Shown: one piece after another, positions 1 through 64,000 of the stretch
How the letters are laid out: each line of letters opens with the position of its first letter
How positions within the stretch are numbered: the stretch's first letter is position 1
Origin: Algoriphagus pacificus
Lineage (GTDB): Bacteria > Bacteroidota > Bacteroidia > Cytophagales > Cyclobacteriaceae
Direction of reading: 5' to 3'
DNA length: 64,000 bases
Assembly: GCF_017254845.1 (NCBI RefSeq)
Contig: NZ_JAFKCU010000002.1
Location: forward strand, 1,287,053-1,351,052
Translations under genes and position numbers: made by a program
Notes under the pieces: generated by a model
What the model was told of the DNA's origin: nothing
Seen by the model: the letters and a program-made list of their open reading frames with translations, nothing else
Databases searched by the model: none

Positions 1-792
1 GATCCTTACACCTTGGGTTTTGCCATCGTGATGCTGGTTATCAATTTTTTCAGTTATAGCGGTGGAACCTGGAATTTAGCTACCCGATTTATTTCAAGCT
101 CCTCTGGGGGAGTAGCGAAGAAAGCAGCAATCCTATCGTCAATGCTTTATCTTATCTGGCCATTGATTTTGTTTTACCCAATGTTTGCCGCTCCTATATT
201 CTTTGAGAATCTAAGTGATCCGACCATTTCTTATGGGAAAATGGTTTTGGAATTTTTGCCTTCTGGATTGGTAGGATTGATTTTGGCTTCTCTTTTTGCC
301 AATACGCTATCTATGACGGCCTCCGATTCCAACACAGTTTCTGCCGTGATAAGTAGAGATATCTTGCCGGTTTTATTCCCTAAGTTAAAGGAGATATCAA
401 AGTCTAATGGATTGAAACTGGCCAGATTAACCACCCTGTGCTTTACCCTATTGACAATTATTACCGCTCTGAATTCTGCTTATTTTGGAGGAGTTATTGG
501 ATTGATAATATCTTGGTTTGCAGCACTTTTAGGTCCTATTGCTATACCAATGATTTTGGGTCTTTTACCTGCGTTTAAAGGGAGTAATGGGAGAATTGCA
601 GTCTTATCAATTCTATGTGGTTTGCTCACTTTTATACTACTGAAGCTTTTCCCAGTTTCTTCTTTAGCTATTTCAATTGGTTCTCCAACCCTAGTTTCAT
701 TTTTGATTTTTACTGTTTCAGGATTGCTGAATAAAAAAGCTCCAAGTGATGAGGTTGAAATGTTATTAAGCAACTTGAGCAAATCCGGATAA
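1..792 (+). CDS. Sodium:solute symporter (SSS family), 3' part
   Basis: The reading frame is open from base 1 and has no credible start, so the gene begins before the window; about 263 codons are visible. The protein is a string of hydrophobic helices separated by short loops, including the segment SYSGGTWNLATRF, an aromatic/Gly-rich pattern usual in the middle of Bacteroidota SSS permeases. It would import a sugar or amino sugar with sodium across the inner membrane. The next gene, nagA, starts 3 bases after its stop, so the two are probably cotranscribed. An N-acetylated amino sugar substrate is inferred from nagA only. SSS family is fairly sure; the substrate is not. Confidence 0.75.
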   Translation, partial: DPYTLGFAIVMLVINFFSYSGGTWNLATRFISSSSGGVAKKAAILSSMLYLIWPLILFYPMFAAPIFFENLSDPTISYGKMVLEFLPSGLVGLILASLFANTLSMTASDSNTVSAVISRDILPVLFPKLKEISKSNGLKLARLTTLCFTLLTIITALNSAYFGGVIGLIISWFAALLGPIAIPMILGLLPAFKGSNGRIAVLSILCGLLTFILLKLFPVSSLAISIGSPTLVSFLIFTVSGLLNKKAPSDEVEMLLSNLSKSG

Positions 793-795
793 AGC

Positions 796-1950
796 ATGGC
801 TATGAAAACAAGTTTGGAAGTTATTCACTATAAAACCCAAAAGCCAATTCAATTAATTTTGGAAGGAGAGAGAATCTCTAAAGTTATTGAATCAGATTCA
901 AATGATAATAATATCTTTCTTTCTCCGGGTTTAGTAGACCTACAAGTAAATGGTTTTCAGGGTATTGATTTTAATGAAGATAAGTTTTCTGAAGAAGATG
1001 TCATAACTCTTACTACTCACTTGTGGCAAGTTGGAGTTACATCTTACATGCCCACATTAATCACTGGAAGTGATCAAAAAATCAGCAAAGCTATCAAAAC
1101 GATTGTCAATGCCTGCTCAATAAATGCTTTAGTTGATCAGTCGATTTTAGGGATTCATCTGGAAGGGCCGTTTATTTCAAAGGAAGAAGGTCCTAGGGGA
1201 GCCCATCCTCTGGAATTTGTGCAGGAACCAAATTGGGATTTATTTAAAAGTTGGCAAGAATTAGCTGAAGGAAGAATCAAATTGATCACCTTATCGCCTG
1301 AATGGGATAAAGCGGTTGATTTTATTGAACGATGTGCGGAATCTGGTGTGAAAGTGGCTATTGGCCATACTGCAGCCAACAGTTTACAGATTGAAGCAGC
1401 TGTGAAAGCTGGTGCAAGTTTATCCACTCATTTAGGAAATGCAGCCCATTTGATGCTAGCTCGACATCCGAATTACATTTGGGATCAATTGGCAGCAGAA
1501 GAACTTTGGACCAGTCTTATTGGGGATGGATTTCATCTTCCAAATTCAGTTTTAAAAGTTTTCATGAAAGTAAAGCCCAACAAAACCTTTCTAATCAGTG
1601 ATTCAACCAAATTTGCGGGTCTTACTCCAGGAAATTATTCAAGCCCCATAGGAGGAGAGATTCAACTTTCCTCATCAGGAAGACTTTCTATGAGACATAA
1701 TCCAGCTTTGTTAGCTGGTTCAGCTTCCACCTTGCTTCATGGCATCAATTATCTAATTCAAAACGATCTTGCAAGACCAGATGAAGCAATTGATATGGCT
1801 TCAGTAAAACCTTTTGAGTATTTGTCAGGAGCTGCTCAAAGCACTTTTACAAAAGGAGAAAAGGCAGATTTTTTAGTTTTTGAAAAGAAAGGATCAAAGA
1901 TCAAATTGCTGCAAACCATCAAATCTGGAGAAATTGTTTATTCAGTGTAA
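796..1950 (+). CDS. nagA: N-acetylglucosamine-6-phosphate deacetylase
   Basis: This cytoplasmic amidohydrolase removes acetate from GlcNAc-6-phosphate to give glucosamine-6-phosphate. At 384 residues it has the usual family length. PGLVDLQVNG lies near residues 44-53. HLEGPF (121-126) carries the metal-binding Glu123. GHT holds His191, STHLGNAAH holds His212, and LISDS holds the catalytic Asp269. The start at 796 lies 3 bases after the upstream symporter stop; a second Met two codons later is equally possible. The pairing with an SSS transporter points to import and catabolism of N-acetylated amino sugars. It converges on the cytochrome c gene with an 18-base gap. Confidence 0.92.
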   Translation: MAMKTSLEVIHYKTQKPIQLILEGERISKVIESDSNDNNIFLSPGLVDLQVNGFQGIDFNEDKFSEEDVITLTTHLWQVGVTSYMPTLITGSDQKISKAIKTIVNACSINALVDQSILGIHLEGPFISKEEGPRGAHPLEFVQEPNWDLFKSWQELAEGRIKLITLSPEWDKAVDFIERCAESGVKVAIGHTAANSLQIEAAVKAGASLSTHLGNAAHLMLARHPNYIWDQLAAEELWTSLIGDGFHLPNSVLKVFMKVKPNKTFLISDSTKFAGLTPGNYSSPIGGEIQLSSSGRLSMRHNPALLAGSASTLLHGINYLIQNDLARPDEAIDMASVKPFEYLSGAAQSTFTKGEKADFLVFEKKGSKIKLLQTIKSGEIVYSV

Positions 1951-1968
1951 CCTGTTGGTTTAAAGCTT

Positions 1969-2481
1969 TTATTCTTCCAAAGTATACCATTCAATGTTTT
2001 CCAAGGGTTTTCTCCTGCCTCGGAATTCTTCTGGGGCATAATTAGCAGCCAAGTAATCAAGGATAATGGGTTCGTTTGCTCCCAAATCCCAAAGTCCTTG
2101 GGTCTCTTGCATCCATTCAATTTTTGATTTCCAGGTTTCCCGGTTGAATCGGTTCTGAAGAATTAATGCACTTGAATGGCATGCTGTACAGTGTGCTTTC
2201 ACAAGTTCCAATCCCTCATCCACTAGCAATCCGGTTTCTACATCTTTGCCATCTACAATTTCAGAGTTTTCTAAGTCAAGAGGACCATCTGGTATTTCTG
2301 TTGTAGAATCAGAATTAAAACTTGAAGTAATTTCTGGTTGGAATATCAGCAGAGTTACTAAGCCGAGAAGTATTACCAAAGCAGCTATTAATCCCAAAAT
2401 AGATTTTCCTAAGCCTGAAATTAAGGTCAATGATTTTTTATTGCTTGAATTAGAGGATTTGCCTTCAGATGATTTTTTCAT
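1969..2481 (-). CDS. Membrane-anchored monoheme cytochrome c (SorB-like)
   Basis: The protein is 170 residues. An N-terminal membrane anchor (about residues 24-47) is followed by a periplasmic domain with a single haem c site, Cys98-x-x-Cys101-His102. A Met near residue 124 is a plausible distal haem ligand. The gene begins 5 bases after the stop of the molybdopterin enzyme gene on the same strand, so the two form an operon. In sulfite:cytochrome c oxidoreductases a small cytochrome accepts electrons from the molybdenum subunit, which is the likely role here. Cytochrome identity is well supported. The pairing with sulfite as substrate is inferred from the neighbour. Confidence 0.8.
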   Translation of the reverse strand: MKKSSEGKSSNSSNKKSLTLISGLGKSILGLIAALVILLGLVTLLIFQPEITSSFNSDSTTEIPDGPLDLENSEIVDGKDVETGLLVDEGLELVKAHCTACHSSALILQNRFNRETWKSKIEWMQETQGLWDLGANEPIILDYLAANYAPEEFRGRRKPLENIEWYTLEE

Positions 2482-2486
2482 AGTTC

Positions 2487-3785
2487 TCAGCTTACTTTCA
2501 CGGCGATTCGATGACAGGCATTATTTAAATAGCCCTTCGGATTCCAGCCTGGCATTACCATAGGTTGGGATACTCCTTGAACATCGGTAGCCTTAGCCCA
2601 GACTTCATAGTAACCTGGTTCGGGGAAATTTAAGTCGATGGACCATTGCTGCCAAGCAAGTCTGTTGGCCGGTTTTTTTAAAGCGCATTTTTTCCAAGTT
2701 GCTCCAAAATCTATGGAAACCTCCATTTCACTTACCTCATTTTCTCCTGCCCATGCATGACCTTGAACTTTCAGTACTTTGTTTTTGTCAAACATCGCCC
2801 CGGTTTTAGGATAGGTAATAATTGATTTGATAGGCATGGATTCGATGATTTTCATATCCTCATCAGGGACCTTTTCTCCTGGCGCTACTGGATATTTGGG
2901 AACTCGGTAGGCATCGCCCATCATTTTCTCCCCATCATGAACTTTGTTCCTCACCACCAGTTTATGCAACCATTTTCCTGAGGCAGACGCCGGCCAACCT
3001 CCACAAACCAATCGAAGCGGGTAGCCATGTTGGATAGGAATATCTTTTCCATTTAAAGCCCAAGCAACTAATGTTTCATCCTGCATGGCTTTTGAAATTG
3101 GCACACCTCGAGAGATAACCACCTTGTTTGGATCTCCATTCAGGTGCTTGTCCTTGCCATAATACCCGACATAAACTGCATCCGAATTAATCCCAACATC
3201 CGCTAATAGGTCTTTTAGGCGAACTCCAGTCCATTCAGAGCAATAGACGGCTCCCTCTTCCCATTGATTGCCAGAGGCTGGTGGATAAAAACCTGCACGT
3301 CCATTTCCTCCACATTCCAAAACCAGCTGATAGGAATATTGCTTGAAATTCTTCTTTAGGTCTTCAAGGGAATAAGTTTTTTCTTGCCTTGCCGATTCAC
3401 CACCTATCGTAAGTGTCCAGGTCTTGCTATCGAGATCTTCAGGAATGATCCCATTGTTTCGGATAAAAATATTAGGAAAAGGAGTGACGGGATCATTGAG
3501 AAGGTGAGGGACAGCTTCCACATTCCAGGGTTTTTCATTTCGCACGATCATGTCCTTGCTTTTACCTTCCATGGGATCAAAATCAGCTACCAAAGCAAGG
3601 GGAATATAACCTTCCGGCATAGTTGCCGCATGAATGATATCTGTACCAAGAAATGCGGACAACATGGCTATGCTGCTTTTTTGAAGAAACTCTCTACGCT
3701 GCTTTTGGGGTTTATCACTTCCCTTGTATAGATTCTGATTGGATTTAGACATCTGGGTATTGTTTGGCCTATTTTCTGTTTTCAA
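2487..3785 (-). CDS. Sulfite oxidase-family molybdopterin oxidoreductase (SorA-like)
   Basis: This 432-residue periplasmic enzyme has an N-terminal Tat-like signal (RREFLQ at about 30-35, then a hydrophobic stretch). The oxidoreductase molybdopterin domain follows; the segment LECGGNGR places the likely Mo-ligand Cys at residue 158. The C-terminal third has the immunoglobulin-like dimerisation-domain pattern of sulfite oxidases (SIDFGATWKKC; YEVWAKATD). Electrons would pass to the cytochrome c encoded just downstream. An internal Met at residue 12 is an alternative start. Sulfite is the best guess for the substrate, but YedY-type enzymes share the fold, so it is not proven. Confidence 0.85.
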   Translation of the reverse strand: MKTENRPNNTQMSKSNQNLYKGSDKPQKQRREFLQKSSIAMLSAFLGTDIIHAATMPEGYIPLALVADFDPMEGKSKDMIVRNEKPWNVEAVPHLLNDPVTPFPNIFIRNNGIIPEDLDSKTWTLTIGGESARQEKTYSLEDLKKNFKQYSYQLVLECGGNGRAGFYPPASGNQWEEGAVYCSEWTGVRLKDLLADVGINSDAVYVGYYGKDKHLNGDPNKVVISRGVPISKAMQDETLVAWALNGKDIPIQHGYPLRLVCGGWPASASGKWLHKLVVRNKVHDGEKMMGDAYRVPKYPVAPGEKVPDEDMKIIESMPIKSIITYPKTGAMFDKNKVLKVQGHAWAGENEVSEMEVSIDFGATWKKCALKKPANRLAWQQWSIDLNFPEPGYYEVWAKATDVQGVSQPMVMPGWNPKGYLNNACHRIAVKVS

Positions 3786-3958
3786 AAGGTTATCCTTTCC
3801 TAAAGAAATTGAAAATAGTCAATAATATTTTTTTCTCTTAGAGTAATAGTAAGAATTACTAATTTCGATAATAGAGTATGTTTGGTATTTAGAATTTGTA
3901 AAATAGAATTAATATTGATCAAAAACTTGAGTCAAAAACTTGATGCAAAAAATGTAAA

Positions 3959-4423
3959 ATGGTAATTGAAATTATTAATATCAAAGAACATTATTACAAA
4001 AAAACTATCCCATTTTTTCTGATGGTTTGTTGTTTGATTTCATACGGGTTTCCATTCAAATTTCCTCACAATACCTTCAATTGGATTCAGAAATATGGGC
4101 TGCCTGAATATTGTTATCCTGCATTTATCGTAATTTTTATCGTTTTTTTCATTTTAATGATTGTGAGCTTTTTTTTAAGCCCAGGTATCGGAATAAATAA
4201 AGATGATTTGATTGATGGGGTTATAAATTATAAAGGTTCCTCAATTGAGTTAAGAGAAATAGCAACGTACGAGATAGAAGGACTTTATTGGATAACTTAT
4301 GAGAATAAAACTGTTTGGAAATTTAGTGGCAAGACTAAAGAGAAATCCTTTTCATTATTTTTATTAATGAATTTTTCACAAAAAATAGAAATTGAAAATT
4401 ACTTAAGAATTTTAGTAGAGTAA
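3959..4423 (+). CDS. Small two-helix membrane protein, unknown function
   Basis: I do not recognise this 154-residue protein. It has two hydrophobic segments (about residues 18-35 and 57-80) and then a soluble, charged C-terminal half with several aromatic residues. It lies between the divergent sulfite dehydrogenase gene and a 430-base non-coding stretch and has no evident operon partner. Base composition is clearly AT-rich like its flanks. The N-terminal helix pair and basic start would fit an inner-membrane protein with a cytoplasmic tail. Whether it is expressed cannot be judged from the sequence alone. Confidence 0.5.
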   Translation: MVIEIINIKEHYYKKTIPFFLMVCCLISYGFPFKFPHNTFNWIQKYGLPEYCYPAFIVIFIVFFILMIVSFFLSPGIGINKDDLIDGVINYKGSSIELREIATYEIEGLYWITYENKTVWKFSGKTKEKSFSLFLLMNFSQKIEIENYLRILVE

Positions 4424-4540
4424 GGTTAAAAGAGATTTCAGGATTTTTTTAATTCTATAATTTTCAATTCTTATTCCTTAAAAGTTGATTTTAGCCGAAC
4501 AAAGAATCCCGGTTTGTGATGGTATTGAATGCGTCACTAT

Positions 4541-4720
4541 TTTTTACCGCTAAGCCGAAGAGATCGCAGAGTTTCGCAAAGAAGATTGTTATTAGGAATA
4601 GCTCCAGAGGAGTGACAAATTTGTACCCATAGGTAAAGATTTAGCCTAAAAATAACCTCTCGCTCTAAATCATCTTTTGAAAACAAATAGAATTGCGGGA
4701 GGCTGGCAGTCAAGGTTAGT
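4541..4720. repeat. Dispersed intergenic repeat, degenerate copy (family B)
   Basis: This lies in the gene-free stretch 4424-4851. It contains a worn copy of a composite repeat seen again at about 18.95-19.46, 20.5, 25.6 and 25.9-26.2 kb. The parts are a phrase like ACCGCAAAGACGCAAAAG, then GCTCCAGAGGAGTGA, then a CCTCTCGC-type phrase. The rest of the stretch shows nothing recognisable. Confidence 0.55.
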
Positions 4721-4851
4721 GGTTTGGAGAAATTCTCATTCTTGAAGACATGAATGGAATCATAGTTTTATAAGTAGAGTAATGGTGAATCGTATGATCG
4801 GTTGTTTACCCAAATATTTTTTGAATACTTTTAAAGCAAAACTTTGCCAGC

Positions 4852-6147
4852 ATGAAGAAAATAGCCTTTTCGTTTTTATTCATTATACTAATCACTCAGC
4901 TTGGATTTGCTCAGCGAACGCTAATCCATGCCAGTCCCTCTAAACTCGGATTCGATGAAGTTTACATCAATCAAAAGGTGGATTCCATCATGCAAATTGG
5001 CATGGACAGTCTGGCTTTTCCAGGTGCGCAAGTGTTAGTTGCAAAGAACGATACGGTGATTTTTCACAAGGCCTACGGATACCATACTTATGACAAGAAC
5101 CAGCCTGTCGCATTGAATGACCTTTACGATTTGGCTTCAGTGACCAAGATTTCAGGGCCTTTACCTGCACTTATGAAGTTGGTGGAGGATGGGAAACTTG
5201 ATCTAGACGAGCCTTTCAGTACTTATTGGAAACCTTGGAGAAACAGAAAAGACAAAAAAGACCTCACACTTCGGGAGATTCTGGCGCATCAAGCGGGTTT
5301 GGTTCCATACATTGTGTTTTTGAATGAGGTAGTTCGAAAAAACGGGAAGGTCAAAAAACGTTTTGTTCATGATTCATTTGATAAGAGATTTCAGGGACAA
5401 GCCTACGATGGGATCTATATCAACGAGCGTTTTAAACGGAAAATGAACCGAATTATTAATCGCTCCGACGTTTCAGATGAAAAGAAATATCTCTATTCGG
5501 GACTTACTTTTTTGATTTTCCCAACTCTAATTGAGCAACTCACAAGAAGTGACTATCAGACTTATTTGGAAGAGAATTTCTATCAACCAATTGGCGCAAA
5601 GACCTTGGGATATCTGCCTAAGGTGAAAAATTTCGAAAACGAGATTGTTCCCACAGAAGTAGATTCTCTATTTAGAAAAACCTTGGTAAAAGGTTGGGTT
5701 CACGATGAAAATGCCGCGCTTAAAGGTGGGGTTTCTGGAAATGCAGGTTTGTTCGCCACGGCTGATGATCTGGCGAAACTGATGTTACTTTATCAGAATT
5801 ATGGAAACGTAAACGGGCAACAGTTGATTTCTGCTGAAACTGTCAAAGAGTTTACCGAAGTGCAGTTTCCGGAAAATGATAATCGACGGGGTTTGGGTTT
5901 TGACAAACCTCTTTTAAACAATTCAGAACTTCCTCTGCCTGATGCTTATCCTTCTCCTTTAGCGAGTCCTGAGAGTTTTGGACATTCTGGTTTTACAGGA
6001 ACTTTCGTTTGGGCGGATCCAGAAAAAAAGATCACTTACATCTTCCTTTCCAACCGAGTTTATCCGTCCCGAGATCATCAAAAATTATACAGTTTACATA
6101 TTAGGGAGGCTCTGCAGGATGTTTTCTATAGAGCAGAACAAAGGTGA
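4852..6147 (+). CDS. Serine hydrolase, beta-lactamase/transpeptidase fold (class C-like)
   Basis: The 431-residue exported protein begins with a signal peptide ending near GFAQ (residue 21). The catalytic tetrad is visible: S96-V-T-K99 is the SxxK nucleophile/lysine motif, Tyr215 in YSG fits the second motif, and HSGFTG at 378 replaces the KTG box as in EstB-type esterases. The domain spans roughly residues 35-425. Members of this family act as periplasmic esterases, D-aminopeptidases or penicillin-binding-like enzymes; the substrate cannot be told. No partner gene is adjacent. It ends convergent to the fasciclin gene, with a bidirectional terminator between them. Confidence 0.85.
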   Translation: MKKIAFSFLFIILITQLGFAQRTLIHASPSKLGFDEVYINQKVDSIMQIGMDSLAFPGAQVLVAKNDTVIFHKAYGYHTYDKNQPVALNDLYDLASVTKISGPLPALMKLVEDGKLDLDEPFSTYWKPWRNRKDKKDLTLREILAHQAGLVPYIVFLNEVVRKNGKVKKRFVHDSFDKRFQGQAYDGIYINERFKRKMNRIINRSDVSDEKKYLYSGLTFLIFPTLIEQLTRSDYQTYLEENFYQPIGAKTLGYLPKVKNFENEIVPTEVDSLFRKTLVKGWVHDENAALKGGVSGNAGLFATADDLAKLMLLYQNYGNVNGQQLISAETVKEFTEVQFPENDNRRGLGFDKPLLNNSELPLPDAYPSPLASPESFGHSGFTGTFVWADPEKKITYIFLSNRVYPSRDHQKLYSLHIREALQDVFYRAEQR

Positions 6148-6165
6148 TTTTGAACTTGAATATGT

Positions 6166-6290
6166 TTTTATTCAACCGCAAAGGACGCAAAGGCAACTAA
6201 GAATTTTAATGATCCAGAATCAACTCCCCCTTCACAAGGGGGCTAGGGGGATTAAAATTCCTTTATTTTAACCACCTCCAGAGGAGCAAT
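6166..6290. repeat. Dispersed intergenic repeat, partial copies
   Basis: After the hydrolase stop there are three repeat phrases seen elsewhere in the window: an ACCGCAAAGGACGCAAAGG phrase, a CTCCCCCTTCACAAGGGGG hairpin with a T/A-rich flank, and CCTCCAGAGGAGCAATTGC. They belong to the same dispersed family B as at 18.95-19.46 and 25.6-26.2 kb. Confidence 0.5.
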
Positions 6291-6309
6291 TGCTTATTCT
6301 TAGCTCAAA

Positions 6310-6340
6310 AAAAATGGCTATCTCTACGATAGCCATTTTT
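6310..6340. terminator. Bidirectional intrinsic terminator
   Basis: A perfect 13-base stem (AAAAATGGCTATC, loop TCTAC, GATAGCCATTTTT) has an A tract on its left and a T tract on its right, so it can end transcripts from both sides. It lies between the convergent hydrolase and fasciclin genes. Confidence 0.9.
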
Positions 6341-6361
6341 ATTATTATTTATGAAAACCAA

Positions 6362-7321
6362 TTACTCCATAGGAGGGAGTAATACCTGATCAATTGCATG
6401 GATTACTCCATTGACACCATGGATATTCAATGCCGATGGAATCAAAGAGCTTTCATTGATTTGAAGGTTAGCTAAATCTACTGTAAGTGATTCACCTTCT
6501 AGAAGTGTTGGCAAGCTGGCATCTTGTCTCAAATCTTGAGAGAAAGCCCTTGCAGGAACAACATGGTAAAGCAATACATCAGTCAATTGATCCAAAGGAA
6601 TATCATCTACTCCATTAACTCCTAAAGTTTGATACAAATCCTCAAACGCAGCATCTGTAGGAGCGAAGACCGTCAAATTATCCATTGCATCTCCACTTAC
6701 ATTTTCTACCAATCCTGCTCTAGTCAATGCAGCAACTAGTTGGGTAAACTCGGGTTCAGCCGCAGTGCTACTCGCTACAGCAATTTCTGCAATAGATTCA
6801 CTAGGTGGAATAATCACTTGGTCCAAAGCATGTATTATCCCATTTGTTGCACCGATATCTGTTGAAATGATTTTAGCATTTCCGTTGATCCAAAGATCTC
6901 CGGATGGGTCTTCACTGACATAAAATTGACTTTCATTCAGAGCTGTGTAAGAACCAGCTTCTACATCAAATGAATTTACCTCTCCAGATAGAACATGATA
7001 AGTCAAAATGTTTTCTAAATCAGGACTTGCCAATAAATCCCCTGCAGTCAAATCATTTGCAGTTAGAAAATCTTCGAATCCTGCATCCACGGGGGCAAAA
7101 ACTGTAAATGGACCACTTAAGGATAAGTCATCCTCCAATTCGGCAGCTTGAATTGCCGAGGTTAAAATTTCGAAATTGGGACTTGCAGCGGCTATTTCTA
7201 CCAAATTTTCCGGTGTCATTGGATTTGGTTCGTTATCGTCGCAAGCAGTAAATGTTAGGGTTGTGCCGAGAGCGATCGCTGTGGCATACATCGCTCGAGA
7301 CAAAATTTTAATTTTCATCAT
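6362..7321 (-). CDS. Lipoprotein with two fasciclin (FAS1) domains
   Basis: The 319-residue protein has a lipoprotein signal with the lipidation Cys at residue 27 (TFTACDD). Two FAS1 domains follow, about residues 37-172 and 175-317. Each has the hallmark FAPVDAGFEDF / FAPTDAAFEDL box and ends in NGIIHALDQVIIPP / NGVIHAIDQVLLPP. FAS1 proteins are cell-surface adhesion or matrix-binding modules. Here it would sit on the outer membrane or in the periplasm. It is a monocistronic gene facing the hydrolase terminator. The following 260 bases up to the sigma factor gene hold both promoters. Confidence 0.93.
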   Translation of the reverse strand: MMKIKILSRAMYATAIALGTTLTFTACDDNEPNPMTPENLVEIAAASPNFEILTSAIQAAELEDDLSLSGPFTVFAPVDAGFEDFLTANDLTAGDLLASPDLENILTYHVLSGEVNSFDVEAGSYTALNESQFYVSEDPSGDLWINGNAKIISTDIGATNGIIHALDQVIIPPSESIAEIAVASSTAAEPEFTQLVAALTRAGLVENVSGDAMDNLTVFAPTDAAFEDLYQTLGVNGVDDIPLDQLTDVLLYHVVPARAFSQDLRQDASLPTLLEGESLTVDLANLQINESSLIPSALNIHGVNGVIHAIDQVLLPPME

Positions 7322-7546
7322 GATTTTGTTGTTAGTTAATTGAGTTGGTTAAAAAGATATAACACGCTAACAATAGAATTGTTAGGTAATCAACTAAGAT
7401 TCTTCTTATACCACAATGGATTCTAAAAATAATGAAAGCTTTTAGGGTGAATAAGGATAAAAGCAGGGTTGGAGCTCTTGATTGATAGTGGTATACTAGA
7501 TTTTTAAAGTTTACGTTAAATCATAATTTTTTTTATTCGATAGATA

Positions 7547-7568
7547 TTGTCTTAATTTAAAAAGACAA
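7547..7568. promoter_or_regulatory. Inverted repeat upstream of ECF sigma gene
   Basis: TTGTCTT and AAGACAA form a perfect 7-base inverted repeat with an AT-rich 8-base spacer, ending 16 bases before the sigma factor start. It could be an operator or a 5' leader hairpin. No promoter boxes could be fixed with confidence. Confidence 0.4.
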
Positions 7569-7584
7569 TAAACCCCTCATTCTG

Positions 7585-8229
7585 ATGAATAACCATTTGC
7601 CGACTTCCGATCGTGAAGTGGAAAGGAGTGTGAATATCCAATCCCAAAAACTGACTCCTACTGCCGAGAAGGATCTTTGGGATGTTTTTAGAACTGGAAA
7701 CAATTCAGCATTTATTACCATCTATGAGAGGTATTTTGATGTGCTGTACAGCTATGGATACAGAATTATTAAGAATGAAGATCTGGTAAAGGATGCAATT
7801 CAAGATGTTTTTTTAGACGTTAAAAAGAACTGCTTATCCTTGGGTGAAACTACTTCCATCAAATTTTATTTATTCAAATGCCTGAAAAGGAAGATTTTTA
7901 AAGAATTGAAAAACTGGAATAATCTAAAGGAGGAGTTAAATCAAAAGGATTGCTTTGAAATTACTTTTTCACATGAACAAACCCTGATTGACAGGCAGAT
8001 CGATACCGAAAAGTCCCAGTTAATCAATGAAGCACTTAAAAAGCTTTCTCCCCGAAAAAGAGAGGCAATCTATTACATTTATTTTGAGGGGATGTCCTAC
8101 CAAGAGGTATCCGATCTGATGGGACTTTCTGATTCAAAATCAGCCAGGGATCTGGTTTACAAAGGCTTGAGAAGTCTCCGTGATACATTAGGCTTTTTGC
8201 CTTTGTTTTTTACTGTATATCTTCCATAA
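7585..8229 (+). CDS. ECF-type RNA polymerase sigma-70 factor
   Basis: This 214-residue protein has sigma region 2 at about residues 28-95 (FITIYERYFDVLYSYGYRII, DAIQDVFLDV) and region 4 at about 145-200 (LSPRKREAIYYIYFEGMSY, a helix-turn-helix). This is the layout of Bacteroidota extracytoplasmic-function sigma factors that activate adjacent SusC/SusD operons. The FecR-type anti-sigma gene follows after 135 bases. An STN-bearing SusC comes next, so substrate-bound SusC would signal through FecR to release this sigma factor. The N-terminal tail of about 25 residues is longer than usual and later Met codons are possible starts. Confidence 0.92.
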   Translation: MNNHLPTSDREVERSVNIQSQKLTPTAEKDLWDVFRTGNNSAFITIYERYFDVLYSYGYRIIKNEDLVKDAIQDVFLDVKKNCLSLGETTSIKFYLFKCLKRKIFKELKNWNNLKEELNQKDCFEITFSHEQTLIDRQIDTEKSQLINEALKKLSPRKREAIYYIYFEGMSYQEVSDLMGLSDSKSARDLVYKGLRSLRDTLGFLPLFFTVYLP

Positions 8230-8248
8230 ACCAATTTTTTAATTGGTT
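8229..8248 (+). terminator. Hairpin after sigma factor gene
   Basis: AACCAATT / AATTGGTT form a perfect 8-base stem with a TTTT loop that overlaps the last base of the sigma stop codon. No T tract follows directly, so it may be an RNA-stabilising hairpin or a partial terminator between sigma and anti-sigma genes. Confidence 0.45.
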
Positions 8249-8334
8249 AATTAATCTCTCGTCAGTAGATAATTTGAATTTTTTATAAAAAAAAGGATTT
8301 TTTTAGACGTTGTTTTGGCGGTTTTCTCCTTTAC

Positions 8335-8359
8335 CTAGTGTAATAGCTTTTAACACTAG
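8335..8359. promoter_or_regulatory. Inverted repeat just before FecR start
   Basis: CTAGTGT and ACACTAG form a perfect 7-base inverted repeat with an 11-base spacer, ending 5 bases before the FecR start codon. The position suits an operator or a hairpin that limits translation of the anti-sigma factor. Confidence 0.4.
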
Positions 8360-8364
8360 CGTGA

Positions 8365-9411
8365 ATGAGTCAAATAAATGACCTTTTGGAAGACCTGGAA
8401 TTCATTAGATGGGTAAAAAACCCGGATGATGAATTGACTACTTTTTGGAATAATTGGATGCAAGCCAATCCGGATAGGGTTGAAGACTTGAAATTTGCAC
8501 GAGAAATTATAAAGGGGATGGAGTTTCCTTCTATTTCCCCTTCAGAACAACTTAAGTCTGAAGTTTTGACGGCTATTTTAAAAGAAACACCTGATGTTTC
8601 GGCTAAGCTTAAGACACAGGATATCAATCAAAAATCTTCTTCTGGAACTCGAATAGCTTGGAAACTTCTCCGCATTGCAGCCATGATTTCTGGTATGGTT
8701 CTACTTTCTTATGTTATTCTCAATTGGAATAATAATAAGCCTGAACCAAAGGTGGAAAATACTGTAAGATGGATAACTAAGACAACCAATGTTGGCGAAA
8801 AGTTGAATTTCAGGCTTCCAGATCAAACCACTGTTTGGCTTAATTCAAATAGTAGCCTCAGTTTCCCTGAATCATTTGATTCTACCGTCAGATTAGTATC
8901 ACTCAAAGGTGAAGGATTTTTTGAAGTTTCTGAAGATGCTGAGCATCCCTTTAAGGTTTTGTCCGACAGTCTGGTAACAACAGCTTTAGGCACCTCATTT
9001 AATATCTCCATTCGTTCTCCTGATGAAATTACCGTCTCTCTGGTAACTGGTAAAGTCATGATTAATTATGAAAATGATACGGCCAGTTACTTTTTATCAC
9101 CAGGCAAAGAATTGATTTACAAAACATTAAATGGAACAGCTGCAATAGGTTCATTCAATGAGGAATTTGTGACCGGTTGGCGTTTCGGTAAACTTAGTTT
9201 TAGAAGGGCATCACTGACTGAGGTTGTCAAGACTTTAGAGGAATGGTACGGAGTAGAGATTAAAATTACGGGTTCAGCAGTCCAAAGCTGGAGTTTTACA
9301 GGAAAGTTTGAAAATCAGACACTTGAGGATGTGCTGTTGAGTATGTCTAACATTGAAAATTTTAATTACACTATAAAAAATAAGCAAGTAAACATCCAAT
9401 TTAACCCATAA
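8365..9411 (+). CDS. FecR-family anti-sigma factor
   Basis: The 348-residue inner-membrane protein has a cytoplasmic N-terminal sigma-binding part, one transmembrane helix at about residues 104-120, a periplasmic FecR domain at about 135-235 (LPDQTTVWLNSNSSLSFPE; EGFFEVSEDAEHPF) and a C-terminal DUF4974 region at about 275-345 (FTGKFENQTLEDVL). It would hold the upstream ECF sigma factor inactive until the STN domain of the neighbouring SusC signals. Gene order sigma-FecR-SusC is the standard arrangement in this phylum. Confidence 0.93.
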   Translation: MSQINDLLEDLEFIRWVKNPDDELTTFWNNWMQANPDRVEDLKFAREIIKGMEFPSISPSEQLKSEVLTAILKETPDVSAKLKTQDINQKSSSGTRIAWKLLRIAAMISGMVLLSYVILNWNNNKPEPKVENTVRWITKTTNVGEKLNFRLPDQTTVWLNSNSSLSFPESFDSTVRLVSLKGEGFFEVSEDAEHPFKVLSDSLVTTALGTSFNISIRSPDEITVSLVTGKVMINYENDTASYFLSPGKELIYKTLNGTAAIGSFNEEFVTGWRFGKLSFRRASLTEVVKTLEEWYGVEIKITGSAVQSWSFTGKFENQTLEDVLLSMSNIENFNYTIKNKQVNIQFNP

Positions 9412-9442
9412 CCTATGAAATCAGAATTTATAAATGACTCAT

Positions 9443-9474
9443 AAAAAAAGCCAACTGAATTTATTCAGTTGGCT
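9443..9474 (-). terminator. Strong hairpin with T tract on the minus strand
   Basis: AGCCAACTGAA / TTCAGTTGGCT is a perfect 11-base stem with a 4-base loop. The A tract precedes it, so a canonical terminator is formed only for minus-strand transcripts; on the plus strand no T tract follows. It lies between the FecR and SusC genes. Confidence 0.7.
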
Positions 9475-9565
9475 CTAATTACCGGTCCAAAGGATATGAA
9501 TCTATTGGGGAATAGGAAATCCATGGACCTCGTCTAATGAAATTTTCAATAAACTTCTCAAAAAT

Positions 9566-12500
9566 ATGCATTTAAACTTACAAAAGACAATCTATATGTT
9601 GTCCAAGTACTTCTTGTATGGCTTTATAGTTCAGATGTTGGTTTTTAACCTGGTGCTTGCAACCACGGCAAAAGGCCAATATAAGTCGATAGATCAGGTT
9701 AAAGTAAGGATCAATCAAGAGTCCATTACTCTTGAGGATTTTTTTAAATCCATTGAAAAGCAAACGCCATTCAATTTTTTGTACGATCACAATCAAATCA
9801 ACTCCGAAATTGTATTTAAGCTCAATGATCAAATCGGAACGGTGGAAAGCTTTTTACGACAGATTTCTTATCAGTCTAATTTACGCTTTAGACAGGTAAA
9901 TAATGGAATTGATGTAAAAGAGAATTCGGATCTTCCATATGTTTCCATTTCTGAGGAAATCAAAAGATTAGAAATTAAAGGAGTTGTGCTGGATGAATCT
10001 GGTGCCCCTCTTCCTGGTGTAACAATTATAGTACAAGGAACCACTCAAGGAACAGTTTCTGATGTGGATGGGAAATTCTCATTTGATGTTCAGGAAGGAG
10101 ACATTCTCGTTTTTTCATTTATTGGTTTTGAAGAACAAACCGTAGAAGTTCGAAATCAAACTGAGTTTGAAATTAGAATGAAAGAGAATTTATCTTCTCT
10201 CGAGGAAGTAGTAGTGATTGGGTATGGCACCCAAAAGAAAAGCGATCTTACCGGTGCTGTATCAACTATTCAAAGTGAGGCACTTGAGCAACGAAATTCT
10301 ATACAATTGTCTCAAGCCTTGCAAGGTATGGTACCTGGCTTGATGGTAACAAGATCGAATAGTGCCCCTGGGTCCACAGCCACGATTAGAGTAAGAGGTA
10401 TAACTACAATAGGTGACAGTGATCCATTAATCATTGTAGATGGTGTGCCGATCAGAAGTATCAATGATGTTAACCCAAATGATATAGAGAATATATCCGT
10501 GCTAAAAGATGCCGCTTCAGCTTCAATTTATGGTGCAAGAGCAGCAAGTGGAGTAATTGTAATCACGACTAAAAGGGCTAAAGAAGGTCAGTTGCAATTA
10601 AACTATTCATTGGAGACCGGCTTTGAAATGCCAACAACGAGTCCAGATTATGTTAGTGCACAACGATATATGGAGTTTTCTAATGAGTTTACTTGGAATG
10701 ATCTTAAAAACACAGGATCCGAGTATCCAGTATATTCAAAGGATTTAATAGAAAACTATGAGGAACTAAATCGTTCAAATCCTAATCTCTATCCAATTAC
10801 AGATTGGAGGTCTTTAATGTTTAAAGATAAAGCCCCTAGGCAAAGCCATTTAATAAGCCTTACCGCAGGTGGACCCACTGTCAGAAATAAAACCACTTTA
10901 GGTTATGATCAAGTTGATGGCCTTTATCAAGGACTGGATTATAGTCGATTCACAGGTAGGACAAGTACTGATTTTGTAATAAATAAGTACTTAGATGCAA
11001 CTCTGGATATGTATGTCAGATACAGTATTTCTGATAGACCTAATGTTGACGAAGGTACTATTAATCGTTTCAGTAGGGTTTCTGCACCAATTTATGCAGC
11101 TATGTGGGATGATGGGAGAATTGCAGAAGGAAAAGTTGGGGATAATATTTATGCGAGATTGGTAGCAGGTGGAGAGGACAAAACAAAAGCCACTTTTTTA
11201 ACAGCAAAGGCTGCTATCAATTTTAAACCTACGAAAGACCTGAAATTTACTGCTGTTCTTTCTCCCCAATTATACTCAACAAAAGTAAAAGCCTTTACGA
11301 AACAAATTCCTTACTATACTGCTGATGACCCGACAGTCTTAGGAGGTTATATCAGTGGGAATAACCTGACCAATCTTTCCGAAAGTAGGAATGAAAGTGT
11401 TCAGATTAATACCCAATTTCTTGCTAATTATTCCAAGTCATTTGATAAACATGATTTTGGATTATTACTGGGATTCGAAAGCTTCTTTTTAAATCAAGAA
11501 GGTTTAACCGTAATAAGTGAAAACCTCAGCCTCAATAAATATCCCTATATGGATTTGGCAAATGCCAATATTCTTAGGACTGGAGGGAATGCTTCTGAAA
11601 ACGCTTATAACTCTTATTTTGGCAGGCTAACCTATGGTTTTAACAACAAATATTTAATACAGGCAAACTTCAGAGCAGATGGCTCATCAAGGTTTGATGA
11701 AAAATATAGATGGGGGTCGTTTCCTTCGGTTTCTGTAGGATGGGTGATTACTGAGGAAGAGTTTCTGAAAAACAGTGGGATCTTTTCATTTCTAAAATTA
11801 CGAGGTTCCTGGGGAAGGTTAGGGAATGAGCGTATCGGGAATTACCCTTACCAGGCTACAATTAGCTTTAACGATGCCTTGTTTAACCAAGGAACAAATA
11901 TAGTGGCACTTCAGACCGCTGCTCAGACACAATACGCAATAAGAGACATTTCTTGGGAATCTACTGCCTCATATGATATCGGTATAGATATGGCGTTTTT
12001 TCAGGATCGGTTAAGTTTTGAGTTTGATTACTACGAAAAAACAACCTCTGATATGTTGCTTCCTTTGGAGATTCCAGATTTTATCGGGTTTGACAATCCA
12101 GATCAAAACACTGGTAAAATGTCTACAAAAGGATGGGAAACGCTACTAAGTTATAGAAATAAAGTGGGCCAATTCAACTACTCTATTTCTGCAAACTTGT
12201 CTGATTTTAATTCAGTGATGGGTGATCTTGGAGGAATCCAGTTTTTAGGATCTCAGATTAAAAAAGAGGGAAGCGAATTTAATGAATGGTATGGCTACGT
12301 TTCTGATGGACTGTTTCAAACTCAAAGTGAGCTTGATGAATCAGCGGTACTAAATTCAAATGTAAAGGTCGGTGACATAAAATATGTAGACATAAGCGGT
12401 CCAAATGGTGAACCTGACGGAGTTATTTCACCTGAATATGACAGAGTGTTACTTGGAGGTTCTTTACCTAGATTCATGTATGGAGCCAATTTAAATGTTT

Positions 12501-12952
12501 CTTATAAGAGCTTTGATTTGGGTATAGTAATCCAAGGCGTAGGAAAACAGAATTCATTGATTACAGAGGATATGGTTCAACCATTTGTAGCAGGATGGGG
12601 TAATGTACCTGCTCTATTGGAAGGGAATTATTGGAGTCATTATAATACTGACGAGCAAAACTTAAATGCAAAATACCCATTGGTGTCAAATGCAGGTAGA
12701 ACAATTAATACCCAGATGTCTGATTACTGGCTTTTTAATGGAAAGTATATGAGGCTTAAGGCATTAACTCTAGGTTATACTTTACCAAGTGTCTTTACTC
12801 AAAAAATTAAGATCAGTAATGCGAGACTTTACTCCAGTTTGAACGATCTATTTACAATCAGTAACTATCCAAAGGGTTGGGATCCAGAAGTTTCTTCTAC
12901 CGGATATCCAATAACTACCTCTGTACTTTTTGGTCTATCTGTTCAATTTTAA
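9566..12952 (+). CDS. SusC/RagA TonB-linked outer membrane receptor with STN domain
   Basis: The 1128-residue protein has a signal peptide (cleavage near residue 33, TAKGQ), an STN signalling domain at about 50-110, a carboxypeptidase-D-like regulatory domain at about 130-200 (GVVLDESGAPLPGVTIIVQG), a TonB box/plug start (EEVVVIGYGTQKKSDLTGAV, about 214) and a long beta-barrel ending in aromatic residues. It forms the outer membrane channel of a SusCD pair and imports a large ligand using TonB energy. The STN domain with the upstream sigma and FecR genes means transport also signals to transcription. The ligand is unknown. The SusD gene follows after 11 bases. Confidence 0.95.
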   Translation: MHLNLQKTIYMLSKYFLYGFIVQMLVFNLVLATTAKGQYKSIDQVKVRINQESITLEDFFKSIEKQTPFNFLYDHNQINSEIVFKLNDQIGTVESFLRQISYQSNLRFRQVNNGIDVKENSDLPYVSISEEIKRLEIKGVVLDESGAPLPGVTIIVQGTTQGTVSDVDGKFSFDVQEGDILVFSFIGFEEQTVEVRNQTEFEIRMKENLSSLEEVVVIGYGTQKKSDLTGAVSTIQSEALEQRNSIQLSQALQGMVPGLMVTRSNSAPGSTATIRVRGITTIGDSDPLIIVDGVPIRSINDVNPNDIENISVLKDAASASIYGARAASGVIVITTKRAKEGQLQLNYSLETGFEMPTTSPDYVSAQRYMEFSNEFTWNDLKNTGSEYPVYSKDLIENYEELNRSNPNLYPITDWRSLMFKDKAPRQSHLISLTAGGPTVRNKTTLGYDQVDGLYQGLDYSRFTGRTSTDFVINKYLDATLDMYVRYSISDRPNVDEGTINRFSRVSAPIYAAMWDDGRIAEGKVGDNIYARLVAGGEDKTKATFLTAKAAINFKPTKDLKFTAVLSPQLYSTKVKAFTKQIPYYTADDPTVLGGYISGNNLTNLSESRNESVQINTQFLANYSKSFDKHDFGLLLGFESFFLNQEGLTVISENLSLNKYPYMDLANANILRTGGNASENAYNSYFGRLTYGFNNKYLIQANFRADGSSRFDEKYRWGSFPSVSVGWVITEEEFLKNSGIFSFLKLRGSWGRLGNERIGNYPYQATISFNDALFNQGTNIVALQTAAQTQYAIRDISWESTASYDIGIDMAFFQDRLSFEFDYYEKTTSDMLLPLEIPDFIGFDNPDQNTGKMSTKGWETLLSYRNKVGQFNYSISANLSDFNSVMGDLGGIQFLGSQIKKEGSEFNEWYGYVSDGLFQTQSELDESAVLNSNVKVGDIKYVDISGPNGEPDGVISPEYDRVLLGGSLPRFMYGANLNVSYKSFDLGIVIQGVGKQNSLITEDMVQPFVAGWGNVPALLEGNYWSHYNTDEQNLNAKYPLVSNAGRTINTQMSDYWLFNGKYMRLKALTLGYTLPSVFTQKIKISNARLYSSLNDLFTISNYPKGWDPEVSSTGYPITTSVLFGLSVQF

Positions 12953-12963
12953 TCAAGAATAAA

Positions 12964-14658
12964 ATGAAAAATTCACTTATAATATTATTGATAATTTCTC
13001 TTTGGAGTTGTTCAGATCTTGATTTAAATCCATTATCAGAGGGTTCTTCTGAGAATTGGTATTCGAATGACACAGAGATTACGATGGCTTTGAATGACTT
13101 GTATAGGGATGATTTTTGGATTCTGCTCGAGCAATATGAAAATCCGGATTTCTTTTCAGATGATATGTTTAGCAGGTTTAATTTAACTCCTATCACATCG
13201 GGTCAAATAAATGGTGAAACTGGATTTGTAGGTTTAATTTGGAGAAATACTTACAAAGCAATTGCCAGAGCAAATACAGTAATCACTAGCTTGGAAGAAG
13301 GAAGAGCAGATGTTGTTGAGGAAAGGTTAGTAAAGTATCTCGCAGAAGCAAGGTTTTTGAGAGCCTGTATGTATTCTAGATTAATTCAATATTATGGAGA
13401 TGTGCCTTATTACGAAGGAGTTCTTGATATTGATGAAGCTTTTACACTTTCCAGAACACCTAAGTCTGAAATTCTTTCTAGTATCTATGCAGATTTTGAT
13501 TTTGCAAGTGAAAATTTGCCAGCCTCATATGGCGCATCAGAAACCCAAAGAGCTTCAAAAGGTGCTGCATATGCAATGAAAGCAAGGATAGCCTTGTTTT
13601 TTGAAGATTGGGAAGTTTCAGCAGCAGCAGCAAAGGCATGCATGGATCTTGGTATTTATGAACTATATCCAAATTACGGTGAGCTATTTCTTACTAGGAC
13701 TAAGCATACAAAAGAGGAGGTTTTTGCAATACCGAGATCGGAGGATTTAGGTGTTTTTATTCCATATGGACATAGATATGTGGTTAGAAATGCAGGAGGT
13801 ACTTCTGAGTTTACTCCATCCTATGATTTATTCTTTTCATACCTATGCACTGATGGTCTTCCTATCGATGAGTCACCTTTGTTTGACCCAAGGGATCCCT
13901 TTAAAAATAGAGATCCTAGATGCAACATGTCCATCGTGCCTCATGGCACAGCTCATTTAGGTTTTATATACCAGCCACATCCTGATTCATTGAAAACGCT
14001 GAACGTGAATACTGGTTTGTACCAGATTAACAATGATAACCGGGTAAATACGCAGTTTGCTTCCTATGTGGGGCTCGTCACGAAAAAAGGGATAGATGAG
14101 GATTTATTGGATAGAAGATTTGATCCGACTTTTATGATAGTAAGATATGCAGATGTATTACTCATGTATGCTGAATCTAAAATAGAATTAAATCAAATCG
14201 ATAACTCTGTTTTAGATGCTATGAATTCAGTGAGGGCTAGAGCCTATAATGTGGATGGATCTGAAACAGGAAGCTATCCAGCTTTTCAATTTATAAGTCA
14301 AGCCCAGTTGAGAAAAGAGCTTCGAATGGAGAGGAGGATGGAATTGGCTTTTGAAGGCTTGAGATATACAGACTTAGTTCGATGGAGGCTAGCTGAAAAG
14401 GTCTTGACTAAGAGAAATTATGGGATGTTAGATCCGGATGAATTGAAAGAAAAGATAGTAGATGCAGGTTTATGGTTTTTCCCAGGTGTACCTGAAATTG
14501 ATGAAGACGGAGCTCCGGATCTAGATCCATTTTTTAATGATGGGCTGATAAAAGTTTTGGCCAATAGAAGCTTCGATAAGTCAAAGAACTATTTATGGCC
14601 TATTCCTTCAAGTGAGATTTTAATTAATGAGAATTTAGTTCAAAATCCCAATTACTAA
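12964..14658 (+). CDS. SusD/RagB-family substrate-binding lipoprotein
   Basis: This is the partner lipoprotein of the upstream SusC. I chose ATG 12964 because it gives a clean lipoprotein signal with Cys16 (LWSCSD). A longer frame reaching back into susC would hide that signal. At 564 residues it has the usual SusD length. The SusD-like N-terminus (LDLNPLSEGSSENWYSND) is followed by TPR-like helices (FLRACMYSRLIQYYGDVPYY) and the C-terminal block RKELRMERRMELAFEGLRYTDLVRW. It would cap the SusC channel on the cell surface and capture the ligand. The substrate is unknown. Confidence 0.94.
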   Translation: MKNSLIILLIISLWSCSDLDLNPLSEGSSENWYSNDTEITMALNDLYRDDFWILLEQYENPDFFSDDMFSRFNLTPITSGQINGETGFVGLIWRNTYKAIARANTVITSLEEGRADVVEERLVKYLAEARFLRACMYSRLIQYYGDVPYYEGVLDIDEAFTLSRTPKSEILSSIYADFDFASENLPASYGASETQRASKGAAYAMKARIALFFEDWEVSAAAAKACMDLGIYELYPNYGELFLTRTKHTKEEVFAIPRSEDLGVFIPYGHRYVVRNAGGTSEFTPSYDLFFSYLCTDGLPIDESPLFDPRDPFKNRDPRCNMSIVPHGTAHLGFIYQPHPDSLKTLNVNTGLYQINNDNRVNTQFASYVGLVTKKGIDEDLLDRRFDPTFMIVRYADVLLMYAESKIELNQIDNSVLDAMNSVRARAYNVDGSETGSYPAFQFISQAQLRKELRMERRMELAFEGLRYTDLVRWRLAEKVLTKRNYGMLDPDELKEKIVDAGLWFFPGVPEIDEDGAPDLDPFFNDGLIKVLANRSFDKSKNYLWPIPSSEILINENLVQNPNY

Positions 14659-14727
14659 ATCCATACTGTAATTGTACCCATGGTCTGTATATCGAATGCA
14701 AACCATGGGTTAACAAATCTTTAATCC

Positions 14728-16575
14728 ATGAATAGATTAATATTGAGCTATGCTTTTTGTATAGTTTTCAGCTCCCTTATTGCCTCTTGTGCCGAAAATA
14801 TTCCAGAAACTACTAATGATTTTAAGGTAGATGTCTGTATTTATGGGGCTACTCCTGCTGGGATTGCCTCTGCAATTTCAGCTTCAAAATTAGATAAGTC
14901 AGTAATCCTTATTGAACCTACTGTCCGAATTGGGGGTATGGTGACCAATGGGCTGTCTCACACAGATTTTCATTCTTTTGAAGCTTTATCTGGTACTTTC
15001 CTTGATTTTACACAAAGAGTTGAAAAGTACTATTCAAATCAGTATGGAGAAAATTCTAAACAGGTAGAAGATTCATTTAGGGGAACTTTTGGTGAGCCTA
15101 AAGTCAACCTCATGATATTTCAGCAGATGCTGGATGAGCATCCAAATATTAAAGTAATAAAAGAGGCAAGCCTTAGTGAAGTTCGGATTTCGAATTCAAA
15201 AATTCTAAGCACTGAATTCAAGAGAGGAGAGAATAATCTAAAGCTACAGGCTGAAATCTTCATTGATGCAACCTATGAGGGTGATTTAATGGCGATGGCT
15301 GGAGTTTCATACACTGTTGGCCGGGAAGGAAAGGATGTCTACAATGAATCATTGGCACCTGATACTACTGATAATCAATTGCAGGCCTATAATTTCAGAT
15401 TCTGTGCTACCGAAGACCCAGCTAATCGTGTAGAAGTTAAAAAGCCATACGGATACGATAGAAATGATTTCGTTGAGATTTTACCCATTCTAGAATCTGG
15501 AGTTTTTGATAAAGTTTTTGGTTACCCACCCCAAAAAGCCATATATAAGGCACATTTACCAGTTAACCCTAACAATAAATTTGACATAAACGACATGTCG
15601 AAAGGGATAGTGAGGCTATCACTTCCTGGCAAAAATCTAGGATGGCCAGATGGATCTCCGGAACAGAGAAAAGAAATTTTTGAGGATCATCTCTATCATA
15701 ATGTAGGCCTACTTTATTTCTTACAAAATGATTCAGAAGTCCCAGAAAAATACCGCACAGATGCTAAAAATTGGGGCTGGTGCAAAGATGAGTTTGTTGA
15801 AAATGATCATTTGCCTTTACAGTTATATGTTAGGGAGGCAAGAAGGATGATTGGACAGCATATTTATATTCAAAAGGATAGCGAGCCAGTAGGTGAAGAT
15901 TCAAGAGCTGTTTTCCACGAAAGCTCTATTGCTACGGGGGATTATGGCAATAACTGCCATGGTACTCATCATGTGGGACCTTTAATCGGTGGGATGCATG
16001 AGGGTGAGTTTTACAACCCCGTACCACCTTACCAGATTCCTTATGGGGTGCTTTTGCCAAAAGAAGTAAATAACCTCCTCGTACCTGTTGCAATTTCATC
16101 TTCGCATGTCGGTTTCTGCGCGCTAAGACTTGAGCCTATTTGGACATCTCTTGGACAAGCAGCTGGATTTGCAGCTGCCTTAGCTATTGACTCTAAAAAG
16201 AATCCCGATAAAATCGAAGTTGATATTTTACAGGAAACTTTACATGAGGATGGCTCAGCCACTATTTATGTGGGAGATGTTTTACCTAGCGATTCTAATT
16301 TTGAAGTTGTGCAATGGTGGGGAGCACAGGGAGGTTTGCATCAGCTTAATACCACATCCAAACCGGGACAAAGAGGTAAAAATATAGTTGGGCAATATTA
16401 TGAAGCAGCACCTTTACATGATGTCAATCTTGAAAAGACCCTGGAGCCAGAAACGAAGGATCGTTGGATTGTAATTTCCAGAAAAATAGGAATTCAAGAT
16501 AAGGATTTAAACATTCTTCAGCAGATGGAAAAAAGAGGAGATTTTATTCGTGAAGCATATAATTTAACCCATTAA
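14728..16575 (+). CDS. Secreted FAD-dependent oxidoreductase (FAD_oxidored family)
   Basis: The 615-residue protein begins with an export signal that may be a lipoprotein signal (Cys21 in IASCAEN). A Rossmann dinucleotide motif follows at about residues 36-62 with Gly40-A-T-P-A-Gly45, then EPTVRIGGMVTNGLSHTD. The C-terminal part repeats family motifs such as VPVAISSSHVGFCALRLEP and TSLGQAAGFAAALA. It matches the FAD_oxidored (PF12831) type often found in Bacteroidota uptake loci, where it may oxidise a sugar-derived ligand in the periplasm. It sits 69 bases after susD and is probably part of the same regulon. The reaction is unknown. Confidence 0.85.
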   Translation: MNRLILSYAFCIVFSSLIASCAENIPETTNDFKVDVCIYGATPAGIASAISASKLDKSVILIEPTVRIGGMVTNGLSHTDFHSFEALSGTFLDFTQRVEKYYSNQYGENSKQVEDSFRGTFGEPKVNLMIFQQMLDEHPNIKVIKEASLSEVRISNSKILSTEFKRGENNLKLQAEIFIDATYEGDLMAMAGVSYTVGREGKDVYNESLAPDTTDNQLQAYNFRFCATEDPANRVEVKKPYGYDRNDFVEILPILESGVFDKVFGYPPQKAIYKAHLPVNPNNKFDINDMSKGIVRLSLPGKNLGWPDGSPEQRKEIFEDHLYHNVGLLYFLQNDSEVPEKYRTDAKNWGWCKDEFVENDHLPLQLYVREARRMIGQHIYIQKDSEPVGEDSRAVFHESSIATGDYGNNCHGTHHVGPLIGGMHEGEFYNPVPPYQIPYGVLLPKEVNNLLVPVAISSSHVGFCALRLEPIWTSLGQAAGFAAALAIDSKKNPDKIEVDILQETLHEDGSATIYVGDVLPSDSNFEVVQWWGAQGGLHQLNTTSKPGQRGKNIVGQYYEAAPLHDVNLEKTLEPETKDRWIVISRKIGIQDKDLNILQQMEKRGDFIREAYNLTH

Positions 16576-16622
16576 ATATAGTTGTTTTTGTAATGTTAAA
16601 TATAAATGTTTAAGTGCAATTT

Positions 16623-17330
16623 ATGAATGTGAAATTATCTATATTATTTTCTTTATATATACTATTAATAGGTGTTCCGAAACAAAAGGTTTTTCTTATT
16701 GGAGATAGTATTTCGGTACATTATACTCCTTATTTAAAAAAATATCTCAATAATGAATTTGAGTTTGAAAGGAAAGAGGATAATGGATTGGCAGAGGAAA
16801 ACCTAGATGTACCTCAGGGTGCAAATGGAGGCAATACTAGTATGGTCTTGGAGTATTTAAGGTCCAAATTGAAAGATGAGCATTTTAGACCTGACTACCT
16901 GTTGTTAAATGCTGGTTTACATGATATTAAGAGGGATCCTGTCACAAATCAAATAGCAATAAATCAAGAAAAATATAAAGCAAATTTGGCTGAGATTTTT
17001 GATTTGTTGGAAGAAAACGAGATTAAACCGATATGGATTAAAACCACACCGGTTGTTGATTCAATTCATAATAAAAAAGGAATGGCATTTTTTAGATTTT
17101 CTGAAGATGTTGATCTGTATAATAGTATCGCAGATAGTATATGTTTTAATAGAGATATCCCCATCATTGATTTGTTTTTATTTACTAAAAAACTGGACCT
17201 TGGAGAATATGTTGATCATGTTCATTTTTCTGAAGAAGCTAGGGAAAAGCAAGCTATTTTCATAGCTGGGTTTTTAGATGGCTATATACAACAATATATC
17301 TATAAGAGAGGAAGTGGGGAGAGTGTATAA
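16623..17330 (+). CDS. SGNH/GDSL-family hydrolase
   Basis: ATG 16623 is preferred over the GTG three codons upstream. The 235-residue protein has a short hydrophobic N-terminus (signal or anchor, residues 4-17), then the GDSI block with nucleophile Ser29, the NAGLHD block at about 97-102 and the catalytic Asp198-x-x-His201 pair in DHVHF. This is the layout of SGNH esterases, which often deacetylate polysaccharides. With SusCD and two oxidoreductases in the same run of genes, it may remove ester groups from the imported ligand. The gap to the FAD gene is 47 bases. Confidence 0.85.
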   Translation: MNVKLSILFSLYILLIGVPKQKVFLIGDSISVHYTPYLKKYLNNEFEFERKEDNGLAEENLDVPQGANGGNTSMVLEYLRSKLKDEHFRPDYLLLNAGLHDIKRDPVTNQIAINQEKYKANLAEIFDLLEENEIKPIWIKTTPVVDSIHNKKGMAFFRFSEDVDLYNSIADSICFNRDIPIIDLFLFTKKLDLGEYVDHVHFSEEAREKQAIFIAGFLDGYIQQYIYKRGSGESV

Positions 17331-17382
17331 ATAATAAATTTAATGTTTTGTTTAAGTTATAATTATTAAAAGTAATTCAATT

Positions 17383-18783
17383 ATGAAAGAAGTGAGTAGA
17401 CGAAAATTTATAGCTACTTCAGGTGTTGCTGCTGTAGGAATGTTTTTAACACATCCTGTTTTGTCAGAAATAATTAAGGAAAAGGGTAAGCTGAGGGTAA
17501 CCTTGGTTGGAACTGGTGTCAGAGGGATTACATTTTGGGGCAAAAAGCTCCAAGATAATTACAGTGATATCTTAGAATTTGTGGGGTTATGCGATACCAA
17601 TCCAGGGAGATTAAGCTTTGCCAAGCAATACATTGGAGTTGACTGCAAAACATATCTTGATTTTGACGATATGATTGAAGAATCCAAACCTGACTTGGTA
17701 ATGGTTACCACCGTGGATGCATTTCATCATGAATACATCATAAAAGGACTAAAGAGTGGGATTAATGTTTTCTCTGAAAAACCAATGACTACTGATGAAG
17801 AAAAATGTCAGGCAATTTTAGATGCAGAGAGAGAAAGCGGCAAAAATTTAATTATTGGATTTAATTATCGCTACAATCCACATTATACTAAGCTGAAGGA
17901 TTTATTAAATAATCAACGAGTAGGAAAGATTACTTCAGTTGATTTTCACTGGTATTTAAACGTTTACCATGGCGCATCTTACTTTAGAAGATGGCATGGA
18001 TATCGAGAATTTGGAGGTACCCTTTGGGTGCACAAAGCCACACATCACTTTGACCTGCTTAATTGGTGGCTTGACTCGGATCCAGTTGAAGTGACAGCCT
18101 ATGCTGAATTGGAACATTACGGAAAGAACGGAGAATTCAGAGGAGACAATTGTCGATCATGTAATTACAAGTCAGATTGTAAATTCTACTGGGATATTAC
18201 AAAAGATCAATTCTCAATGGACTTATATGTGGACAATGAAAAGTATGATGGATACATTAGAGACAATTGTGTTTTTAGTGAAGACATAAATATCTATGAT
18301 AAGATGTCTGCTCAGATTAAATATGCCAATGGTGTGCTAGTAAACTATTCACTTACCACTTATTCGCCCTATGAAGGTATGAGGATTGCCTTTAATGGAA
18401 TGAATGGAAGGATTGATGCATGGGATGGGATTCCTTGGAGTAAAGACACAAAACTTTCCCAAGCAGATTTGCATGAACAAGAAATGAGTCAGAGTGATGA
18501 AGAGAAGGATTTCGAAGAGATTTATGTAATGGACAACTTTGGTGCATACGAGCAAATTAAAGTATTGAAAGAGAGTGGAGGACATGGAGGTGGAGATAAA
18601 AGGTTACAGGATAAAATATTTGCAAATCCACAAGCGCCAGATCCTTTAAAGCATTCGGCTGGTTCCAGAGATGGAGCCATGTCAGTATTGATAGGTATCG
18701 CGGCTAGAAAAAGTGTAGAAACAGGGAAACCTGTAAAAATTGCAGATCTTACTGATCTTGAATCACGGCCAAATAGAGTTTAA
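17383..18783 (+). CDS. Gfo/Idh/MocA-family oxidoreductase with Tat-type signal
   Basis: The 466-residue protein starts with a twin-arginine-like signal (Arg6-Arg7, SRRKFIATSG) and a hydrophobic stretch, so it is probably periplasmic. The NAD(P)-binding Rossmann fold begins near residue 39 (VTLVGTGVRG), and the family EKP motif is at 132-134. A Cys cluster Cys257, Cys260, Cys266 (CRSC..SDC) interrupts the C-terminal domain, as in several Bacteroidota members. It would oxidise or epimerise a sugar or cyclitol derivative. It is the last gene of the SusCD locus and is followed by a strong terminator. Confidence 0.9.
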   Translation: MKEVSRRKFIATSGVAAVGMFLTHPVLSEIIKEKGKLRVTLVGTGVRGITFWGKKLQDNYSDILEFVGLCDTNPGRLSFAKQYIGVDCKTYLDFDDMIEESKPDLVMVTTVDAFHHEYIIKGLKSGINVFSEKPMTTDEEKCQAILDAERESGKNLIIGFNYRYNPHYTKLKDLLNNQRVGKITSVDFHWYLNVYHGASYFRRWHGYREFGGTLWVHKATHHFDLLNWWLDSDPVEVTAYAELEHYGKNGEFRGDNCRSCNYKSDCKFYWDITKDQFSMDLYVDNEKYDGYIRDNCVFSEDINIYDKMSAQIKYANGVLVNYSLTTYSPYEGMRIAFNGMNGRIDAWDGIPWSKDTKLSQADLHEQEMSQSDEEKDFEEIYVMDNFGAYEQIKVLKESGGHGGGDKRLQDKIFANPQAPDPLKHSAGSRDGAMSVLIGIAARKSVETGKPVKIADLTDLESRPNRV

Positions 18784-18822
18784 TTACTTGAATTGAACTA
18801 TTGAATATTTCAAATATCTAAT

Positions 18823-18866
18823 AACAATTAACCTGTAGGAATTACCTTCAGGTTAATTGTTTTTTA
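18823..18866 (+). terminator. Intrinsic terminator ending the SusCD locus
   Basis: AACAATTAACCTG and CAGGTTAATTGTT form a perfect 13-base stem around a 13-base loop, followed by a T tract. It lies 40 bases after the Gfo/Idh/MocA stop. Confidence 0.9.
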
Positions 18867-18949
18867 GTCAAGCTTCCAACCAAATTTTTTTGAACAGAAT
18901 ATTCCAAAACGGGAGAAATACAACTTACTAGCGGATAGAAGAATACGGT

Positions 18950-19465
18950 TTATAGGAAAGAATTTTTTACCACCAAGTCGAAGAAAACGCAAAGGTTTCA
19001 AAAATAATTTTCAACAAATTCAGCTCCGTAGGAACGATAGCATGGTAAAGGCCTTTATAAACTAAAACCAAAACCTCCCGCACAGAAATACCTTTTGGAA
19101 TCGGATCCATCATCTCGGGAGGATTCCTCCTAGTTGCTTGGTAAGGGAAAACGTTTTATTGAATTGAATATTCTTTAACCGCAAAGACGCTAAAATCGCA
19201 AAAGTTTCGCAGAGAACCTTTTAACAAAAACAGCTCCGTAGGTGCTGCATATTTGTAGCCCCAGCCCCGATAGCTATCGGGGTTAACCTGGGGTTGAAAG
19301 TTTCTTTATATATTAACCTCCCGCCCAGAAACATTTTTTGGAATTGTACCCATCATCGCGGGAGGTTTCCTCCTAACTGATTGTTAGGGGAAGTGCTATT
19401 AATGGAACGAAAAATTTTTAACCGCAAATACGCAAAAGCCGCAAAGGTCTCAAAGAGATAATCAT
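18950..19465. repeat. Family B composite repeats, two and a half tandem copies
   Basis: The gene-free stretch 18867-19667 is mostly repeats. Two long copies and one short copy follow one another. Each has an ACCGCAAAGACGC...-type phrase, an AGCTCCGTAGGA phrase, and then a CCTCCCG / CGGGAGG inverted pair around GAAATACCTTTTGGAATC. The second copy carries an extra CCCGATAGCTATCGGGG palindrome. The same phrases recur at 4.5, 6.2, 20.5 and 25.6-26.2 kb. The stretch after 19465 up to the ArsR promoter shows nothing else. Confidence 0.75.
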
Positions 19466-19620
19466 TGAAACTGAATAAACCTTACTTCCTGATGTACTGG
19501 AAAAAGGAGGACTATACAGGGAAGTTTGCGAAATCGGAATCTAACAGTGGTGTAAAAAAGTTTCCCCATTTTCATAATTGTCATTTGGTCCATTCCTTTT
19601 TTTGATACAATAAATTGTGT

Positions 19621-19660
19621 AACCAAACGGTTTCATTTATATTAGTAACCGATTAGTTAC
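19621..19660. promoter_or_regulatory. Two tandem inverted repeats, likely ArsR operators
   Basis: AACCAAACGGTT (19621-19632) and GTAACCGATTAGTTAC (19645-19660) are imperfectly alike inverted repeats whose AACC starts are 26 bases apart. They end 7 bases before the ArsR-family start codon. Spacing and position fit an autoregulatory operator pair. The AT-rich stretch between them could hold the promoter. Confidence 0.55.
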
Positions 19661-19667
19661 ATATAAT

Positions 19668-19994
19668 ATGAGAAGAGACGTTTTTCAGGCAATTGCAGAC
19701 CCAGTTAGAAGAGATATTATTGAATTATTAGCAACTGAAAGTTTAAGTGTAAATGAAGTTGCAGAAAGGTTTAAGATCAGTAGACCTGCAATTTCTAAAC
19801 ATTTAAAAATTTTAAATGAATGCGGAATAATTGATTTTAACCAGGTTGGAAGAGAACGGCTATGTTTAATTCAACCACAGAAACTTATTCCTGCTTTTTT
19901 ATGGATAAATCAATACAACAAATTATGGGAGGACAAAATAGATTCCTTTGAAAATTACATCAATCAAATACAGTCAAAAAACGATAAAAAATGA
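19668..19994 (+). CDS. ArsR-family winged-helix transcriptional regulator
   Basis: The 108-residue protein is almost entirely one winged-helix domain: MRRDVFQAIADPVRRDIIELL at the start, and the recognition helix in FKISRPAISKHLKILNECGII. No metal-binding Cys pair (CxC) is visible, so it belongs to the ArsR subgroup that controls SRPBCC/AHSA1 genes rather than metal resistance. The next gene overlaps by 4 bases (ATGA), indicating translational coupling. It probably represses its own operon through the inverted repeats just upstream. Confidence 0.92.
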   Translation: MRRDVFQAIADPVRRDIIELLATESLSVNEVAERFKISRPAISKHLKILNECGIIDFNQVGRERLCLIQPQKLIPAFLWINQYNKLWEDKIDSFENYINQIQSKNDKK

Positions 19995-20440
19995 GTGATT
20001 TAGCAAACAGAACTCTAACTATAGAGAAAACATTTAATGCCCCTATTCAAGTAGTCTGGGATGCTTGGACACAATCTGAGCATATTGTGAAATGGTGGGC
20101 TCCAAGTGGAATGAACATCAAAGTAATTCAACACGAATTTAAAGTTGGTGGGAAATGGAAATATTCTATGTTAATGCCAGATGGAAATGAATTCATATCG
20201 GAAGGAACCTATAAAGAAATTGAAGAATTAAAGAAAATAATTACTTCTGCTGACTTTAAACCCATGACCGAAAATGTAGAGCTACAAACCTATTTTGAGG
20301 CAATTGGAGATAAAACTAAGTTTACATTTAGTGTTATTCACGCTACACCCGAATATTGCAAGCAGCAAGAAGAAATGGGGTTTTATAATGGCTGGGGTTC
20401 AGCTTTGAACAGATTAGAAGAGGTTTTAAAAGAATCATAA
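19991..20440 (+). CDS. SRPBCC (AHSA1-type) domain protein
   Basis: The 149-residue cytoplasmic protein has the activator-of-Hsp90-homology fold pattern: an opening strand LTIEKTFNAPIQVVWDAWT, then HIVKWWAPSGM, a middle GGKWKYSM strand and a final amphipathic helix (GFYNGWGSALNRLEEVL). SRPBCC proteins bind hydrophobic ligands in a deep cavity; the ligand here is unknown. Overlap with the ArsR gene marks a two-gene operon of a type common in Bacteroidota, in which the pair respond together to an unidentified signal. Confidence 0.9.
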   Translation: MSDLANRTLTIEKTFNAPIQVVWDAWTQSEHIVKWWAPSGMNIKVIQHEFKVGGKWKYSMLMPDGNEFISEGTYKEIEELKKIITSADFKPMTENVELQTYFEAIGDKTKFTFSVIHATPEYCKQQEEMGFYNGWGSALNRLEEVLKES

Positions 20441-20519
20441 TAAAAAAATAAGGCCAAGGGTCATATTGACCTTTTGCCTATTTCTATTATGCTTTCATTT
20501 ATTTTGTTGGGCAAGGGAA

Positions 20520-20700
20520 ATATTTATTAATCAAAACCAACTCCCCCCTCCCGATAGCTATCGAGGATAAAGGGGGTAGGCGGATTGAAATTTCAATATT
20601 TGAATTTTTAATACCAGCTTCAGAGGAGCTATAGCTTGGTAAAAGCTTATATAAACCAAAACCCTCTACCGTGGTTTGTGAAGACACAAACCACTCATTT
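20520..20700. repeat. Family B repeat and small hairpins
   Basis: The stretch 20441-20868 has no gene. It holds a CCCGATAGCTATCG palindrome, an AGCTTCAGAGGAGCTATAGC phrase and the hairpin GTGGTTTGTG / CACAAACCAC near 20670-20695. A close relative of that hairpin is present near 62315-62340. Downstream to the PadR gene I see only AT-rich sequence. Confidence 0.55.
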
Positions 20701-20868
20701 CTTGAGTAGCGAATCTACATAGCTCTATAGAAATGTGCTGAGAATTTTCGAATTCGACCAATACTGTTCCAATCCGCACATCATTTATTTTAAATATGCC
20801 TCTAAATGGCCTGAGAGGGGGATTTAAGTTTGGCATTATTATTTATACATTTAGATAAAATTATTTTT

Positions 20869-21213
20869 ATGAAGGAATTTCAATTGGGTGAGTTTGAAGA
20901 ACTAGTTCTTCTGACCATAGGAATATTAAACAATGTGGCCTATAGCATCGCTGTCAAAGATGAGATGGAGGATAGGCTAAATAGGCCAGTAAGCTTGGGC
21001 GCATTGCATACTGCCTTAAAAAGGATGGAAGGGAAGGGATATTTGAAATCATATTTCGGAGAGTCAAAAGAGGAAAGAGCAGGAAGACCCCGAAAATATT
21101 TTGAAATCACCGCAACCGGGAAAAAGGCATTACTCTTTTCAAAGGAAACCAGGGATAGTTTATGGAATGCTATTCCCGCTTCCAATTGGCAATCTAGTCT
21201 AAAGGGGATCTGA
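20869..21213 (+). CDS. PadR-family transcriptional regulator
   Basis: I chose ATG 20869 rather than a TTG 13 codons earlier, because the PadR fold begins at FQLGEFEELVLLTIGIL. The 114-residue protein is a single PadR winged helix: VSLGALHTALKRMEGKGYLKS is the recognition region and RPRKYFEITATGKKAL is the wing. It lies 3 bases before the large permease gene, so the two are cotranscribed. PadR next to a prefix-domain permease is a recurring Bacteroidota pair, and the regulator probably controls that permease. Confidence 0.92.
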   Translation: MKEFQLGEFEELVLLTIGILNNVAYSIAVKDEMEDRLNRPVSLGALHTALKRMEGKGYLKSYFGESKEERAGRPRKYFEITATGKKALLFSKETRDSLWNAIPASNWQSSLKGI

Positions 21214-21216
21214 GCG

Positions 21217-23841
21217 ATGAATACTAATGATAAAAGACCTTCTGGTTTTTTGATACAATTTTTTCGATGGTTTTGCCATGCTGATATGGTTGATTACATC
21301 GAAGGGGATCTTCGGGAGGTATATGATCGAAGGTTGAAAACATCCGGAAAGCGTAAAGCTGATTGGGGATTTTTTATCGATGTCCTACTGCTTTTTAGAC
21401 CCGGAATAATTAGCCCACGAAAACCATTTCAAAACCTAACCAACTACGCAATGCTTAAAAACTATTTTAAAATCGGCTGGAGAAACCTGTCCAGAAACAA
21501 AGAGTATTCTCTAATCAATGTCACGGGACTGGCTATGAGTATTACCTGTTGCCTTCTGATTTATGCTTTGGTAAAAATAAATTTCAGCACAGATAATTTC
21601 CATGATAGTCCCGATAGAATTTATAGAATAGTCACGGAGATGAAAAGTAATTCATCTTACCACACAAGCGGGGTGCCGACACCCTTGCCAGGTTTGATCC
21701 GGGAAAATGAATCCTTCGGAGAAGAAATAGCCCAGATTTATTTGGCCAATAATGTCCTGATTACAAATCGTGAATCTGACGGACTGCAGTTTTACAGGGA
21801 AGAAGAAGGGGTTGTATTTGTTCAGCCGGAGTTCTTCTCGATTTTCAATTTTCCATTGATCAGTGGCAGCTATAAAAGCCTGGAAGAAACCCCAAATTCA
21901 GTTTTTCTGACAAAGGAGAAAGCCCAAAAGTATTTTGGAGAAGGTGATCCTATCGGCAGATCCCTGTTGTTGGACAAAGAAATTGAATTGACTGTGGCAG
22001 GGATTTTACAGGATTTTCCACCTAATACTGATTTCCAGTCAGGTATCTACGTGTCTTATCAAAGCTTTAAATCATACATGCCCTGGTTGGCAAGTGAGAA
22101 TTTTTGGAGTGGGATTTCTGGAAATATGCAATGTTTTGTTCTTCTCAACAAAGGCTTTTCTTCCCAAGATGCGGAAAAGTCCCTGGCTTCCTATGCGGAT
22201 AAGTATCCTATCAGCCAGGATACCAAAAGCACCTATTCCCTTCAGCCTCTTTCGGATATCCATTTTAATCCAGTTTATTCAGGCTCTGCAAGTAAATCCA
22301 GTCTATGGGTTTTAATTGCCATTGGTTTTTTCCTGCTGTTTACTGCCTGCCTCAATTTCGTAAACCTGGCCACAGCAAGGGCGCTTCGCAGATCCAAGGA
22401 AGTAGGATTGAGGAAGGTAATGGGAGGTGTAAGAAGCCAGCTTTTTTGGCAATTCATTGCAGAAACAGGAATCATCGTCACTTTAAGTATCTTTTTGTCA
22501 TTGATCCTTTCCTATTCATTGATTCCTTTTGTCAATCAATGGTTTGGATGCAACTTGGATGTTACAGTCTATTACAATGTAGAGTTCTTTGGTTTTCTGG
22601 GGCTGTTGGACTTGGGGATCACTCTACTGGCAGGGTTTTATCCGGCGTTTATCATGGGAGGCTTCAGTCCGATCCAGGCTCTAAAAGGAAAATCCAGCCA
22701 CTTAAAAGTGGGGGGATTCAATATCAGGAGAAGTCTGATCATCGCCCAGTTTGTAATCTCCCAGGTCCTTGTACTGGCTCTGGTGGTGATGATGAATCAA
22801 TTAAAATATGCCACTCAGTCTGATTTGGGTTTTGACAAAGAAGCTGTAGTCATGGTGACCATTGAGAATGATTCTTTGAATTTCAAACAAGCCCTAAAAA
22901 ATGAATTTTTGAGGATTCCGGGAGTGGTGAATGTATCCTTATGTGAAAGTGCTCCGGTTTCAGGTTCGGGTTGGAGGACCAATATTGGCTTGGGACAGGG
23001 AGCAGAGGAAAGCGACTTGTTGACCATCATAAAGATGACAGATGAAAACTACCTGGAAACATTTGGTCTGGAACTGCTCGAGGGTAGAAATCTAAATCCT
23101 TCGGATACAGTAAAGGAGTTGCTTGTCAATGAAACTTTATTGAAAAATTTAGGGATAGCCGATCCTCAGGAAGCAATGGGAAGGATTGTTACTGCAAACG
23201 GAGGAAATATGGAAGGTGAAATTGTAGGGGTATTCAAGGACTTTCATGACAACTCCTTTCATACCGAAATAAGTCCAATGTTATTGACCACAGATGCAAG
23301 ATCCTATGGAAGTTTTGCTATCAAGTTAAACGTAGGGGCAGGAGTGGAACCTTTACGAGAAATTGAGGAGGTATGGAAAGACAATTTGCCGGAGCAATAT
23401 TTCGAATATTCATTTTTGGATGATTCTATTGCACGCTTCTATGAGTCAGAAACCAGAATGCTAAAAGGAATCCAGATCTTTTCTTTTATAGCAATTTTAA
23501 TAGGCTGTCTTGGATTATATGGACTGGTTTCATTTATGGTAGCCCAAAAAACCAAAGAAATTGGGATACGGAAAGTCTTGGGTGGTGGAGTCTCAAATAT
23601 CCTATGGATTTTCGGAAAGGAGTTTGGCCGATTGATTTTATTGGCTTTTCTAGTGGCATCTCCAATCGGTTGGTTTTTAATGAAAAATTGGCTGCAGGAT
23701 TTCAAATTTCAGGTAGACTTAGATTGGTGGTTGTTTATTGTCACTTTAGCCACTTCTGCGGCCATCACGGTGATATCCATAGGCTATCATGTGATCAAAG
23801 CGGCATTCCTCAATCCGGCAAACACCCTGCAGACAGAATAG
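21217..23841 (+). CDS. ABC transporter permease (FtsX/MacB type) with N-terminal prefix domain
   Basis: This 874-residue inner-membrane protein has an N-terminal cytoplasmic prefix (about residues 1-80, HADMVDYIEGDLREVYDRR) typical of permeases paired with PadR. A MacB-like periplasmic domain follows the first helix (about 92-115). A first FtsX block lies near 365-480 (LNFVNLATARALRRSKEVGLRKVMG), a second periplasmic region follows, and a last FtsX block is at about 755-870 (TKEIGIRKVLGG). No ATPase is encoded nearby, so it must borrow one or act in signalling. Such proteins move lipophilic compounds or peptides, or handle envelope stress. Substrate unknown. Confidence 0.9.
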   Translation: MNTNDKRPSGFLIQFFRWFCHADMVDYIEGDLREVYDRRLKTSGKRKADWGFFIDVLLLFRPGIISPRKPFQNLTNYAMLKNYFKIGWRNLSRNKEYSLINVTGLAMSITCCLLIYALVKINFSTDNFHDSPDRIYRIVTEMKSNSSYHTSGVPTPLPGLIRENESFGEEIAQIYLANNVLITNRESDGLQFYREEEGVVFVQPEFFSIFNFPLISGSYKSLEETPNSVFLTKEKAQKYFGEGDPIGRSLLLDKEIELTVAGILQDFPPNTDFQSGIYVSYQSFKSYMPWLASENFWSGISGNMQCFVLLNKGFSSQDAEKSLASYADKYPISQDTKSTYSLQPLSDIHFNPVYSGSASKSSLWVLIAIGFFLLFTACLNFVNLATARALRRSKEVGLRKVMGGVRSQLFWQFIAETGIIVTLSIFLSLILSYSLIPFVNQWFGCNLDVTVYYNVEFFGFLGLLDLGITLLAGFYPAFIMGGFSPIQALKGKSSHLKVGGFNIRRSLIIAQFVISQVLVLALVVMMNQLKYATQSDLGFDKEAVVMVTIENDSLNFKQALKNEFLRIPGVVNVSLCESAPVSGSGWRTNIGLGQGAEESDLLTIIKMTDENYLETFGLELLEGRNLNPSDTVKELLVNETLLKNLGIADPQEAMGRIVTANGGNMEGEIVGVFKDFHDNSFHTEISPMLLTTDARSYGSFAIKLNVGAGVEPLREIEEVWKDNLPEQYFEYSFLDDSIARFYESETRMLKGIQIFSFIAILIGCLGLYGLVSFMVAQKTKEIGIRKVLGGGVSNILWIFGKEFGRLILLAFLVASPIGWFLMKNWLQDFKFQVDLDWWLFIVTLATSAAITVISIGYHVIKAAFLNPANTLQTE

Positions 23842-23855
23842 ATTTTCCCGATACC

Positions 23856-23906
23856 ATGGCCTGTGCCGGCCCGTCAGCAGATGGGGCCTCGCAGGCCATT
23901 TTAATT
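23856..23906 (+). terminator. Probable terminator after permease gene
   Basis: ATGGCCTG and CAGGCCAT form a perfect 8-base stem around a 28-base GC-rich loop and are followed by a T-rich stretch. It lies 14 bases after the permease stop. The rest of the gap up to 24236 shows no gene. Confidence 0.55.
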
Positions 23907-24236
23907 CTTTTTGATGGAGTCAGCAACTGGGCAGGATTTCATCCAAATAGCACAAATGTATTTGGGAGCTATGCATTTTTTATCTCAATTCTACACTTTT
24001 AGAAAAATCGAGAGCCTTTCTTCAGGCAAGGACAATCCTTAAAGAACCAATTCATTGAACTGGTTTAGCTTGGGCCATGTTCTATGGCTTATACACCCCT
24101 AATTGTCAATATGCCATTTTTGAAACTCCAACCTATGACATAAGTCAGTTATTCATGAAATGCTTCTCAAGTTTTTAGGAGATTGAGGGAGGTACTTTTG
24201 CCAGTGCATACAGTGCAACACCAATACACCATTCCT

Positions 24237-24815
24237 ATGAAAAGTATCCATGTTAACTCCTTTATTATTCTATCTGTGTTACTGTTCATGGTCAGCCCTA
24301 TCTATGGTCAGCAGTCTTATAAATTGTCTGGAGCGCAAAAACTGACGGTTTCTGGCACTTCCACTATACATGATTGGCAAATGGTAGCTAATGACAATAC
24401 CAGCGGTACTGCTGAGCTGACTATAGAAAAAGGAAATCTGGTCAGCATCCAATCAATGACAATTAATCTGCCTGTTAAAAGCCTTAAAAGCGGTAAGGGT
24501 GGGATGGATAACAATGCTTAAGAAGCCCTGAAAGAAAAGAAGTATCCTTCGGTCAAATTTGTGATGTCTGAATTTATTTCAGTCACAGGAAATTCTGTAA
24601 AGGTAAAAGGAAAATTAATAGTTGCAGGGACTGAGAAGTCCATACTTCTGGAAGCCGCCTACGCTGTGAATGGGGATTCAGTCCAATTTAGGGGAGCCCA
24701 CGAAATAGCATTCACTGATTTTAAAATCGATCCGCCCACAGCAGTCTTTGGTACCATCAAGACCGGAGATATACTGACACTCGGTTTTGAGACAAGCTTT
24801 TCTCCAATCAATTAA
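24237..24815 (+). pseudogene. YceI-family protein interrupted by a nonsense codon
   Basis: The frame from ATG 24237 encodes a signal peptide (to about GQQ) and the first half of a YceI lipid-binding domain (KLSGAQKLTVSGTSTIHDW). It meets TAA at 24519-24521 and continues in the same frame with EALKEKKYPSVKF and a good YceI second half (FTDFKIDPPTAVFGTIKTGD) to the stop at 24815. Family members usually have Tyr or another residue before this EALK-like segment, so one base change to TAA explains the break. YceI proteins are periplasmic isoprenoid binders. Unless the stop is read through, the gene is dead. A truncated porin-like gene follows. Confidence 0.8.
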
Positions 24816-24826
24816 ACTACACCAAC

Positions 24827-25378
24827 ATGAAATTATTTACGCTAAACTTTATAGCCAGCTTCTTATTTGGGGCTTTGCTTACCTGCAGTACTGCTTTTGC
24901 TCAGGAAAAAACGGAACTACAATATTTCCGACAAAACAGTAAAGAGGGTTTGAATGTGTTTGAATCCCCTAAAGAAAAAGGAGGGGATTTTGACAAAGTC
25001 CGTGTCTTTGTAGGGGGAGATTTTGCCCTTCAGTTTCAGTCTATCAACCATTCCAATTCCTTGAATAATCTGGTGCAACTTGGCTCCAATTTCAATTTGC
25101 CAAGTGCAAACCTTAACATCAATACCCAACTCGCAGACGGGATGAGATTGCACCTGAGAACTTATCTCTCCTCCAAACATCATAATGAGGCATGGGTAAA
25201 AGGAGGGTATGTTCAGATTGACCGATTGGGATTCATCAAAGAAGGTTTTCTTGATGGGGTTATGGATTATACCACTCTGACATTTGGTATGGATGAGTTT
25301 AATTATGGGGATGCGCATTTCCGAAGAACAGATAATGCCCGGGCTATCTATAATCCATTTATCCCTTCAGATAAATGA
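24827..25378 (+). pseudogene. Outer-membrane porin-like protein, truncated after 183 residues
   Basis: The signal peptide (to about FAQ, residue 25) is followed by beta-strand-rich sequence with SANLNINTQLADGMRLHLRTYLSSKHHNEAWVKGGYVQ-type strands and the segment YGDAHFRRTDNARAIYNPF. From memory of the family, full proteins run to roughly 400-500 residues past this segment; here a stop comes 5 residues later and repeats follow. It starts 11 bases after the broken YceI gene, so the pair was an operon. The frame is intact as far as it goes, but the barrel would be incomplete. Function unknown. Confidence 0.65.
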
Positions 25379-25569
25379 TTCTAAAAACTTTTCCTTTCAC
25401 TATCCTTTCATCCTTTTATAGCCGAATCAAGGGATTTTCTTAAGATTTTAATAGACAGTAATGGGATATAAAAAGCTACTGGGAATTCCCCGACTTTGTA
25501 AATTCGTTGGTATAAACAAGGGAAGTCAACTGTAAAAACCAAAGTACCTGAACCGAATTCTTAGAGGAG

Positions 25570-26220
25570 GATACTTTAAAAAATAAGCTCCAGAGGAGCT
25601 ATAGCTTGGTGAAAAGCTAATTAATCTAAAATCTAAACCTCCCGCCCAGAAATATCTTTTGGAATCGAACCCACCATCATGGAGGATTCCTCCTAACTGC
25701 CGGGTAGGGGAAAACGTTTTATTGAATTGAATATTCTTTCTTGTCCTTTTGCCTTGACGCAAAAGGACCAAAAAGTCAAGACACAGCAAAGCTCCCACCG
25801 CACTTGCCGGACGCTGGCCCGCTGCTGTGTCTACCCACCGCGCCAACGCTAAAAATAATTGTGGATATTAAATAGATTGCGACGGGGGTACTATTAAGAA
25901 CCAGCTCCATAGGAGCTAAATATATATAGCCCCGGCCCTGATAACTATCGGGGTTAACCCGGGGATAAAAAATAAAACAATTTTATATCTCCCGCTCAGA
26001 AACACCTTTTGGAATCGAATCCATCATCGCGAGGGGATTCCTCCTAATTGATGAGTAGGAGAAGTGCGATTAATGGATCGAAAATTTTTTACCCGCAAAG
26101 CCGCAAAAAACGCAAAAGTTTCGCAGAGAACCTTTTAACAAAACCAGCTCCTTAGGAGCGATAGCTGGGAAGGAGCCTAATAATTGAAAATAAAAACCTA
26201 CCGCTTTGACAATTGTCTAG
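25570..26220. repeat. Cluster of family B composite repeats
   Basis: The gene-free stretch 25379-26341 is built from repeats. Copies of the AGCTCCAGAGGAGCTATAGC phrase, the CCTCCCGCCCAGAAA / GGAGGATTCCTCCTA unit and an ACCCGCAAAGCCGCAAAA phrase occur near 25583-25730, 25870-26075 and 26088-26215. Between the first two lies a different phrase, TTTTGCCTTGACGCAAAAGG, followed by a GC-rich tail (25740-25855). A minus-strand open frame across 25526-25846 is a product of these repeats, not a gene. Confidence 0.75.
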
Positions 26221-26341
26221 ACGGGGTAAAATATTTTTTTGCTATTTATTTCAAACCCTCAAATAAATTAAAAGCGAGGGACTTGGTTTAGTTCAAGGCT
26301 TGGCAAACATTTTGAACGAACTATTTGAAACTGAGAAAATA

Positions 26342-26725
26342 ATGGCCGAACAAAAATATGGAATAGATAAAATCCTGATCAGGATATTGCTGTGGTTACC
26401 ATCCGTATTAATCGTTTTGTTCTACATTCCTAATGGACTTGACAAACTAATTTACCACGACCAAACAGGGAAAATCGCAGAAAGTAGTGCTGTGATGATA
26501 ACCACTGGAATTTTTATTTTAATTGGAGTAGGCCTTTTCTTATATCACAAAACAATACTTATTGGAACATCCATGTTAGTCTTATACATGACATTTACTG
26601 TTTTAATTCATATTTATAAAGGAAAACCTGCCGAAATTGCAATTCTAATTGTTTTGGCAACCGTATTTTCCTCATTTATCAGAGAACCAAAATTATTTCA
26701 AGGGAAGGTGAAAAATGACTCCTGA
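26342..26725 (+). CDS. DoxX-like small membrane protein
   Basis: Starting from ATG 26342 (a TTG 14 codons earlier is less likely), the 127-residue protein has four hydrophobic helices (about 12-30, 47-65, 70-88, 95-112). The first loop GLDKLIYHDQTGKIAES is like DoxX family members, whose first helix ends in a gl.K motif. DoxX proteins are inner-membrane proteins linked to redox or sulfur metabolism or to surface stress. No operon partner is near: repeats lie upstream and a broken gene downstream. Family is fairly likely, function unknown. Confidence 0.65.
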   Translation: MAEQKYGIDKILIRILLWLPSVLIVLFYIPNGLDKLIYHDQTGKIAESSAVMITTGIFILIGVGLFLYHKTILIGTSMLVLYMTFTVLIHIYKGKPAEIAILIVLATVFSSFIREPKLFQGKVKNDS

Positions 26726-26839
26726 ATTTATAATTGAATTATCACTTTAAGAAGCGAATGTAAAATGACCATTTTATTGTGGTTTTTATAAATTACAAAT
26801 AAAAGTGGCACGTATTAAACCTTTTTGCAGCCAAAAGAA

Positions 26840-26953
26840 ATGAAAATGGAATTCAGACGATTAGCTGAAGTGGAGAAAAACGAAATTATTGACTTAATGA
26901 AAAATGATTTGGATAGAAAGCATATGCTTTGGAGAAGATCATTGATCCGCTGA
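26840..26953 (+). pseudogene. Short fragment resembling a GNAT acetyltransferase N-terminus
   Basis: Thirty-seven codons from ATG 26840 (MKMEFRRLAEVEKNEII, then DLMKNDLDRKHM) look like the first strand and helix of a GNAT N-acetyltransferase, and then the frame stops at TGA. No continuation was found in the other frames downstream. The rest of 26726-27082 is AT-rich without a recognisable feature. The resemblance is from memory and weak. Confidence 0.3.
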
Positions 26954-27082
26954 AACTATTCTAGAAGTTTTCCCTGAACTTTTAGAAGGTCTTTTTAGTA
27001 CACCTGTTGATTTTCCTTTGAAAATTCAATGCATTGATAAATAGATAGCTTCTGTTTATTTTGGACAAACATTTTGTAGGCT

Positions 27083-27700
27083 ATGACCCGAAAAAAAGTA
27101 TTTATTTTAAAGAAATGGATGAAAGATCCACAGAATATTATTGCCTTAGGAGTAACTCTGATAAGTGTCTGTGCATTGTTTGTTTCCATAGCCCAAACCA
27201 AGGTTATGATTCGTCAGGGAAATTTGATGGAAGTTCAGGCAAAATCTTCTGTAAGGCCGATTTTAAGGTTGACCGGGACTAGGAATTTCGATCCACAAAC
27301 GGGTTTATTAAAAGAGTTCTTTATTACGATAAGCAATAGTGGTGTAGGTCCGGCCATGATCGATGATGTGCAGATTTCATATAATGGAATTCCTTTGGAA
27401 AACTGGACAGACCTTTTCTATAAATTGGAAATTCCTGACACAATACCAACTTTTGTAGATCGGAAGCAATTAAATCATTCCATAATTCAAGCTGGCGAAT
27501 CTTATAGGTTTTTAGACCTTTCACAAAATCAGGCTTTGGCTCAAATCAGTTTCGAAAAGATCAGTTCTTTGGATTTTAAATTACTTTATAGCTCGATTTA
27601 TTCTGATCAGTTTGAATTGAAAAATTCAGAAGATGGGTGGAAAAATGAAGCTGTAAAGGATGGAAATTATCAAAAATACGAGGTGAGCTTTGATAATTAA
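27083..27700 (+). CDS. Single-helix membrane protein, unknown function
   Basis: The 205-residue protein has a basic N-terminus (MTRKKVFILKKWMKD), one membrane helix at about residues 17-37 and a soluble domain of about 160 residues. The pattern FFITISNSGVGPAMIDDVQISYNG resembles an immunoglobulin-like or CARDB-like strand pair seen in many single-helix Bacteroidota proteins. I know no named family. Upstream is the broken GNAT fragment; downstream are repeats. It is AT-rich like its flanks. Its length and clean frame make it a likely real gene, but function is open. Confidence 0.65.
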   Translation: MTRKKVFILKKWMKDPQNIIALGVTLISVCALFVSIAQTKVMIRQGNLMEVQAKSSVRPILRLTGTRNFDPQTGLLKEFFITISNSGVGPAMIDDVQISYNGIPLENWTDLFYKLEIPDTIPTFVDRKQLNHSIIQAGESYRFLDLSQNQALAQISFEKISSLDFKLLYSSIYSDQFELKNSEDGWKNEAVKDGNYQKYEVSFDN

Positions 27701-27789
27701 TTGGATTTTTTAAGTGAAAAAGATCAGCCTTTTCCCACCCTTGAAGAACATGATGACTTCGGATCTGTTATAAGCGGTCTTAGCTTTAA

Positions 27790-28085
27790 TTGCCTATTTC
27801 ATCCTCACCCTAACTCCCGACAACATAGTGGATCAGGAGGCGAGGGTAAAGGTCTAAAAATACCCTGTACTGGGAAAAGAAAAGTGTCAGTTCTAATGCA
27901 CAGTGCGATATCGGGATATGGAATTAGCCCGTCAACCCAATTACTCCCGACTACTGTACGGGATTGGTAAGGGTATATGGGTAGGACCGAACGTTAATAA
28001 ACAGTCCTGTGGACTGTTTTAGAGAGGGGCCAGTTTGTAGGGCAGGCAAATCCCGCCCAGTCAAAATGACAATTTGACTACAACT
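27790..28085. repeat. Dispersed repeat block (family C)
   Basis: The gene-free stretch 27701-28209 carries phrases seen again at 32.8-35.3 kb: CCTCACCCTAACTCCCGAC, a CCCTGTACTGGG palindrome, ACTCCCGACTACTGTACGGGA, and CCCGCCCAGTCAAAATGACAATTTGACTAC. An open frame at 27701-27970 arises from these repeats and is not a gene. Confidence 0.55.
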
Positions 28086-28209
28086 TAGCGGGGAATCGAA
28101 TTTCACGTGTCAAATGATTTTTTTTTAGTTCTCCAGCCAGTTTTATTTAAAACTAAAAATGCATTTATTGCCTTGAGTTTTTTTTGTTTACAAGCAGCGA
28201 ATCCAAAAA

Positions 28210-29562
28210 ATGAAAATGAAAAGACTGGTTTTTTTTTACCTATTACTTTTATCAGGTATGGTATATGGTCAAATGCCAAACAAATTGACCAAAGAGGATA
28301 AAGTTTATGGGCTTTCTAAATTCTGGCAGGAAGTCAACTATAATTTTGTTTATCTGTATAAAGTGGACCAGTTAAAATGGGATGAGCTCTATAAAGAGTA
28401 TATTGGCAAGGTTCAGGAAAGCCCAAATGATTACGAATATTATCGATTGATGCAGCGCTTTTGCGCCAGTCTAAAAGATGGCCATACCAATATTTATTTC
28501 CCTAAATACATTCAGGAAAACGTCCTGAACACCCATTTCGGAGAATATAGATTCATCCTTTCCAATGTTGGGGGAAAAGCCATAATAACCCAAATCAACA
28601 ACAGCAAGAAAGACGAACTCCCAATCGGTTCTGAGATAATCAGCGTAAACGGGATTGCTACAGCCGATTATCTGAGAGAATCTATATATCCTTTTATTTC
28701 AGCTTCCACAAGCTACACCTTGGAAGACTGGGGGATAAGCAAGATGCTTGAAGGTTATGTGGGGACTTCGTATGATTTACAATTAATACTTCCAAATGGA
28801 CTTGAAAAGCAATTGACCGTTACCATTGCAAAGTCAGAAGAGAAGGAATTTTTCCCGGGACTCCAAACAAGAGAGCTATTGGAGTTGAAATGGTACTCTA
28901 ACCAAACGGCTTATATCTCACTCAACTCCTTTTCAGATTGGGAAATAATGGAAATGTTCCGGAAGAAGAATAAGGAATTGAAGCAGGCAAAATCCTTGAT
29001 CATTGATTTAAGAAATAATGGGGGAGGAAATACCTCTATTGGAAAAGTGATTTTACACTACCTCACCGAGGATACAATTTTTTATGGTTCTAAATCCCAG
29101 ACAAGGCAGCATATAGCGACATTTAAAGCATGGGGAAAGGATTCTTATTTTTACGACCTTCCTTTTTCCCCTGATACTTTAGGGGCTGGAGATAAGAAAC
29201 TGCTCAGAAATAAGAGGATTGTGGTTCCTACTGTACTATTGATCGGACATGGAACGGCCTCAGCTGCGGAAGATTTTCTGATTTATGCAGATAAGCAAAA
29301 ACATATGACCAAAATAGGAGAACCCACTTATGGAAGCACCGGTCAGCCACTGAGTTTTAATCTTCCAGAGGGAGGATTAGCAAGGGTTTGTACTAAGAAA
29401 GACACCTATCCTGATGGAAGAGAATTCGTAGGGGTCGGAATCCAGCCTGACATTTTAGTTAGTAAAAGCCTTACTGATTTTTTGGAGAATAGAGATCCGG
29501 CTTTGGAAAAGGCTCTTGAATATTTGGAAAAACAGAAATCAGAAAAACTCAAAGTGAATTAA
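28210..29562 (+). CDS. S41-family peptidase (C-terminal processing type), secreted
   Basis: The 450-residue protein has a signal peptide (to about VYGQ, residue 21) and an N-terminal helical part (FWQEVNYNFVYLYKVDQLKWDELY). A PDZ-like region lies at about 105-200 (GSEIISVNGI), and the S41 core at about 225-440. The core holds SLIIDLRNNGGGNTSIG and GHGTASAAEDF with the likely nucleophile Ser351. The Lys expected after Ser in CtpA enzymes is not obvious (GEPTYGSTGQPL instead), so catalysis may follow the tricorn-like variant. It would trim proteins in the periplasm. The next gene, also exported, follows after 39 bases. Confidence 0.88.
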   Translation: MKMKRLVFFYLLLLSGMVYGQMPNKLTKEDKVYGLSKFWQEVNYNFVYLYKVDQLKWDELYKEYIGKVQESPNDYEYYRLMQRFCASLKDGHTNIYFPKYIQENVLNTHFGEYRFILSNVGGKAIITQINNSKKDELPIGSEIISVNGIATADYLRESIYPFISASTSYTLEDWGISKMLEGYVGTSYDLQLILPNGLEKQLTVTIAKSEEKEFFPGLQTRELLELKWYSNQTAYISLNSFSDWEIMEMFRKKNKELKQAKSLIIDLRNNGGGNTSIGKVILHYLTEDTIFYGSKSQTRQHIATFKAWGKDSYFYDLPFSPDTLGAGDKKLLRNKRIVVPTVLLIGHGTASAAEDFLIYADKQKHMTKIGEPTYGSTGQPLSFNLPEGGLARVCTKKDTYPDGREFVGVGIQPDILVSKSLTDFLENRDPALEKALEYLEKQKSEKLKVN

Positions 29563-29601
29563 AGACTTCAAAAAAAATCAGATAATACCAGATACTATAT
29601 T

Positions 29602-30543
29602 ATGCTACGAAAAACACTTACTACATTTTTTATTTTTTCCTCTTTTATCGCATGGGGACAGAAAAAGATTGACAACAATCTAACTGATGATCATAAAAAT
29701 ATTAAAGGGACTAAAATTAGCTTAATTCCTCCAAATGGATTTACTGAAGGGCTGAATTTTCTTGGCTTTCAACAATCAGCAAGTGGTTCCAGTATTATGA
29801 TTTTAGACATTCCCGGACCCTATGCTGAAACTTCTAAAGGAATAACGAAAGAAAATATGCTTAGCCAAGGAGTTGAAGTGAAGAAAATTGATCAACTGAC
29901 GATTAATGGCCTTCCTGCGATTTTCGCTACAGGGACACAAAATGCTTATGGAAATATTTATACGAAATACATTTTATTATTCGGGACAGATAATGAAACT
30001 GTAATAATTAATGGTGCCTATCCAGAAAACTTAAAAAAAGTCGGTGATGAAATCAAAAAATCTATGTTGACTGCATACTACGAGGCTGATAAAAAAATCA
30101 ATCCATTTGAAAGTCTTGATTATACAATAGACGTTTCTGAAACCAAATTGAAATTTGGAAAAAGCATGTCAAACTCATTGATTTTTACGGTTGACGGGCA
30201 AGTTCCTACGACTTCAAATGATAAAACCAGCCTCATAATTGCCAAGTCATTTTCTGAAGTTAGCACTGAAGACAAAAAACTGTTCTCCTTAAATAGAATA
30301 AAGCAAATACCCATTGAAATAGAGGATATTGCTTACACAAATGAAATTACAATTGATGGAATATCTGGCTACGAGATCCTTGCAAAAGGAAAAGGCAAAA
30401 CATCGAATGAAACAGAAAATATTTATCAGGTGATTTTATTCAGTGATAAGCTTTACTATATCCTTTTTGGAACATCAAATGACGAAACAGATAAGAGCTT
30501 AGATGAAATCAAGAAAGCCGTTAAGACATTCAAACGAAAGTAA
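29602..30543 (+). CDS. Secreted protein of unknown function, two similar halves
   Basis: The 313-residue protein has a signal peptide (MLRKTLTTFFIFSSFIAWGQ). Two halves follow with the same plan: an opening KISLIPPNGFTEG-like strand region (about 38-160), then a second at about 170-310. Each contains a strand turn of the form GLPAIFATGTQ / GISGYEILAKGKGK, followed by YTKYILLFG / IYQVILFSD. The plan is reminiscent of PsbP/MOG1-like folds, but I cannot name a family. It lies close behind the S41 peptidase gene on the same strand, so the two may be cotranscribed. Confidence 0.7.
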   Translation: MLRKTLTTFFIFSSFIAWGQKKIDNNLTDDHKNIKGTKISLIPPNGFTEGLNFLGFQQSASGSSIMILDIPGPYAETSKGITKENMLSQGVEVKKIDQLTINGLPAIFATGTQNAYGNIYTKYILLFGTDNETVIINGAYPENLKKVGDEIKKSMLTAYYEADKKINPFESLDYTIDVSETKLKFGKSMSNSLIFTVDGQVPTTSNDKTSLIIAKSFSEVSTEDKKLFSLNRIKQIPIEIEDIAYTNEITIDGISGYEILAKGKGKTSNETENIYQVILFSDKLYYILFGTSNDETDKSLDEIKKAVKTFKRK

Positions 30544-30794
30544 TTTTGAGAGTTAAATCTTCTTTGTAATCAACAGATTTCAAATTTTCCTTCGAGAAAT
30601 CGATTTAGCTCCTTTTACTACTGACTCTGAAAGGAAAACTGGGAGGGTTTAGGGAAGTGAAAGTCAATGGCAAATGTCTTGAATAGGAGAGGTAATTCCT
30701 AAGGATAGGCTTTCCTAATCGCTATTTCTTTAAGCAATTCTAAATTGAGAAATCCTAAATTCTAGTTAGTTTGGAGTTAGAAGAAAATTAAATC

Positions 30795-31745
30795 ATGCAT
30801 CTAGAAAGATTTTTAAGTGCACTTACCAAGCTTAAAAGAGGCTCAACACCCTATGGACTTGCTCCGCATAAGCCCATATTATTGTTGACGATTCTAGATT
30901 TGATGGATAGGGGATATATCACAGAAAACAAAATCTTTATTAATGGAGAACTTGTTTCAGCCTTTCATGAAAGCTGGGATTTGCTAGCTTCAGATGGCTT
31001 TGTTGAAGACTTCACTCTTCCATTTTATCACCTACAGAATGATAAAATCTGCGGTGTTGCTTTTTGGTTTTTAAAGACTTTTCCAGGATACAAAATAACC
31101 AAACCCATTAGAAGTATTAATACACTCTCAGAAGTAGTGGAATATGCCTGCTTTTCTGATATTATTTTTCAGATTTTTACTCACAAGGAAAATAGAGATG
31201 CTGTAAAATTGGAATTAGTCAAAACCTATTTTCCGAACATGATTGAATCATATTTTAGAGCAGATAGGGGACAAGGAAAATACTTGAAAGAAGTTCAGCA
31301 ATATGTTCTCAATGAAGTTCCTAAAGTTATGCGGTTAAGAGTAGCCGAGCCAGAAATGGAATATGTGAGGAATTGGACTTTTAAAAAGTTGGTACCGAAA
31401 GTTTATCAAAGTACTTGTGCTATTTCAGGAATGAAAGTGAGTACAACCAATGGAAGATTTCTGATTGATGCCTGCCATATTGTTCCTTTTTGTAGTACTC
31501 AAGATGATCGTGTCAGCAATGGAATTGCCCTTTGCCCAAACCTTCATCGAGCCTTTGATAGCGGACTTGTTTCTATAGATCAAGACTACCGAGTTTTGGT
31601 ATCAGACCAGGTAATTGAAGACCTAACACATCCTTATGGATTGGCAATATTAAAAGGCAGAAAAATTATTTTACCTAATGAAAAGCACCTATGGCCTAGT
31701 CAAGAGAACTTGGAAAGGCACAGAGAGGAGAGATTTTTCGATTGA
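30795..31745 (+). CDS. HNH restriction endonuclease, likely modified-DNA-dependent
   Basis: The 316-residue protein has an N-terminal domain with the segment YGLAPHKPILLLTILDLMDRG (residues about 20-40), much like the sulfur/modified-DNA recognition domain of ScoMcrA-type enzymes. A C-terminal HNH nuclease domain (about 205-290) has DACHIVPF with His228 and CPNLHRAFD with Asn249 and His251. This is the plan of type IV restriction endonucleases that cut phosphorothioated or otherwise modified DNA. It opens a run of defence-like genes and is closed by its own terminator. HNH identity is strong; the specificity is inferred from the N-terminal motif. Confidence 0.85.
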   Translation: MHLERFLSALTKLKRGSTPYGLAPHKPILLLTILDLMDRGYITENKIFINGELVSAFHESWDLLASDGFVEDFTLPFYHLQNDKICGVAFWFLKTFPGYKITKPIRSINTLSEVVEYACFSDIIFQIFTHKENRDAVKLELVKTYFPNMIESYFRADRGQGKYLKEVQQYVLNEVPKVMRLRVAEPEMEYVRNWTFKKLVPKVYQSTCAISGMKVSTTNGRFLIDACHIVPFCSTQDDRVSNGIALCPNLHRAFDSGLVSIDQDYRVLVSDQVIEDLTHPYGLAILKGRKIILPNEKHLWPSQENLERHREERFFD

Positions 31746-31775
31746 AGGTGTACATCTATAGCTCTTAAAACAAAA

Positions 31776-31802
31776 GGCCCCTATAAGGGGGCCAATTCTT
31801 TT
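31776..31802 (+). terminator. Intrinsic terminator after HNH gene
   Basis: GGCCCC and GGGGCC form a 6-base GC stem with a 6-base loop, followed by a T-rich tail and preceded by an A-rich stretch that makes it bidirectional. Confidence 0.75.
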
Positions 31803-31997
31803 ATCTGATTACGTTCCATTTCTGAAAGAGGCTTGATCAGACCTAACAGTACAAATATACGTGAATTATTTAACTTAGTAACATAATGGTTTGCTTTTCT
31901 AAAGAAATGCAAAGTGAAATAATAAATCTGGCTAGGTATTCTAGGAAATCCTAACCTGTTGATTGAGGTTTCTGATTAAGAATGATATACCAAACGA

Positions 31998-32678
31998 ATG
32001 AAAACTATTCTTAGAAATAAATACTTATCTAGGGCTAGATATAATAGATACCTATTAGCAACAGGCAATAATCTTGTGGCCGCTAAACGCTTATATCAAG
32101 CCAATATGAGATTAGCCCAGGCATTTCATCCCTTGCTAAGTCAGTTTGAGGTGATTTTTCGAAATAGTTTGAATGAAGTCCTTATTTCTAATTTTTCGGA
32201 TTCAGATTGGATAATAAATCAAAAAACTGGTTTTATGTCAGACACCTCATTGAGAACTTCTCACTTTTTTCTGAAAACTTGTTTAGTGAAAACAGAGAGA
32301 AAACTTCACCAAAGAGGGATTCCAATCACATCTGGAAAGATAATTGCTGATCAAACTTTTGGGTTTTGGGTTTCATTTTTTCTTCCTCATCATTATGGCT
32401 TGGTGTCAGGCAGTCCCATCCATGTCTTCCCACTTAAGCTAGCTTCTGAGAATAGGGCATCAATCCATGTCAAATTAGAAACCCTAAAGAATTTTCGGAA
32501 TAGGGTAAACCATTGTGAACCACTTTGTTTTTCAGGTCATTCTATTGACTGTACAGAGGCACTTCAGATTAGGACAGTTTTGTATGATCTTTTAGATTGG
32601 ATAAATCCGGAGTTACACAAATTTTTCAAAGATTTTGATAATATAACGTCCAATTGTAATAGAATTTCATCCATTTAA
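31998..32678 (+). CDS. Abi-like (abortive infection) protein
   Basis: The 226-residue protein matches the Abi_2/Abi-like plan. An N-terminal helical region (YLSRARYNRYLLATGNNLVAAKRLYQANMRLA) is followed by a segment FEVIFRNSLNEVL, a FGFWVSFF box and the conserved C-terminal FRNRVNHCEP. The last contains Arg167-x4-His172, the R-x(4-6)-H signature of HEPN ribonucleases. Such proteins act in phage-induced dormancy or in toxin-antitoxin pairs. No obvious antitoxin is next to it; broken DUF559 copies follow directly. Family call is good; RNase activity is inferred from the motif. Confidence 0.8.
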   Translation: MKTILRNKYLSRARYNRYLLATGNNLVAAKRLYQANMRLAQAFHPLLSQFEVIFRNSLNEVLISNFSDSDWIINQKTGFMSDTSLRTSHFFLKTCLVKTERKLHQRGIPITSGKIIADQTFGFWVSFFLPHHYGLVSGSPIHVFPLKLASENRASIHVKLETLKNFRNRVNHCEPLCFSGHSIDCTEALQIRTVLYDLLDWINPELHKFFKDFDNITSNCNRISSI

Positions 32679-32679
32679 T

Positions 32680-33258
32680 TTGCTTTACTCCTCCAACCTC
32701 TTCTACGGAGCCCCAGCTGCCACACTCCAAAAAGCCAAAGAGCTGAGGAAATCCATGACCCTAGCCGAAAGAAAGCTTTGGGCCGTTCTTCAAAAAAGTC
32801 AACTGGATGGCTATAAGTTTCGTGGACTTCCTCACCCTAGCCCTCTCCTTCAGGAGAGGGAATTTGATCCTGCTTGCATTAAGGTATTTACTTCAAAATC
32901 ACTTTCTGATTATATTAATTAGTAAATGTCCTACTCATCCAATCTTTTCTACGGAGCTTTAGCTACCACACTCCAAAAAGCCAAAGAGCTGAGAAAATCC
33001 ATGACCCTAGCCGAAAGAAAGCTTTGAGCCGTTCTTCAAAACAGACAATTAGATGGTTATAAGTTTCGTCGACTTCCTCACCCTAGCCCTCTCCTTCAGG
33101 AGAGGGAATTTGATCCTGCTTGCATTATGTTATTTACTTCAAAATCACTTTCTGATTATATTAATTAGTAAATGACCTACTCCTCCAACCTCTTTTATGG
33201 AGCCCCAGCTACCACACTCCAAAAAGCCAAAGAGCTAAGGAAACCCATAAAAGCTTTC
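32680..33258 (+). pseudogene. Three tandem broken copies of a DUF559 endonuclease gene start
   Basis: Three copies of the 5' end of a DUF559 (Vsr/PD-(D/E)xK-like) gene follow one another with an exact period of 246 bases; TTCTACGGAG-type anchors are at 32701, 32947 and 33193. Copy 1 reads SSNLFYGAPAATLQKAKELRKS, then MTLAERKLWAVLQKS, then runs into a family C repeat (CCTCACCCTAGCCCTC) and stops at 32922. Copy 2 (ATG 32926) has a TGA where copy 1 has TGG. Copy 3 (ATG 33172) ends after about 28 codons. All lack the catalytic half. The gene is dead here, and its 3' part lies further on at about 33463-33612. Confidence 0.7.
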
Positions 33259-33462
33259 GAAAGCATTAAGTTAATATTTATATGTCTACTCTATTATTAA
33301 TAATTTAATCGGATCATCTTTTTGAGGCGGGTGGGAATGTCGCGCCAGCGAGCCCAGCGATGGATTGAGGGCTGAAGCTTTGGCGGCGACAAAGGCTTTT
33401 GCCAACTTTTGAAGTTGGGATAGATTAAGTATATCATTTAGTGATTTGTTTTTAGCATAAAG

Positions 33463-33612
33463 TCATTTTAAAGATAAAGATCTTAACAGAGATCAAGTGA
33501 TCCAGGAATTTGGTATTCGGATATTAAGAATCAAGAATGAGGAAGTGATGGCGGTCCCGACAACTGTACGGGATAGGAGAGGTGATTAGGCAGATAAAAG
33601 GATTTCTGGTTT
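33463..33612 (+). pseudogene. Detached C-terminal fragment of a DUF559 endonuclease
   Basis: The frame reads DQVIQEFGIRILRIKNEEVMA, the usual end of the DUF559 catalytic core (helix, then LRIKNEEV). It is then broken by an insert with CCCGACAACTGTACGGGA and resumes in another frame with EVIRQIKGFLV and a stop. It is the missing 3' part of the gene whose 5' copies lie at 32680-33258. The interruption by a family C repeat shows such elements insert into genes. Confidence 0.65.
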
Positions 33613-34240
33613 GAGTCACCTCACCCTAACTCCCGATACGCTGTGCTCCCGAATCGCATTGTTCTCGGGATTGAAATATCGGGACAGGCTCTCTCCTTTA
33701 GAGCCTTTCCCGCACACTTGCGGGAAGAGGGCATTTGATCCTTCAAAAAAGAAGGAGTCCGTCCTATTAGCATAATCGTCCTTAGTTGCTCCGTATTTCT
33801 GACCTCATTATTCCACTTTTAGAAGAATCGATCGCCTCCTCTTTCAGGGAGAGCCTGTCCCGATAACGCAGTGTATCGGGAAGGAGGGAGGAGGCCCAAA
33901 AATACCCAGTACTGGGTATTTTTTTGTATCCAAAATTCCTTTTCTTGCAGATGTCTTTTAGTTATTGAAAACGAAGATCCCGGGAGCTTGGCTAAGAATT
34001 GAAGATTCAAGGACATGCGATCTGGGAACGCCCCACCAACGCACTTATTACCCTTGATCTCTCATTTGGAGCAGAGCCGATCTCTCTCTCCTAAAGGAGA
34101 GGGAGGGGTGAGGTAGAACACCCTTCCGGGCTTAAATCCGGAATCCACCAAACACCATTTGATACTGATATCTTGATGATAGCACAAACGATGACACTCT
34201 CTCCCGACCACTTTACGGGTCAGTATACTCCCAATTGTTC
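33600..34240. repeat. Family C repeat cluster
   Basis: The gene-free stretch 33613-34299 is a patchwork of palindromic phrases: CTCACCCTAACTCCCGATAC, TCCCGAATCG...TCTCGGGA, TTCCCGCACACTTGCGGGAA, TCCCGATAACGCAGTGTATCGGGA, CTCTCTCCTAAAGGAGAGGG and CCCGACCACTTTACGGGT. The stretch 33259-33462 before the DUF559 fragment has a GC-rich patch but nothing I can name. Confidence 0.65.
33900..33925. terminator. Perfect 22-base palindrome with T tract
   Basis: AAATACCCAGT / ACTGGGTATTT is a perfect palindrome without a loop spacer, followed by TTTT. As RNA it would make a terminator-like hairpin. A relaxed copy (ATACCCTGTACTGGG) is near 27865, so it is part of the family C repeats and may serve no gene directly. 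Confidence 0.5.
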
Positions 34241-34299
34241 ATAGCTGTGTCCGTTAACACTAATTTTTAATCCAAGACAACTAAATAAATTTTAACAAA

Positions 34300-34812
34300 A
34301 TGGCAAAATTCAATTTTCAAAACTTAGACAGTAAAACGAGACAATTAATGCTATCAGAAATTAATTCTGATATTGAACAGTACCGCCTTTATTTGAGTGA
34401 CAGGCTTAATTCAACCGGACGAGATAATTATGTGACATATTTAATTAAGTCCGTCATGGAAGGAGATGAAAGTATGTTAGAAAGTATGTTAGACATTAAC
34501 ACACATTTCAACCCGACATATTTGAGACAAGGCAATCCTGTAAAAATGCCTTCTAATGCATCAACTTTGCTTAGCCAAAGCGAGTTCAATCGTTATTATA
34601 TCAGGGCAATTTGTTTGAGAGCAGTTAATACTGGCATTGAAGCCGTTCAAATTTACCGTGCTAGAGAATCAAGTTGGACACGACCTGAATCAGAAGCAAA
34701 AATCGGAAGTCTCATTTCATCTGCTGAACTACTTGAAGACTTAAGAAATTCAATTGGGACAGAGCCCAAGCTTTTCCCTGATATTAATTCAGGTCTTAGT
34801 GTTAAACTTTAA
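34300..34812 (+). CDS. Hypothetical protein of a possible two-gene defence unit
   Basis: I do not recognise this 170-residue protein. It is soluble and helical, with no signal peptide or membrane helix. The N-terminal LDSKTRQLMLSEINSDIEQ and the middle SQSEFNRYYIRAICLRAV helices are its most regular parts, and the residues before the C-terminus are rich in Glu and Ser. A zinc-ribbon gene follows after 9 bases and is probably cotranscribed. Repeats lie on both sides. Its place between Abi/DUF559 and DUF4062 genes suggests a defence or mobile role, but that is context only. Confidence 0.6.
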   Translation: MAKFNFQNLDSKTRQLMLSEINSDIEQYRLYLSDRLNSTGRDNYVTYLIKSVMEGDESMLESMLDINTHFNPTYLRQGNPVKMPSNASTLLSQSEFNRYYIRAICLRAVNTGIEAVQIYRARESSWTRPESEAKIGSLISSAELLEDLRNSIGTEPKLFPDINSGLSVKL

Positions 34813-34821
34813 ATACGTATC

Positions 34822-35025
34822 ATGACAATTTCAACTTCAAAATGTCCGCACTGCCAAAAATCGGGATTTGAAGCAGTTACAGAAGAGCCTAAAGGTTCAA
34901 ATTTTAAAATAATTTTCATACGTTGTCAATTGTGTAAGACGGTTGTTGGGACTTTAGAGTATTACAATAGTGGTTCCTTGATACACAAGCTTGCAAAAAA
35001 ATTGAACATCAATTTAGATTACTAA
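34822..35025 (+). CDS. Small zinc-ribbon protein
   Basis: The 67-residue protein has two CxxC pairs, Cys8-P-H-Cys11 and Cys35-Q-L-Cys38, separated by 23 residues. This is the pattern of a zinc ribbon that may bind nucleic acid or protein. Nine bases separate it from the preceding 170-residue gene, so the two form a likely operon. No further domain is present, and the C-terminal tail is basic. Confidence 0.6.
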   Translation: MTISTSKCPHCQKSGFEAVTEEPKGSNFKIIFIRCQLCKTVVGTLEYYNSGSLIHKLAKKLNINLDY

Positions 35026-35059
35026 AAAAGTACTGCTAACAACTAGGTTTTCGTCGCGT

Positions 35060-35270
35060 GCGTAGCACGAGCGATGAAACTCTTCCAAAAGGAGAGCCTG
35101 CCCCGGTAGAGCATCGTATCGGGAAGAAGGCCGGGGATGATGAAGAACAACCAACTCACTTCTTGACCTTCATCTCCATCTGAAGTAGAGCCGATCACCC
35201 TCTCTCTTTCAGGAGAGGAAGGGTTGAGGTCAGGGTGGAATTACAAATTCCACCAGGTCCAAAAGACAAT
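35060..35270. repeat. Family C repeats
   Basis: The stretch 35026-35323 has no gene and holds CCGGTAGAGCATCGTATCGGG, a CTCTCTCTTTCAGGAGAGG hairpin with GGTTGAGGTCAGGG, and GGAATTACAAATTCC. The same phrases occur at 27.8 and 33.6-34.2 kb. Confidence 0.5.
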
Positions 35271-35323
35271 TTGACGACTCCCAGAAGTTGAAAAAACATT
35301 TTGGTTAAAAAAAAATAAGATAA

Positions 35324-35941
35324 ATGGCAGCACCTCGTAACCATATAAAAGTATTTGTAGCTTCTACAATTTATAACTTCCAACCGGAATTGAATAAGAT
35401 ATATGAATTGTTAGATGGGTTTGGCTATGATGTACACAATTCGCATAAAGGAACATTTTTAATTGACAGTAGCGAATCTAATCTTCAAAACTGCATCGAA
35501 AGCGTAAACGAATGTGATGTATTTGTGGGTTTTATAAGACCCGATTATGGTTCGGGAGTTTTAGAAAGAGGTGGTAAATCAATTACTCACCTTGAATTTG
35601 AAACGGCCGTAGCAAGAAAAATACCTCGCTTTTTAATGGCAGATTACCGGGTGACCTTTACTCGATCATTGATTCGAAAGGCAACATTAGATATCCCTTC
35701 ATTAGGAGTTCATTTTAATGTGGAATCTTCTAATATTAATTTCAATGACAACAAGATTATGGATATTCGTTGTGTCCAGCTATATGAAGAAATGATAAAG
35801 GATAAAATTCCACCATTAAAAAGAAAAGGTAATTGGGTTCAAGAATACGTGAACCTAGATGATATTAGGCTGCATTTGGATAGTCAATTTAAATATCCAG
35901 AGCGTATAAAATCATTAATGGATAAAATCAGCAAGTTATGA
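35324..35941 (+). CDS. DUF4062 domain protein
   Basis: The 205-residue protein opens with HIKVFVASTIYNFQPELNKI and continues with CDVFVGFIRPDYGSG (about 64-78) and SITHLEFETAVARKIPRFLM (about 87-106). This is the DUF4062 pattern: a Rossmann-like fold related to TIR and nucleoside deoxyribosyltransferase domains, with a conserved Glu in the last block. It ends in a 4-base overlap (ATGA) with the AlbA_2/HATPase gene, so the two are translationally coupled. DUF4062 proteins are frequent in anti-phage contexts as sensors or NAD/nucleotide-handling effectors. That role is inferred here. Confidence 0.8.
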   Translation: MAAPRNHIKVFVASTIYNFQPELNKIYELLDGFGYDVHNSHKGTFLIDSSESNLQNCIESVNECDVFVGFIRPDYGSGVLERGGKSITHLEFETAVARKIPRFLMADYRVTFTRSLIRKATLDIPSLGVHFNVESSNINFNDNKIMDIRCVQLYEEMIKDKIPPLKRKGNWVQEYVNLDDIRLHLDSQFKYPERIKSLMDKISKL

Positions 35942-37338
35942 ACAGAACAGTTTCATTTATAGCTGAATTAATTCAGCAAAAAGAGAGCATACAAATTGAA
36001 TTTGTAGGAGAATACAAGGTGTCTCAAATTTTGAAAGTGATTTGTTCATTCTTAAATACAGAAGGTGGATGGGTTTTAGTTGGCTATGATGGCAAAGAAT
36101 TCAGAGGTATTTCCGGAGGCATAGAAAATAAAGTATCGGAGCTCAAAAATTTAATTTTTGACCAGATTTTCCCACAACCATTGGTAGATGTTCGGTTTGA
36201 GAAATATAAAAGCCTAGATGTATTGCTTATCAACGTAATCAAAGGCTCTCGACAACCTTACACCTATGAGAAGAAATATTTCGTCAGAAAAGGTAGACAG
36301 ACACAAGAGGCAACGACGGATGAAATAAGTTTGTTACTAAGAACTTCAAATGAGTATGCCTCAACTTGGGAAAAACAAACTGCTATTGATGCTACTTTAG
36401 AAGACTTGGTTCAAAATGAGATTGAACTCACCATAAGCGATGCGAATAAAATTGGGAGAGGAAAAAGTTTGCCAAATGATATGTCTGGCTTTTTAAGCTA
36501 TTTTCAGCTGGTAGATATGAGTTTAATAAGAAATGGAAGTATTGTATTGTTTGGCAAAGATCCTGTGAAATTCATTTCCCAATGTCAAATTCGTATAACC
36601 CTGATGCCCCACGGAAAAACGGGGAGTAGGTTTGACGATACCGTTTTAATTGAAGATAATTTATTTGCGGCTTTTAACCGTATTGAAGAATACTTTACTC
36701 GAAATCTGCCAATGATAAGTGAGTTTAAATACGATAAATGGAATAGAAAGAATGAAGAAAAATATCCAATGGATGCATTGCGAGAGGCGGTGCTAAATGC
36801 GATGGTTCACAGGGATTATGCTGACATTTCAGGCGATATTACTATCAATATTTATCCTGACAAAATGGAAATCATTAATTCAGGAGAAATACCCCCTGAT
36901 ATTATTTCAGGTAAGAACAATATCAAAGAGCATCATTCTGTGCTTCGCAATCCAACTATTGCACATTTGTTTTATTTAAGGGGTAAGATTGAAAAACTAG
37001 GAAGAGGTTTGAGTTTGATTAAAGATAGATTCGTTGAAAATGGGTTGAAAGTTCCTGAATGGACTTCACAAAGCGGATATACTACACTTACTCTTTATGG
37101 ATTTTCGAAACCCATAGGAGTAAATGACAGAATGTTAACCTTTATGAAAAAACTTAAAGTTGGAGAACAGTTTTCTAGAGAAGATTTTGAACGGTTTTTT
37201 GAGAGTAATATTTCTGAAAAAACGGCAAGGAATGACATTGGAAAATTGATGGAAGGTAGGTGGGTGGAAAGAATAGGAGAAGGACCCTCAACCAAATACG
37301 TTAGAACTAATAAAGAATTACCGGAAATTACCGGATAA
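35938..37338 (+). CDS. AlbA_2 (Schlafen-like) plus HATPase domain protein
   Basis: The 466-residue protein begins with an AlbA_2 domain at about residues 10-125 (ESIQIEFVGEYKVSQILKVI, then CSFLNTEGGWVLVGYDG). A RecG-like HATPase_c_4 domain is at about 275-370; its N-box is REAVLNAMVHRDY with Glu283 and Asn287, followed by MEIINSGEIPPDI and GRGLSLI. A winged helix closes it (about 400-460, FSREDFERFFESNISEKTARNDI). Similar proteins are annotated as ATP-binding or putative DNA-binding regulators. Coupling to DUF4062 suggests one functional unit, perhaps sensor plus nuclease/ATPase. No helicase motifs are present. Confidence 0.82.
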   Translation: MNRTVSFIAELIQQKESIQIEFVGEYKVSQILKVICSFLNTEGGWVLVGYDGKEFRGISGGIENKVSELKNLIFDQIFPQPLVDVRFEKYKSLDVLLINVIKGSRQPYTYEKKYFVRKGRQTQEATTDEISLLLRTSNEYASTWEKQTAIDATLEDLVQNEIELTISDANKIGRGKSLPNDMSGFLSYFQLVDMSLIRNGSIVLFGKDPVKFISQCQIRITLMPHGKTGSRFDDTVLIEDNLFAAFNRIEEYFTRNLPMISEFKYDKWNRKNEEKYPMDALREAVLNAMVHRDYADISGDITINIYPDKMEIINSGEIPPDIISGKNNIKEHHSVLRNPTIAHLFYLRGKIEKLGRGLSLIKDRFVENGLKVPEWTSQSGYTTLTLYGFSKPIGVNDRMLTFMKKLKVGEQFSREDFERFFESNISEKTARNDIGKLMEGRWVERIGEGPSTKYVRTNKELPEITG

Positions 37339-37528
37339 CACATTTTCAAATAGAATTATGCTTGATTTTCAATTATTTAAACCCTTTTCACAACCTGACA
37401 CCATACCGGAAATTACCGGAAAGCTTTAAATAGTTGCCATATGAAATTACCGGACTTACCGGATTTAGAAAAGAAAGAGCCTGATAATGAAATATTTATG
37501 GATAGGCGAATTGCCGGGCTTTGCCGGA
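37317..37528 (+). repeat. Paired ATTACCGGA direct repeats
   Basis: Eight 8-9-base words close to ATTACCGGA occur as four pairs at about 37317/37327, 37403/37412, 37446/37455 and 37510/37520. Members of a pair are 9-10 bases apart. The first pair overlaps the end of the AlbA_2/HATPase gene; the others lie in the gene-free stretch 37339-37725. They look iteron-like, or are the worn remains of a repetitive C-terminal coding segment. Beyond them I see nothing up to the next gene. Confidence 0.6.
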
Positions 37529-37725
37529 AGCTAATTTGGAAGTCCCAACTAGCTTCAGACAACATCATTGGTTCTGGAAGGTTACTACGCCGAGTGGAGT
37601 GAGGTAATAAAATTAATTACAAATTGTGAAAGGATTTTAGGCTGAAATACAAATCCCACCAAATCAACATGAGTGGGAAATAGCAAAAAAAATAAAATTG
37701 CATCCATTAACGGCCGCCAGTAAAT

Positions 37726-38646
37726 ATGCGTGATACTAATTTTAAATCTACGGGTATAATAGAAAGATCAGACAGATTAGAGTTACATTATTTTTTTAAA
37801 GATGAAAGTCATTCAATTGACTCAATTCTAAGAAATGAATGTGAAAAGGAAATACTTTTCATATTTAAGGAAATCTCTGATACTTTAAAGTTAGATCTAA
37901 GATTAGAGACTTCGCCTCCAGAAGATGGTGGTTTTAAAGAAATATGGAATTTTATTGGTAAAAACTCTGCTCAAATATCATTGTTAGTTAGTGTTGCAGC
38001 AATAATTATATCTCGCTTTCCGACAGAAAATAGAGAATTAACTAAACTTCAAATCGAGAACTTAAAGCTGGATAATGAGCTAAAAAGCAAAGAATTGGAA
38101 AAGCTAAATTTAAAGGCTTTAAAAGAGGAAGATGAATTAATCCAGGATAAATTAATAGGGTCTGTTGAGCTGGTTAATAAAAACTATCGAATCGCATGGC
38201 GTAAATCCAATTTTTATAAAAAACTCTTTGGTTATAATAAACTCGATTCTATTGAAATCTTGAGATTTAAAGCCAATGAACCAGTAGGAAAAAAGAGGGA
38301 AGTCTTAAGGAATGATTTTAAAAATTATATTTTAGATAGCGATGATTTACCACCATTATCAGTTGAAAAAGCTGTCATTGACGTAATTTCACCAGCGATA
38401 AAAAGAGGGAGATTCAAGTGGAAAGGCTTCTATAACAATGAGATAATAAGTTTTGATATGAATGACTCCATATTCAGGCAACAGGTCTTAAAGGGGGATG
38501 TTCACTTTTCAAACAAGTTTTCGATTGAGGTAGAGATGACTCAAGAAAGAAAAATAAATCAAGATGGTGGAATAAAAATAACAAACACTTCAATTACTAA
38601 AGTTTGGGCTTCTGTCGAGAATGGAAATAGAATTGAATACAAGTAG
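37726..38646 (+). CDS. Membrane-associated coiled-coil protein, unknown function
   Basis: The 306-residue protein has an N-terminal soluble part of about 75 residues and a hydrophobic helix at about 82-98 (SAQISLLVSVAAIIIS). A long charged coiled coil follows at about 100-142 (ELTKLQIENLKLDNELKSKELEKL), then a C-terminal domain of about 160 residues. I know no family name. It lies between the DUF4062 pair and the type I restriction operon. A helix followed by a coil and a soluble domain would fit a membrane-tethered sensor or effector of a defence unit; that is inference only. Confidence 0.6.
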   Translation: MRDTNFKSTGIIERSDRLELHYFFKDESHSIDSILRNECEKEILFIFKEISDTLKLDLRLETSPPEDGGFKEIWNFIGKNSAQISLLVSVAAIIISRFPTENRELTKLQIENLKLDNELKSKELEKLNLKALKEEDELIQDKLIGSVELVNKNYRIAWRKSNFYKKLFGYNKLDSIEILRFKANEPVGKKREVLRNDFKNYILDSDDLPPLSVEKAVIDVISPAIKRGRFKWKGFYNNEIISFDMNDSIFRQQVLKGDVHFSNKFSIEVEMTQERKINQDGGIKITNTSITKVWASVENGNRIEYK

Positions 38647-38737
38647 GATGGAGAGTGTTAGCTAAACTCTGTCCCATTTTTCACCAAAGGTAACCTACAA
38701 AAAACCCAAATTAGTATCTTTAAATCTAAACTATAAT

Positions 38738-38899
38738 TGCTTTCCAAAAGCATCTGGTAAGAAATCTGGTTTTAGCGTCTGGCAAATGGTGGAAATGCTC
38801 GCCCGTTCTTGGCCGGAAATCACTAAAATTGCGGTAGAAGAGAAGAGACCTTTTGGGTATGAGGTTTTTATTAATGGAAAACTGAGGAAGATTTTTTAG
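38738..38899 (+). pseudogene. Possible remnant of a short coding region before hsdM
   Basis: The gene-free stretch 38647-38943 holds a frame without a start codon that reads FSVWQMVEMLARSWPEITKI, then AVEEKRPFGYEVFINGKLRKIF, and ends at TAG 38897-38899. Its composition is protein-like (amphipathic helix, then a strand pair). It may be the tail of a lost gene. The opposite-strand frame over the same bases is less convincing. No family recognised. Confidence 0.3.
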
Positions 38900-38943
38900 T
38901 ACTAAATATAGAAATAAAAACAATAGAGATATTATTAAATTTA

Positions 38944-40743
38944 ATGCAAAACTTTAGAGAAAAAGCTGACCTCATTTGGAAAGTTGCTGACTTGCTAAGA
39001 GGTGATTACAAACAATCGGACTACGGTAAGGTGATTTTACCAATGACTGTTTTAAGAAGGCTGGATTGTGTCTTAGCCCCCAACAAACAAAAAGTACTTG
39101 ACTACTTGCCAAAAGTAGCTTCCTTGAAAGAAAGTGCCAGAGATTTAACCCTTAACAAAATAGCAGGCAACAACTTTCACAACAGAAGTAAATTCGACTT
39201 TGAAAAGCTAAAAGCGGATTCAGACAATATCGCTGTTAACCTCCGTAACTACATAAACGGCTTCTCAACCAGTGCCAGAGAGATTATAGAATACTTCAAC
39301 TTCGATGACCAAATCGACCGTTTGGACGACCCAAAAACAGATTTGCTATACAAAGTCGTAAAGGAGTTTGAAGCAATTGATTTAACAGATATGGACACCA
39401 TGCAAATGGGGTATGTATTTGAAGAGTTGATTAGAAAGTTTGCTGAACAATCCAACGAAACGGCAGGAGAACACTTTACTCCTAGAGAAGTCATTCGTTT
39501 GATGGTGAATATCCTTTTCAATGAAGATAAAGAAATACTAACCAAAGACGGTGTTGTAAAAACAGTTTACGACCCTGCATGCGGTACAGGAGGCATGCTC
39601 TCCGTTGCTGAAACATATTTGAACGAACTGAACAGCAAAGCCAAACTGGAAGTTTTTGGTCAAGAAATAAACCCTGAGTCTTACGCCATCTGCAAATCAG
39701 ACATGTTGATTAAAGGACAAAACCCAAGCAACATCAAGTTTGGCAACACTTTTACTGTTGATGGTTTAGAAGAAGAGAAATTTGATTATATGCTCTCTAA
39801 CCCTCCTTTTGGCGTGGATTGGAAAAAGGCTTCCAAAATCATCAATGACGAGGCTACCAACAAAGGTTTTGCAGGACGTTTTGGTGCAGGTACACCAAGA
39901 ATCAATGATGGTTCTTTCCTTTTCCTACAACATATGATTTCTAAAATGAAATCAAACGGAAGCCGAATAGGGATTGTCTTCAATGGTTCTCCCCTGTTTT
40001 CAGGAGCTGCCGAAAGTGGAGAAAGCAACATCCGAAAATGGATTATAGAAAATGATTGGTTGGAAGCAGTGATTGCCCTGCCTGACCTATTGTTTTATAA
40101 CACTGGTATTTCCACTTATATCTGGATCGTAACCAACAAGAAAAACGAAGAACGAAAGGGGAAAATCCAACTCATCAACGCCACTGGTGAAAAAGACGAA
40201 GAATTGCTTAAAGAGGGAAAAATTAAATTCAACCGCTTTTGGGAGAAAATGCAAAAGAGCTTGGGCAACAAGCGAAAACAAGTTGCCGAAAACGGAAACA
40301 CAAAAGGCATTGGCTTCATTACCAAACTTTATGGCGACTTTGAAGAAAACGATTTCTGCAAAATTGTACCTAATGAATTCTTTGGCTATTGGAGAGTAAC
40401 CGTTGAGCAGCCACTCAAAGAAAATGGAGAAACGGTAACTGATAAAAAAGGTAATCCTAAACCTGATACCTCATTGCGTGATTATGAGAACATTCCATTT
40501 CTGCAAAAAGATACTGATGGCAAACTCGTGCCTCAAACCATTGAAGAATATATTGACCGTGATGTAAAACCTCATTTACCAGAAGCATGGGTAGATGAAA
40601 ACAAAACCAAGATTGGTTATGAAATCAATTTCACTAAGTACTTCTATGAGTTCAAATCACTACGCCCATTGAGTGATATCAAAGCTCAGATTTTAGCATT
40701 GGAAGAGTCGATTGTGGAAGCTGAAAAAACGGTATTAGACTAA
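38944..40743 (+). CDS. hsdM: Type I restriction-modification methyltransferase subunit
   Basis: The 599-residue N6-adenine methyltransferase has an N-terminal helical domain (about 1-160), then the catalytic domain with the SAM motif DPACGTGG at 210-217 and the active-site NPPF at 286-289. It methylates the site read by HsdS and forms the M2S1 core of the complex. The stop overlaps the hsdS start by one base (TAATG), showing coupling. The C-terminal extension of about 150 residues (FLQKDTDGKLVPQTIEEYIDRDVKPHLPEAW) is usual in this HsdM subgroup. The host DNA should carry its methyl mark. Confidence 0.96.
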   Translation: MQNFREKADLIWKVADLLRGDYKQSDYGKVILPMTVLRRLDCVLAPNKQKVLDYLPKVASLKESARDLTLNKIAGNNFHNRSKFDFEKLKADSDNIAVNLRNYINGFSTSAREIIEYFNFDDQIDRLDDPKTDLLYKVVKEFEAIDLTDMDTMQMGYVFEELIRKFAEQSNETAGEHFTPREVIRLMVNILFNEDKEILTKDGVVKTVYDPACGTGGMLSVAETYLNELNSKAKLEVFGQEINPESYAICKSDMLIKGQNPSNIKFGNTFTVDGLEEEKFDYMLSNPPFGVDWKKASKIINDEATNKGFAGRFGAGTPRINDGSFLFLQHMISKMKSNGSRIGIVFNGSPLFSGAAESGESNIRKWIIENDWLEAVIALPDLLFYNTGISTYIWIVTNKKNEERKGKIQLINATGEKDEELLKEGKIKFNRFWEKMQKSLGNKRKQVAENGNTKGIGFITKLYGDFEENDFCKIVPNEFFGYWRVTVEQPLKENGETVTDKKGNPKPDTSLRDYENIPFLQKDTDGKLVPQTIEEYIDRDVKPHLPEAWVDENKTKIGYEINFTKYFYEFKSLRPLSDIKAQILALEESIVEAEKTVLD

Positions 40744-42077
40744 TGGAAAGATACTCGGAATATAAAGAAACAGGCATTGAGTGGATAGGAGAAATTCCAA
40801 ATGATTGGACTGTCAAGAAAATCAAGCATAAGTGTTCGGTAAAAGCTCGTGTTGGTTGGAAAGGTCTAAAATCTGATGAATTTCTTATTAAAGGATATTC
40901 ATATCTCGTGACAGGTTCTGATTTTAAACGAGACACTGTTGTATGGGAATATTGTTATCAAATAGACCAAGAAAGGTATGAAGAAGACCCTTATATTCAA
41001 CTACAGGAAGAAGACCTTTTAATTACAAAAGATGGAACAATTGGAAAACTAGCAATTGTAAAAAACCTGGATAAACCAGCCTGTTTGAATAGTGGAATTT
41101 TTGTAGTTAGACCCACAGAGGACGATTTTACAACTAAGTATTTGTTTTGGTTACTTAAATCGAAAGCGTTTTCTCAGTTCAATGATTACACATCTTATGG
41201 TTCTACAATACAGCATTTATATCAGAATGTATTTGTGGAATTTTGGTTTCCTTTTCCAACATTGGAGGTTCAAACCCAAATCGCCAACTACCTCGATACC
41301 AAAACTGCCGAAATAGACAACATCATAGCTGCCAAGAAAAAACTCATTGCACTATATGAAGAAGAAAAAGCAGCCGTCATCAACCATGCGGTAACCAAAG
41401 GCATCAACCCAGATGTAAATCTAAAACCATCTGGTGTGGATTGGTTGGGGGATATTCCTGTTAATTGGATTGTAAGCGGGCTAAAATACGTGACTAAAGA
41501 AATGATTTCTGGACCTTTTGGCTCCTCATTAAAAAAAGAAACTTATACCAAAACAGGGTATAAGATATATGGTCAAGAACAAGTAATTAAGGGTGATGTC
41601 AATTATGGAGATTATTACATCGCTGAAGAGAAGTACCAAGAAATGCTTAGATACAAAGTTTCAGCAAAAGACATTCTGATCAGTTGTGTTGGAACTTTTG
41701 GGAAGATTCTTCAGGTTCCTACAAAATTTCAAGAAGGAATTATTAATCCGAGATTAATTAAAATATCTCTTAATGAAGATAGAATTGACCCAGATTATCT
41801 TGAAAGAGTTCTGAAAAGCAAGCTCGTATTTGATCAACTAGAAGCGTTAAGTAGAGGAGGAACTATGGGGGTGATTAACCTGGATTTACTAAAGCAATTA
41901 GTCATACCACTACCTCCGCTTAAAGAGCAAAAACCTATTTGTGATTTTATCACCCATGAAGAAGGTAGATTAAACAATCTCATTTCAAAAGCGAAACAAT
42001 TAATTGTATTACTAACCGAATACCGCACCACTCTTATCAGTGAAGTGGTAACTGGTAAAATAAAAGTAACAGCTTAA
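40743..42077 (+). CDS. hsdS: Type I restriction-modification specificity subunit
   Basis: The 444-residue protein has two target-recognition domains, each opened by a matching phrase: GIEWIGEIPNDW at about residue 10 and GVDWLGDIPVNW at about 231. Each is closed by a conserved helix (IANYLDTKTAEIDNIIAAKKKLIALYEEEKAAVI at about 178-213 and a similar one near 400-440). The two domains read the two halves of a split DNA site, so the site is bipartite with unlike halves. No truncation or inverted second hsdS was seen nearby, so phase variation by inversion is not indicated. Confidence 0.95.
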   Translation: MERYSEYKETGIEWIGEIPNDWTVKKIKHKCSVKARVGWKGLKSDEFLIKGYSYLVTGSDFKRDTVVWEYCYQIDQERYEEDPYIQLQEEDLLITKDGTIGKLAIVKNLDKPACLNSGIFVVRPTEDDFTTKYLFWLLKSKAFSQFNDYTSYGSTIQHLYQNVFVEFWFPFPTLEVQTQIANYLDTKTAEIDNIIAAKKKLIALYEEEKAAVINHAVTKGINPDVNLKPSGVDWLGDIPVNWIVSGLKYVTKEMISGPFGSSLKKETYTKTGYKIYGQEQVIKGDVNYGDYYIAEEKYQEMLRYKVSAKDILISCVGTFGKILQVPTKFQEGIINPRLIKISLNEDRIDPDYLERVLKSKLVFDQLEALSRGGTMGVINLDLLKQLVIPLPPLKEQKPICDFITHEEGRLNNLISKAKQLIVLLTEYRTTLISEVVTGKIKVTA

Positions 42078-42079
42078 CT

Positions 42080-42415
42080 ATGGGCGATTTATTAAATAGC
42101 GACAAAGTGCAGGATTCCTTTTATGCAGTAGCTAGTTTCTTAGAATCTGCCCAAAAGGACAAAATGAATCGAACTGAATTCGTTTGTAATTTTAAGGTAC
42201 TTCATCCTGCACTACAGCGGTTTCAAGACAAAATTGAGTTTGAGTGTAGAGACTATCTAAATAATCCCTCCTACATTTTATATTCTGACTCATTTAAGGG
42301 ATTAGGATATCACCGTCCGGTCTGGAGTTCATACTCACTCTTCATTTGGGATGAGAATACGAAAGAATTGTCAGTGAACCTTAACGATAAAACATTCATC
42401 ATAAAACATCAATAA
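42080..42415 (+). CDS. 111-residue protein inside the type I operon, unknown function
   Basis: It starts 2 bases after the hsdS stop and ends directly before the start of the Ntn-hydrolase-like gene (no gap). The protein is soluble, with a helical first half (FYAVASFLESAQKDKMNRTEFV, VLHPALQRFQDKIEFECRDYL) and a strand-rich end (YSLFIWDENTKELSVNLNDKTFIIK). No known family comes to mind. Its tight packing means it is made together with the hydrolase; it could be a partner, inhibitor or substrate adaptor. I cannot tell which. Composition is like its neighbours. Confidence 0.75.
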   Translation: MGDLLNSDKVQDSFYAVASFLESAQKDKMNRTEFVCNFKVLHPALQRFQDKIEFECRDYLNNPSYILYSDSFKGLGYHRPVWSSYSLFIWDENTKELSVNLNDKTFIIKHQ

Positions 42416-43402
42416 ATGACACTCTGCGTAGCATGGATAAGACAAGTTGAGGATACTGAAGAATTAGTATTTGCAACAGACAGTTGCCTCTCAGGTGGTG
42501 AGCGATGGCACTCTGGAGTTAAACTTTTCGAGTTACCCAGAAAAGATTGTTTAATCTGCTTTGCAGGAGAAACTACTAGAACCTATCCACTTATTCTCAA
42601 TCTAATTTCTTCTATCAAGTTTGATGAGCACCTTTCTAATCCTCATACCGATATTTCTGATGTATTGGAGTATTTGACTAATCTATTTTCTACGCTTTGC
42701 AATTCTATATCAGGTTTCGCACCTCAATCTTTTGAAGATGCTTTAGGTGATTTTCACTTCATGTTTGGTGGTTGGTCATGGAAATCAAATGAGTTTAAGG
42801 TTTGGAAGCTTTCCTATAATCATGATCTCAAAGCCTTTCTCCCGAATCAAGTAGGTAAGGAAAATATGTTCTTTGATTTCATTGGGGATGAAACAGAAAA
42901 AGCAGAAGAATTATTGATTGAGGAAATGTCAAAAAGCAAAAAGGTGCTTTCAAAAATTTTTGACATGGAACCATTCCGAGTATTATTAGAAATGATTCGG
43001 AAAAAGGAATATGACTCCATAGATGGAGCCATTCAAATAGCGAAAATCCACCCTCCTGGCATTACCGAGTTTTTTGGTGTGATGTGGCCTTCTATCAAAG
43101 GAAAAAAGACGTTTTTAGGAAAAGATGTGAATTTTGATAACAACCCAGCAGTAAAATTTTTAGACCCTGATACTTGTGAAATTATTGGTGATGATATACC
43201 TGTAAAAATCGAAGATCCATTGGAGGAGCTTTACGGAATCAACTTCGGCTTTGTAAAAGACTGCTATCCTGAAGGAAAAATAAAAACAGGATTAACCAAG
43301 CGTGAAAAACACACCTTGAAAACGATATTTAAAGAAGTGGCTTATGCTCAATTTATTGGAAAAGCTCTTTTGGAAGAACTTGAAAACTCAGAAGAAGCAT
43401 GA
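42416..43402 (+). CDS. HslV/proteasome-like Ntn hydrolase embedded in the type I operon
   Basis: The 328-residue protein opens with Met-Thr: removal of Met would expose Thr as an N-terminal nucleophile without a propeptide, as in HslV. Downstream lie FATDSCLSGG with Asp22 and SGVKLFEL with Lys36, then ICFAGETTRTYPL, which parallels the HslV order Thr1-Asp17-Lys33 followed by a GFAGGTADAF-like block. The first about 180 residues fit the beta-subunit fold; the remaining about 150 are extra. The gene abuts the 111-residue gene and overlaps hsdR by 4 bases (ATGA). A proteolytic or amidase role in the restriction complex is inferred. No HslU-like ATPase is encoded nearby. Confidence 0.7.
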   Translation: MTLCVAWIRQVEDTEELVFATDSCLSGGERWHSGVKLFELPRKDCLICFAGETTRTYPLILNLISSIKFDEHLSNPHTDISDVLEYLTNLFSTLCNSISGFAPQSFEDALGDFHFMFGGWSWKSNEFKVWKLSYNHDLKAFLPNQVGKENMFFDFIGDETEKAEELLIEEMSKSKKVLSKIFDMEPFRVLLEMIRKKEYDSIDGAIQIAKIHPPGITEFFGVMWPSIKGKKTFLGKDVNFDNNPAVKFLDPDTCEIIGDDIPVKIEDPLEELYGINFGFVKDCYPEGKIKTGLTKREKHTLKTIFKEVAYAQFIGKALLEELENSEEA

Positions 43403-46386
43403 GTATAACAACAGAAAACACATTTGAGTCGGCTATCATCCAAGCATTGGTTGCAAATGGTAGTTATCAAGAAGGGCAAGCGGCACAATACAGTACAGAA
43501 CTAGGCTTCTTCAAAGAAGACATACTGGCTTTTTTACAAACTACACAGCAAAAAAAATGGGAAAAGTTAGCCACTATACACGGAGCAGAAGTAAACAATA
43601 AAATTTTACAACGCCTCTACAAGGAAATGGATTTGAGGGGTAGTTTAGATGTACTCAGAAATGGATTTGTAGATTATGGAGTACGTTTTCAAATGGCATT
43701 TTTTAAACCTGCTTCTACGCTAAATCCAGATGCATCTGCTGTGTATGACCAAAACATTTTGAAAGTAGTTCGTCAGGTATATTACACCTCAAAAAACAAG
43801 AATTCCGTTGACTTGGTATTGGCTTTAAATGGTATTCCTGTTGCTACTCTAGAGTTAAAAAACCATTTCACTGGTCAATCCATCGAAAATGCTAAACGCC
43901 AGTATAACACCACAAGAGATAACAAAGAATTACTTTTTGCTTTCAAAAAGAGAGCTTTAGTACATTTTGCGGTAGATCAAGATGAGGTATTCATGGCAAC
44001 TAAAATTGATGGCGGTAACACCTATTGGCTTCCATTCAATAAAGGATTTAATAACGGCAAAGGAAACCCTCCAAATGAAGGAGACTACAGAACCGCCTAT
44101 CTCTGGGAGCGAATCTTGCAAAAAGATAGTTGGTTGGAAATCATTCAACGTTTTGTGCATTTGCAAACCGAAGAAATAGAAGTTGATGGCAGAACATTTA
44201 AAAAGGAAAAGCTCATTTTTCCAAGATATCATCAGTTAGATGTAGTCAGAGAGATCACAGCAAATGTTGCCACAGTTGGTGCTGGTCATAATTATTTGAT
44301 TCAACACTCAGCAGGTTCTGGGAAAAGCAATTCCATTGCATGGTTAGCGTACCGTTTGTCCAGTTTGCATAATGCGGTGGATGAAAAGGTGTTTAATAGT
44401 GTTATTGTAGTTACAGATAGAAAAGTCCTTGACCAACAATTACAAAAAACAATTTATCAGTTTGAACATAAAACAGGAGTTGTTCAGAAAATAGATGAAG
44501 ACAGTACCCAATTAGCTACCGCTATCACTCAGGGTGTAAATATTATCATTACAACCCTTCAAAAATTTCCGTTTGTAATTGACAAAGTTGCCGACTTACC
44601 CGAAAGAAAATATGCTGTCATCATAGATGAGGCACACAGTTCACAAGGAGGTGAAGCCAGTAAAAAGATGAAGGAAGTTTTGGCCTCCAAATCGTTAGAA
44701 GAAGCGGAACAAGAAGAAGCCGAGACAGACGACTATACTGCGGATGATTTTGTGAGGGAACAAGTTGAAAAATCAGCAGCTTCGAGAGGTCAGCAACCTA
44801 ACATCTCTTTTTTCGCATTTACAGCAACACCAAAATACAAAACCTTAAAAGTATTTGGTCGGGAAGATGCTGAAGGGAACCCAAGACCTTACCACTTATA
44901 TTCGATGCGTCAGGCAATCGAAGAAGGTTTTATTCTCAATGTGTTAGAAAACTACACTTCTTATGAGCTGTATTTTAAATTGAATAAAGCGATTGAAGAA
45001 GATCCAAAACTGAACAAAAAGAAAGCCTCAAGAGCGATCGGTCGTTTCGTTTCGCTTCATCCATATAACCTCTCTCAAAAAACAGAAATCATCATTGAGC
45101 ATTTCTGCCAGGTTGTCGCTAAGAAATTGGGAGGAAGAGCCAAAGCAATGGTTGTGACTGGTTCTAGACTACACGCAAAAAGATACTTTGAAGAATTTCA
45201 AGAATACATTTTTGAGAAGGGATATAATAAAGAGATTAAAGTTTTAGTCGCCTTCTCTGGTAAAGTTATTGACGACAACACACCTGATGGTGTTTCTGAG
45301 CCACAACTTACGGGTTACGGAACAAAGGAGCTACCACAAGTTTTTAATTCCGATGATTACAAAATCCTCATAGTTGCAGACAAGTATCAAACAGGCTTTG
45401 ACCAACCACTTTTGCATACCATGTATGTAGATAAAAAGCTGTCAGGCGTAAAAGCGGTACAAACACTTTCAAGGTTGAACAGAACAGCTCCAGGCAAGGA
45501 AGATACGTTTGTGTTAGATTTTGTAAATGACAGGGACACGATTTTTGAATCATTTCAGCCCTACTTTGAAATGACAACTGTTAAAGACGAAACAGAACTC
45601 AATCACCTGTATGACTTAAAAGCTAAACTTGACGAAGTTCAAATTTATTGGGATTCTGAAATCAATTCATTTGCCAACGTATACTTCAAGCCATCTACTA
45701 ATTTGAATGTACGTGACCAATCAAAACTCTATTCATTCATTGATCCTGCTGTGGATAGATACAGAGCAATCCAAGAGGAGGAGAAAAAAGAAGAATTCAA
45801 GAAGGCTATTAGAACATGGACAAACTTGTATTCATTCTTGGCTCAAATTATGCCTTTCAAAGATGTCGAATTTGAAAAATTCTATGCTTATGCCAAGCTG
45901 TTACAAACTAGGTTGCCAAAACGTGATTTAACTGAATCATTCCAATTGTCAGACGAAGTGGCTCTTGAGTATTATAGACTTCAAAAAGTAAAAGAAGGTT
46001 CTATTGACTTAATAACTGGAGAAAACGGTGAACTCAGCGGGATTTCAGAAGCAGGTCTTAAAAGACCGAAAGACGAAGAAGCCGCACTTTCTGAAATAAT
46101 AGAAGTTCTAAATGACCGATTTGGGACTGAATTTGAGGATGCGGACAAACTCTTCTTTGATCAAATAGAGTCCGAATTGATGGAAGATGAAACATTGCAA
46201 ATACAGGCAAAAGTGAACAAAATGGATACGTTCAAGTTCGCCTTTGAAGAAATGTTTATCAGCAAACTCATTGACAGAATGGAAGATAATCAGGACATAT
46301 TCGAAAGGATATTAGAAGACAAAGATTTCGGAGGTTTGGTGAAAGAAATAATGATGAAGAAAATTTATAAGCAAATGAATTCTTAA
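43399..46386 (+). CDS. hsdR: Type I restriction-modification endonuclease/translocase subunit
   Basis: The 995-residue protein has an N-terminal PD-(D/E)xK nuclease with Asp138 and Glu152-Leu-Lys154, then a superfamily 2 motor. Walker A is GSGKS at 306-310, Walker B is DEAH at 410-413, followed by FTATPK. The second RecA-like domain contains ADKYQTGFDQP and QTLSRLNRT. A C-terminal helical part binds the methylase core. It cuts unmethylated DNA after translocation. The nuclease and motor motifs are all present, so the system appears intact. The start overlaps the Ntn-hydrolase-like gene by 4 bases. Confidence 0.96.
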   Translation: MSITTENTFESAIIQALVANGSYQEGQAAQYSTELGFFKEDILAFLQTTQQKKWEKLATIHGAEVNNKILQRLYKEMDLRGSLDVLRNGFVDYGVRFQMAFFKPASTLNPDASAVYDQNILKVVRQVYYTSKNKNSVDLVLALNGIPVATLELKNHFTGQSIENAKRQYNTTRDNKELLFAFKKRALVHFAVDQDEVFMATKIDGGNTYWLPFNKGFNNGKGNPPNEGDYRTAYLWERILQKDSWLEIIQRFVHLQTEEIEVDGRTFKKEKLIFPRYHQLDVVREITANVATVGAGHNYLIQHSAGSGKSNSIAWLAYRLSSLHNAVDEKVFNSVIVVTDRKVLDQQLQKTIYQFEHKTGVVQKIDEDSTQLATAITQGVNIIITTLQKFPFVIDKVADLPERKYAVIIDEAHSSQGGEASKKMKEVLASKSLEEAEQEEAETDDYTADDFVREQVEKSAASRGQQPNISFFAFTATPKYKTLKVFGREDAEGNPRPYHLYSMRQAIEEGFILNVLENYTSYELYFKLNKAIEEDPKLNKKKASRAIGRFVSLHPYNLSQKTEIIIEHFCQVVAKKLGGRAKAMVVTGSRLHAKRYFEEFQEYIFEKGYNKEIKVLVAFSGKVIDDNTPDGVSEPQLTGYGTKELPQVFNSDDYKILIVADKYQTGFDQPLLHTMYVDKKLSGVKAVQTLSRLNRTAPGKEDTFVLDFVNDRDTIFESFQPYFEMTTVKDETELNHLYDLKAKLDEVQIYWDSEINSFANVYFKPSTNLNVRDQSKLYSFIDPAVDRYRAIQEEEKKEEFKKAIRTWTNLYSFLAQIMPFKDVEFEKFYAYAKLLQTRLPKRDLTESFQLSDEVALEYYRLQKVKEGSIDLITGENGELSGISEAGLKRPKDEEAALSEIIEVLNDRFGTEFEDADKLFFDQIESELMEDETLQIQAKVNKMDTFKFAFEEMFISKLIDRMEDNQDIFERILEDKDFGGLVKEIMMKKIYKQMNS

Positions 46387-46494
46387 TTATGTTTTCGTTT
46401 TTGCTAAATAATTTTCTTTCTCAAGTACATAATCCCAAACTCTTAATAATGACTAATCCAATGTAAATAATGAATGTTATTAAAAACAAGGACG

Positions 46495-46740
46495 TTATTC
46501 CCAATCGAAATCCAAAAATACTTTTGGATGAACTTTTAAAATTTTTGCAAAACGTTCTAATTCACTGATTCCAAAATTAGTCTCACCTCTTAGTACTCGT
46601 CCAATTTGACGATTATCATCAGCCTGAAAAAGCTCAGCAATTCTTTCTTGGGTAATATCCTGATCATCGGCTATCTCCAATATTTTTGCGCTTACTCTAT
46701 CAATGAAGGCTTGGTTTTTGTAATTTGGCTTTCTTCCCAC
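46495..46740 (-). CDS. XRE-family helix-turn-helix protein
   Basis: The 81-residue protein is one Cro/CI-type HTH domain: ITQERIAELFQADDNRQIGRVLRGETNFGISELERFAKILKV. The N-terminal 25 residues are basic. It is convergent to hsdR, with about 108 bases between them. A small HTH protein at the end of a restriction operon often acts as its repressor (C-protein-like), but no operator was identified. It could equally belong to a separate unit. HTH identity is firm, role inferred. Confidence 0.82.
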   Translation of the reverse strand: MGRKPNYKNQAFIDRVSAKILEIADDQDITQERIAELFQADDNRQIGRVLRGETNFGISELERFAKILKVHPKVFLDFDWE

Positions 46741-46883
46741 ATAACAATAGTCATTAAATAATTAAATTTTTATTAGGACATATTTGTCCTTTTATAAGTT
46801 TTGATTAACTTAGTTGCGATTAGAGAAATCTTTAATCTGCAAACTTTCATATTGAATGCATTTGCACTTGAGAGTCTCGTCTT

Positions 46884-46987
46884 AGGAAACTGGTAATTTC
46901 AATTGAGGAACGGGATAAATAGGTGAGGATGCTCACGCCTTTGGCGTGGGCTACTTACTTGCTTGTTCCTCAGGTATACCAGTACCT
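46884..46987. other. Long palindromic element
   Basis: An imperfect inverted repeat of about 104 bases: AGGAAACTGGTA pairs with TACCAGTACCT, TGAGGAAC pairs with GTTCCTCA, and the centre holds CACGCCTTTGGCGTG. Transcribed, it would fold into one long stem with a GC-rich tip. It lies in the gene-free stretch 46741-47645. The rest of that stretch shows an unconvincing open frame (46963-47256) and degenerate GTGGACTGTTGACC-type words. Confidence 0.55.
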
Positions 46988-47535
46988 CTAAGACAGCTTG
47001 TTTGAGTCCACGCCTTTTTTTGGTTTGGTCTCAACTTGGACATTGTTATAACCCAAGTATCATGGAACAGACCTTGATTTTTTCTGGATTAACTTACTTA
47101 CCGGGACCAGTATTCTGGAAGATGGATCTGTCTGCTCTTTTTTACGTTGGGTCACATTGCTCAATACCTATCGGAGCCTATTACAAATTACCTGAGGAAC
47201 TCGGCATCACCGCGGTTGATCGCCTGTATCCTCTCAAGCCTAAAAAGCCTGTTTGAGGTTGACCTCATTTTTTCTCCCTGATTGCTCCTGAGTTGCTAAC
47301 TAACTTGGGACTACCCTACGAATCAGGGTTGACTTTTCGGTGGACTGTTGACCATGGTCCGTCGACCAATAGATAAGCCATCCACTGCAGGGATTTCCGC
47401 TTATCCAATTACCTATTTCTTAAACAATTGCTGGTTGCTTGATTGGGGCAAGGTGAGAGACTTGTGCGCCGTGGCGTAGTAATGTCCTTTTGGGAGACGT
47501 CATATGAGGATTTGAGGCTTTTAGATTTCCTATTT

Positions 47536-47573
47536 CGAGATTGCCACGGCTCGTACCTCGCCTCGCAATGACG
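47536..47573. repeat. Dispersed REP-like sequence (CGTCATTGCGAGG type)
   Basis: The reverse complement begins CGTCATTGCGAGGCGAGG and continues GTACGAGCCGTGGCAATCTC, matching a widespread bacterial dispersed repeat. It lies about 70 bases before the TlpA-like gene. Confidence 0.65.
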
Positions 47574-47645
47574 ATCCATTCTTCGGACACCGGACATCCA
47601 ACACCTGTCTGACCTAGAAGGCTCCAGCATCAAAAAATCAAAAGC

Positions 47646-49745
47646 ATGAAAAAATTAATACTTCATTGCTTCCTGGGAAAGCTATGTCCTTTTCCTAATA
47701 GAAGCAGATCTATCTCACGATCTTTTGTGTCCTATCTCAGCGACATTGGAGCAGTATTTCGTCAGCCACAGGCTGACATATTTCAAGAGCGAAGCGACTT
47801 TATTTCGCAAGCCAAGGGCTTGCCTATCTCTAATTTTCTATACCAAAAATGGTTCCTTCAAACCTGTTTAATCCTTTCAATACTATCGAGTAGTATAAAT
47901 GAAGTAAGTAGTCAAGTTGCAGACTCACCCGGGACAGATCTCCTTCATAGGTCTATGCCCCATCGGAGCGGGTTTCTCCGCTCCGAACCTTTCTTTTCTA
48001 TTACCGCACTGGATATAGATGGCGGTCTGGGGTTTGAAGTCAGTGTACAAAGCCAACTTGTTGGAAATGAAATTCTAAATCAGACTGCCGCGTTGCCCTT
48101 AGGGGCTCCTCGCACCTGTCCCGATTATTTCGGGAGTGACGTAAACGAATCGGCTGTCGACTGTCGACTGTCGACTGAAGACTATAATAAAAAGGGATTT
48201 AGTTTAGTTGATACCTCTTTATCCCCAAGGCAGGAGGGAGCGATCCCTTCTGCCCGAATTGGGAATGGGTATATCTATGGGGAGATTGTTTTTAGAGTCC
48301 CTCTTGATACTGTTTACCTGAATGCCACTTCCCATTACCTGGATGAAAACCAGAAAAATCCCTTGCCCCATAGCAGCCAATCGGAACTAAGAAGGGGGAA
48401 CCTTTTCGAAGGATCCTTCGGGAAGCAGGTTTTTGAGTTTTCTTTTCCCATAGAAGATTCCCTGTCCATTTTCTCCCTGAGGATTGACGGCTTCCCGATT
48501 CTCGAAGACTACCTGATCTCAGCAGGGGACAGCCTCAAAATCCTTATTGATCTGCGTGGGGGACAGGTTCTGTTTGCAGGTCCATCCGGCCCCAAATATC
48601 AGGCACAGCATTCCATTTACCAGAGCCTGGAAGCAAGCAGACAGGATCAGCAGACAGTGATGGTCAGCTCTCCTTCCGGTAGGGAAAAAATGATCAGCAG
48701 GTACCCGGAAATGTATGAAAAAGCACAGGAGGAGGCTTCATCCTTAAGAAAAAGCCTGCGCTTTATCAGCAATAGAGCAGATAGCCTGTACCTGCTAGAA
48801 AGCTTGGCACTTGAAAATCCCTTCACGCATCCTGCCTGGAGCTTATTGGAATCCCAAAGAAACCAGCTTGGCAAGCAGTTTACAGGCATCATTTCCTCCA
48901 GGATAATTGGCAGGCAATTGTTGCCTTTTTTCCGCTCTGCCAGATCCTATGCAAACCTAGCCGGGCAGCTACGGGAATTGATCCAAAGCCAGAGAAACTT
49001 TTTGCTCGAGGCAAAAGAACGCTTTGGTTGGAATTCCGATGCACCGGAACTCATCGAAATCCTGCTTCTGGAGCGCTACCTGATGGCAGTACAGGAAGGC
49101 ACCAACTTATTCCATCAATATGATCAATTAGAACAACCGATACGGGATAGACTGTATGGAAAATACCTGGCCAGTAACATAGAACACAGGGCCATCAGTC
49201 CAGAGGCCTTTGCCCATGCAGAGGAGAATGTGAAGACTCCATGGATCCTCGATATGATCCGGGAAATGCAGGATCATTTGGTCGCAGGTGCAGACCTGAG
49301 CGGATATACATTTCTGGGAGAGGAGGGAAGCTCGGTGAAGGTGGACCGCTTCAAAGGCAAATTGGTATTGCTCAGTTTCTGGTTGTCGGGTTGTGTGTAC
49401 AGCCAAAATGAGTTTGATAAAGTCCTGCATCCTGCTGAGCTGCATTTCAAAAACGATCCCAGAGTAGTCTTTCTTTCTGTCTCTGCAGACCCAAGAAGGG
49501 AAACCTGGCAAGAGACTTTAAAGACGGGAGACTTTACTTCTGAGCTATCCCTCCCGGTATATGCAGGACCGGATCATGCCATGATTCAGGATATGGGCAT
49601 CCATAGCTATCCCCGAAAAGTCCTTTTGGACAGGGAAGGCCGTCTGCTTGCCTTTCAGGATCTGCCCAGAGATGCCGCTTCCCTGATAAAAATCCTCGAA
49701 GAATCCCTTGAATCCAATCCCCAAACCAAAACCCGGACAAAATGA
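47646..49745 (+). CDS. TlpA-like thioredoxin-fold protein with repeat-derived N-terminus
   Basis: The 699-residue frame ends in an AhpC/TSA-TlpA type thioredoxin domain (about 540-690: FKGKLVLLSFWLSGCVYSQNEF, then VVFLSVSADPRRETWQ and YPRKVLLDREGRLLAF). The usual CxxC is reduced to a single Cys in SGCVYSQ. Residues about 200-540 resemble the DUF4369/helical part common in such proteins. The first about 200 residues are odd. A signal-like helix (WFLQTCLILSILSSS) starts only at about residue 69, and several palindromes are translated in frame around it. It overlaps the SusC start by 4 bases, so it belongs to that operon. A periplasmic redox role is likely, though weakened by the missing Cys. 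Confidence 0.75.
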   Translation: MKKLILHCFLGKLCPFPNRSRSISRSFVSYLSDIGAVFRQPQADIFQERSDFISQAKGLPISNFLYQKWFLQTCLILSILSSSINEVSSQVADSPGTDLLHRSMPHRSGFLRSEPFFSITALDIDGGLGFEVSVQSQLVGNEILNQTAALPLGAPRTCPDYFGSDVNESAVDCRLSTEDYNKKGFSLVDTSLSPRQEGAIPSARIGNGYIYGEIVFRVPLDTVYLNATSHYLDENQKNPLPHSSQSELRRGNLFEGSFGKQVFEFSFPIEDSLSIFSLRIDGFPILEDYLISAGDSLKILIDLRGGQVLFAGPSGPKYQAQHSIYQSLEASRQDQQTVMVSSPSGREKMISRYPEMYEKAQEEASSLRKSLRFISNRADSLYLLESLALENPFTHPAWSLLESQRNQLGKQFTGIISSRIIGRQLLPFFRSARSYANLAGQLRELIQSQRNFLLEAKERFGWNSDAPELIEILLLERYLMAVQEGTNLFHQYDQLEQPIRDRLYGKYLASNIEHRAISPEAFAHAEENVKTPWILDMIREMQDHLVAGADLSGYTFLGEEGSSVKVDRFKGKLVLLSFWLSGCVYSQNEFDKVLHPAELHFKNDPRVVFLSVSADPRRETWQETLKTGDFTSELSLPVYAGPDHAMIQDMGIHSYPRKVLLDREGRLLAFQDLPRDAASLIKILEESLESNPQTKTRTK

Positions 49746-52700
49746 AAAATACCTTTATACTAATAATTTATTTCCTGCTGGCCTGGATCCCACTGAAGGG
49801 CCAGACACAAAGAACAGTCACAGGAAAAGTAACTGATATGCAGGACAAAATCAGTTTGCCCGGCGTGGCTATAATGGTCAAAGGAACAAGTATCGGAACA
49901 GTCAGCGGGGAAGACGGAAGCTACAGCATCCGGCTTATGGAGGACAGGGATGTCTTGCTTTTTTCTTATTTGGGTTATGCCACACAGGAACTGGAGCTTA
50001 GTCCGGGACAAACAGTGTTAAATGTAGAATTAAGCCCTACGGATTTTGGGCTGGATCAGGTGGAAGTGCTGGCCACAGGATATCAGGAGATCCCCAGGGA
50101 GCGTGCCAATGGTTCCTTTGTAGGAATTGATAATGAGTTGGTCAATAGAAGGGTGAGTACGGGCATCCTGGATCGGCTGGAGGATGTGACTCCCGGTCTG
50201 ATCTTCAATAGGGAAGGAACCGAGAGCATCAGTATCCGTGGCAGATCTACCATACAAGCCAATGCCGAACCCCTGATCGTGGTGGACAATTTTCCATATG
50301 ACGGCCCGATTGAAAATATCAATCCCAATGATGTGGAAAGTGTAACGGTACTAAAAGATGCTGCTGCAGCATCCATCTGGGGAGCCAGGGCAGGAAATGG
50401 GGTGATTGTTATTACGACCAAGCGGGCAAAAGCTGGTCAGGATTTTAGGGTTTCCTTCAATGCCAATACTACGGTAATAGAAAAACCGGATCTTTTTTAC
50501 AATCCCAAAATGTCTATTCCCTCTCTGGTAGAGCTGCAAAGGGAGCTGTTTGATAGGGGATTGTATAATTCCAGTATCAATTCGCGAAATCAAAGCAGCG
50601 TTCCGCCAGTAGTGGAAGTCTTGCTCAAAGCCAGGAATGGGGAGATCTCCCAAGCCGAGGCAGATGCACTGCTGGAAGGGTTTAAGAGCCGTGACTTCAG
50701 AAATGAACTGGATCAGTACTATTATAGGCCGGCAGTGAATCAGCAGTATGCATTGAATCTATCAGGGGCGGGGACAGTCCATCAGTATAACCTTTCCTTG
50801 GGATATGACAGGAACAGCAGCCAGATAGTGGGAAATGAAAATAGCCGATTGACTTTATCCCAGAACAATGCCTGGAAGCTACTGGATGACAAGTTGGATA
50901 TAGGAGCAGGCATTTATTGGGTACAGGGAAAGGATATCAACAGGACCAATCTGGCGAGAGGAGTTGCCTATGATAGACTTACCGATGAGGAGGGCAATCC
51001 GATTGCGATCAGTGAAGCCTATTCAGACCGCTATCTGGACAGGATAGAAGCCGAGCATCCGGATCTTCTGAACTGGCGCTATGTGCCTTTGGAGGAGATC
51101 GGACTCCTGGACAATAAAAGTCTAAGCGCTGATCTCAGATTGAATGCAAATCTTGGGTACAGGATCATACCGGATTTGAAGGCAGAGGTTCGGTATCAGT
51201 ACTGGAGCAACATGACCGAAACCAGAAACCATATCCCGCAGGAGGCCTATTATGTCCGTGATCTGATCAACCAGTTTTCGGAGTATGATGTAGATGGTAT
51301 ACTTACCCGGCATATGCCATTGGGAGGAATTCTGGACCATGAAACTGGCAGGGGAGAAAGCCATTCCTTCCGTGGCATGCTGAGCTATGAAAAGTTATTC
51401 ACAAACGGCAACAGAATCAATGCTATAGGTGGATTTGAATTCAAAAATCTAACTTCCTATCAGGATGAGATCCGCTATTTTGGTTATGATGATGAACTGG
51501 GATTGAGTGTGGCGGTAGATCCTAATACAAGATATAGGAAGTTATATAACAATAGTCTGGGCTCCCTTCCTGCCAATCAATCACATACAGGGAGCACTGA
51601 CCGCTTTGTATCCTATTTTGCCAATGCCTCTTATCAGATTGATACCCGGTTTAATTTTTCGGCTAGTGCCCGGAAAGACCAGTCCAATCTCTTTGGGGTC
51701 AATGCCAATCAGCGGGGAGTGCCACTCTGGTCAGTAGGAGCGGGGTACACCCTGTCGGAAGAAAAGTGGTACAAAATGAAGGCCCTGCCATACCTGAGAC
51801 TCCGAATGACCTACGGATACAATGGAAATGTGGACAAGCGCAGCACTGCTTACACCACGGCCAGGTATTATATATCCTCTTCTTCCACGATCCCCAATCT
51901 TCCCATCGCGGCGATTACCAGTCCACCAAATCCCAATCTGGGCTGGGAGAAGATCAGAATCGCCAATCTGGGCTTGGATTTCTCTTCCAAAAATTCCAGG
52001 ATCTCGGGTACCCTGGAATTTTATCAGAAAAACGGTGAAGATCTGATCGGGGACATAGAAGTTCCTGCCTCATCGGGTTTCTTTACTTTCCGTGGGAATT
52101 TTGCCAATACGGCTACGTTTGGCTATGATTTTAACCTAAGTACCTTAAATATCGACAGGCAATTCCAGTGGAAAACAGATTTTTTCTGGAGCTATGTAAA
52201 TGAAAAGGTCACTCGGTACGATTATACTTTTCCTCCATCCAATTTCCTGAATACCGGGGCTATCAATCCCTATGAAGGTAGACCGCTCTTTGGAGTGTAT
52301 GGCTATGATTGGGCTGGACTGAATCCTGAAAACGGCAATCCCTTGGGCTACCTGGATGGGGTTCCAACAGAAGATTACCGGGGGATTCTGAATGCAGCCA
52401 GTCTGGACAACCTGGTCTATGCAGGTCCGGGGAGACCGGTTCATTTCGGCTCCATCCGGAATACCTTCAGCTGGAAAGGGCTGGAGCTATCCGCCAATAT
52501 CAGTTTCAGGCTGGGTTACTATTACCGCAGAGCTTCTGTTAGTTATAGGAATGTTTATTCAGGAAGTTTTGAGCATGGGGATTATGAGAAGCGTTGGCAG
52601 ACCACAGGTGATGAGCTGCTTACACAGGTGCCCTCTATGCCGGAAGTGGCCAATACCTTCCGGGATAGTTTTTACCTGGGATCTGAAGCACTTATATCCA

Positions 52701-52912
52701 AAGGAGATCATATCCGGCTGCAGGATATGCGATTGGCTTATTCATTCAGGGAGGGAAGGCTTTCAAACTCACTTATCAGGAATCTATCGGTCTATACCTA
52801 TGCCAACAATCTGGGGATCATCTGGAAGGCAACCAAAGATGAACTGGATCCAGACTTTAGGACTTCAAGGCCCCAGCGCTCTTTCGCAGTGGGGATTAAC
52901 TGGAATTTTTAA
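49742..52912 (+). CDS. SusC/RagA TonB-linked outer membrane receptor
   Basis: The 1056-residue protein has a signal peptide (to about KGQ, residue 21) and a carboxypeptidase-D-like regulatory domain at about 22-95 (VTGKVTDMQDKISLPGVAIMVKG). The plug start is VEVLATGYQEIPRERANGSF, and the beta-barrel ends FAVGINWNF. There is no STN domain, so unlike the first SusC it is not set up for sigma/FecR signalling. The segment after the TonB box with IPRERA is typical of the SusC subgroup found with TlpA-like and peptidase genes, which suggests peptide or protein-derived ligands. The start overlaps the TlpA-like gene (ATGA). Confidence 0.95.
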   Translation: MKNTFILIIYFLLAWIPLKGQTQRTVTGKVTDMQDKISLPGVAIMVKGTSIGTVSGEDGSYSIRLMEDRDVLLFSYLGYATQELELSPGQTVLNVELSPTDFGLDQVEVLATGYQEIPRERANGSFVGIDNELVNRRVSTGILDRLEDVTPGLIFNREGTESISIRGRSTIQANAEPLIVVDNFPYDGPIENINPNDVESVTVLKDAAAASIWGARAGNGVIVITTKRAKAGQDFRVSFNANTTVIEKPDLFYNPKMSIPSLVELQRELFDRGLYNSSINSRNQSSVPPVVEVLLKARNGEISQAEADALLEGFKSRDFRNELDQYYYRPAVNQQYALNLSGAGTVHQYNLSLGYDRNSSQIVGNENSRLTLSQNNAWKLLDDKLDIGAGIYWVQGKDINRTNLARGVAYDRLTDEEGNPIAISEAYSDRYLDRIEAEHPDLLNWRYVPLEEIGLLDNKSLSADLRLNANLGYRIIPDLKAEVRYQYWSNMTETRNHIPQEAYYVRDLINQFSEYDVDGILTRHMPLGGILDHETGRGESHSFRGMLSYEKLFTNGNRINAIGGFEFKNLTSYQDEIRYFGYDDELGLSVAVDPNTRYRKLYNNSLGSLPANQSHTGSTDRFVSYFANASYQIDTRFNFSASARKDQSNLFGVNANQRGVPLWSVGAGYTLSEEKWYKMKALPYLRLRMTYGYNGNVDKRSTAYTTARYYISSSSTIPNLPIAAITSPPNPNLGWEKIRIANLGLDFSSKNSRISGTLEFYQKNGEDLIGDIEVPASSGFFTFRGNFANTATFGYDFNLSTLNIDRQFQWKTDFFWSYVNEKVTRYDYTFPPSNFLNTGAINPYEGRPLFGVYGYDWAGLNPENGNPLGYLDGVPTEDYRGILNAASLDNLVYAGPGRPVHFGSIRNTFSWKGLELSANISFRLGYYYRRASVSYRNVYSGSFEHGDYEKRWQTTGDELLTQVPSMPEVANTFRDSFYLGSEALISKGDHIRLQDMRLAYSFREGRLSNSLIRNLSVYTYANNLGIIWKATKDELDPDFRTSRPQRSFAVGINWNF

Positions 52913-52929
52913 CTGAAAACAACAATCAA

Positions 52930-54264
52930 ATGAGAACTTATATCCTACAAGTGACCCTATTGGTTACGATGCTTCTATTGAATAGCTGTGATGGTTTTCT
53001 GGATGAAAAGCCAAGCAAAAGTCTGGTAGTTCCTACTACTCCGGAAGATATGCAGGCACTTCTTGATGCTGACGGGTTGATGAATACCGATGCATTTACA
53101 CTTTTCCTGCAATCTGATGATTTTGAATTGGAGGAACCTGGAGTTGCACAGTTAGATGATTGGCAGCGCAATGCCGTATTCTGGAAAGGGGAAATAGATA
53201 GCCCTGAGGGTGTCACAGCAGAGTATTTGAATATTTACCAGAAAATATTCGTATCGCACTATGTGATGGAGCAAGTGGCAGATTTTAACGATACCCAATC
53301 CCAAAAAAATGACCTGATGGGGCAGGCCTTGTTTTACAGGGCTTATGGCTACTTTACCTTGGCCCAGCTCTTTATGCCTGACTATAGAATAGCGAAAGAT
53401 TCCGAAGAAGAAATAATACCCTTAAGATCAAAATCCCAATTGGATGTGGAAGTTCCTTTGGCTACCGTCTCAGAACTGTATGAAGCAATTGTAGCTGATC
53501 TGGATCAAGCAATTTCTCTTTTGCCTGAAACAGCTAAGTATGTGACCAGACCTTCCAGAGTGGCGGCTTATGCTTTATTGAGCAGGGTAAACATGGCGAT
53601 GGGAGAGTATGATAAGGCCTTGGAAAATTCTATAGCCGCTTTGGCTATCAATTCAGAGTTGATGGATTACAATGGTATTGACACTGTGAATACCTATCCC
53701 ATTCCTTTTCTAAATGAGGAGATCATTTTTAATGGGATCCAAACATCCTATTCCTTCTCTTTCTCTTCTAATCTACTGGTGAATTCAGAGATCTATGAAA
53801 GTTATGATTCCATGGATTTGAGAAAGGTATTGTATTTTACGGTCAACAGGGATGGTTCACCAAATTTTACCGGAAGCTACAATGGCAACTTTGAGTTGTT
53901 TTCGGGCATTGCTGTGGACGAACTCATGTTGACTGCAGCAGAATGTTCGGTAAGGGCAGGGGACTTGCAGGCAGGTATGGACTATCTGAATAAGTTGCTG
54001 GAAACCCGTTGGGTAGCTGGCTACTATGTACCTTATGAGGCATCCACCCAGCAAGAAGCGATGGAGATTATTTTGATGGAACGGCGGAAAAGCTTGTTGT
54101 TTCGAAGTACCCGATGGATGGATTTGAAACGTCTTAGTAATGAGCCATCGCTTCACAAAACATTAAAAAGGGAAGTGGGTAGTTTTAGTGGGAATCTGGA
54201 TTTGAGTTTGGAACCCTATGCATTGAAAATACCAATAAGAGAGCAGGTGCTGGAGGGTAAATAA
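52930..54264 (+). CDS. SusD/RagB-family lipoprotein
   Basis: The 444-residue lipoprotein starts 17 bases after susC. The signal peptide ends in LLNSCDGF with lipidation Cys at residue 20. The SusD fold features are DKPSKSLVV-like opening residues, then QALFYRAYGYFTLAQLF (TPR-like), RPSRVAAYALLSRVNMAMGEYDKAL and a C-terminal MEIILMERRKSLLFRSTRWMDLKRL. At 444 residues it is on the short side for SusD. With the preceding SusC it forms the outer-membrane uptake pair of this locus. A terminator follows directly. Confidence 0.93.
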   Translation: MRTYILQVTLLVTMLLLNSCDGFLDEKPSKSLVVPTTPEDMQALLDADGLMNTDAFTLFLQSDDFELEEPGVAQLDDWQRNAVFWKGEIDSPEGVTAEYLNIYQKIFVSHYVMEQVADFNDTQSQKNDLMGQALFYRAYGYFTLAQLFMPDYRIAKDSEEEIIPLRSKSQLDVEVPLATVSELYEAIVADLDQAISLLPETAKYVTRPSRVAAYALLSRVNMAMGEYDKALENSIAALAINSELMDYNGIDTVNTYPIPFLNEEIIFNGIQTSYSFSFSSNLLVNSEIYESYDSMDLRKVLYFTVNRDGSPNFTGSYNGNFELFSGIAVDELMLTAAECSVRAGDLQAGMDYLNKLLETRWVAGYYVPYEASTQQEAMEIILMERRKSLLFRSTRWMDLKRLSNEPSLHKTLKREVGSFSGNLDLSLEPYALKIPIREQVLEGK

Positions 54265-54268
54265 AAAT

Positions 54269-54300
54269 AGGAGAGGTGAATAGCCTCTCCTAAATCTTTT
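54269..54300 (+). terminator. Intrinsic terminator after susD
   Basis: AGGAGAGG and CCTCTCCT form a perfect 8-base stem around a 7-base loop, followed by a T-rich tail and preceded by an A-rich stretch, so it may serve the convergent DUF6520 gene too. Confidence 0.85.
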
Positions 54301-54322
54301 GCCTAATGACAAAAGAACCTGT

Positions 54323-54616
54323 TTACACTTCTGTCAATTTGCTGGCATCAATTACATTGAGTTCTTTGCCATTGTCAGAAGGATTGATAGGCATACCGAA
54401 TTCATCCGGCGAATCCACCCTGCAATTACTTGAGGGTTGAGTTTCACAGGAATAGGTATCCGGTGCAGGATTCTGATCTGTAAGATCGTACCAAATCCCG
54501 GTATTGGGATCCTGTCCGTATTGGACAACACCACTTGGGCTGGTAAAGGCAAATGCTGCTACCAAAGCCATCGAAAATACACCTCCGCGTAGGAGGTTTA
54601 AAACGTTAATTTTCAT
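54323..54616 (-). CDS. DUF6520-type small secreted peptide
   Basis: The 97-residue protein has a signal peptide (MKINVLNLLRGGVFSMALVA, then AFAFTSP) and a short mature part of about 70 residues with YGQDPNTGIWYDLTDQNP and two cysteines, CETQPSSNC. This is the plan of DUF6520 family peptides, which are restricted to Bacteroidota and stand near redox and SusCD genes. The two Cys could form a disulfide. It is convergent to the SusCD/TlpA operon, with MauE on the same strand 1.2 kb upstream. The function of the family is not known to me. Confidence 0.75.
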   Translation of the reverse strand: MKINVLNLLRGGVFSMALVAAFAFTSPSGVVQYGQDPNTGIWYDLTDQNPAPDTYSCETQPSSNCRVDSPDEFGMPINPSDNGKELNVIDASKLTEV

Positions 54617-55154
54617 AATTTGTAATGGTTTAATTAATAATTAATCTCCGGTCGCTTTGGATAAACTGCCTAACCACGAATCGGGTAGCTTAACCTTCCG
54701 AGAGGGAGCGATCGGATTTTTTTATCCCCCTGCTGTTGTCCGGCAACCACCTGGTGGCTTCACGGACCGTTCTCAATTTCTATTTCATTTCTAGTCTTTT
54801 GGTTTTAAGGTATTTCTATTCTCTATTTACATGAATGGCTAGAATGGATGGGGTCTATCTTTTTAAGGAAACCTTCAGCTAGGAAAAAAGCCTATTTGCC
54901 ATTTGAATCATTTTTCTAGCATAGGGAGTCTTCCTCCTTGACCCATATTTATTTTTACCTAAGTGGATAATATTCAATAGAATTAGTTAACTTAAGATAA
55001 AGTTGCTTAATACCAGATTTACTTTACGCCGCGTTCCAAAACCTTTGGGGTTTCCAAAAGCTCCGAAGGTTTTACCTTGTAATCATTAATTCCTAAAAAG
55101 GAATAGCCATTTTATTATTTTTCACAGCCCTGTTCCTTACCTTTCGGGGCTGTT

Positions 55155-55180
55155 GGGCGGTTTCACAGGGCCGCCCTTTT
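55155..55180 (+). terminator. GC-rich hairpin with T tail
   Basis: GGGCGG and CCGCCC form a 6-base stem with a 10-base loop, followed by TTTT. It lies in the long gene-free stretch 54617-55837 and has no clear gene to end. The early part of that stretch also holds TCCGA / TCGGA before a T tract (54697-54720). Confidence 0.45.
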
Positions 55181-55285
55181 AATTTATTATACCTGAATTA
55201 GCGTTTTCTCCAACACCTCCCGCTGTTCTGGATTTGTAATCCAGAACCTTTATCATAGGATTTCCAATCCGTTTTTGTGTCTTTC

Positions 55286-55470
55286 TTGCTGGCGTCGCAA
55301 TTTCGTCTTCGAATGACGATCCCGAGCCAGCGCTAATTAAAATGATGATCCTAATACCCAGGGCCCGATGTCTATCGTGGCGAAACCCTGGGCTATTAAT
55401 ATTTGACCCCTCTGGGGTCAGTCTCCCAAGCATAACTTGGATCTTTTGATTTATATATTGATTAGACGAT
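55286..55470. repeat. Multi-hairpin repeat unit (HRU), copy 1
   Basis: Four hairpins follow in fixed order: TTGCTGGC...GCCAGCGC, then an ACCCAGGG...CCCTGGG pair (its loop here expanded by CCCGATGTCTATCGTGG), TGACCCC-TCT-GGGGTCA, and CCAAGCATAACTTGG, then TTTGATTTATA. The same unit recurs at 59620, 60004, 62365, 62624 and 63123. A minus-strand open frame across 55179-55487 is an effect of this repeat. Confidence 0.85.
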
Positions 55471-55489
55471 TTGATTTGAACTTTCATAC

Positions 55490-55870
55490 TTCACCTTTCT
55501 AATTTTACTGATTTCTGCGACTGCCTACTGTCTCCTGCGAGTGCCCACTGAATTTCATCTTTCTCATTTTATCCATCTGACTTTCACTCCTCATTCTTCA
55601 TTTTTAATTCTCCATTCCTCATTCGTATCTTCAGCTTTCTGACTTTCATTCCTCATTTTCAATTCTACATTCCACATTCTTATTTAATCCTTCAGACTTC
55701 TGAATACACTTTCCAACTGCGACTGCCCACTGAATTTCAGCTTTCATACTTTATCCATCGGACTTTCCTGCTCGCTGCGACTGCCAACCCACTACCGTCA
55801 AGTGTTTTTTCAGCTTTCTAACTTTAGACTTCTTCCTTTAGACTTCTTCCTTTAGACTTCTGACTTTCTT
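55490..55870. repeat. Pyrimidine-rich tract of short degenerate words
   Basis: Degenerate words such as CTGCGACTGCCCACTGAA, GACTTTCATTCCTCATT and AGACTTCTTCCTTT recur irregularly, with the last in three near-tandem copies at 55827-55860. It resembles the tracts at 60180-60420 and 63330-63555. Its end runs into the 3' end of the MauE gene. It encodes nothing I can support. Confidence 0.55.
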
Positions 55871-56314
55871 TCTGACTTTCCCATGATTCCAATAACCAAT
55901 AATCGATATCCCCAAAAACACCAGGTTAAAAATCAGATGCTCTCCCCAGCCCAAACTATTGAGTACCCCACCGCAAGAGCAGGGCATCCGTCCAGTTAAC
56001 CCGAACCAGACCCAGGCAACATATCCGGTAAAAGCCAACATGAGAAAGATGCTGGCCAGAAATCCAAATTTTCGGAATGATGGGATCAATAGCGATAAAG
56101 CAACAAATACCTCAACTAAAGGCAATCCATAAAGTAAAGCCTCTGTCAACCATTCAGGTAACCATTGATTGTAAAGGGAAAATCTAGTTTCTCTCCAATC
56201 ATACACCTTACTTACTGCTGTATAGGTAAAGAGAACGCCAAGAAGCCAAGCAGCTCCCTCGGATAAATAAATTTTTAATTGAGATGATTTGGCATTCATA
56301 GCAGTTTCAGTCAT
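55838..56314 (-). CDS. MauE/DoxX-family redox-associated membrane protein
   Basis: The 158-residue inner-membrane protein has four helices (about 15-33, 52-72, 78-98, 122-142). The segment GLTGRMPCSCGGVLNSLGWGEH after the third carries a CSCGG cysteine motif, as in MauE family members. MauE-type proteins pass reducing or oxidising equivalents for disulfide formation in exported proteins. It stands on the same strand as the DUF6520 peptide gene and near the TlpA-like gene, which fits a shared redox-maturation role. That role is inferred. The last 20 bases of the gene merge into a repetitive pyrimidine tract. Confidence 0.85.
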   Translation of the reverse strand: MTETAMNAKSSQLKIYLSEGAAWLLGVLFTYTAVSKVYDWRETRFSLYNQWLPEWLTEALLYGLPLVEVFVALSLLIPSFRKFGFLASIFLMLAFTGYVAWVWFGLTGRMPCSCGGVLNSLGWGEHLIFNLVFLGISIIGYWNHGKVRKKVRSLKEEV

Positions 56315-56334
56315 TTACTTTTTTTGTTATTAAG

Positions 56335-56419
56335 CTCCCGCCCAAATCAGTTTTTTTGCCCGGAGGTGAGTAGGCTAAGAGAGGCTCCGAGTAAAACCCA
56401 AAATGAGCAGGAGCGGGAG
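56335..56419. other. Inverted CTCCCGC/GCGGGAG pair around a GC-rich loop
   Basis: The gene-free stretch 56315-56740 holds an inverted pair (56335-56341 and 56413-56419) with a central GCCCGGAGG / GGCTCCGAG-like inner part. It resembles the CCTCCCG...CGGGAGG unit of the family B repeats. The remaining 300 bases are AT-rich and probably carry the Crp/Fnr gene promoter, which I could not place. Confidence 0.5.
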
Positions 56420-56740
56420 ATTAGTCTGGTCTATTTTTCTGAATGGGAGACAGGTTCAGGCTAATCTCTTACAATTATGGGCTTCCATTTTTTACTGAAA
56501 GAAATTTAAAAACCTGATTATCAAGATGCCACCTCAAATAAAGGAGAATGGTTTTAGGCTGCTAAAAACCCTCAAATGAAGGTTTTTTGACTAAAAAAAT
56601 GGAAATACTAACTTTTTATTTGGATCAAATATGTGTTAACAATAAATTAACATGTAAGAATTAGTTGATTTTTTATTCGATTCGTTCTTGATGCTTTTCA
56701 CCCGATTGTTTTGAATTAGTACACTTTTATAATTACAAAA

Positions 56741-57346
56741 ATGGAAAAGCGAGATTACATGAATCAGCTTATTGCCGATTACAACAGTATCAGGAGATTT
56801 TCTGCAGAGTCCTATGAGACGGTTTTTCAGAAACTAATCCTAAGGAAGGTGTCCCGAGGTGAGATACTCAAAAAGGTTGATATGGTGGATATCAAAAGCC
56901 GCTATATATGTGAAGGCTACTTGGGCCTTTTTAGGGAGGGAAAATCAGGTTTTCAGTTATTCAGGATTTTTGGCAAGTCAGACACTGCCTTTGATGAACA
57001 ATCATTTAGGAGCAATACACCCTCAAATTCAATTATAAGAGCTTTATCTGATACGGTTTATCTGGGTTTTACATTAGAGTCAGAAATTGAATTGCTTTCC
57101 AATAAGCCTGAATTTTATGCTTTGGCTTTGGAGGTCACCCACCGGATCAATAAGCGTCACCTAGAGCAGGAGGCAATCAAAGCCAAAAAATTCAAGGATG
57201 GCTTTCCCCTTCTGCTAAAGAAATTTCCGGGTATTGGCCAATATCTCAAAAATCAGGATTTAGCCGATTTTTTTAATTGTAGCATCAGCACCGTTGAGCG
57301 CCTGAAATACTCCATAATGAACGACCATGAAATCGAGCATGACTAG
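56741..57346 (+). CDS. Crp/Fnr-type transcriptional regulator
   Basis: The 201-residue protein has an N-terminal cNMP-binding-like beta domain (about 20-125: FQKLILRKVSRGEILKKVD and YICEGYLGLFREG) and a long dimer helix (EVTHRINKRHLEQEAIKA). The C-terminal HTH (about 158-190) is NQDLADFFNCSISTVERLKYSI. The cyclic-nucleotide pocket residues are not conserved in an obvious way, as is usual for Bacteroidota relatives. It lies 73 bases before the terpene synthase gene on the same strand and is a candidate regulator of it. Confidence 0.8.
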   Translation: MEKRDYMNQLIADYNSIRRFSAESYETVFQKLILRKVSRGEILKKVDMVDIKSRYICEGYLGLFREGKSGFQLFRIFGKSDTAFDEQSFRSNTPSNSIIRALSDTVYLGFTLESEIELLSNKPEFYALALEVTHRINKRHLEQEAIKAKKFKDGFPLLLKKFPGIGQYLKNQDLADFFNCSISTVERLKYSIMNDHEIEHD

Positions 57347-57418
57347 GAACGTCACACACTGGGGTGATTATAAACCCTGCGAGATACCATATGACCGCTA
57401 AAAAACAATTATAAACAT

Positions 57419-58315
57419 ATGAAAGCGATTTATGAATTTCCTGTTGCGATGAACCTGCATTGCAAAGCAATTGACCATGAAGTTCTCAAATGGGCATGGA
57501 ATTCGGGATTATTTGAAAGCCCGGCAGAGTTGGAGCGCTGTAGAATCCAGAAGATTAACTGGTTTGCAGGGTATCTTTTTCCTGAGGAGAAAAAGGAAAG
57601 ACTGACCTTGATAATGAAATTTTTTCTTGGACTGTTTTTACTGGACGATCTTTTGGATATAGCCATTGAAAGGCAAATGATTGAATTTCTGGAGGGGATT
57701 AAAGTCGGTATTTCGCAGCATCCCAACCAGAGGTTAAGCAATTTGGGAACCGAGCTTATACTATTACAGAAAGCATTAAAAGAGGAAAACAGCCTTCCTC
57801 TTACAAGGGATCAATGGAGTCTCGCTTGGCTTGAATATCTGGAAGCCTTGCAATGGGAAGTCCTGCTTAAAATAGAAAAAAAGCGGCCCTTACTGGAAGA
57901 GTACAGAATACATCGGCCCAAAACATCTGGAGTCTATTTGGCCTTGCTTCTAATCCGTAGAGGGAAAGACGTGAGAGCTTGTGTTTCAGAATTATTGGAA
58001 TTCTCCATGGCCAGGTATATCTATTTGGCCAATGACCTGGCTTCCTTTAAAAAGGAAAAAGAAATAGGAGACCCTCATAATGAAATAATTATCCTGATGG
58101 ACTCAATGGGTGATACAGCATTGCCATGGGTACAGCAGGAGCTTAAGCAGCTTCGCAAAAGGATTTTACTTCTGACAGAGAAAATCTGCATCAATTTTGG
58201 AAATTGTGAAGCTTGGATTCGCAGGCTTCTATTATTAGCAGGGGGCTGTGAGACCTGGACTGCCGAGACCTCGAGGTACCAGAATTATATCAATGGAAAG
58301 TACGGTGGGCATTAA
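57419..58315 (+). CDS. Class I terpene synthase (terpene cyclase)
   Basis: The 298-residue, all-helical protein has both metal-binding motifs of class I terpene cyclases. The aspartate-rich motif is LLDDLLD with Asp76, Asp77 and Asp80. The NSE-type triad is Asn205-Asp206-x-x-Ser209-x-x-Lys212-Glu213 in NDLASFKKE. An Arg166 (HRPKTSG) fits the pyrophosphate-sensor region between them, and TSRY lies near the C-terminus. It would cyclise a C10-C20 prenyl diphosphate using Mg ions. It is slightly shorter than most bacterial members. No prenyltransferase or P450 is adjacent. Product unknown. A small gene with a strong ribosome site follows. Confidence 0.85.
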   Translation: MKAIYEFPVAMNLHCKAIDHEVLKWAWNSGLFESPAELERCRIQKINWFAGYLFPEEKKERLTLIMKFFLGLFLLDDLLDIAIERQMIEFLEGIKVGISQHPNQRLSNLGTELILLQKALKEENSLPLTRDQWSLAWLEYLEALQWEVLLKIEKKRPLLEEYRIHRPKTSGVYLALLLIRRGKDVRACVSELLEFSMARYIYLANDLASFKKEKEIGDPHNEIIILMDSMGDTALPWVQQELKQLRKRILLLTEKICINFGNCEAWIRRLLLLAGGCETWTAETSRYQNYINGKYGGH

Positions 58316-58332
58316 TTGGAGGGAGGAGTATC

Positions 58333-58527
58333 ATGTTCAAAAAACGTGTTGTTATTTATCCAAAGGATGTGGTTTACCTAACGGGAAGAAGCGAACGCTA
58401 TGCGCAGATACTTCTGCACAAAGTTCGCGTCTACGTCAACAAAGAACCTCATCAGTTTGTGACGATTTCAGACTTTTCACTCTTTTCAGGAATCCCCGAA
58501 GAGATGATCCGCAACTACATAATCTAG
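58333..58527 (+). CDS. Small basic protein of unknown function
   Basis: The 64-residue protein (MFKKRVVIYPKDVVYLTGRS...) is preceded by GGAGGGAGGAG at 58318-58328, an unusually strong Shine-Dalgarno match for this phylum, which supports the start. A helix with SERYAQILLHKVRVYVN and a C-terminal SGIPEEMIRNYI give an HTH-like layout. It begins 17 bases after the terpene synthase stop, so it is likely in that operon. Homologues of this kind are in my memory as unannotated Bacteroidota proteins. Confidence 0.65.
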   Translation: MFKKRVVIYPKDVVYLTGRSERYAQILLHKVRVYVNKEPHQFVTISDFSLFSGIPEEMIRNYII

Positions 58528-58612
58528 TAGTAAAGAGTAATGGAACCATTAGGTATTGATTGACAATTACATCAAATCACAGAAAACATATCAAGATCAT
58601 AATCGAAGTTTC

Positions 58613-58632
58613 TTCGATGCTCCTTCGATGCT
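58613..58632. repeat. Short tandem TTCGATGCT words
   Basis: TTCGATGCT occurs at 58613-58621 and 58624-58632, followed by a relaxed GCTCGATAT copy, in the 228-base gap before the DUF6266 gene. The function is unknown; the spacing of 11 bases is one helical turn. Confidence 0.4.
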
Positions 58633-58755
58633 TGCTCGATATTTTATCGAAAATGGACTGTAGGGGAATAGCAGGGAATGAATAAAAACTAAAGGGCTGG
58701 CTGAATTTCAATTTTGATTGAAATAATATTAATGAACATTTAATCTATTTAAACT

Positions 58756-59403
58756 ATGGGAAAAGTAACAGATGGATTACTCGGAGGGATTTCTGGGAAG
58801 GTGGGGAATTTGGTTTTTTATCAAGTTAATGGTGAGACAATAGTCAGATCAAAACAGGGAGCAAGATCAGGTACTTCTTCCTCCTTACAATCTTATCATC
58901 AACAGGCTTTTGCCTTGGCTCAGGAATTTCTCTCTCCTTTGAAAAAGGAAATAGCTGTTGGCTTCGGAGCATATAAAATAGGGACAAAAAGAGGAATAGA
59001 TCGGGCTAAAAGCCTGCTGCTAAAAAATGCCATTTATCCTACCGATGGAGTTCCGGTTTTGCAGCCAGGAAAAGTCCTGATTTCTTCAGGGGACTTAACC
59101 GGAGTTAGTGGGGGATTACTTACAGAGATCTCGCCTGGCCAATTCAGAATAGAATGGACAGTAAACAGTTGGGATGGTTCAGCTCGGGATGCAGACAAAA
59201 CCTTTCTTGTTTTATATGACACGAAAGAACAGAGGGTCTTTAGTATACAGGGAGCTGCTTATAGAAAAGAGGGATTCCAGGAATGGGAATTTCCTTGGGG
59301 TTCACGAAATGAGAATTCTGTTGTCTATGTTTATTTTTCCTTCTATTCAGATCGCAAAGGGAAAACAGAGTTTTCGGATTCTATTTGCCTGGGAAGGATT
59401 TAG
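58756..59403 (+). CDS. DUF6266 family protein
   Basis: The 215-residue protein opens with MGKVTDGLLGGISGKVGNLV and then FYQVNGETIVRS, the signature start of DUF6266. A central helical part (SYHQQAFALAQEFLSPLKKEI, about 44-75) is followed by two beta-rich halves in an immunoglobulin-like pattern (ISPGQFRIEWTV; VVYVYFSFYSDRKGKTEFSDS). No signal peptide is seen. The first block aligns with the start of the genes at 60533 and 63684 (G-x-V-G-x-L-x-F-Y...G...R-x-K-x-G), so the three look related. Function unknown. Confidence 0.8.
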   Translation: MGKVTDGLLGGISGKVGNLVFYQVNGETIVRSKQGARSGTSSSLQSYHQQAFALAQEFLSPLKKEIAVGFGAYKIGTKRGIDRAKSLLLKNAIYPTDGVPVLQPGKVLISSGDLTGVSGGLLTEISPGQFRIEWTVNSWDGSARDADKTFLVLYDTKEQRVFSIQGAAYRKEGFQEWEFPWGSRNENSVVYVYFSFYSDRKGKTEFSDSICLGRI

Positions 59404-59519
59404 CAGGATTAAAATCATCCATTATAGGCATGCAATGCCAGGAATTTATAGCATTGTACTCTATATTCCCTGATTTAATTCAATTCATAATTTTTATGCA
59501 TGAGTTCAATTCATATGCC

Positions 59520-59860
59520 CAAGCGAGTGTCCTCACTCGCGTATCTTAGAGGATTCATTTTGTCCAGAATCCAAATCATAAATCATATGTCCTAAATCAT
59601 AAATCACCTGGTTTTCATCTTGCTGGCAATTCCTTTCAATTCCAATTGCCATTTTCGAGCCAGCGCTGGAACAAATGATAATCTTTCAATTCCCGGGTTA
59701 CGTCGTACCTCCTGACTCGGGGCTATTAATATTAGACCCCTTTAGGGTCAGTTCCCCAAGCGTACCTTGGATCATTTGATTTCTAAATCGTTGCCCAAGC
59801 GAGTGTCCTCACTCGCGTATCTTTGAGGATTCATTTTGTCCAGAATCCAAATCATAAATC
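59520..59860. repeat. GCGAGTGTCCTCACTCGC palindromes and HRU copy 2
   Basis: The gene-free stretch 59404-60532 is almost all repeats. GCCCAAGCGAGTGTCCTCACTCGCG opens units near 59518 and 59793 (again at 62520). HRU copy 2 is at about 59620-59780, with a worn ACCCAGGG hairpin (CCCGGG...CTCGGGG). Each unit is flanked by AATCCTAAATC-type words. A tail near 59880-59950 has TGCCAGAGGCACGACAGCTCGG. Confidence 0.7.
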
Positions 59861-60003
59861 CTAAATCTAAAATCCCCTTGAGTGCCAGAGGCACGACAGC
59901 TCGGTAACCTTGGAGCCAATCACGAAATCAAAGTGCCGTAGGTACGATCCAATTCCTTTTTCAATCCCTTAAATCCCAAATCATAAATCATCTGGTTTCC
60001 ATC

Positions 60004-60150
60004 TTGCTGGCAAATCATTTTCCTTTCCAAATGCCATTTTCGAGCCAGCGCTGGTGAAATACTATTGTTTGAAACCCAGGGTTAAAACCCTGGGCTATTA
60101 ATATTTGACCCCTTTGGGGTCAGTTTCCAAAGCGCACCTTGGATCATTTG
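60004..60150. repeat. HRU copy 3
   Basis: The cleanest copy: TTGCTGGC...GAGCCAGCGC, ACCCAGGGTTAAAACCCTGGG, TGACCCCTTTGGGGTCA, then a relaxed CCAAAGCGCACCTTGG and ATTTGATTTCTAAAT. It precedes the promoter stretch of the gene at 60533. Confidence 0.85.
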
Positions 60151-60164
60151 ATTTCTAAATCGAT

Positions 60165-60532
60165 TAGACGCTTTGTTTTTAGCTTTAATGCTTTACCTTT
60201 CTAATTTTACTGATTACTGCGACTGATGCCTGTCTTCCGTCTTTTCAGCTTTCTAACCTACCTCTGGCAGGCAGGCTTTATCCTTCTGAATTCACAACTA
60301 ACTGCCACCGCGACTGTCTGCTGAGACTGCCTGCTGCTACTGATTACTGTTTTACGTCCCTTTATCTCTTTGACTTTTGCTTTCAATCTTTTTCTGATTC
60401 CACATTTTTACTCTCTAAAAAAGGGAACAAACTTGTCTAAAACGAAGCTTGCGAACAAAACGCACATTCAATTGATAGCCAGTTCAATAAGATTGAATTT
60501 TCCTGCATGTTTAACCTAAAACCCATATACAT
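60165..60532. repeat. Direct repeat of the upstream region, left copy
   Basis: Roughly 370 bases before the gene at 60533 are almost the same as 63313-63683 before the second gene copy, including the pyrimidine-rich words, the AAAACGAAGCTTGCG phrase and the CATATGGC start context. This marks a duplicated module with a period of 3151 bases at the start codons. Confidence 0.85.
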
Positions 60533-61282
60533 ATGGCAAAACAAACAGGAATAATTACACTGAAAGGACCTGTAGGAAGATTGTCTTTCTACAAGACCAA
60601 GGATGGTTATTTGGCCCGTGAAAAAGGAGGGGTGGAGAAATCCAGGATCATGAATGATCCCCGCTTTGCAAGAACCCGGGAAAACATCCGAGAATTCACC
60701 GACAATGCCAATGCCTCCAAACTGCTGAGAGATGCCTTGAGACCGGTGATCTCCCAGATCGGAGACAAGCGACTGAATCTTCGAATTACCCAATCCATGA
60801 TGCAGGTGCTTAAATCAGACCTGGTCAACGTGAGAGGGGACAGAAGAGTGAAAGAAGGAGACTGGAATCTTCTCAAGGATCTGGAAATGAATGCAGGATC
60901 CTCTTTGGGAAGCACTCTCTTCTTTGAGTTGGGAATCAATGATACGCCGGCAGCATGGGAACTTACACTTCCGGCATTTACTCCCCAGGATATGATCGCG
61001 ATTCCAAATGGTGCCACCCATTACAAGATTACTGCTACGGGAGTAGGAGTAGATTTTGATCTGGGAACCCGATCCGTCTTCAGCGCAGGTACAGGCTCGG
61101 TTTCCATTTTGGACCCGGCTCTTTCACAGACGCTGACAGTGGACAAGACTCAGCTGAGTGGAACCCACTATGTCTTTGTGCTCAGTGTGGAGTTTGTTCA
61201 ATTGGTCAATGGTGTGGAATATGCGATTAACAACGGAGCGCATAATGCCGCCAAGATGCTGTCCGTGAGCAAAACCAGCTGA
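60533..61282 (+). CDS. Array protein with MAKQTG start (DUF6266-related), copy 1
   Basis: The 249-residue soluble protein opens with MAKQTGIITLKGPVGRLSFY followed by KTKDGYLAREKGGVEKSRIM. Helices of the form ARTRENIREFTDNANASKLL follow, then two beta-rich parts (about 135-249). I recall the type from many Bacteroidota as an unnamed family; it is related to the DUF6266 start. The stop overlaps the next gene by one base (TGATG), so the DUF5675 and membrane genes are cotranscribed. A second copy begins at 63684 with identical protein sequence over the 105 codons visible. A structural or cell-surface role is possible but not shown. Confidence 0.8.
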   Translation: MAKQTGIITLKGPVGRLSFYKTKDGYLAREKGGVEKSRIMNDPRFARTRENIREFTDNANASKLLRDALRPVISQIGDKRLNLRITQSMMQVLKSDLVNVRGDRRVKEGDWNLLKDLEMNAGSSLGSTLFFELGINDTPAAWELTLPAFTPQDMIAIPNGATHYKITATGVGVDFDLGTRSVFSAGTGSVSILDPALSQTLTVDKTQLSGTHYVFVLSVEFVQLVNGVEYAINNGAHNAAKMLSVSKTS

Positions 61283-61710
61283 TGAGACTTCTTCTTAAAA
61301 GAAGGTATACTCCCCGGGGAAGCCTGGGGAGGCTATACCTTGGCCAAAAGCAGTTGTGCTTTATCCGGGAAGCCCCAAAATCCTGCTATGATCAAGCTAT
61401 TCATTGCCTGGAAGAGGGGACTTACGAACTGGAGGCAGCACATTCAGAGGAAGAGGGCTGGTTTATCAGAGTAGGTGAGAGAGGGTTGATTAAAGCCAGA
61501 ACAGGAGAATCTAGGCCAGGAATGAATGAACTCTGTCCGGTATCTTCTTACCGTGCAGATGGCACTCCACTGTTTACAAAGCTGGCTTTCTTGAAGCTTC
61601 TGGATGAACTCACTCCTTTTTGGGAGCGGGGAGAAATCCTTGACTTGCAGATCGTTTCTACAGGAATTCCTTATCAACTGGAATCATGTCTGGAGCAGAG
61701 CTACTCCTAA
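61282..61710 (+). CDS. DUF5675 family protein
   Basis: The 142-residue protein (LLLKRRYTPRGSLGRLYLGQKQLCFIREAP, then CLEEGTYELEAAHSEEEGWFIRVGERGLIKARTG) follows the DUF5675 plan. That is a small beta-barrel-like domain in which the short strand G.L.L and a region of the form C(I/L)xEGxY precede an I-x-x-R/H-x-G turn. DUF5675 genes are often found in prophage or tail-like clusters and near cell-wall enzymes. Here the gene is coupled to the preceding array gene (1-base overlap) and overlaps the following membrane gene by 25 bases. Confidence 0.75.
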   Translation: MRLLLKRRYTPRGSLGRLYLGQKQLCFIREAPKSCYDQAIHCLEEGTYELEAAHSEEEGWFIRVGERGLIKARTGESRPGMNELCPVSSYRADGTPLFTKLAFLKLLDELTPFWERGEILDLQIVSTGIPYQLESCLEQSYS

Positions 61711-61880
61711 CCTTGGCGGGAGCAGTGACGATGTTATTGCTTTCGGTAATTGCCTATTTCCTCAAACTGCTGATTGAAGATACCCGGCAGTTAAAAGGTG
61801 AATTGGCGAAGTTGAAAGAGCTCTTTTACAGACTGGAGATCGAACAGGCCTTCCTGAAGAATATGATGAAAGGAGGGTGA
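61686..61880 (+). CDS. Small single-helix membrane protein (holin-like size)
   Basis: The 64-residue protein has one membrane helix (about residues 4-28, LLLTLAGAVTMLLLSVIAYFL) and a charged coiled coil (DTRQLKGELAKLKELFYRLEIEQAFL). This layout is seen in XhlA-like or holin-accessory proteins next to DUF5675 in phage-like clusters, but the match is only in size and shape. The start lies 25 bases inside the DUF5675 gene, a strong sign of coupling. No lysis enzyme is seen, so a phage role is inference. Confidence 0.6.
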   Translation: MSGAELLLTLAGAVTMLLLSVIAYFLKLLIEDTRQLKGELAKLKELFYRLEIEQAFLKNMMKGG

Positions 61881-62154
61881 GCATCTTGCCTGCAGGAGGT
61901 AGGTCTCGGTATTCAGTAGGCAGTGTTCAGTAAACAGCTCGCAGTTGACAGTTTTCAGGCTTCAGTCGCTATAGTTTAGCTCCTAAAATCATTGATTGGA
62001 GCAAATGCCCTTGGAAGCAGCTGGTGGATGAATAACAAAGGACAGCGCTAAGAAAACAAGCTAGCTCCGGGCTTGTCTCGGAGATCCGCTTGTTTTTAGC
62101 TGGACTTTGAGCCAATAAATGAATTGTCCGAAGGCAATTCAAAGCTGATTTCGG

Positions 62155-62275
62155 GCAAAGACTTTTGGATACTTTTGGTCTTCAAAAGTATCAAGAATAG
62201 CTTCCTGTCCTAGGTTGCGTATTTTGGTCATATTTAACTATCACTATTCCAAATCATATATCCCAAAATCATCTT
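62155..62275. repeat. Direct repeat GACTTTTGGATACTTTTGG, left copy
   Basis: GGCAAAGACTTTTGGATACT, then a TTTTGGTCTTCAAAAGTATC hairpin region and an ATTTTGGTCATAT phrase, is repeated at about 62987-63110. Each copy is preceded by an older block with TTAAGAAAA and GCTAGCTC. An open frame on the minus strand across 62741-63076 comes from this repeat. Confidence 0.7.
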
Positions 62276-62364
62276 GTTTCCATCTTGCTGGCGATTCTTT
62301 TTCATCTCACCAACCGTGGTCTGTGTCTTCACAGACCATTCTCACAATGCGATTCGTTTTCATC

Positions 62365-62510
62365 TTGCTGGCAAACCGATCCGTCTTCTATAGACATTTC
62401 AGAGCCAGCGCTGGTGAAATAACATACCTTCATACCCAGGGTTGAAACCCTGGGCTATTAACATTTGACCCTTTGAGGGTCAGTCCCTTAGCGTCACTTG
62501 GACCATTTGA
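62365..62510. repeat. HRU copy 4, with compensatory base change
   Basis: TTGCTGGC...GAGCCAGCGC, ACCCAGGGTTGAAACCCTGGG, and TGACCCT-TTG-AGGGTCA in place of TGACCCC-TCT-GGGGTCA. One C:G pair has become T:A and the stem is kept. An extra TTGCTGGC arm lies at 62285, next to a TGGTCTGTGTCTTCACAGACCA hairpin. Confidence 0.8.
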
Positions 62511-62623
62511 CTTTTAAATTGCCCAAGCGAGTGTCCTCACTCGCGTAGATAAGAGCAGTCATATTTTTAAGAATCCAAATCGTAAATCATATATCCCAAA
62601 TCATAAATCACCTGGTTTTCATC

Positions 62624-62752
62624 TTGCTGGCAAATCATTTTCCTTTCCAAATGCCATTTTCGAGCCAGCGCTGGAGAAATACCATTCCTTCAAACCTGGG
62701 CCATTAATATTTGACCCCTCTGGGGTCAGTTCCCCAAGAGTCAATTGGACCA
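62624..62752. repeat. HRU copy 5, left arm of second hairpin lost
   Basis: TTGCTGGC...GAGCCAGCGC is intact, the second hairpin is reduced to ACCTGGGCC, the third is TGACCCCTCTGGGGTCA, and CCAAGAGTCAATTGG closes the unit. The stretch 61881-63683 has no gene I can support beyond these repeats. Confidence 0.75.
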
Positions 62753-63122
62753 ATCGCCATAGGGGATATGAGGTTTTTGGAACAGGGCAAGGCGTTGAAA
62801 ATCCTTTCTGAGAAAGGATTTTGCCTTGGGCCAGGAAGTAGGGAGGGAGCCGTTAAGAAAATCGGCTAGCTCGCGAGTTTCGAGCGAAATCCGGCGATTT
62901 TTAGGTTCAGACAAGTTCCAAAAATCAAATCGGTGAGGAATTGCTAAAATTACCCCAAATAGAGCCTGATTTGAAACATAGACCCTGGCAAAGACTTTTG
63001 GATACTTTTGGTCTTCAAAAGTATCAAGAATGCTTCCTGTCCAAGGTTTCGTATTTTGGTCATATATAACTATCATTATTCCAAATCATATATCCCAAAT
63101 CATAAATCACCTGGTTTCCATC

Positions 63123-63310
63123 TTGCTGGCAAATCGATCCGTCCCCTATTGACAATTCCGAGCTAGCGCTTGTGAAATACTATTACTTCAAACCTAGGGC
63201 CCGATAGCTATCGTGGCGAAACCCTGGCCTGCCCGCCGTGGCGGGGCTATTGATATTTGACCCCTCCGGGGTCAGTTCCCCTAGCGTACCTTGGATCATT
63301 TGATTTCTAA
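63123..63310. repeat. HRU copy 6, expanded loops
   Basis: TTGCTGGC...GAGCTAGCGC (one base changed), an ACCTAGGG...CCCTGG pair whose loop contains CCCGATAGCTATCGTGG and GCCTGCCCGCCGTGGCGGG, TGACCCC-TCC-GGGGTCA, and CTAGCGTACCTTGG. It leads into the right copy of the duplicated upstream region (63313-63683). Confidence 0.8.
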
Positions 63311-63312
63311 AT

Positions 63313-63683
63313 TGATTAGACGCTTTGTTTTTAGCTTTCATTCTTTAGCTTTCTTATTTTGCTGATTACTGCGACTGATCCCTGTCTTCCGTCTTTTCAG
63401 CTTTCTAACCTACCTCCGGTAGGCAGGCTTTATCCTTCTGAATTCACAATTAACTGCCACCACAACTTTCTACCGAGACTGCCTGCTTCTACTGATCACA
63501 GTTTTTCGTCCTTTTATCTCTTTGACTTTTGCTTTCAAAATTTTTCTGATTCCACATTTTTACCATCTAAATAGGGAACAAACTTGTCTAAAACGAAGCT
63601 TGCGAACAAAACGCACATTCAATTGATAGCCAGTTCAATAAGATTGATTTTTCCTGCATGTTTAACCTAAAACCCATATACAT
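63313..63683. repeat. Direct repeat of the upstream region, right copy
   Basis: Nearly identical to 60165-60532, with scattered single-base and small length differences, ending in the same CATATGGC start context of the second gene copy. Confidence 0.85.
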
Positions 63684-64000
63684 ATGGCAAAACAAACAGG
63701 AATAATTACACTGAAAGGACCTGTAGGAAGATTGTCTTTCTACAAAACCAAGGATGGTTATTTGGCCCGTGAAAAAGGAGGGGTGGAGAAATCCAGGATT
63801 ATGAATGATCCCCGCTTTGCAAGAACCCGGGAAAACATCCGAGAATTCACCGACAATGCCAATGCCTCCAAATTGCTGAGAGATGCCTTGAGACCGGTGA
63901 TCTCCCAGATCGGAGACAAGCGACTGAATCTTCGAATTACCCAATCCATGATGCAGGTTCTTAAATCAGACCTGGTCAACGTGAGGGGGGACAGAAGAGT
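63684..64000 (+). CDS. Array protein with MAKQTG start, copy 2, cut by window end
   Basis: Starting at ATG 63684, 317 bases are visible. They match the gene at 60533 except for five single-base differences, all third-position or Leu-first-position silent changes (in codons for Lys, Ile, Leu, Val and Arg). The visible protein is therefore unchanged over 105 codons. The rest of the gene, and any DUF5675 and membrane genes following it, lie beyond the window. Confidence 0.85.
   Translation, partial: MAKQTGIITLKGPVGRLSFYKTKDGYLAREKGGVEKSRIMNDPRFARTRENIREFTDNANASKLLRDALRPVISQIGDKRLNLRITQSMMQVLKSDLVNVRGDRR

Follow-up and report, generated by a model that had tools for sequence, protein, structure and literature searches.

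Why should a type I restriction operon carry, between hsdS and hsdR, a gene whose product resembles a proteasome subunit? We addressed this question for a locus of Algoriphagus pacificus, within an analyzed stretch of 64,000 nucleotides (the window). The five operon genes lie on the + strand, i.e., hsdM for the type I modification subunit (38944..40743, 599 aa; Pfam N6_Mtase 1e-62, HsdM_N 4e-27; PADLOC MTase_I 1.5e-252), hsdS for the specificity subunit (40743..42077, 444 aa; Pfam Methylase_S 3.7e-25, in two stretches), a gene for a 111-aa accessory protein (42080..42415), a gene for a predicted proteasome-like Ntn hydrolase of 328 aa (42416..43402), and hsdR for the restriction/translocase subunit (43399..46386, 995 aa; Pfam HSDR_N, SWI2_SNF2, T1R_D3-like). 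hsdM and hsdS have one base in common, and the junctions between hsdS and the 111-aa gene, between the latter and the Ntn gene, and between the Ntn gene and hsdR measure 2, 0 and -4 bases, respectively. The coordinates, lengths and these three junctions agreed with a preliminary description of the locus.

Both Pfam and PADLOC recognized hsdM, hsdS and hsdR. For the 111-aa and 328-aa proteins, neither Pfam nor PADLOC had a family match at E up to 1; searches of both with NCBIfam, and of the 111-aa protein with PHROGs, gave noise-level matches only. The Ntn gene is present as a single copy in the A. pacificus genome. Its neighbors are the 111-aa gene and hsdR, and there is no unfoldase gene there, i.e., the operon lacks an HslU-like ATPase, as had been remarked before. 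Upstream of hsdM, window positions 30795-38646 form a defence-island-like neighborhood with an HNH_2 protein, an Abi_2 match below cut-off, a DUF4062 protein gene that overlaps a Schlafen/AlbA_2 protein gene, and a PDC-S42 protein matching LAPAL below threshold.

Fold and active site of the Ntn protein

The predicted structure of the 328-aa protein has the alpha-beta-beta-alpha fold of the proteasome, and upon superposition residue 2 of the model falls on residue 1 of active proteasome subunits. Among the structural matches listed, Anbu had the best Z score (19.2 over 204 aligned residues), level with archaeal beta subunits (19.1); in this alignment, Anbu is 14% identical to the window protein, and it has another gene context. 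HslV chains were not found among the best 50 structural (VIA) matches listed, which is no argument against kinship. A search of PDB sequences with the single Ntn protein gave no match, and the Ntn family profile gave one, an HslV (E 0.036), and no Anbu.

We compared the family with HslV by hhalign, using 27 of the 31 loci L052-L082, from which L063 was removed as out of register, leaving 26. In local mode, the alignment covered residues 16-67 and paired Asp22 with HslV Asp17 and Lys36 with HslV Lys33 (P 6e-4, probability only 28%); a reversed control gave P 0.18, and the global mode gave P 0.069. The case for an Ntn identity is built on the predicted fold. Four residues are invariant in all 35 aligned sequences, the window counted. 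These are Thr2 (codon 42419..42421), the predicted N-terminal nucleophile once Met is removed, Asp22 (42479..42481) and Lys36 (42521..42523), which by the hhalign pairing correspond to Asp17 and Lys33 of HslV and the proteasome, and Gly51 (42566..42568), which in the same alignment appears equivalent to proteasome Gly47 and is the likely oxyanion-hole glycine. Thr2 was also present in all 18 homologues (among 34) that do not match the N-terminal search pattern.

The predicted fold and the invariant residues thus bear out the proposal of a proteasome-like Ntn fold with a Thr/Asp/Lys site, and the claim that the 328-aa protein has no propeptide is upheld. None of the three points on which the preliminary description had made its proposal depend, i.e., an Ntn fold in structure prediction, conservation of Thr2, Asp22 and Lys36 in homologues, and occurrence in other hsd operons, went against the 328-aa gene. 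We take the protein for a proteasome-like Ntn hydrolase that is predicted to be catalytically competent and is most likely a peptidase. The suggested likeness to HslV stood in part. The Asp/Lys register and the lack of a propeptide are shared, and Asp17, Lys33 and the FAG-T-A block of HslV align with the window protein, but we rejected membership in HslV. The Ntn gene escapes PF00227, whose one match in the genome is a separate HslV elsewhere, and the window protein is larger than HslV, carries a C-terminal extension and has no HslU beside it.

A clade linked to type I operons

A pattern scan of a genome collection of 84,980 species yielded 40 Ntn loci, and in 25 of them hsd genes adjoin the Ntn match. 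Three of these 25 are fragments (L048, L050, L051). The other 22 (L012-L033) contain most of the Ntn gene or a gene running to the contig end, as in L032 and L033 with about the first 130 residues. In all 22 loci the Ntn gene lies downstream of hsdS, and hsdR follows in the 20 whose contig continues; in L032 and L033 the contig ends before hsdR. The gene therefore recurs at a conserved site in other hsd operons, as the preliminary description had expected. The order hsdM-hsdS-X-hsdR is found in the window and in 20 of the 22 loci, with hsdM visible in 19 and L029 starting inside hsdS; in L015, hsdS is split into two frames.

The immediate upstream neighbor of the Ntn gene is hsdS in 17 loci, ten of which show a 4-base overlap of the two genes, the 111-aa gene in three, and another gene in two (116 aa in L014, 381 aa in L012). 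Downstream, hsdR comes next in 13 loci, further cargo intervenes in seven (L017, L022-L025, L028, L030), and hsdR lies beyond the contig in two. Hosts of the hsd-linked sequences in our tree are Bacteroidota, Chloroflexota, Cyanobacteriota, Thermodesulfobacteriota and Pseudomonadota; L030, outside the tree, comes from a Nitrospirae MAG. Host assignment is tentative because several hsd-linked loci are MAGs.

The hsd-linked Ntn proteins form one clade with support 100/100, both with the extension columns (20 versus 22 rows) and without them (20 versus 19 rows, L005, L006 and L009 being excluded). L030, which has a stretch of N, was omitted from the A3 set, as were the fragments L032, L033, L048, L050 and L051. 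Only this clade has the C-terminal extension, which in the window comprises residues 259-328 (43190..43399) with two helices that the structure model places at residues 270-283 and 295-327. Alignment columns 265-323 are filled to 97-100% in all 20 hsd-linked rows and to 0-37% in all 15 solitary rows.

According to the available text of the respective papers, the EcoprrI operon has the order hsdM-hsdS-prrC-hsdR (PMC3014915), and PrrC is latent with the EcoprrI complex and becomes activated when Stp of phage T4 inhibits it (PMC3014915; PMC2610378). As far as these sources describe it, PrrC, like the window Ntn protein, is an enzyme that accompanies a type I system as an accessory and is encoded in the same slot. 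In contrast, PrrC is an ABC-ATPase/tRNase (anticodon nuclease), and the window protein has a predicted proteasome fold and no family match; its lack of a Pfam family and its fold rule out membership in the PrrC protein family. By this analogy, the best fit would be an accessory effector of the type I operon that sits in the PrrC slot and is held latent, docked on the enzyme; we give this reading about an even chance.

Other occupants, solitary relatives and divergence

A close HsdR is encoded in 68 of 395 Bacteroidota genomes and the Ntn protein in two, the window genome being one of the latter; a partial Ntn match in genome G259 (E 0.0097) was left uncounted. From 76 HsdR places we examined 40 stretches upstream of close hsdR genes, nine of them shortened by contig ends, and found the Ntn gene in one. 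Ten slot proteins from operons without Ntn comprised, by Pfam, two Fic proteins, an AAA_21 protein, an M78 peptidase, a DUF6602 and a DUF433 protein, one with a sub-threshold 23S IVP match, and three without any match. Four of the seven cargo regions between Ntn and hsdR contained, by Pfam, Schlafen, a SatD-like match (below cut-off) together with DUF3307, SIR2, and RhuM, respectively. As its occupants are many and unrelated, we conclude that the hsdS-hsdR slot is a general cargo site, with Ntn as one occupant. Miller et al. are said to have described in 2005 variable genes inside Campylobacter hsd operons as R-linked ORFs (rlo), which are alike in this respect; however, we know of no Ntn hydrolase among the rlo genes.

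Some operons showed further particularities. In L012 (3783-5552) and L017 (1973-3025), cargo also occurs between hsdM and hsdS, a second site that contains GmrSD and YhcG/DUF1016 nuclease genes. In the mutually related operons L100, L101, L102, L105, L106 and L107, a short HsdR-like ORF, perhaps a duplicated hsdR start, precedes a Schlafen-like gene just before hsdR. L023 (9008-10894) and L028 (9011-10897) have related 628-aa genes between Ntn and hsdR, with a SIR2-like domain in L023; operons of this type would hold two candidate effectors.

In 15 of the 40 loci, and likewise in eight plasmid and two viral-contig loci, we found no HsdM, HsdS, HsdR or 111-aa match in the flanking DNA, save a weak HsdM-like one in L038 (E 0.044); several of these stretches are short on one side. 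Solitary relatives occur on plasmids, prophages and chromosomes. A tblastn search of 50,697 phage records with the window Ntn protein found no relative, and a scan of viral contigs with this single protein gave no match; the alignment-based scan gave two prophage-type loci. In these (L131 6001-6840, L132 6001-6933), Ntn lies in a capsid/tail module between a phrog_6367 protein, a PHROG of unknown function, and the tail terminator, and the L131 protein is the same as that of Paracoccus locus L046. Prophage cargo or a role in the structural module are both possible, i.e., with two solitary relatives in prophage head-tail modules a phage structural role also fits. Other solitary copies lie near portal and terminase genes (L036) or an ArdC gene (L037), or adjoin an Mrr-type nuclease gene (L035) or a gene matching HEPN below threshold (L040). 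Most other solitary neighborhoods examined held no telling family, and neighbor clustering gave no recurrent partner, near-copies aside. In Escherichia coli CB6886, a truncated solitary copy (L011 9002-9577) adjoins an integrase; of 5,426 complete E. coli genomes, 126 cover at least 80% of the 2.5-kb query. The solitary relatives look like mobile-element cargo, and since they occur without hsd genes, the coupling in hsd operons may be genetic only.

In L051, hsdM, hsdS and hsdR are full-length and Ntn is reduced to a 25-codon remnant. This, together with the lack of Ntn from most operons with a close HsdR, speaks against the earlier notion of an indispensable subunit. In 19 operons, Ntn distances correlated with those of HsdM (Mantel r 0.40) and HsdR (0.41; p up to 0.0004), and hardly with those of HsdS (r 0.15, p 0.065). 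For comparison, HsdS correlated with HsdM and HsdR at r 0.55-0.60, and HsdM with HsdR at r 0.95. Partial correlations of Ntn were 0.04 to 0.10, and -0.10 for HsdS, but say little because HsdM and HsdR themselves correlate at 0.95. Tight co-divergence with the Hsd subunits was hence not found, the raw correlation being moderate and significant; Ntn tracks the restriction enzyme loosely. As Ntn follows HsdM and HsdR less than HsdS does, and hardly follows HsdS, an intimate complex is not implied.

These observations bear on whether the Ntn gene is independent defence cargo, i.e., a stand-alone anti-phage hydrolase that uses the slot for expression and transfer and is tied to the restriction enzyme neither physically nor by regulation. 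The many unrelated slot genes, the relatives on plasmids, prophages and chromosomes, the loose divergence pattern and the near loss of Ntn from the otherwise full L051 operon would all suit such cargo. Against it, the hsd-linked copies in the tree all fall into a single clade, and the C-terminal extension is exclusive to that clade. Moreover, in 20 of 22 loci Ntn has either hsdS or the 111-aa gene as its neighbor, also where further cargo precedes hsdR (seven loci), whereas free cargo should mix more. We consider independent cargo possible but rather unlikely.

In three operon pairs, HsdM/HsdR identities are 96/97, 98/96 and 91/91%, and Ntn identities are 46, 48 and 41%. In the pairs window/L020 and L013/L023, the DNA is conserved through hsdM and up to the middle of hsdS, and the second half of hsdS, which judging from its location is the second recognition domain, has been exchanged. 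Identity is 77-91% across the hsdS end and some 200 bases at the start of Ntn and 65% at best in the Ntn body, which has been exchanged as well; hsdR is conserved again. The exchange also takes in the 111-aa gene, which is absent from L020. In the pair L027/L031, nearly the whole hsdS differs. Ntn in hsd operons is dispensable, and its body diversifies fast while its active site does not.

This pattern speaks to a role in restriction control, in which the protease would degrade or clip HsdR or the translocating complex and so shield the host chromosome, doing locally what ClpXP does in restriction alleviation. That the gene belongs to the operon and is tightly coupled to its neighbors would agree with this, and the available text of PMC3874165 reports ClpXP control for types IA and IB, and none for type IC EcoR124I. 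However, a fixed substrate should keep the Ntn body conserved, and in window/L020 and L013/L023 it is largely unlike next to HsdR proteins of 96-97% identity; HsdR degradation is therefore disfavored. Most genomes with a close HsdR also lack Ntn (68 versus 2 of 395), the solitary relatives have no HsdR nearby, and the window operon has no unfoldase. We regard a control protease as improbable.

Genes for homologues of the 111-aa protein separate hsdS from Ntn in L016, L022 (the operon of L010) and L028, i.e., in three of 22 hsd-linked loci besides the window, and not in the remaining 19 of L012-L033. The gene that the preliminary description had called a partner is hence real, but the gene pair is no unit, and we rejected the 111-aa protein as obligate partner of Ntn. 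The 116-aa gene that L014 has in this position proved unrelated to the 111-aa gene. With a profile of the 111-aa protein, five of the 395 Bacteroidota genomes matched at E up to 0.01, two strongly and three weakly, and the two strong ones are the same two that have Ntn. An AF2 model from four sequences (pLDDT 76.7), of moderate quality, shows a small alpha+beta fold, for which Foldseek gave nothing at E<=0.001, with the CARM1 N-domain and PH domains as best weak matches. The 111-aa protein may be an optional adaptor in some Bacteroidota. As it is usually absent, its processing by Ntn, which had been proposed, is disfavored. A specific processing enzyme in general, i.e., a connectase-like ligase or single-site protease maturing a subunit or the 111-aa protein, has a precedent in connectase, a monomeric and highly specific ligase among proteasome homologues according to the available text of PMC8665760, but is very improbable in view of the 19 of 22 loci without a detected 111-aa gene and the lack of a recurrent neighbor of solitary copies beyond near-copies.

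Possible role in defence

The effector role is hence the one favored among the three functions put forward in the preliminary description, and HsdR degradation and 111-aa processing are not. The slot, the swaps and the L051 remnant favor a dispensable, diversifying, PrrC-like effector over an HsdR-regulating protease. A latent effector would fit best because Ntn occupies the PrrC slot, is dispensable, combines a fast-changing body with a constant active site, and has the extension only when hsd-linked. In its favor we also count the fold and active site, the single clade, the other slot genes, the moderate correlation with HsdM and HsdR, the solitary relatives on plasmids and prophages, and the EcoprrI precedent. 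Against it we count that Ntn follows HsdM and HsdR less closely than HsdS does, that relatives without hsd genes exist, two of them in prophage head-tail modules, and that Ntn is far rarer than the type I family in the Bacteroidota genomes.

For such an effector, methionine aminopeptidase would expose Thr2, and the C-terminal extension would dock the Ntn protein on the HsdM/S/R complex. The complex would keep it latent, perhaps by blocking ring assembly, which we consider because isolated proteasome subunits are inactive (PMC8665760, available text). Once phage anti-restriction neutralizes or rearranges the complex, the hydrolase would be freed, assemble, and cut host or phage proteins. It would thus act as a second defence line like PrrC, cutting protein instead of tRNA. 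The available text of PMC3014915 also describes Lit, a protease that stays latent and excludes phage T4 through cleavage of EF-Tu.

Fuchs, Alva and Lupas (2021) described 22 new uncharacterized proteasome homologues and, in the available part of their paper, state that the genomic context pointed to no particular function (PMC8665760). As described there, these proteins are prokaryotic like the window protein, with Thr1 (or Ser1)/Asp17/Lys33 and divergent C-termini, but had no telling context, whereas in the present family one clade goes with type I operons. The window family, set beside them by description alone, may be one of the 22 clusters. Among the literature matches listed, which comprise titles and abstract starts with bioRxiv and most subscription journals outside, we found no published report of a proteasome-like gene in an hsd operon.

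Many prokaryotic proteasome homologues lack a known role, and a clade tied to one slot provides a testable hypothesis. We tentatively propose, at somewhat less than even chances, that type I enzymes of several phyla carry a built-in latent suicide or counter-phage protease, docked by its extension, freed when a phage disarms restriction, and rapidly diversified in its substrate-facing body. If true, a proteasome homologue would, to our knowledge for the first time, have been assigned a defined role in bacterial immunity. The PrrC idea, i.e., a restriction enzyme guarding a latent killer, would then extend from tRNA cleavage to proteolysis, and other candidate effectors would be pointed to in the hsdS-hsdR slot.
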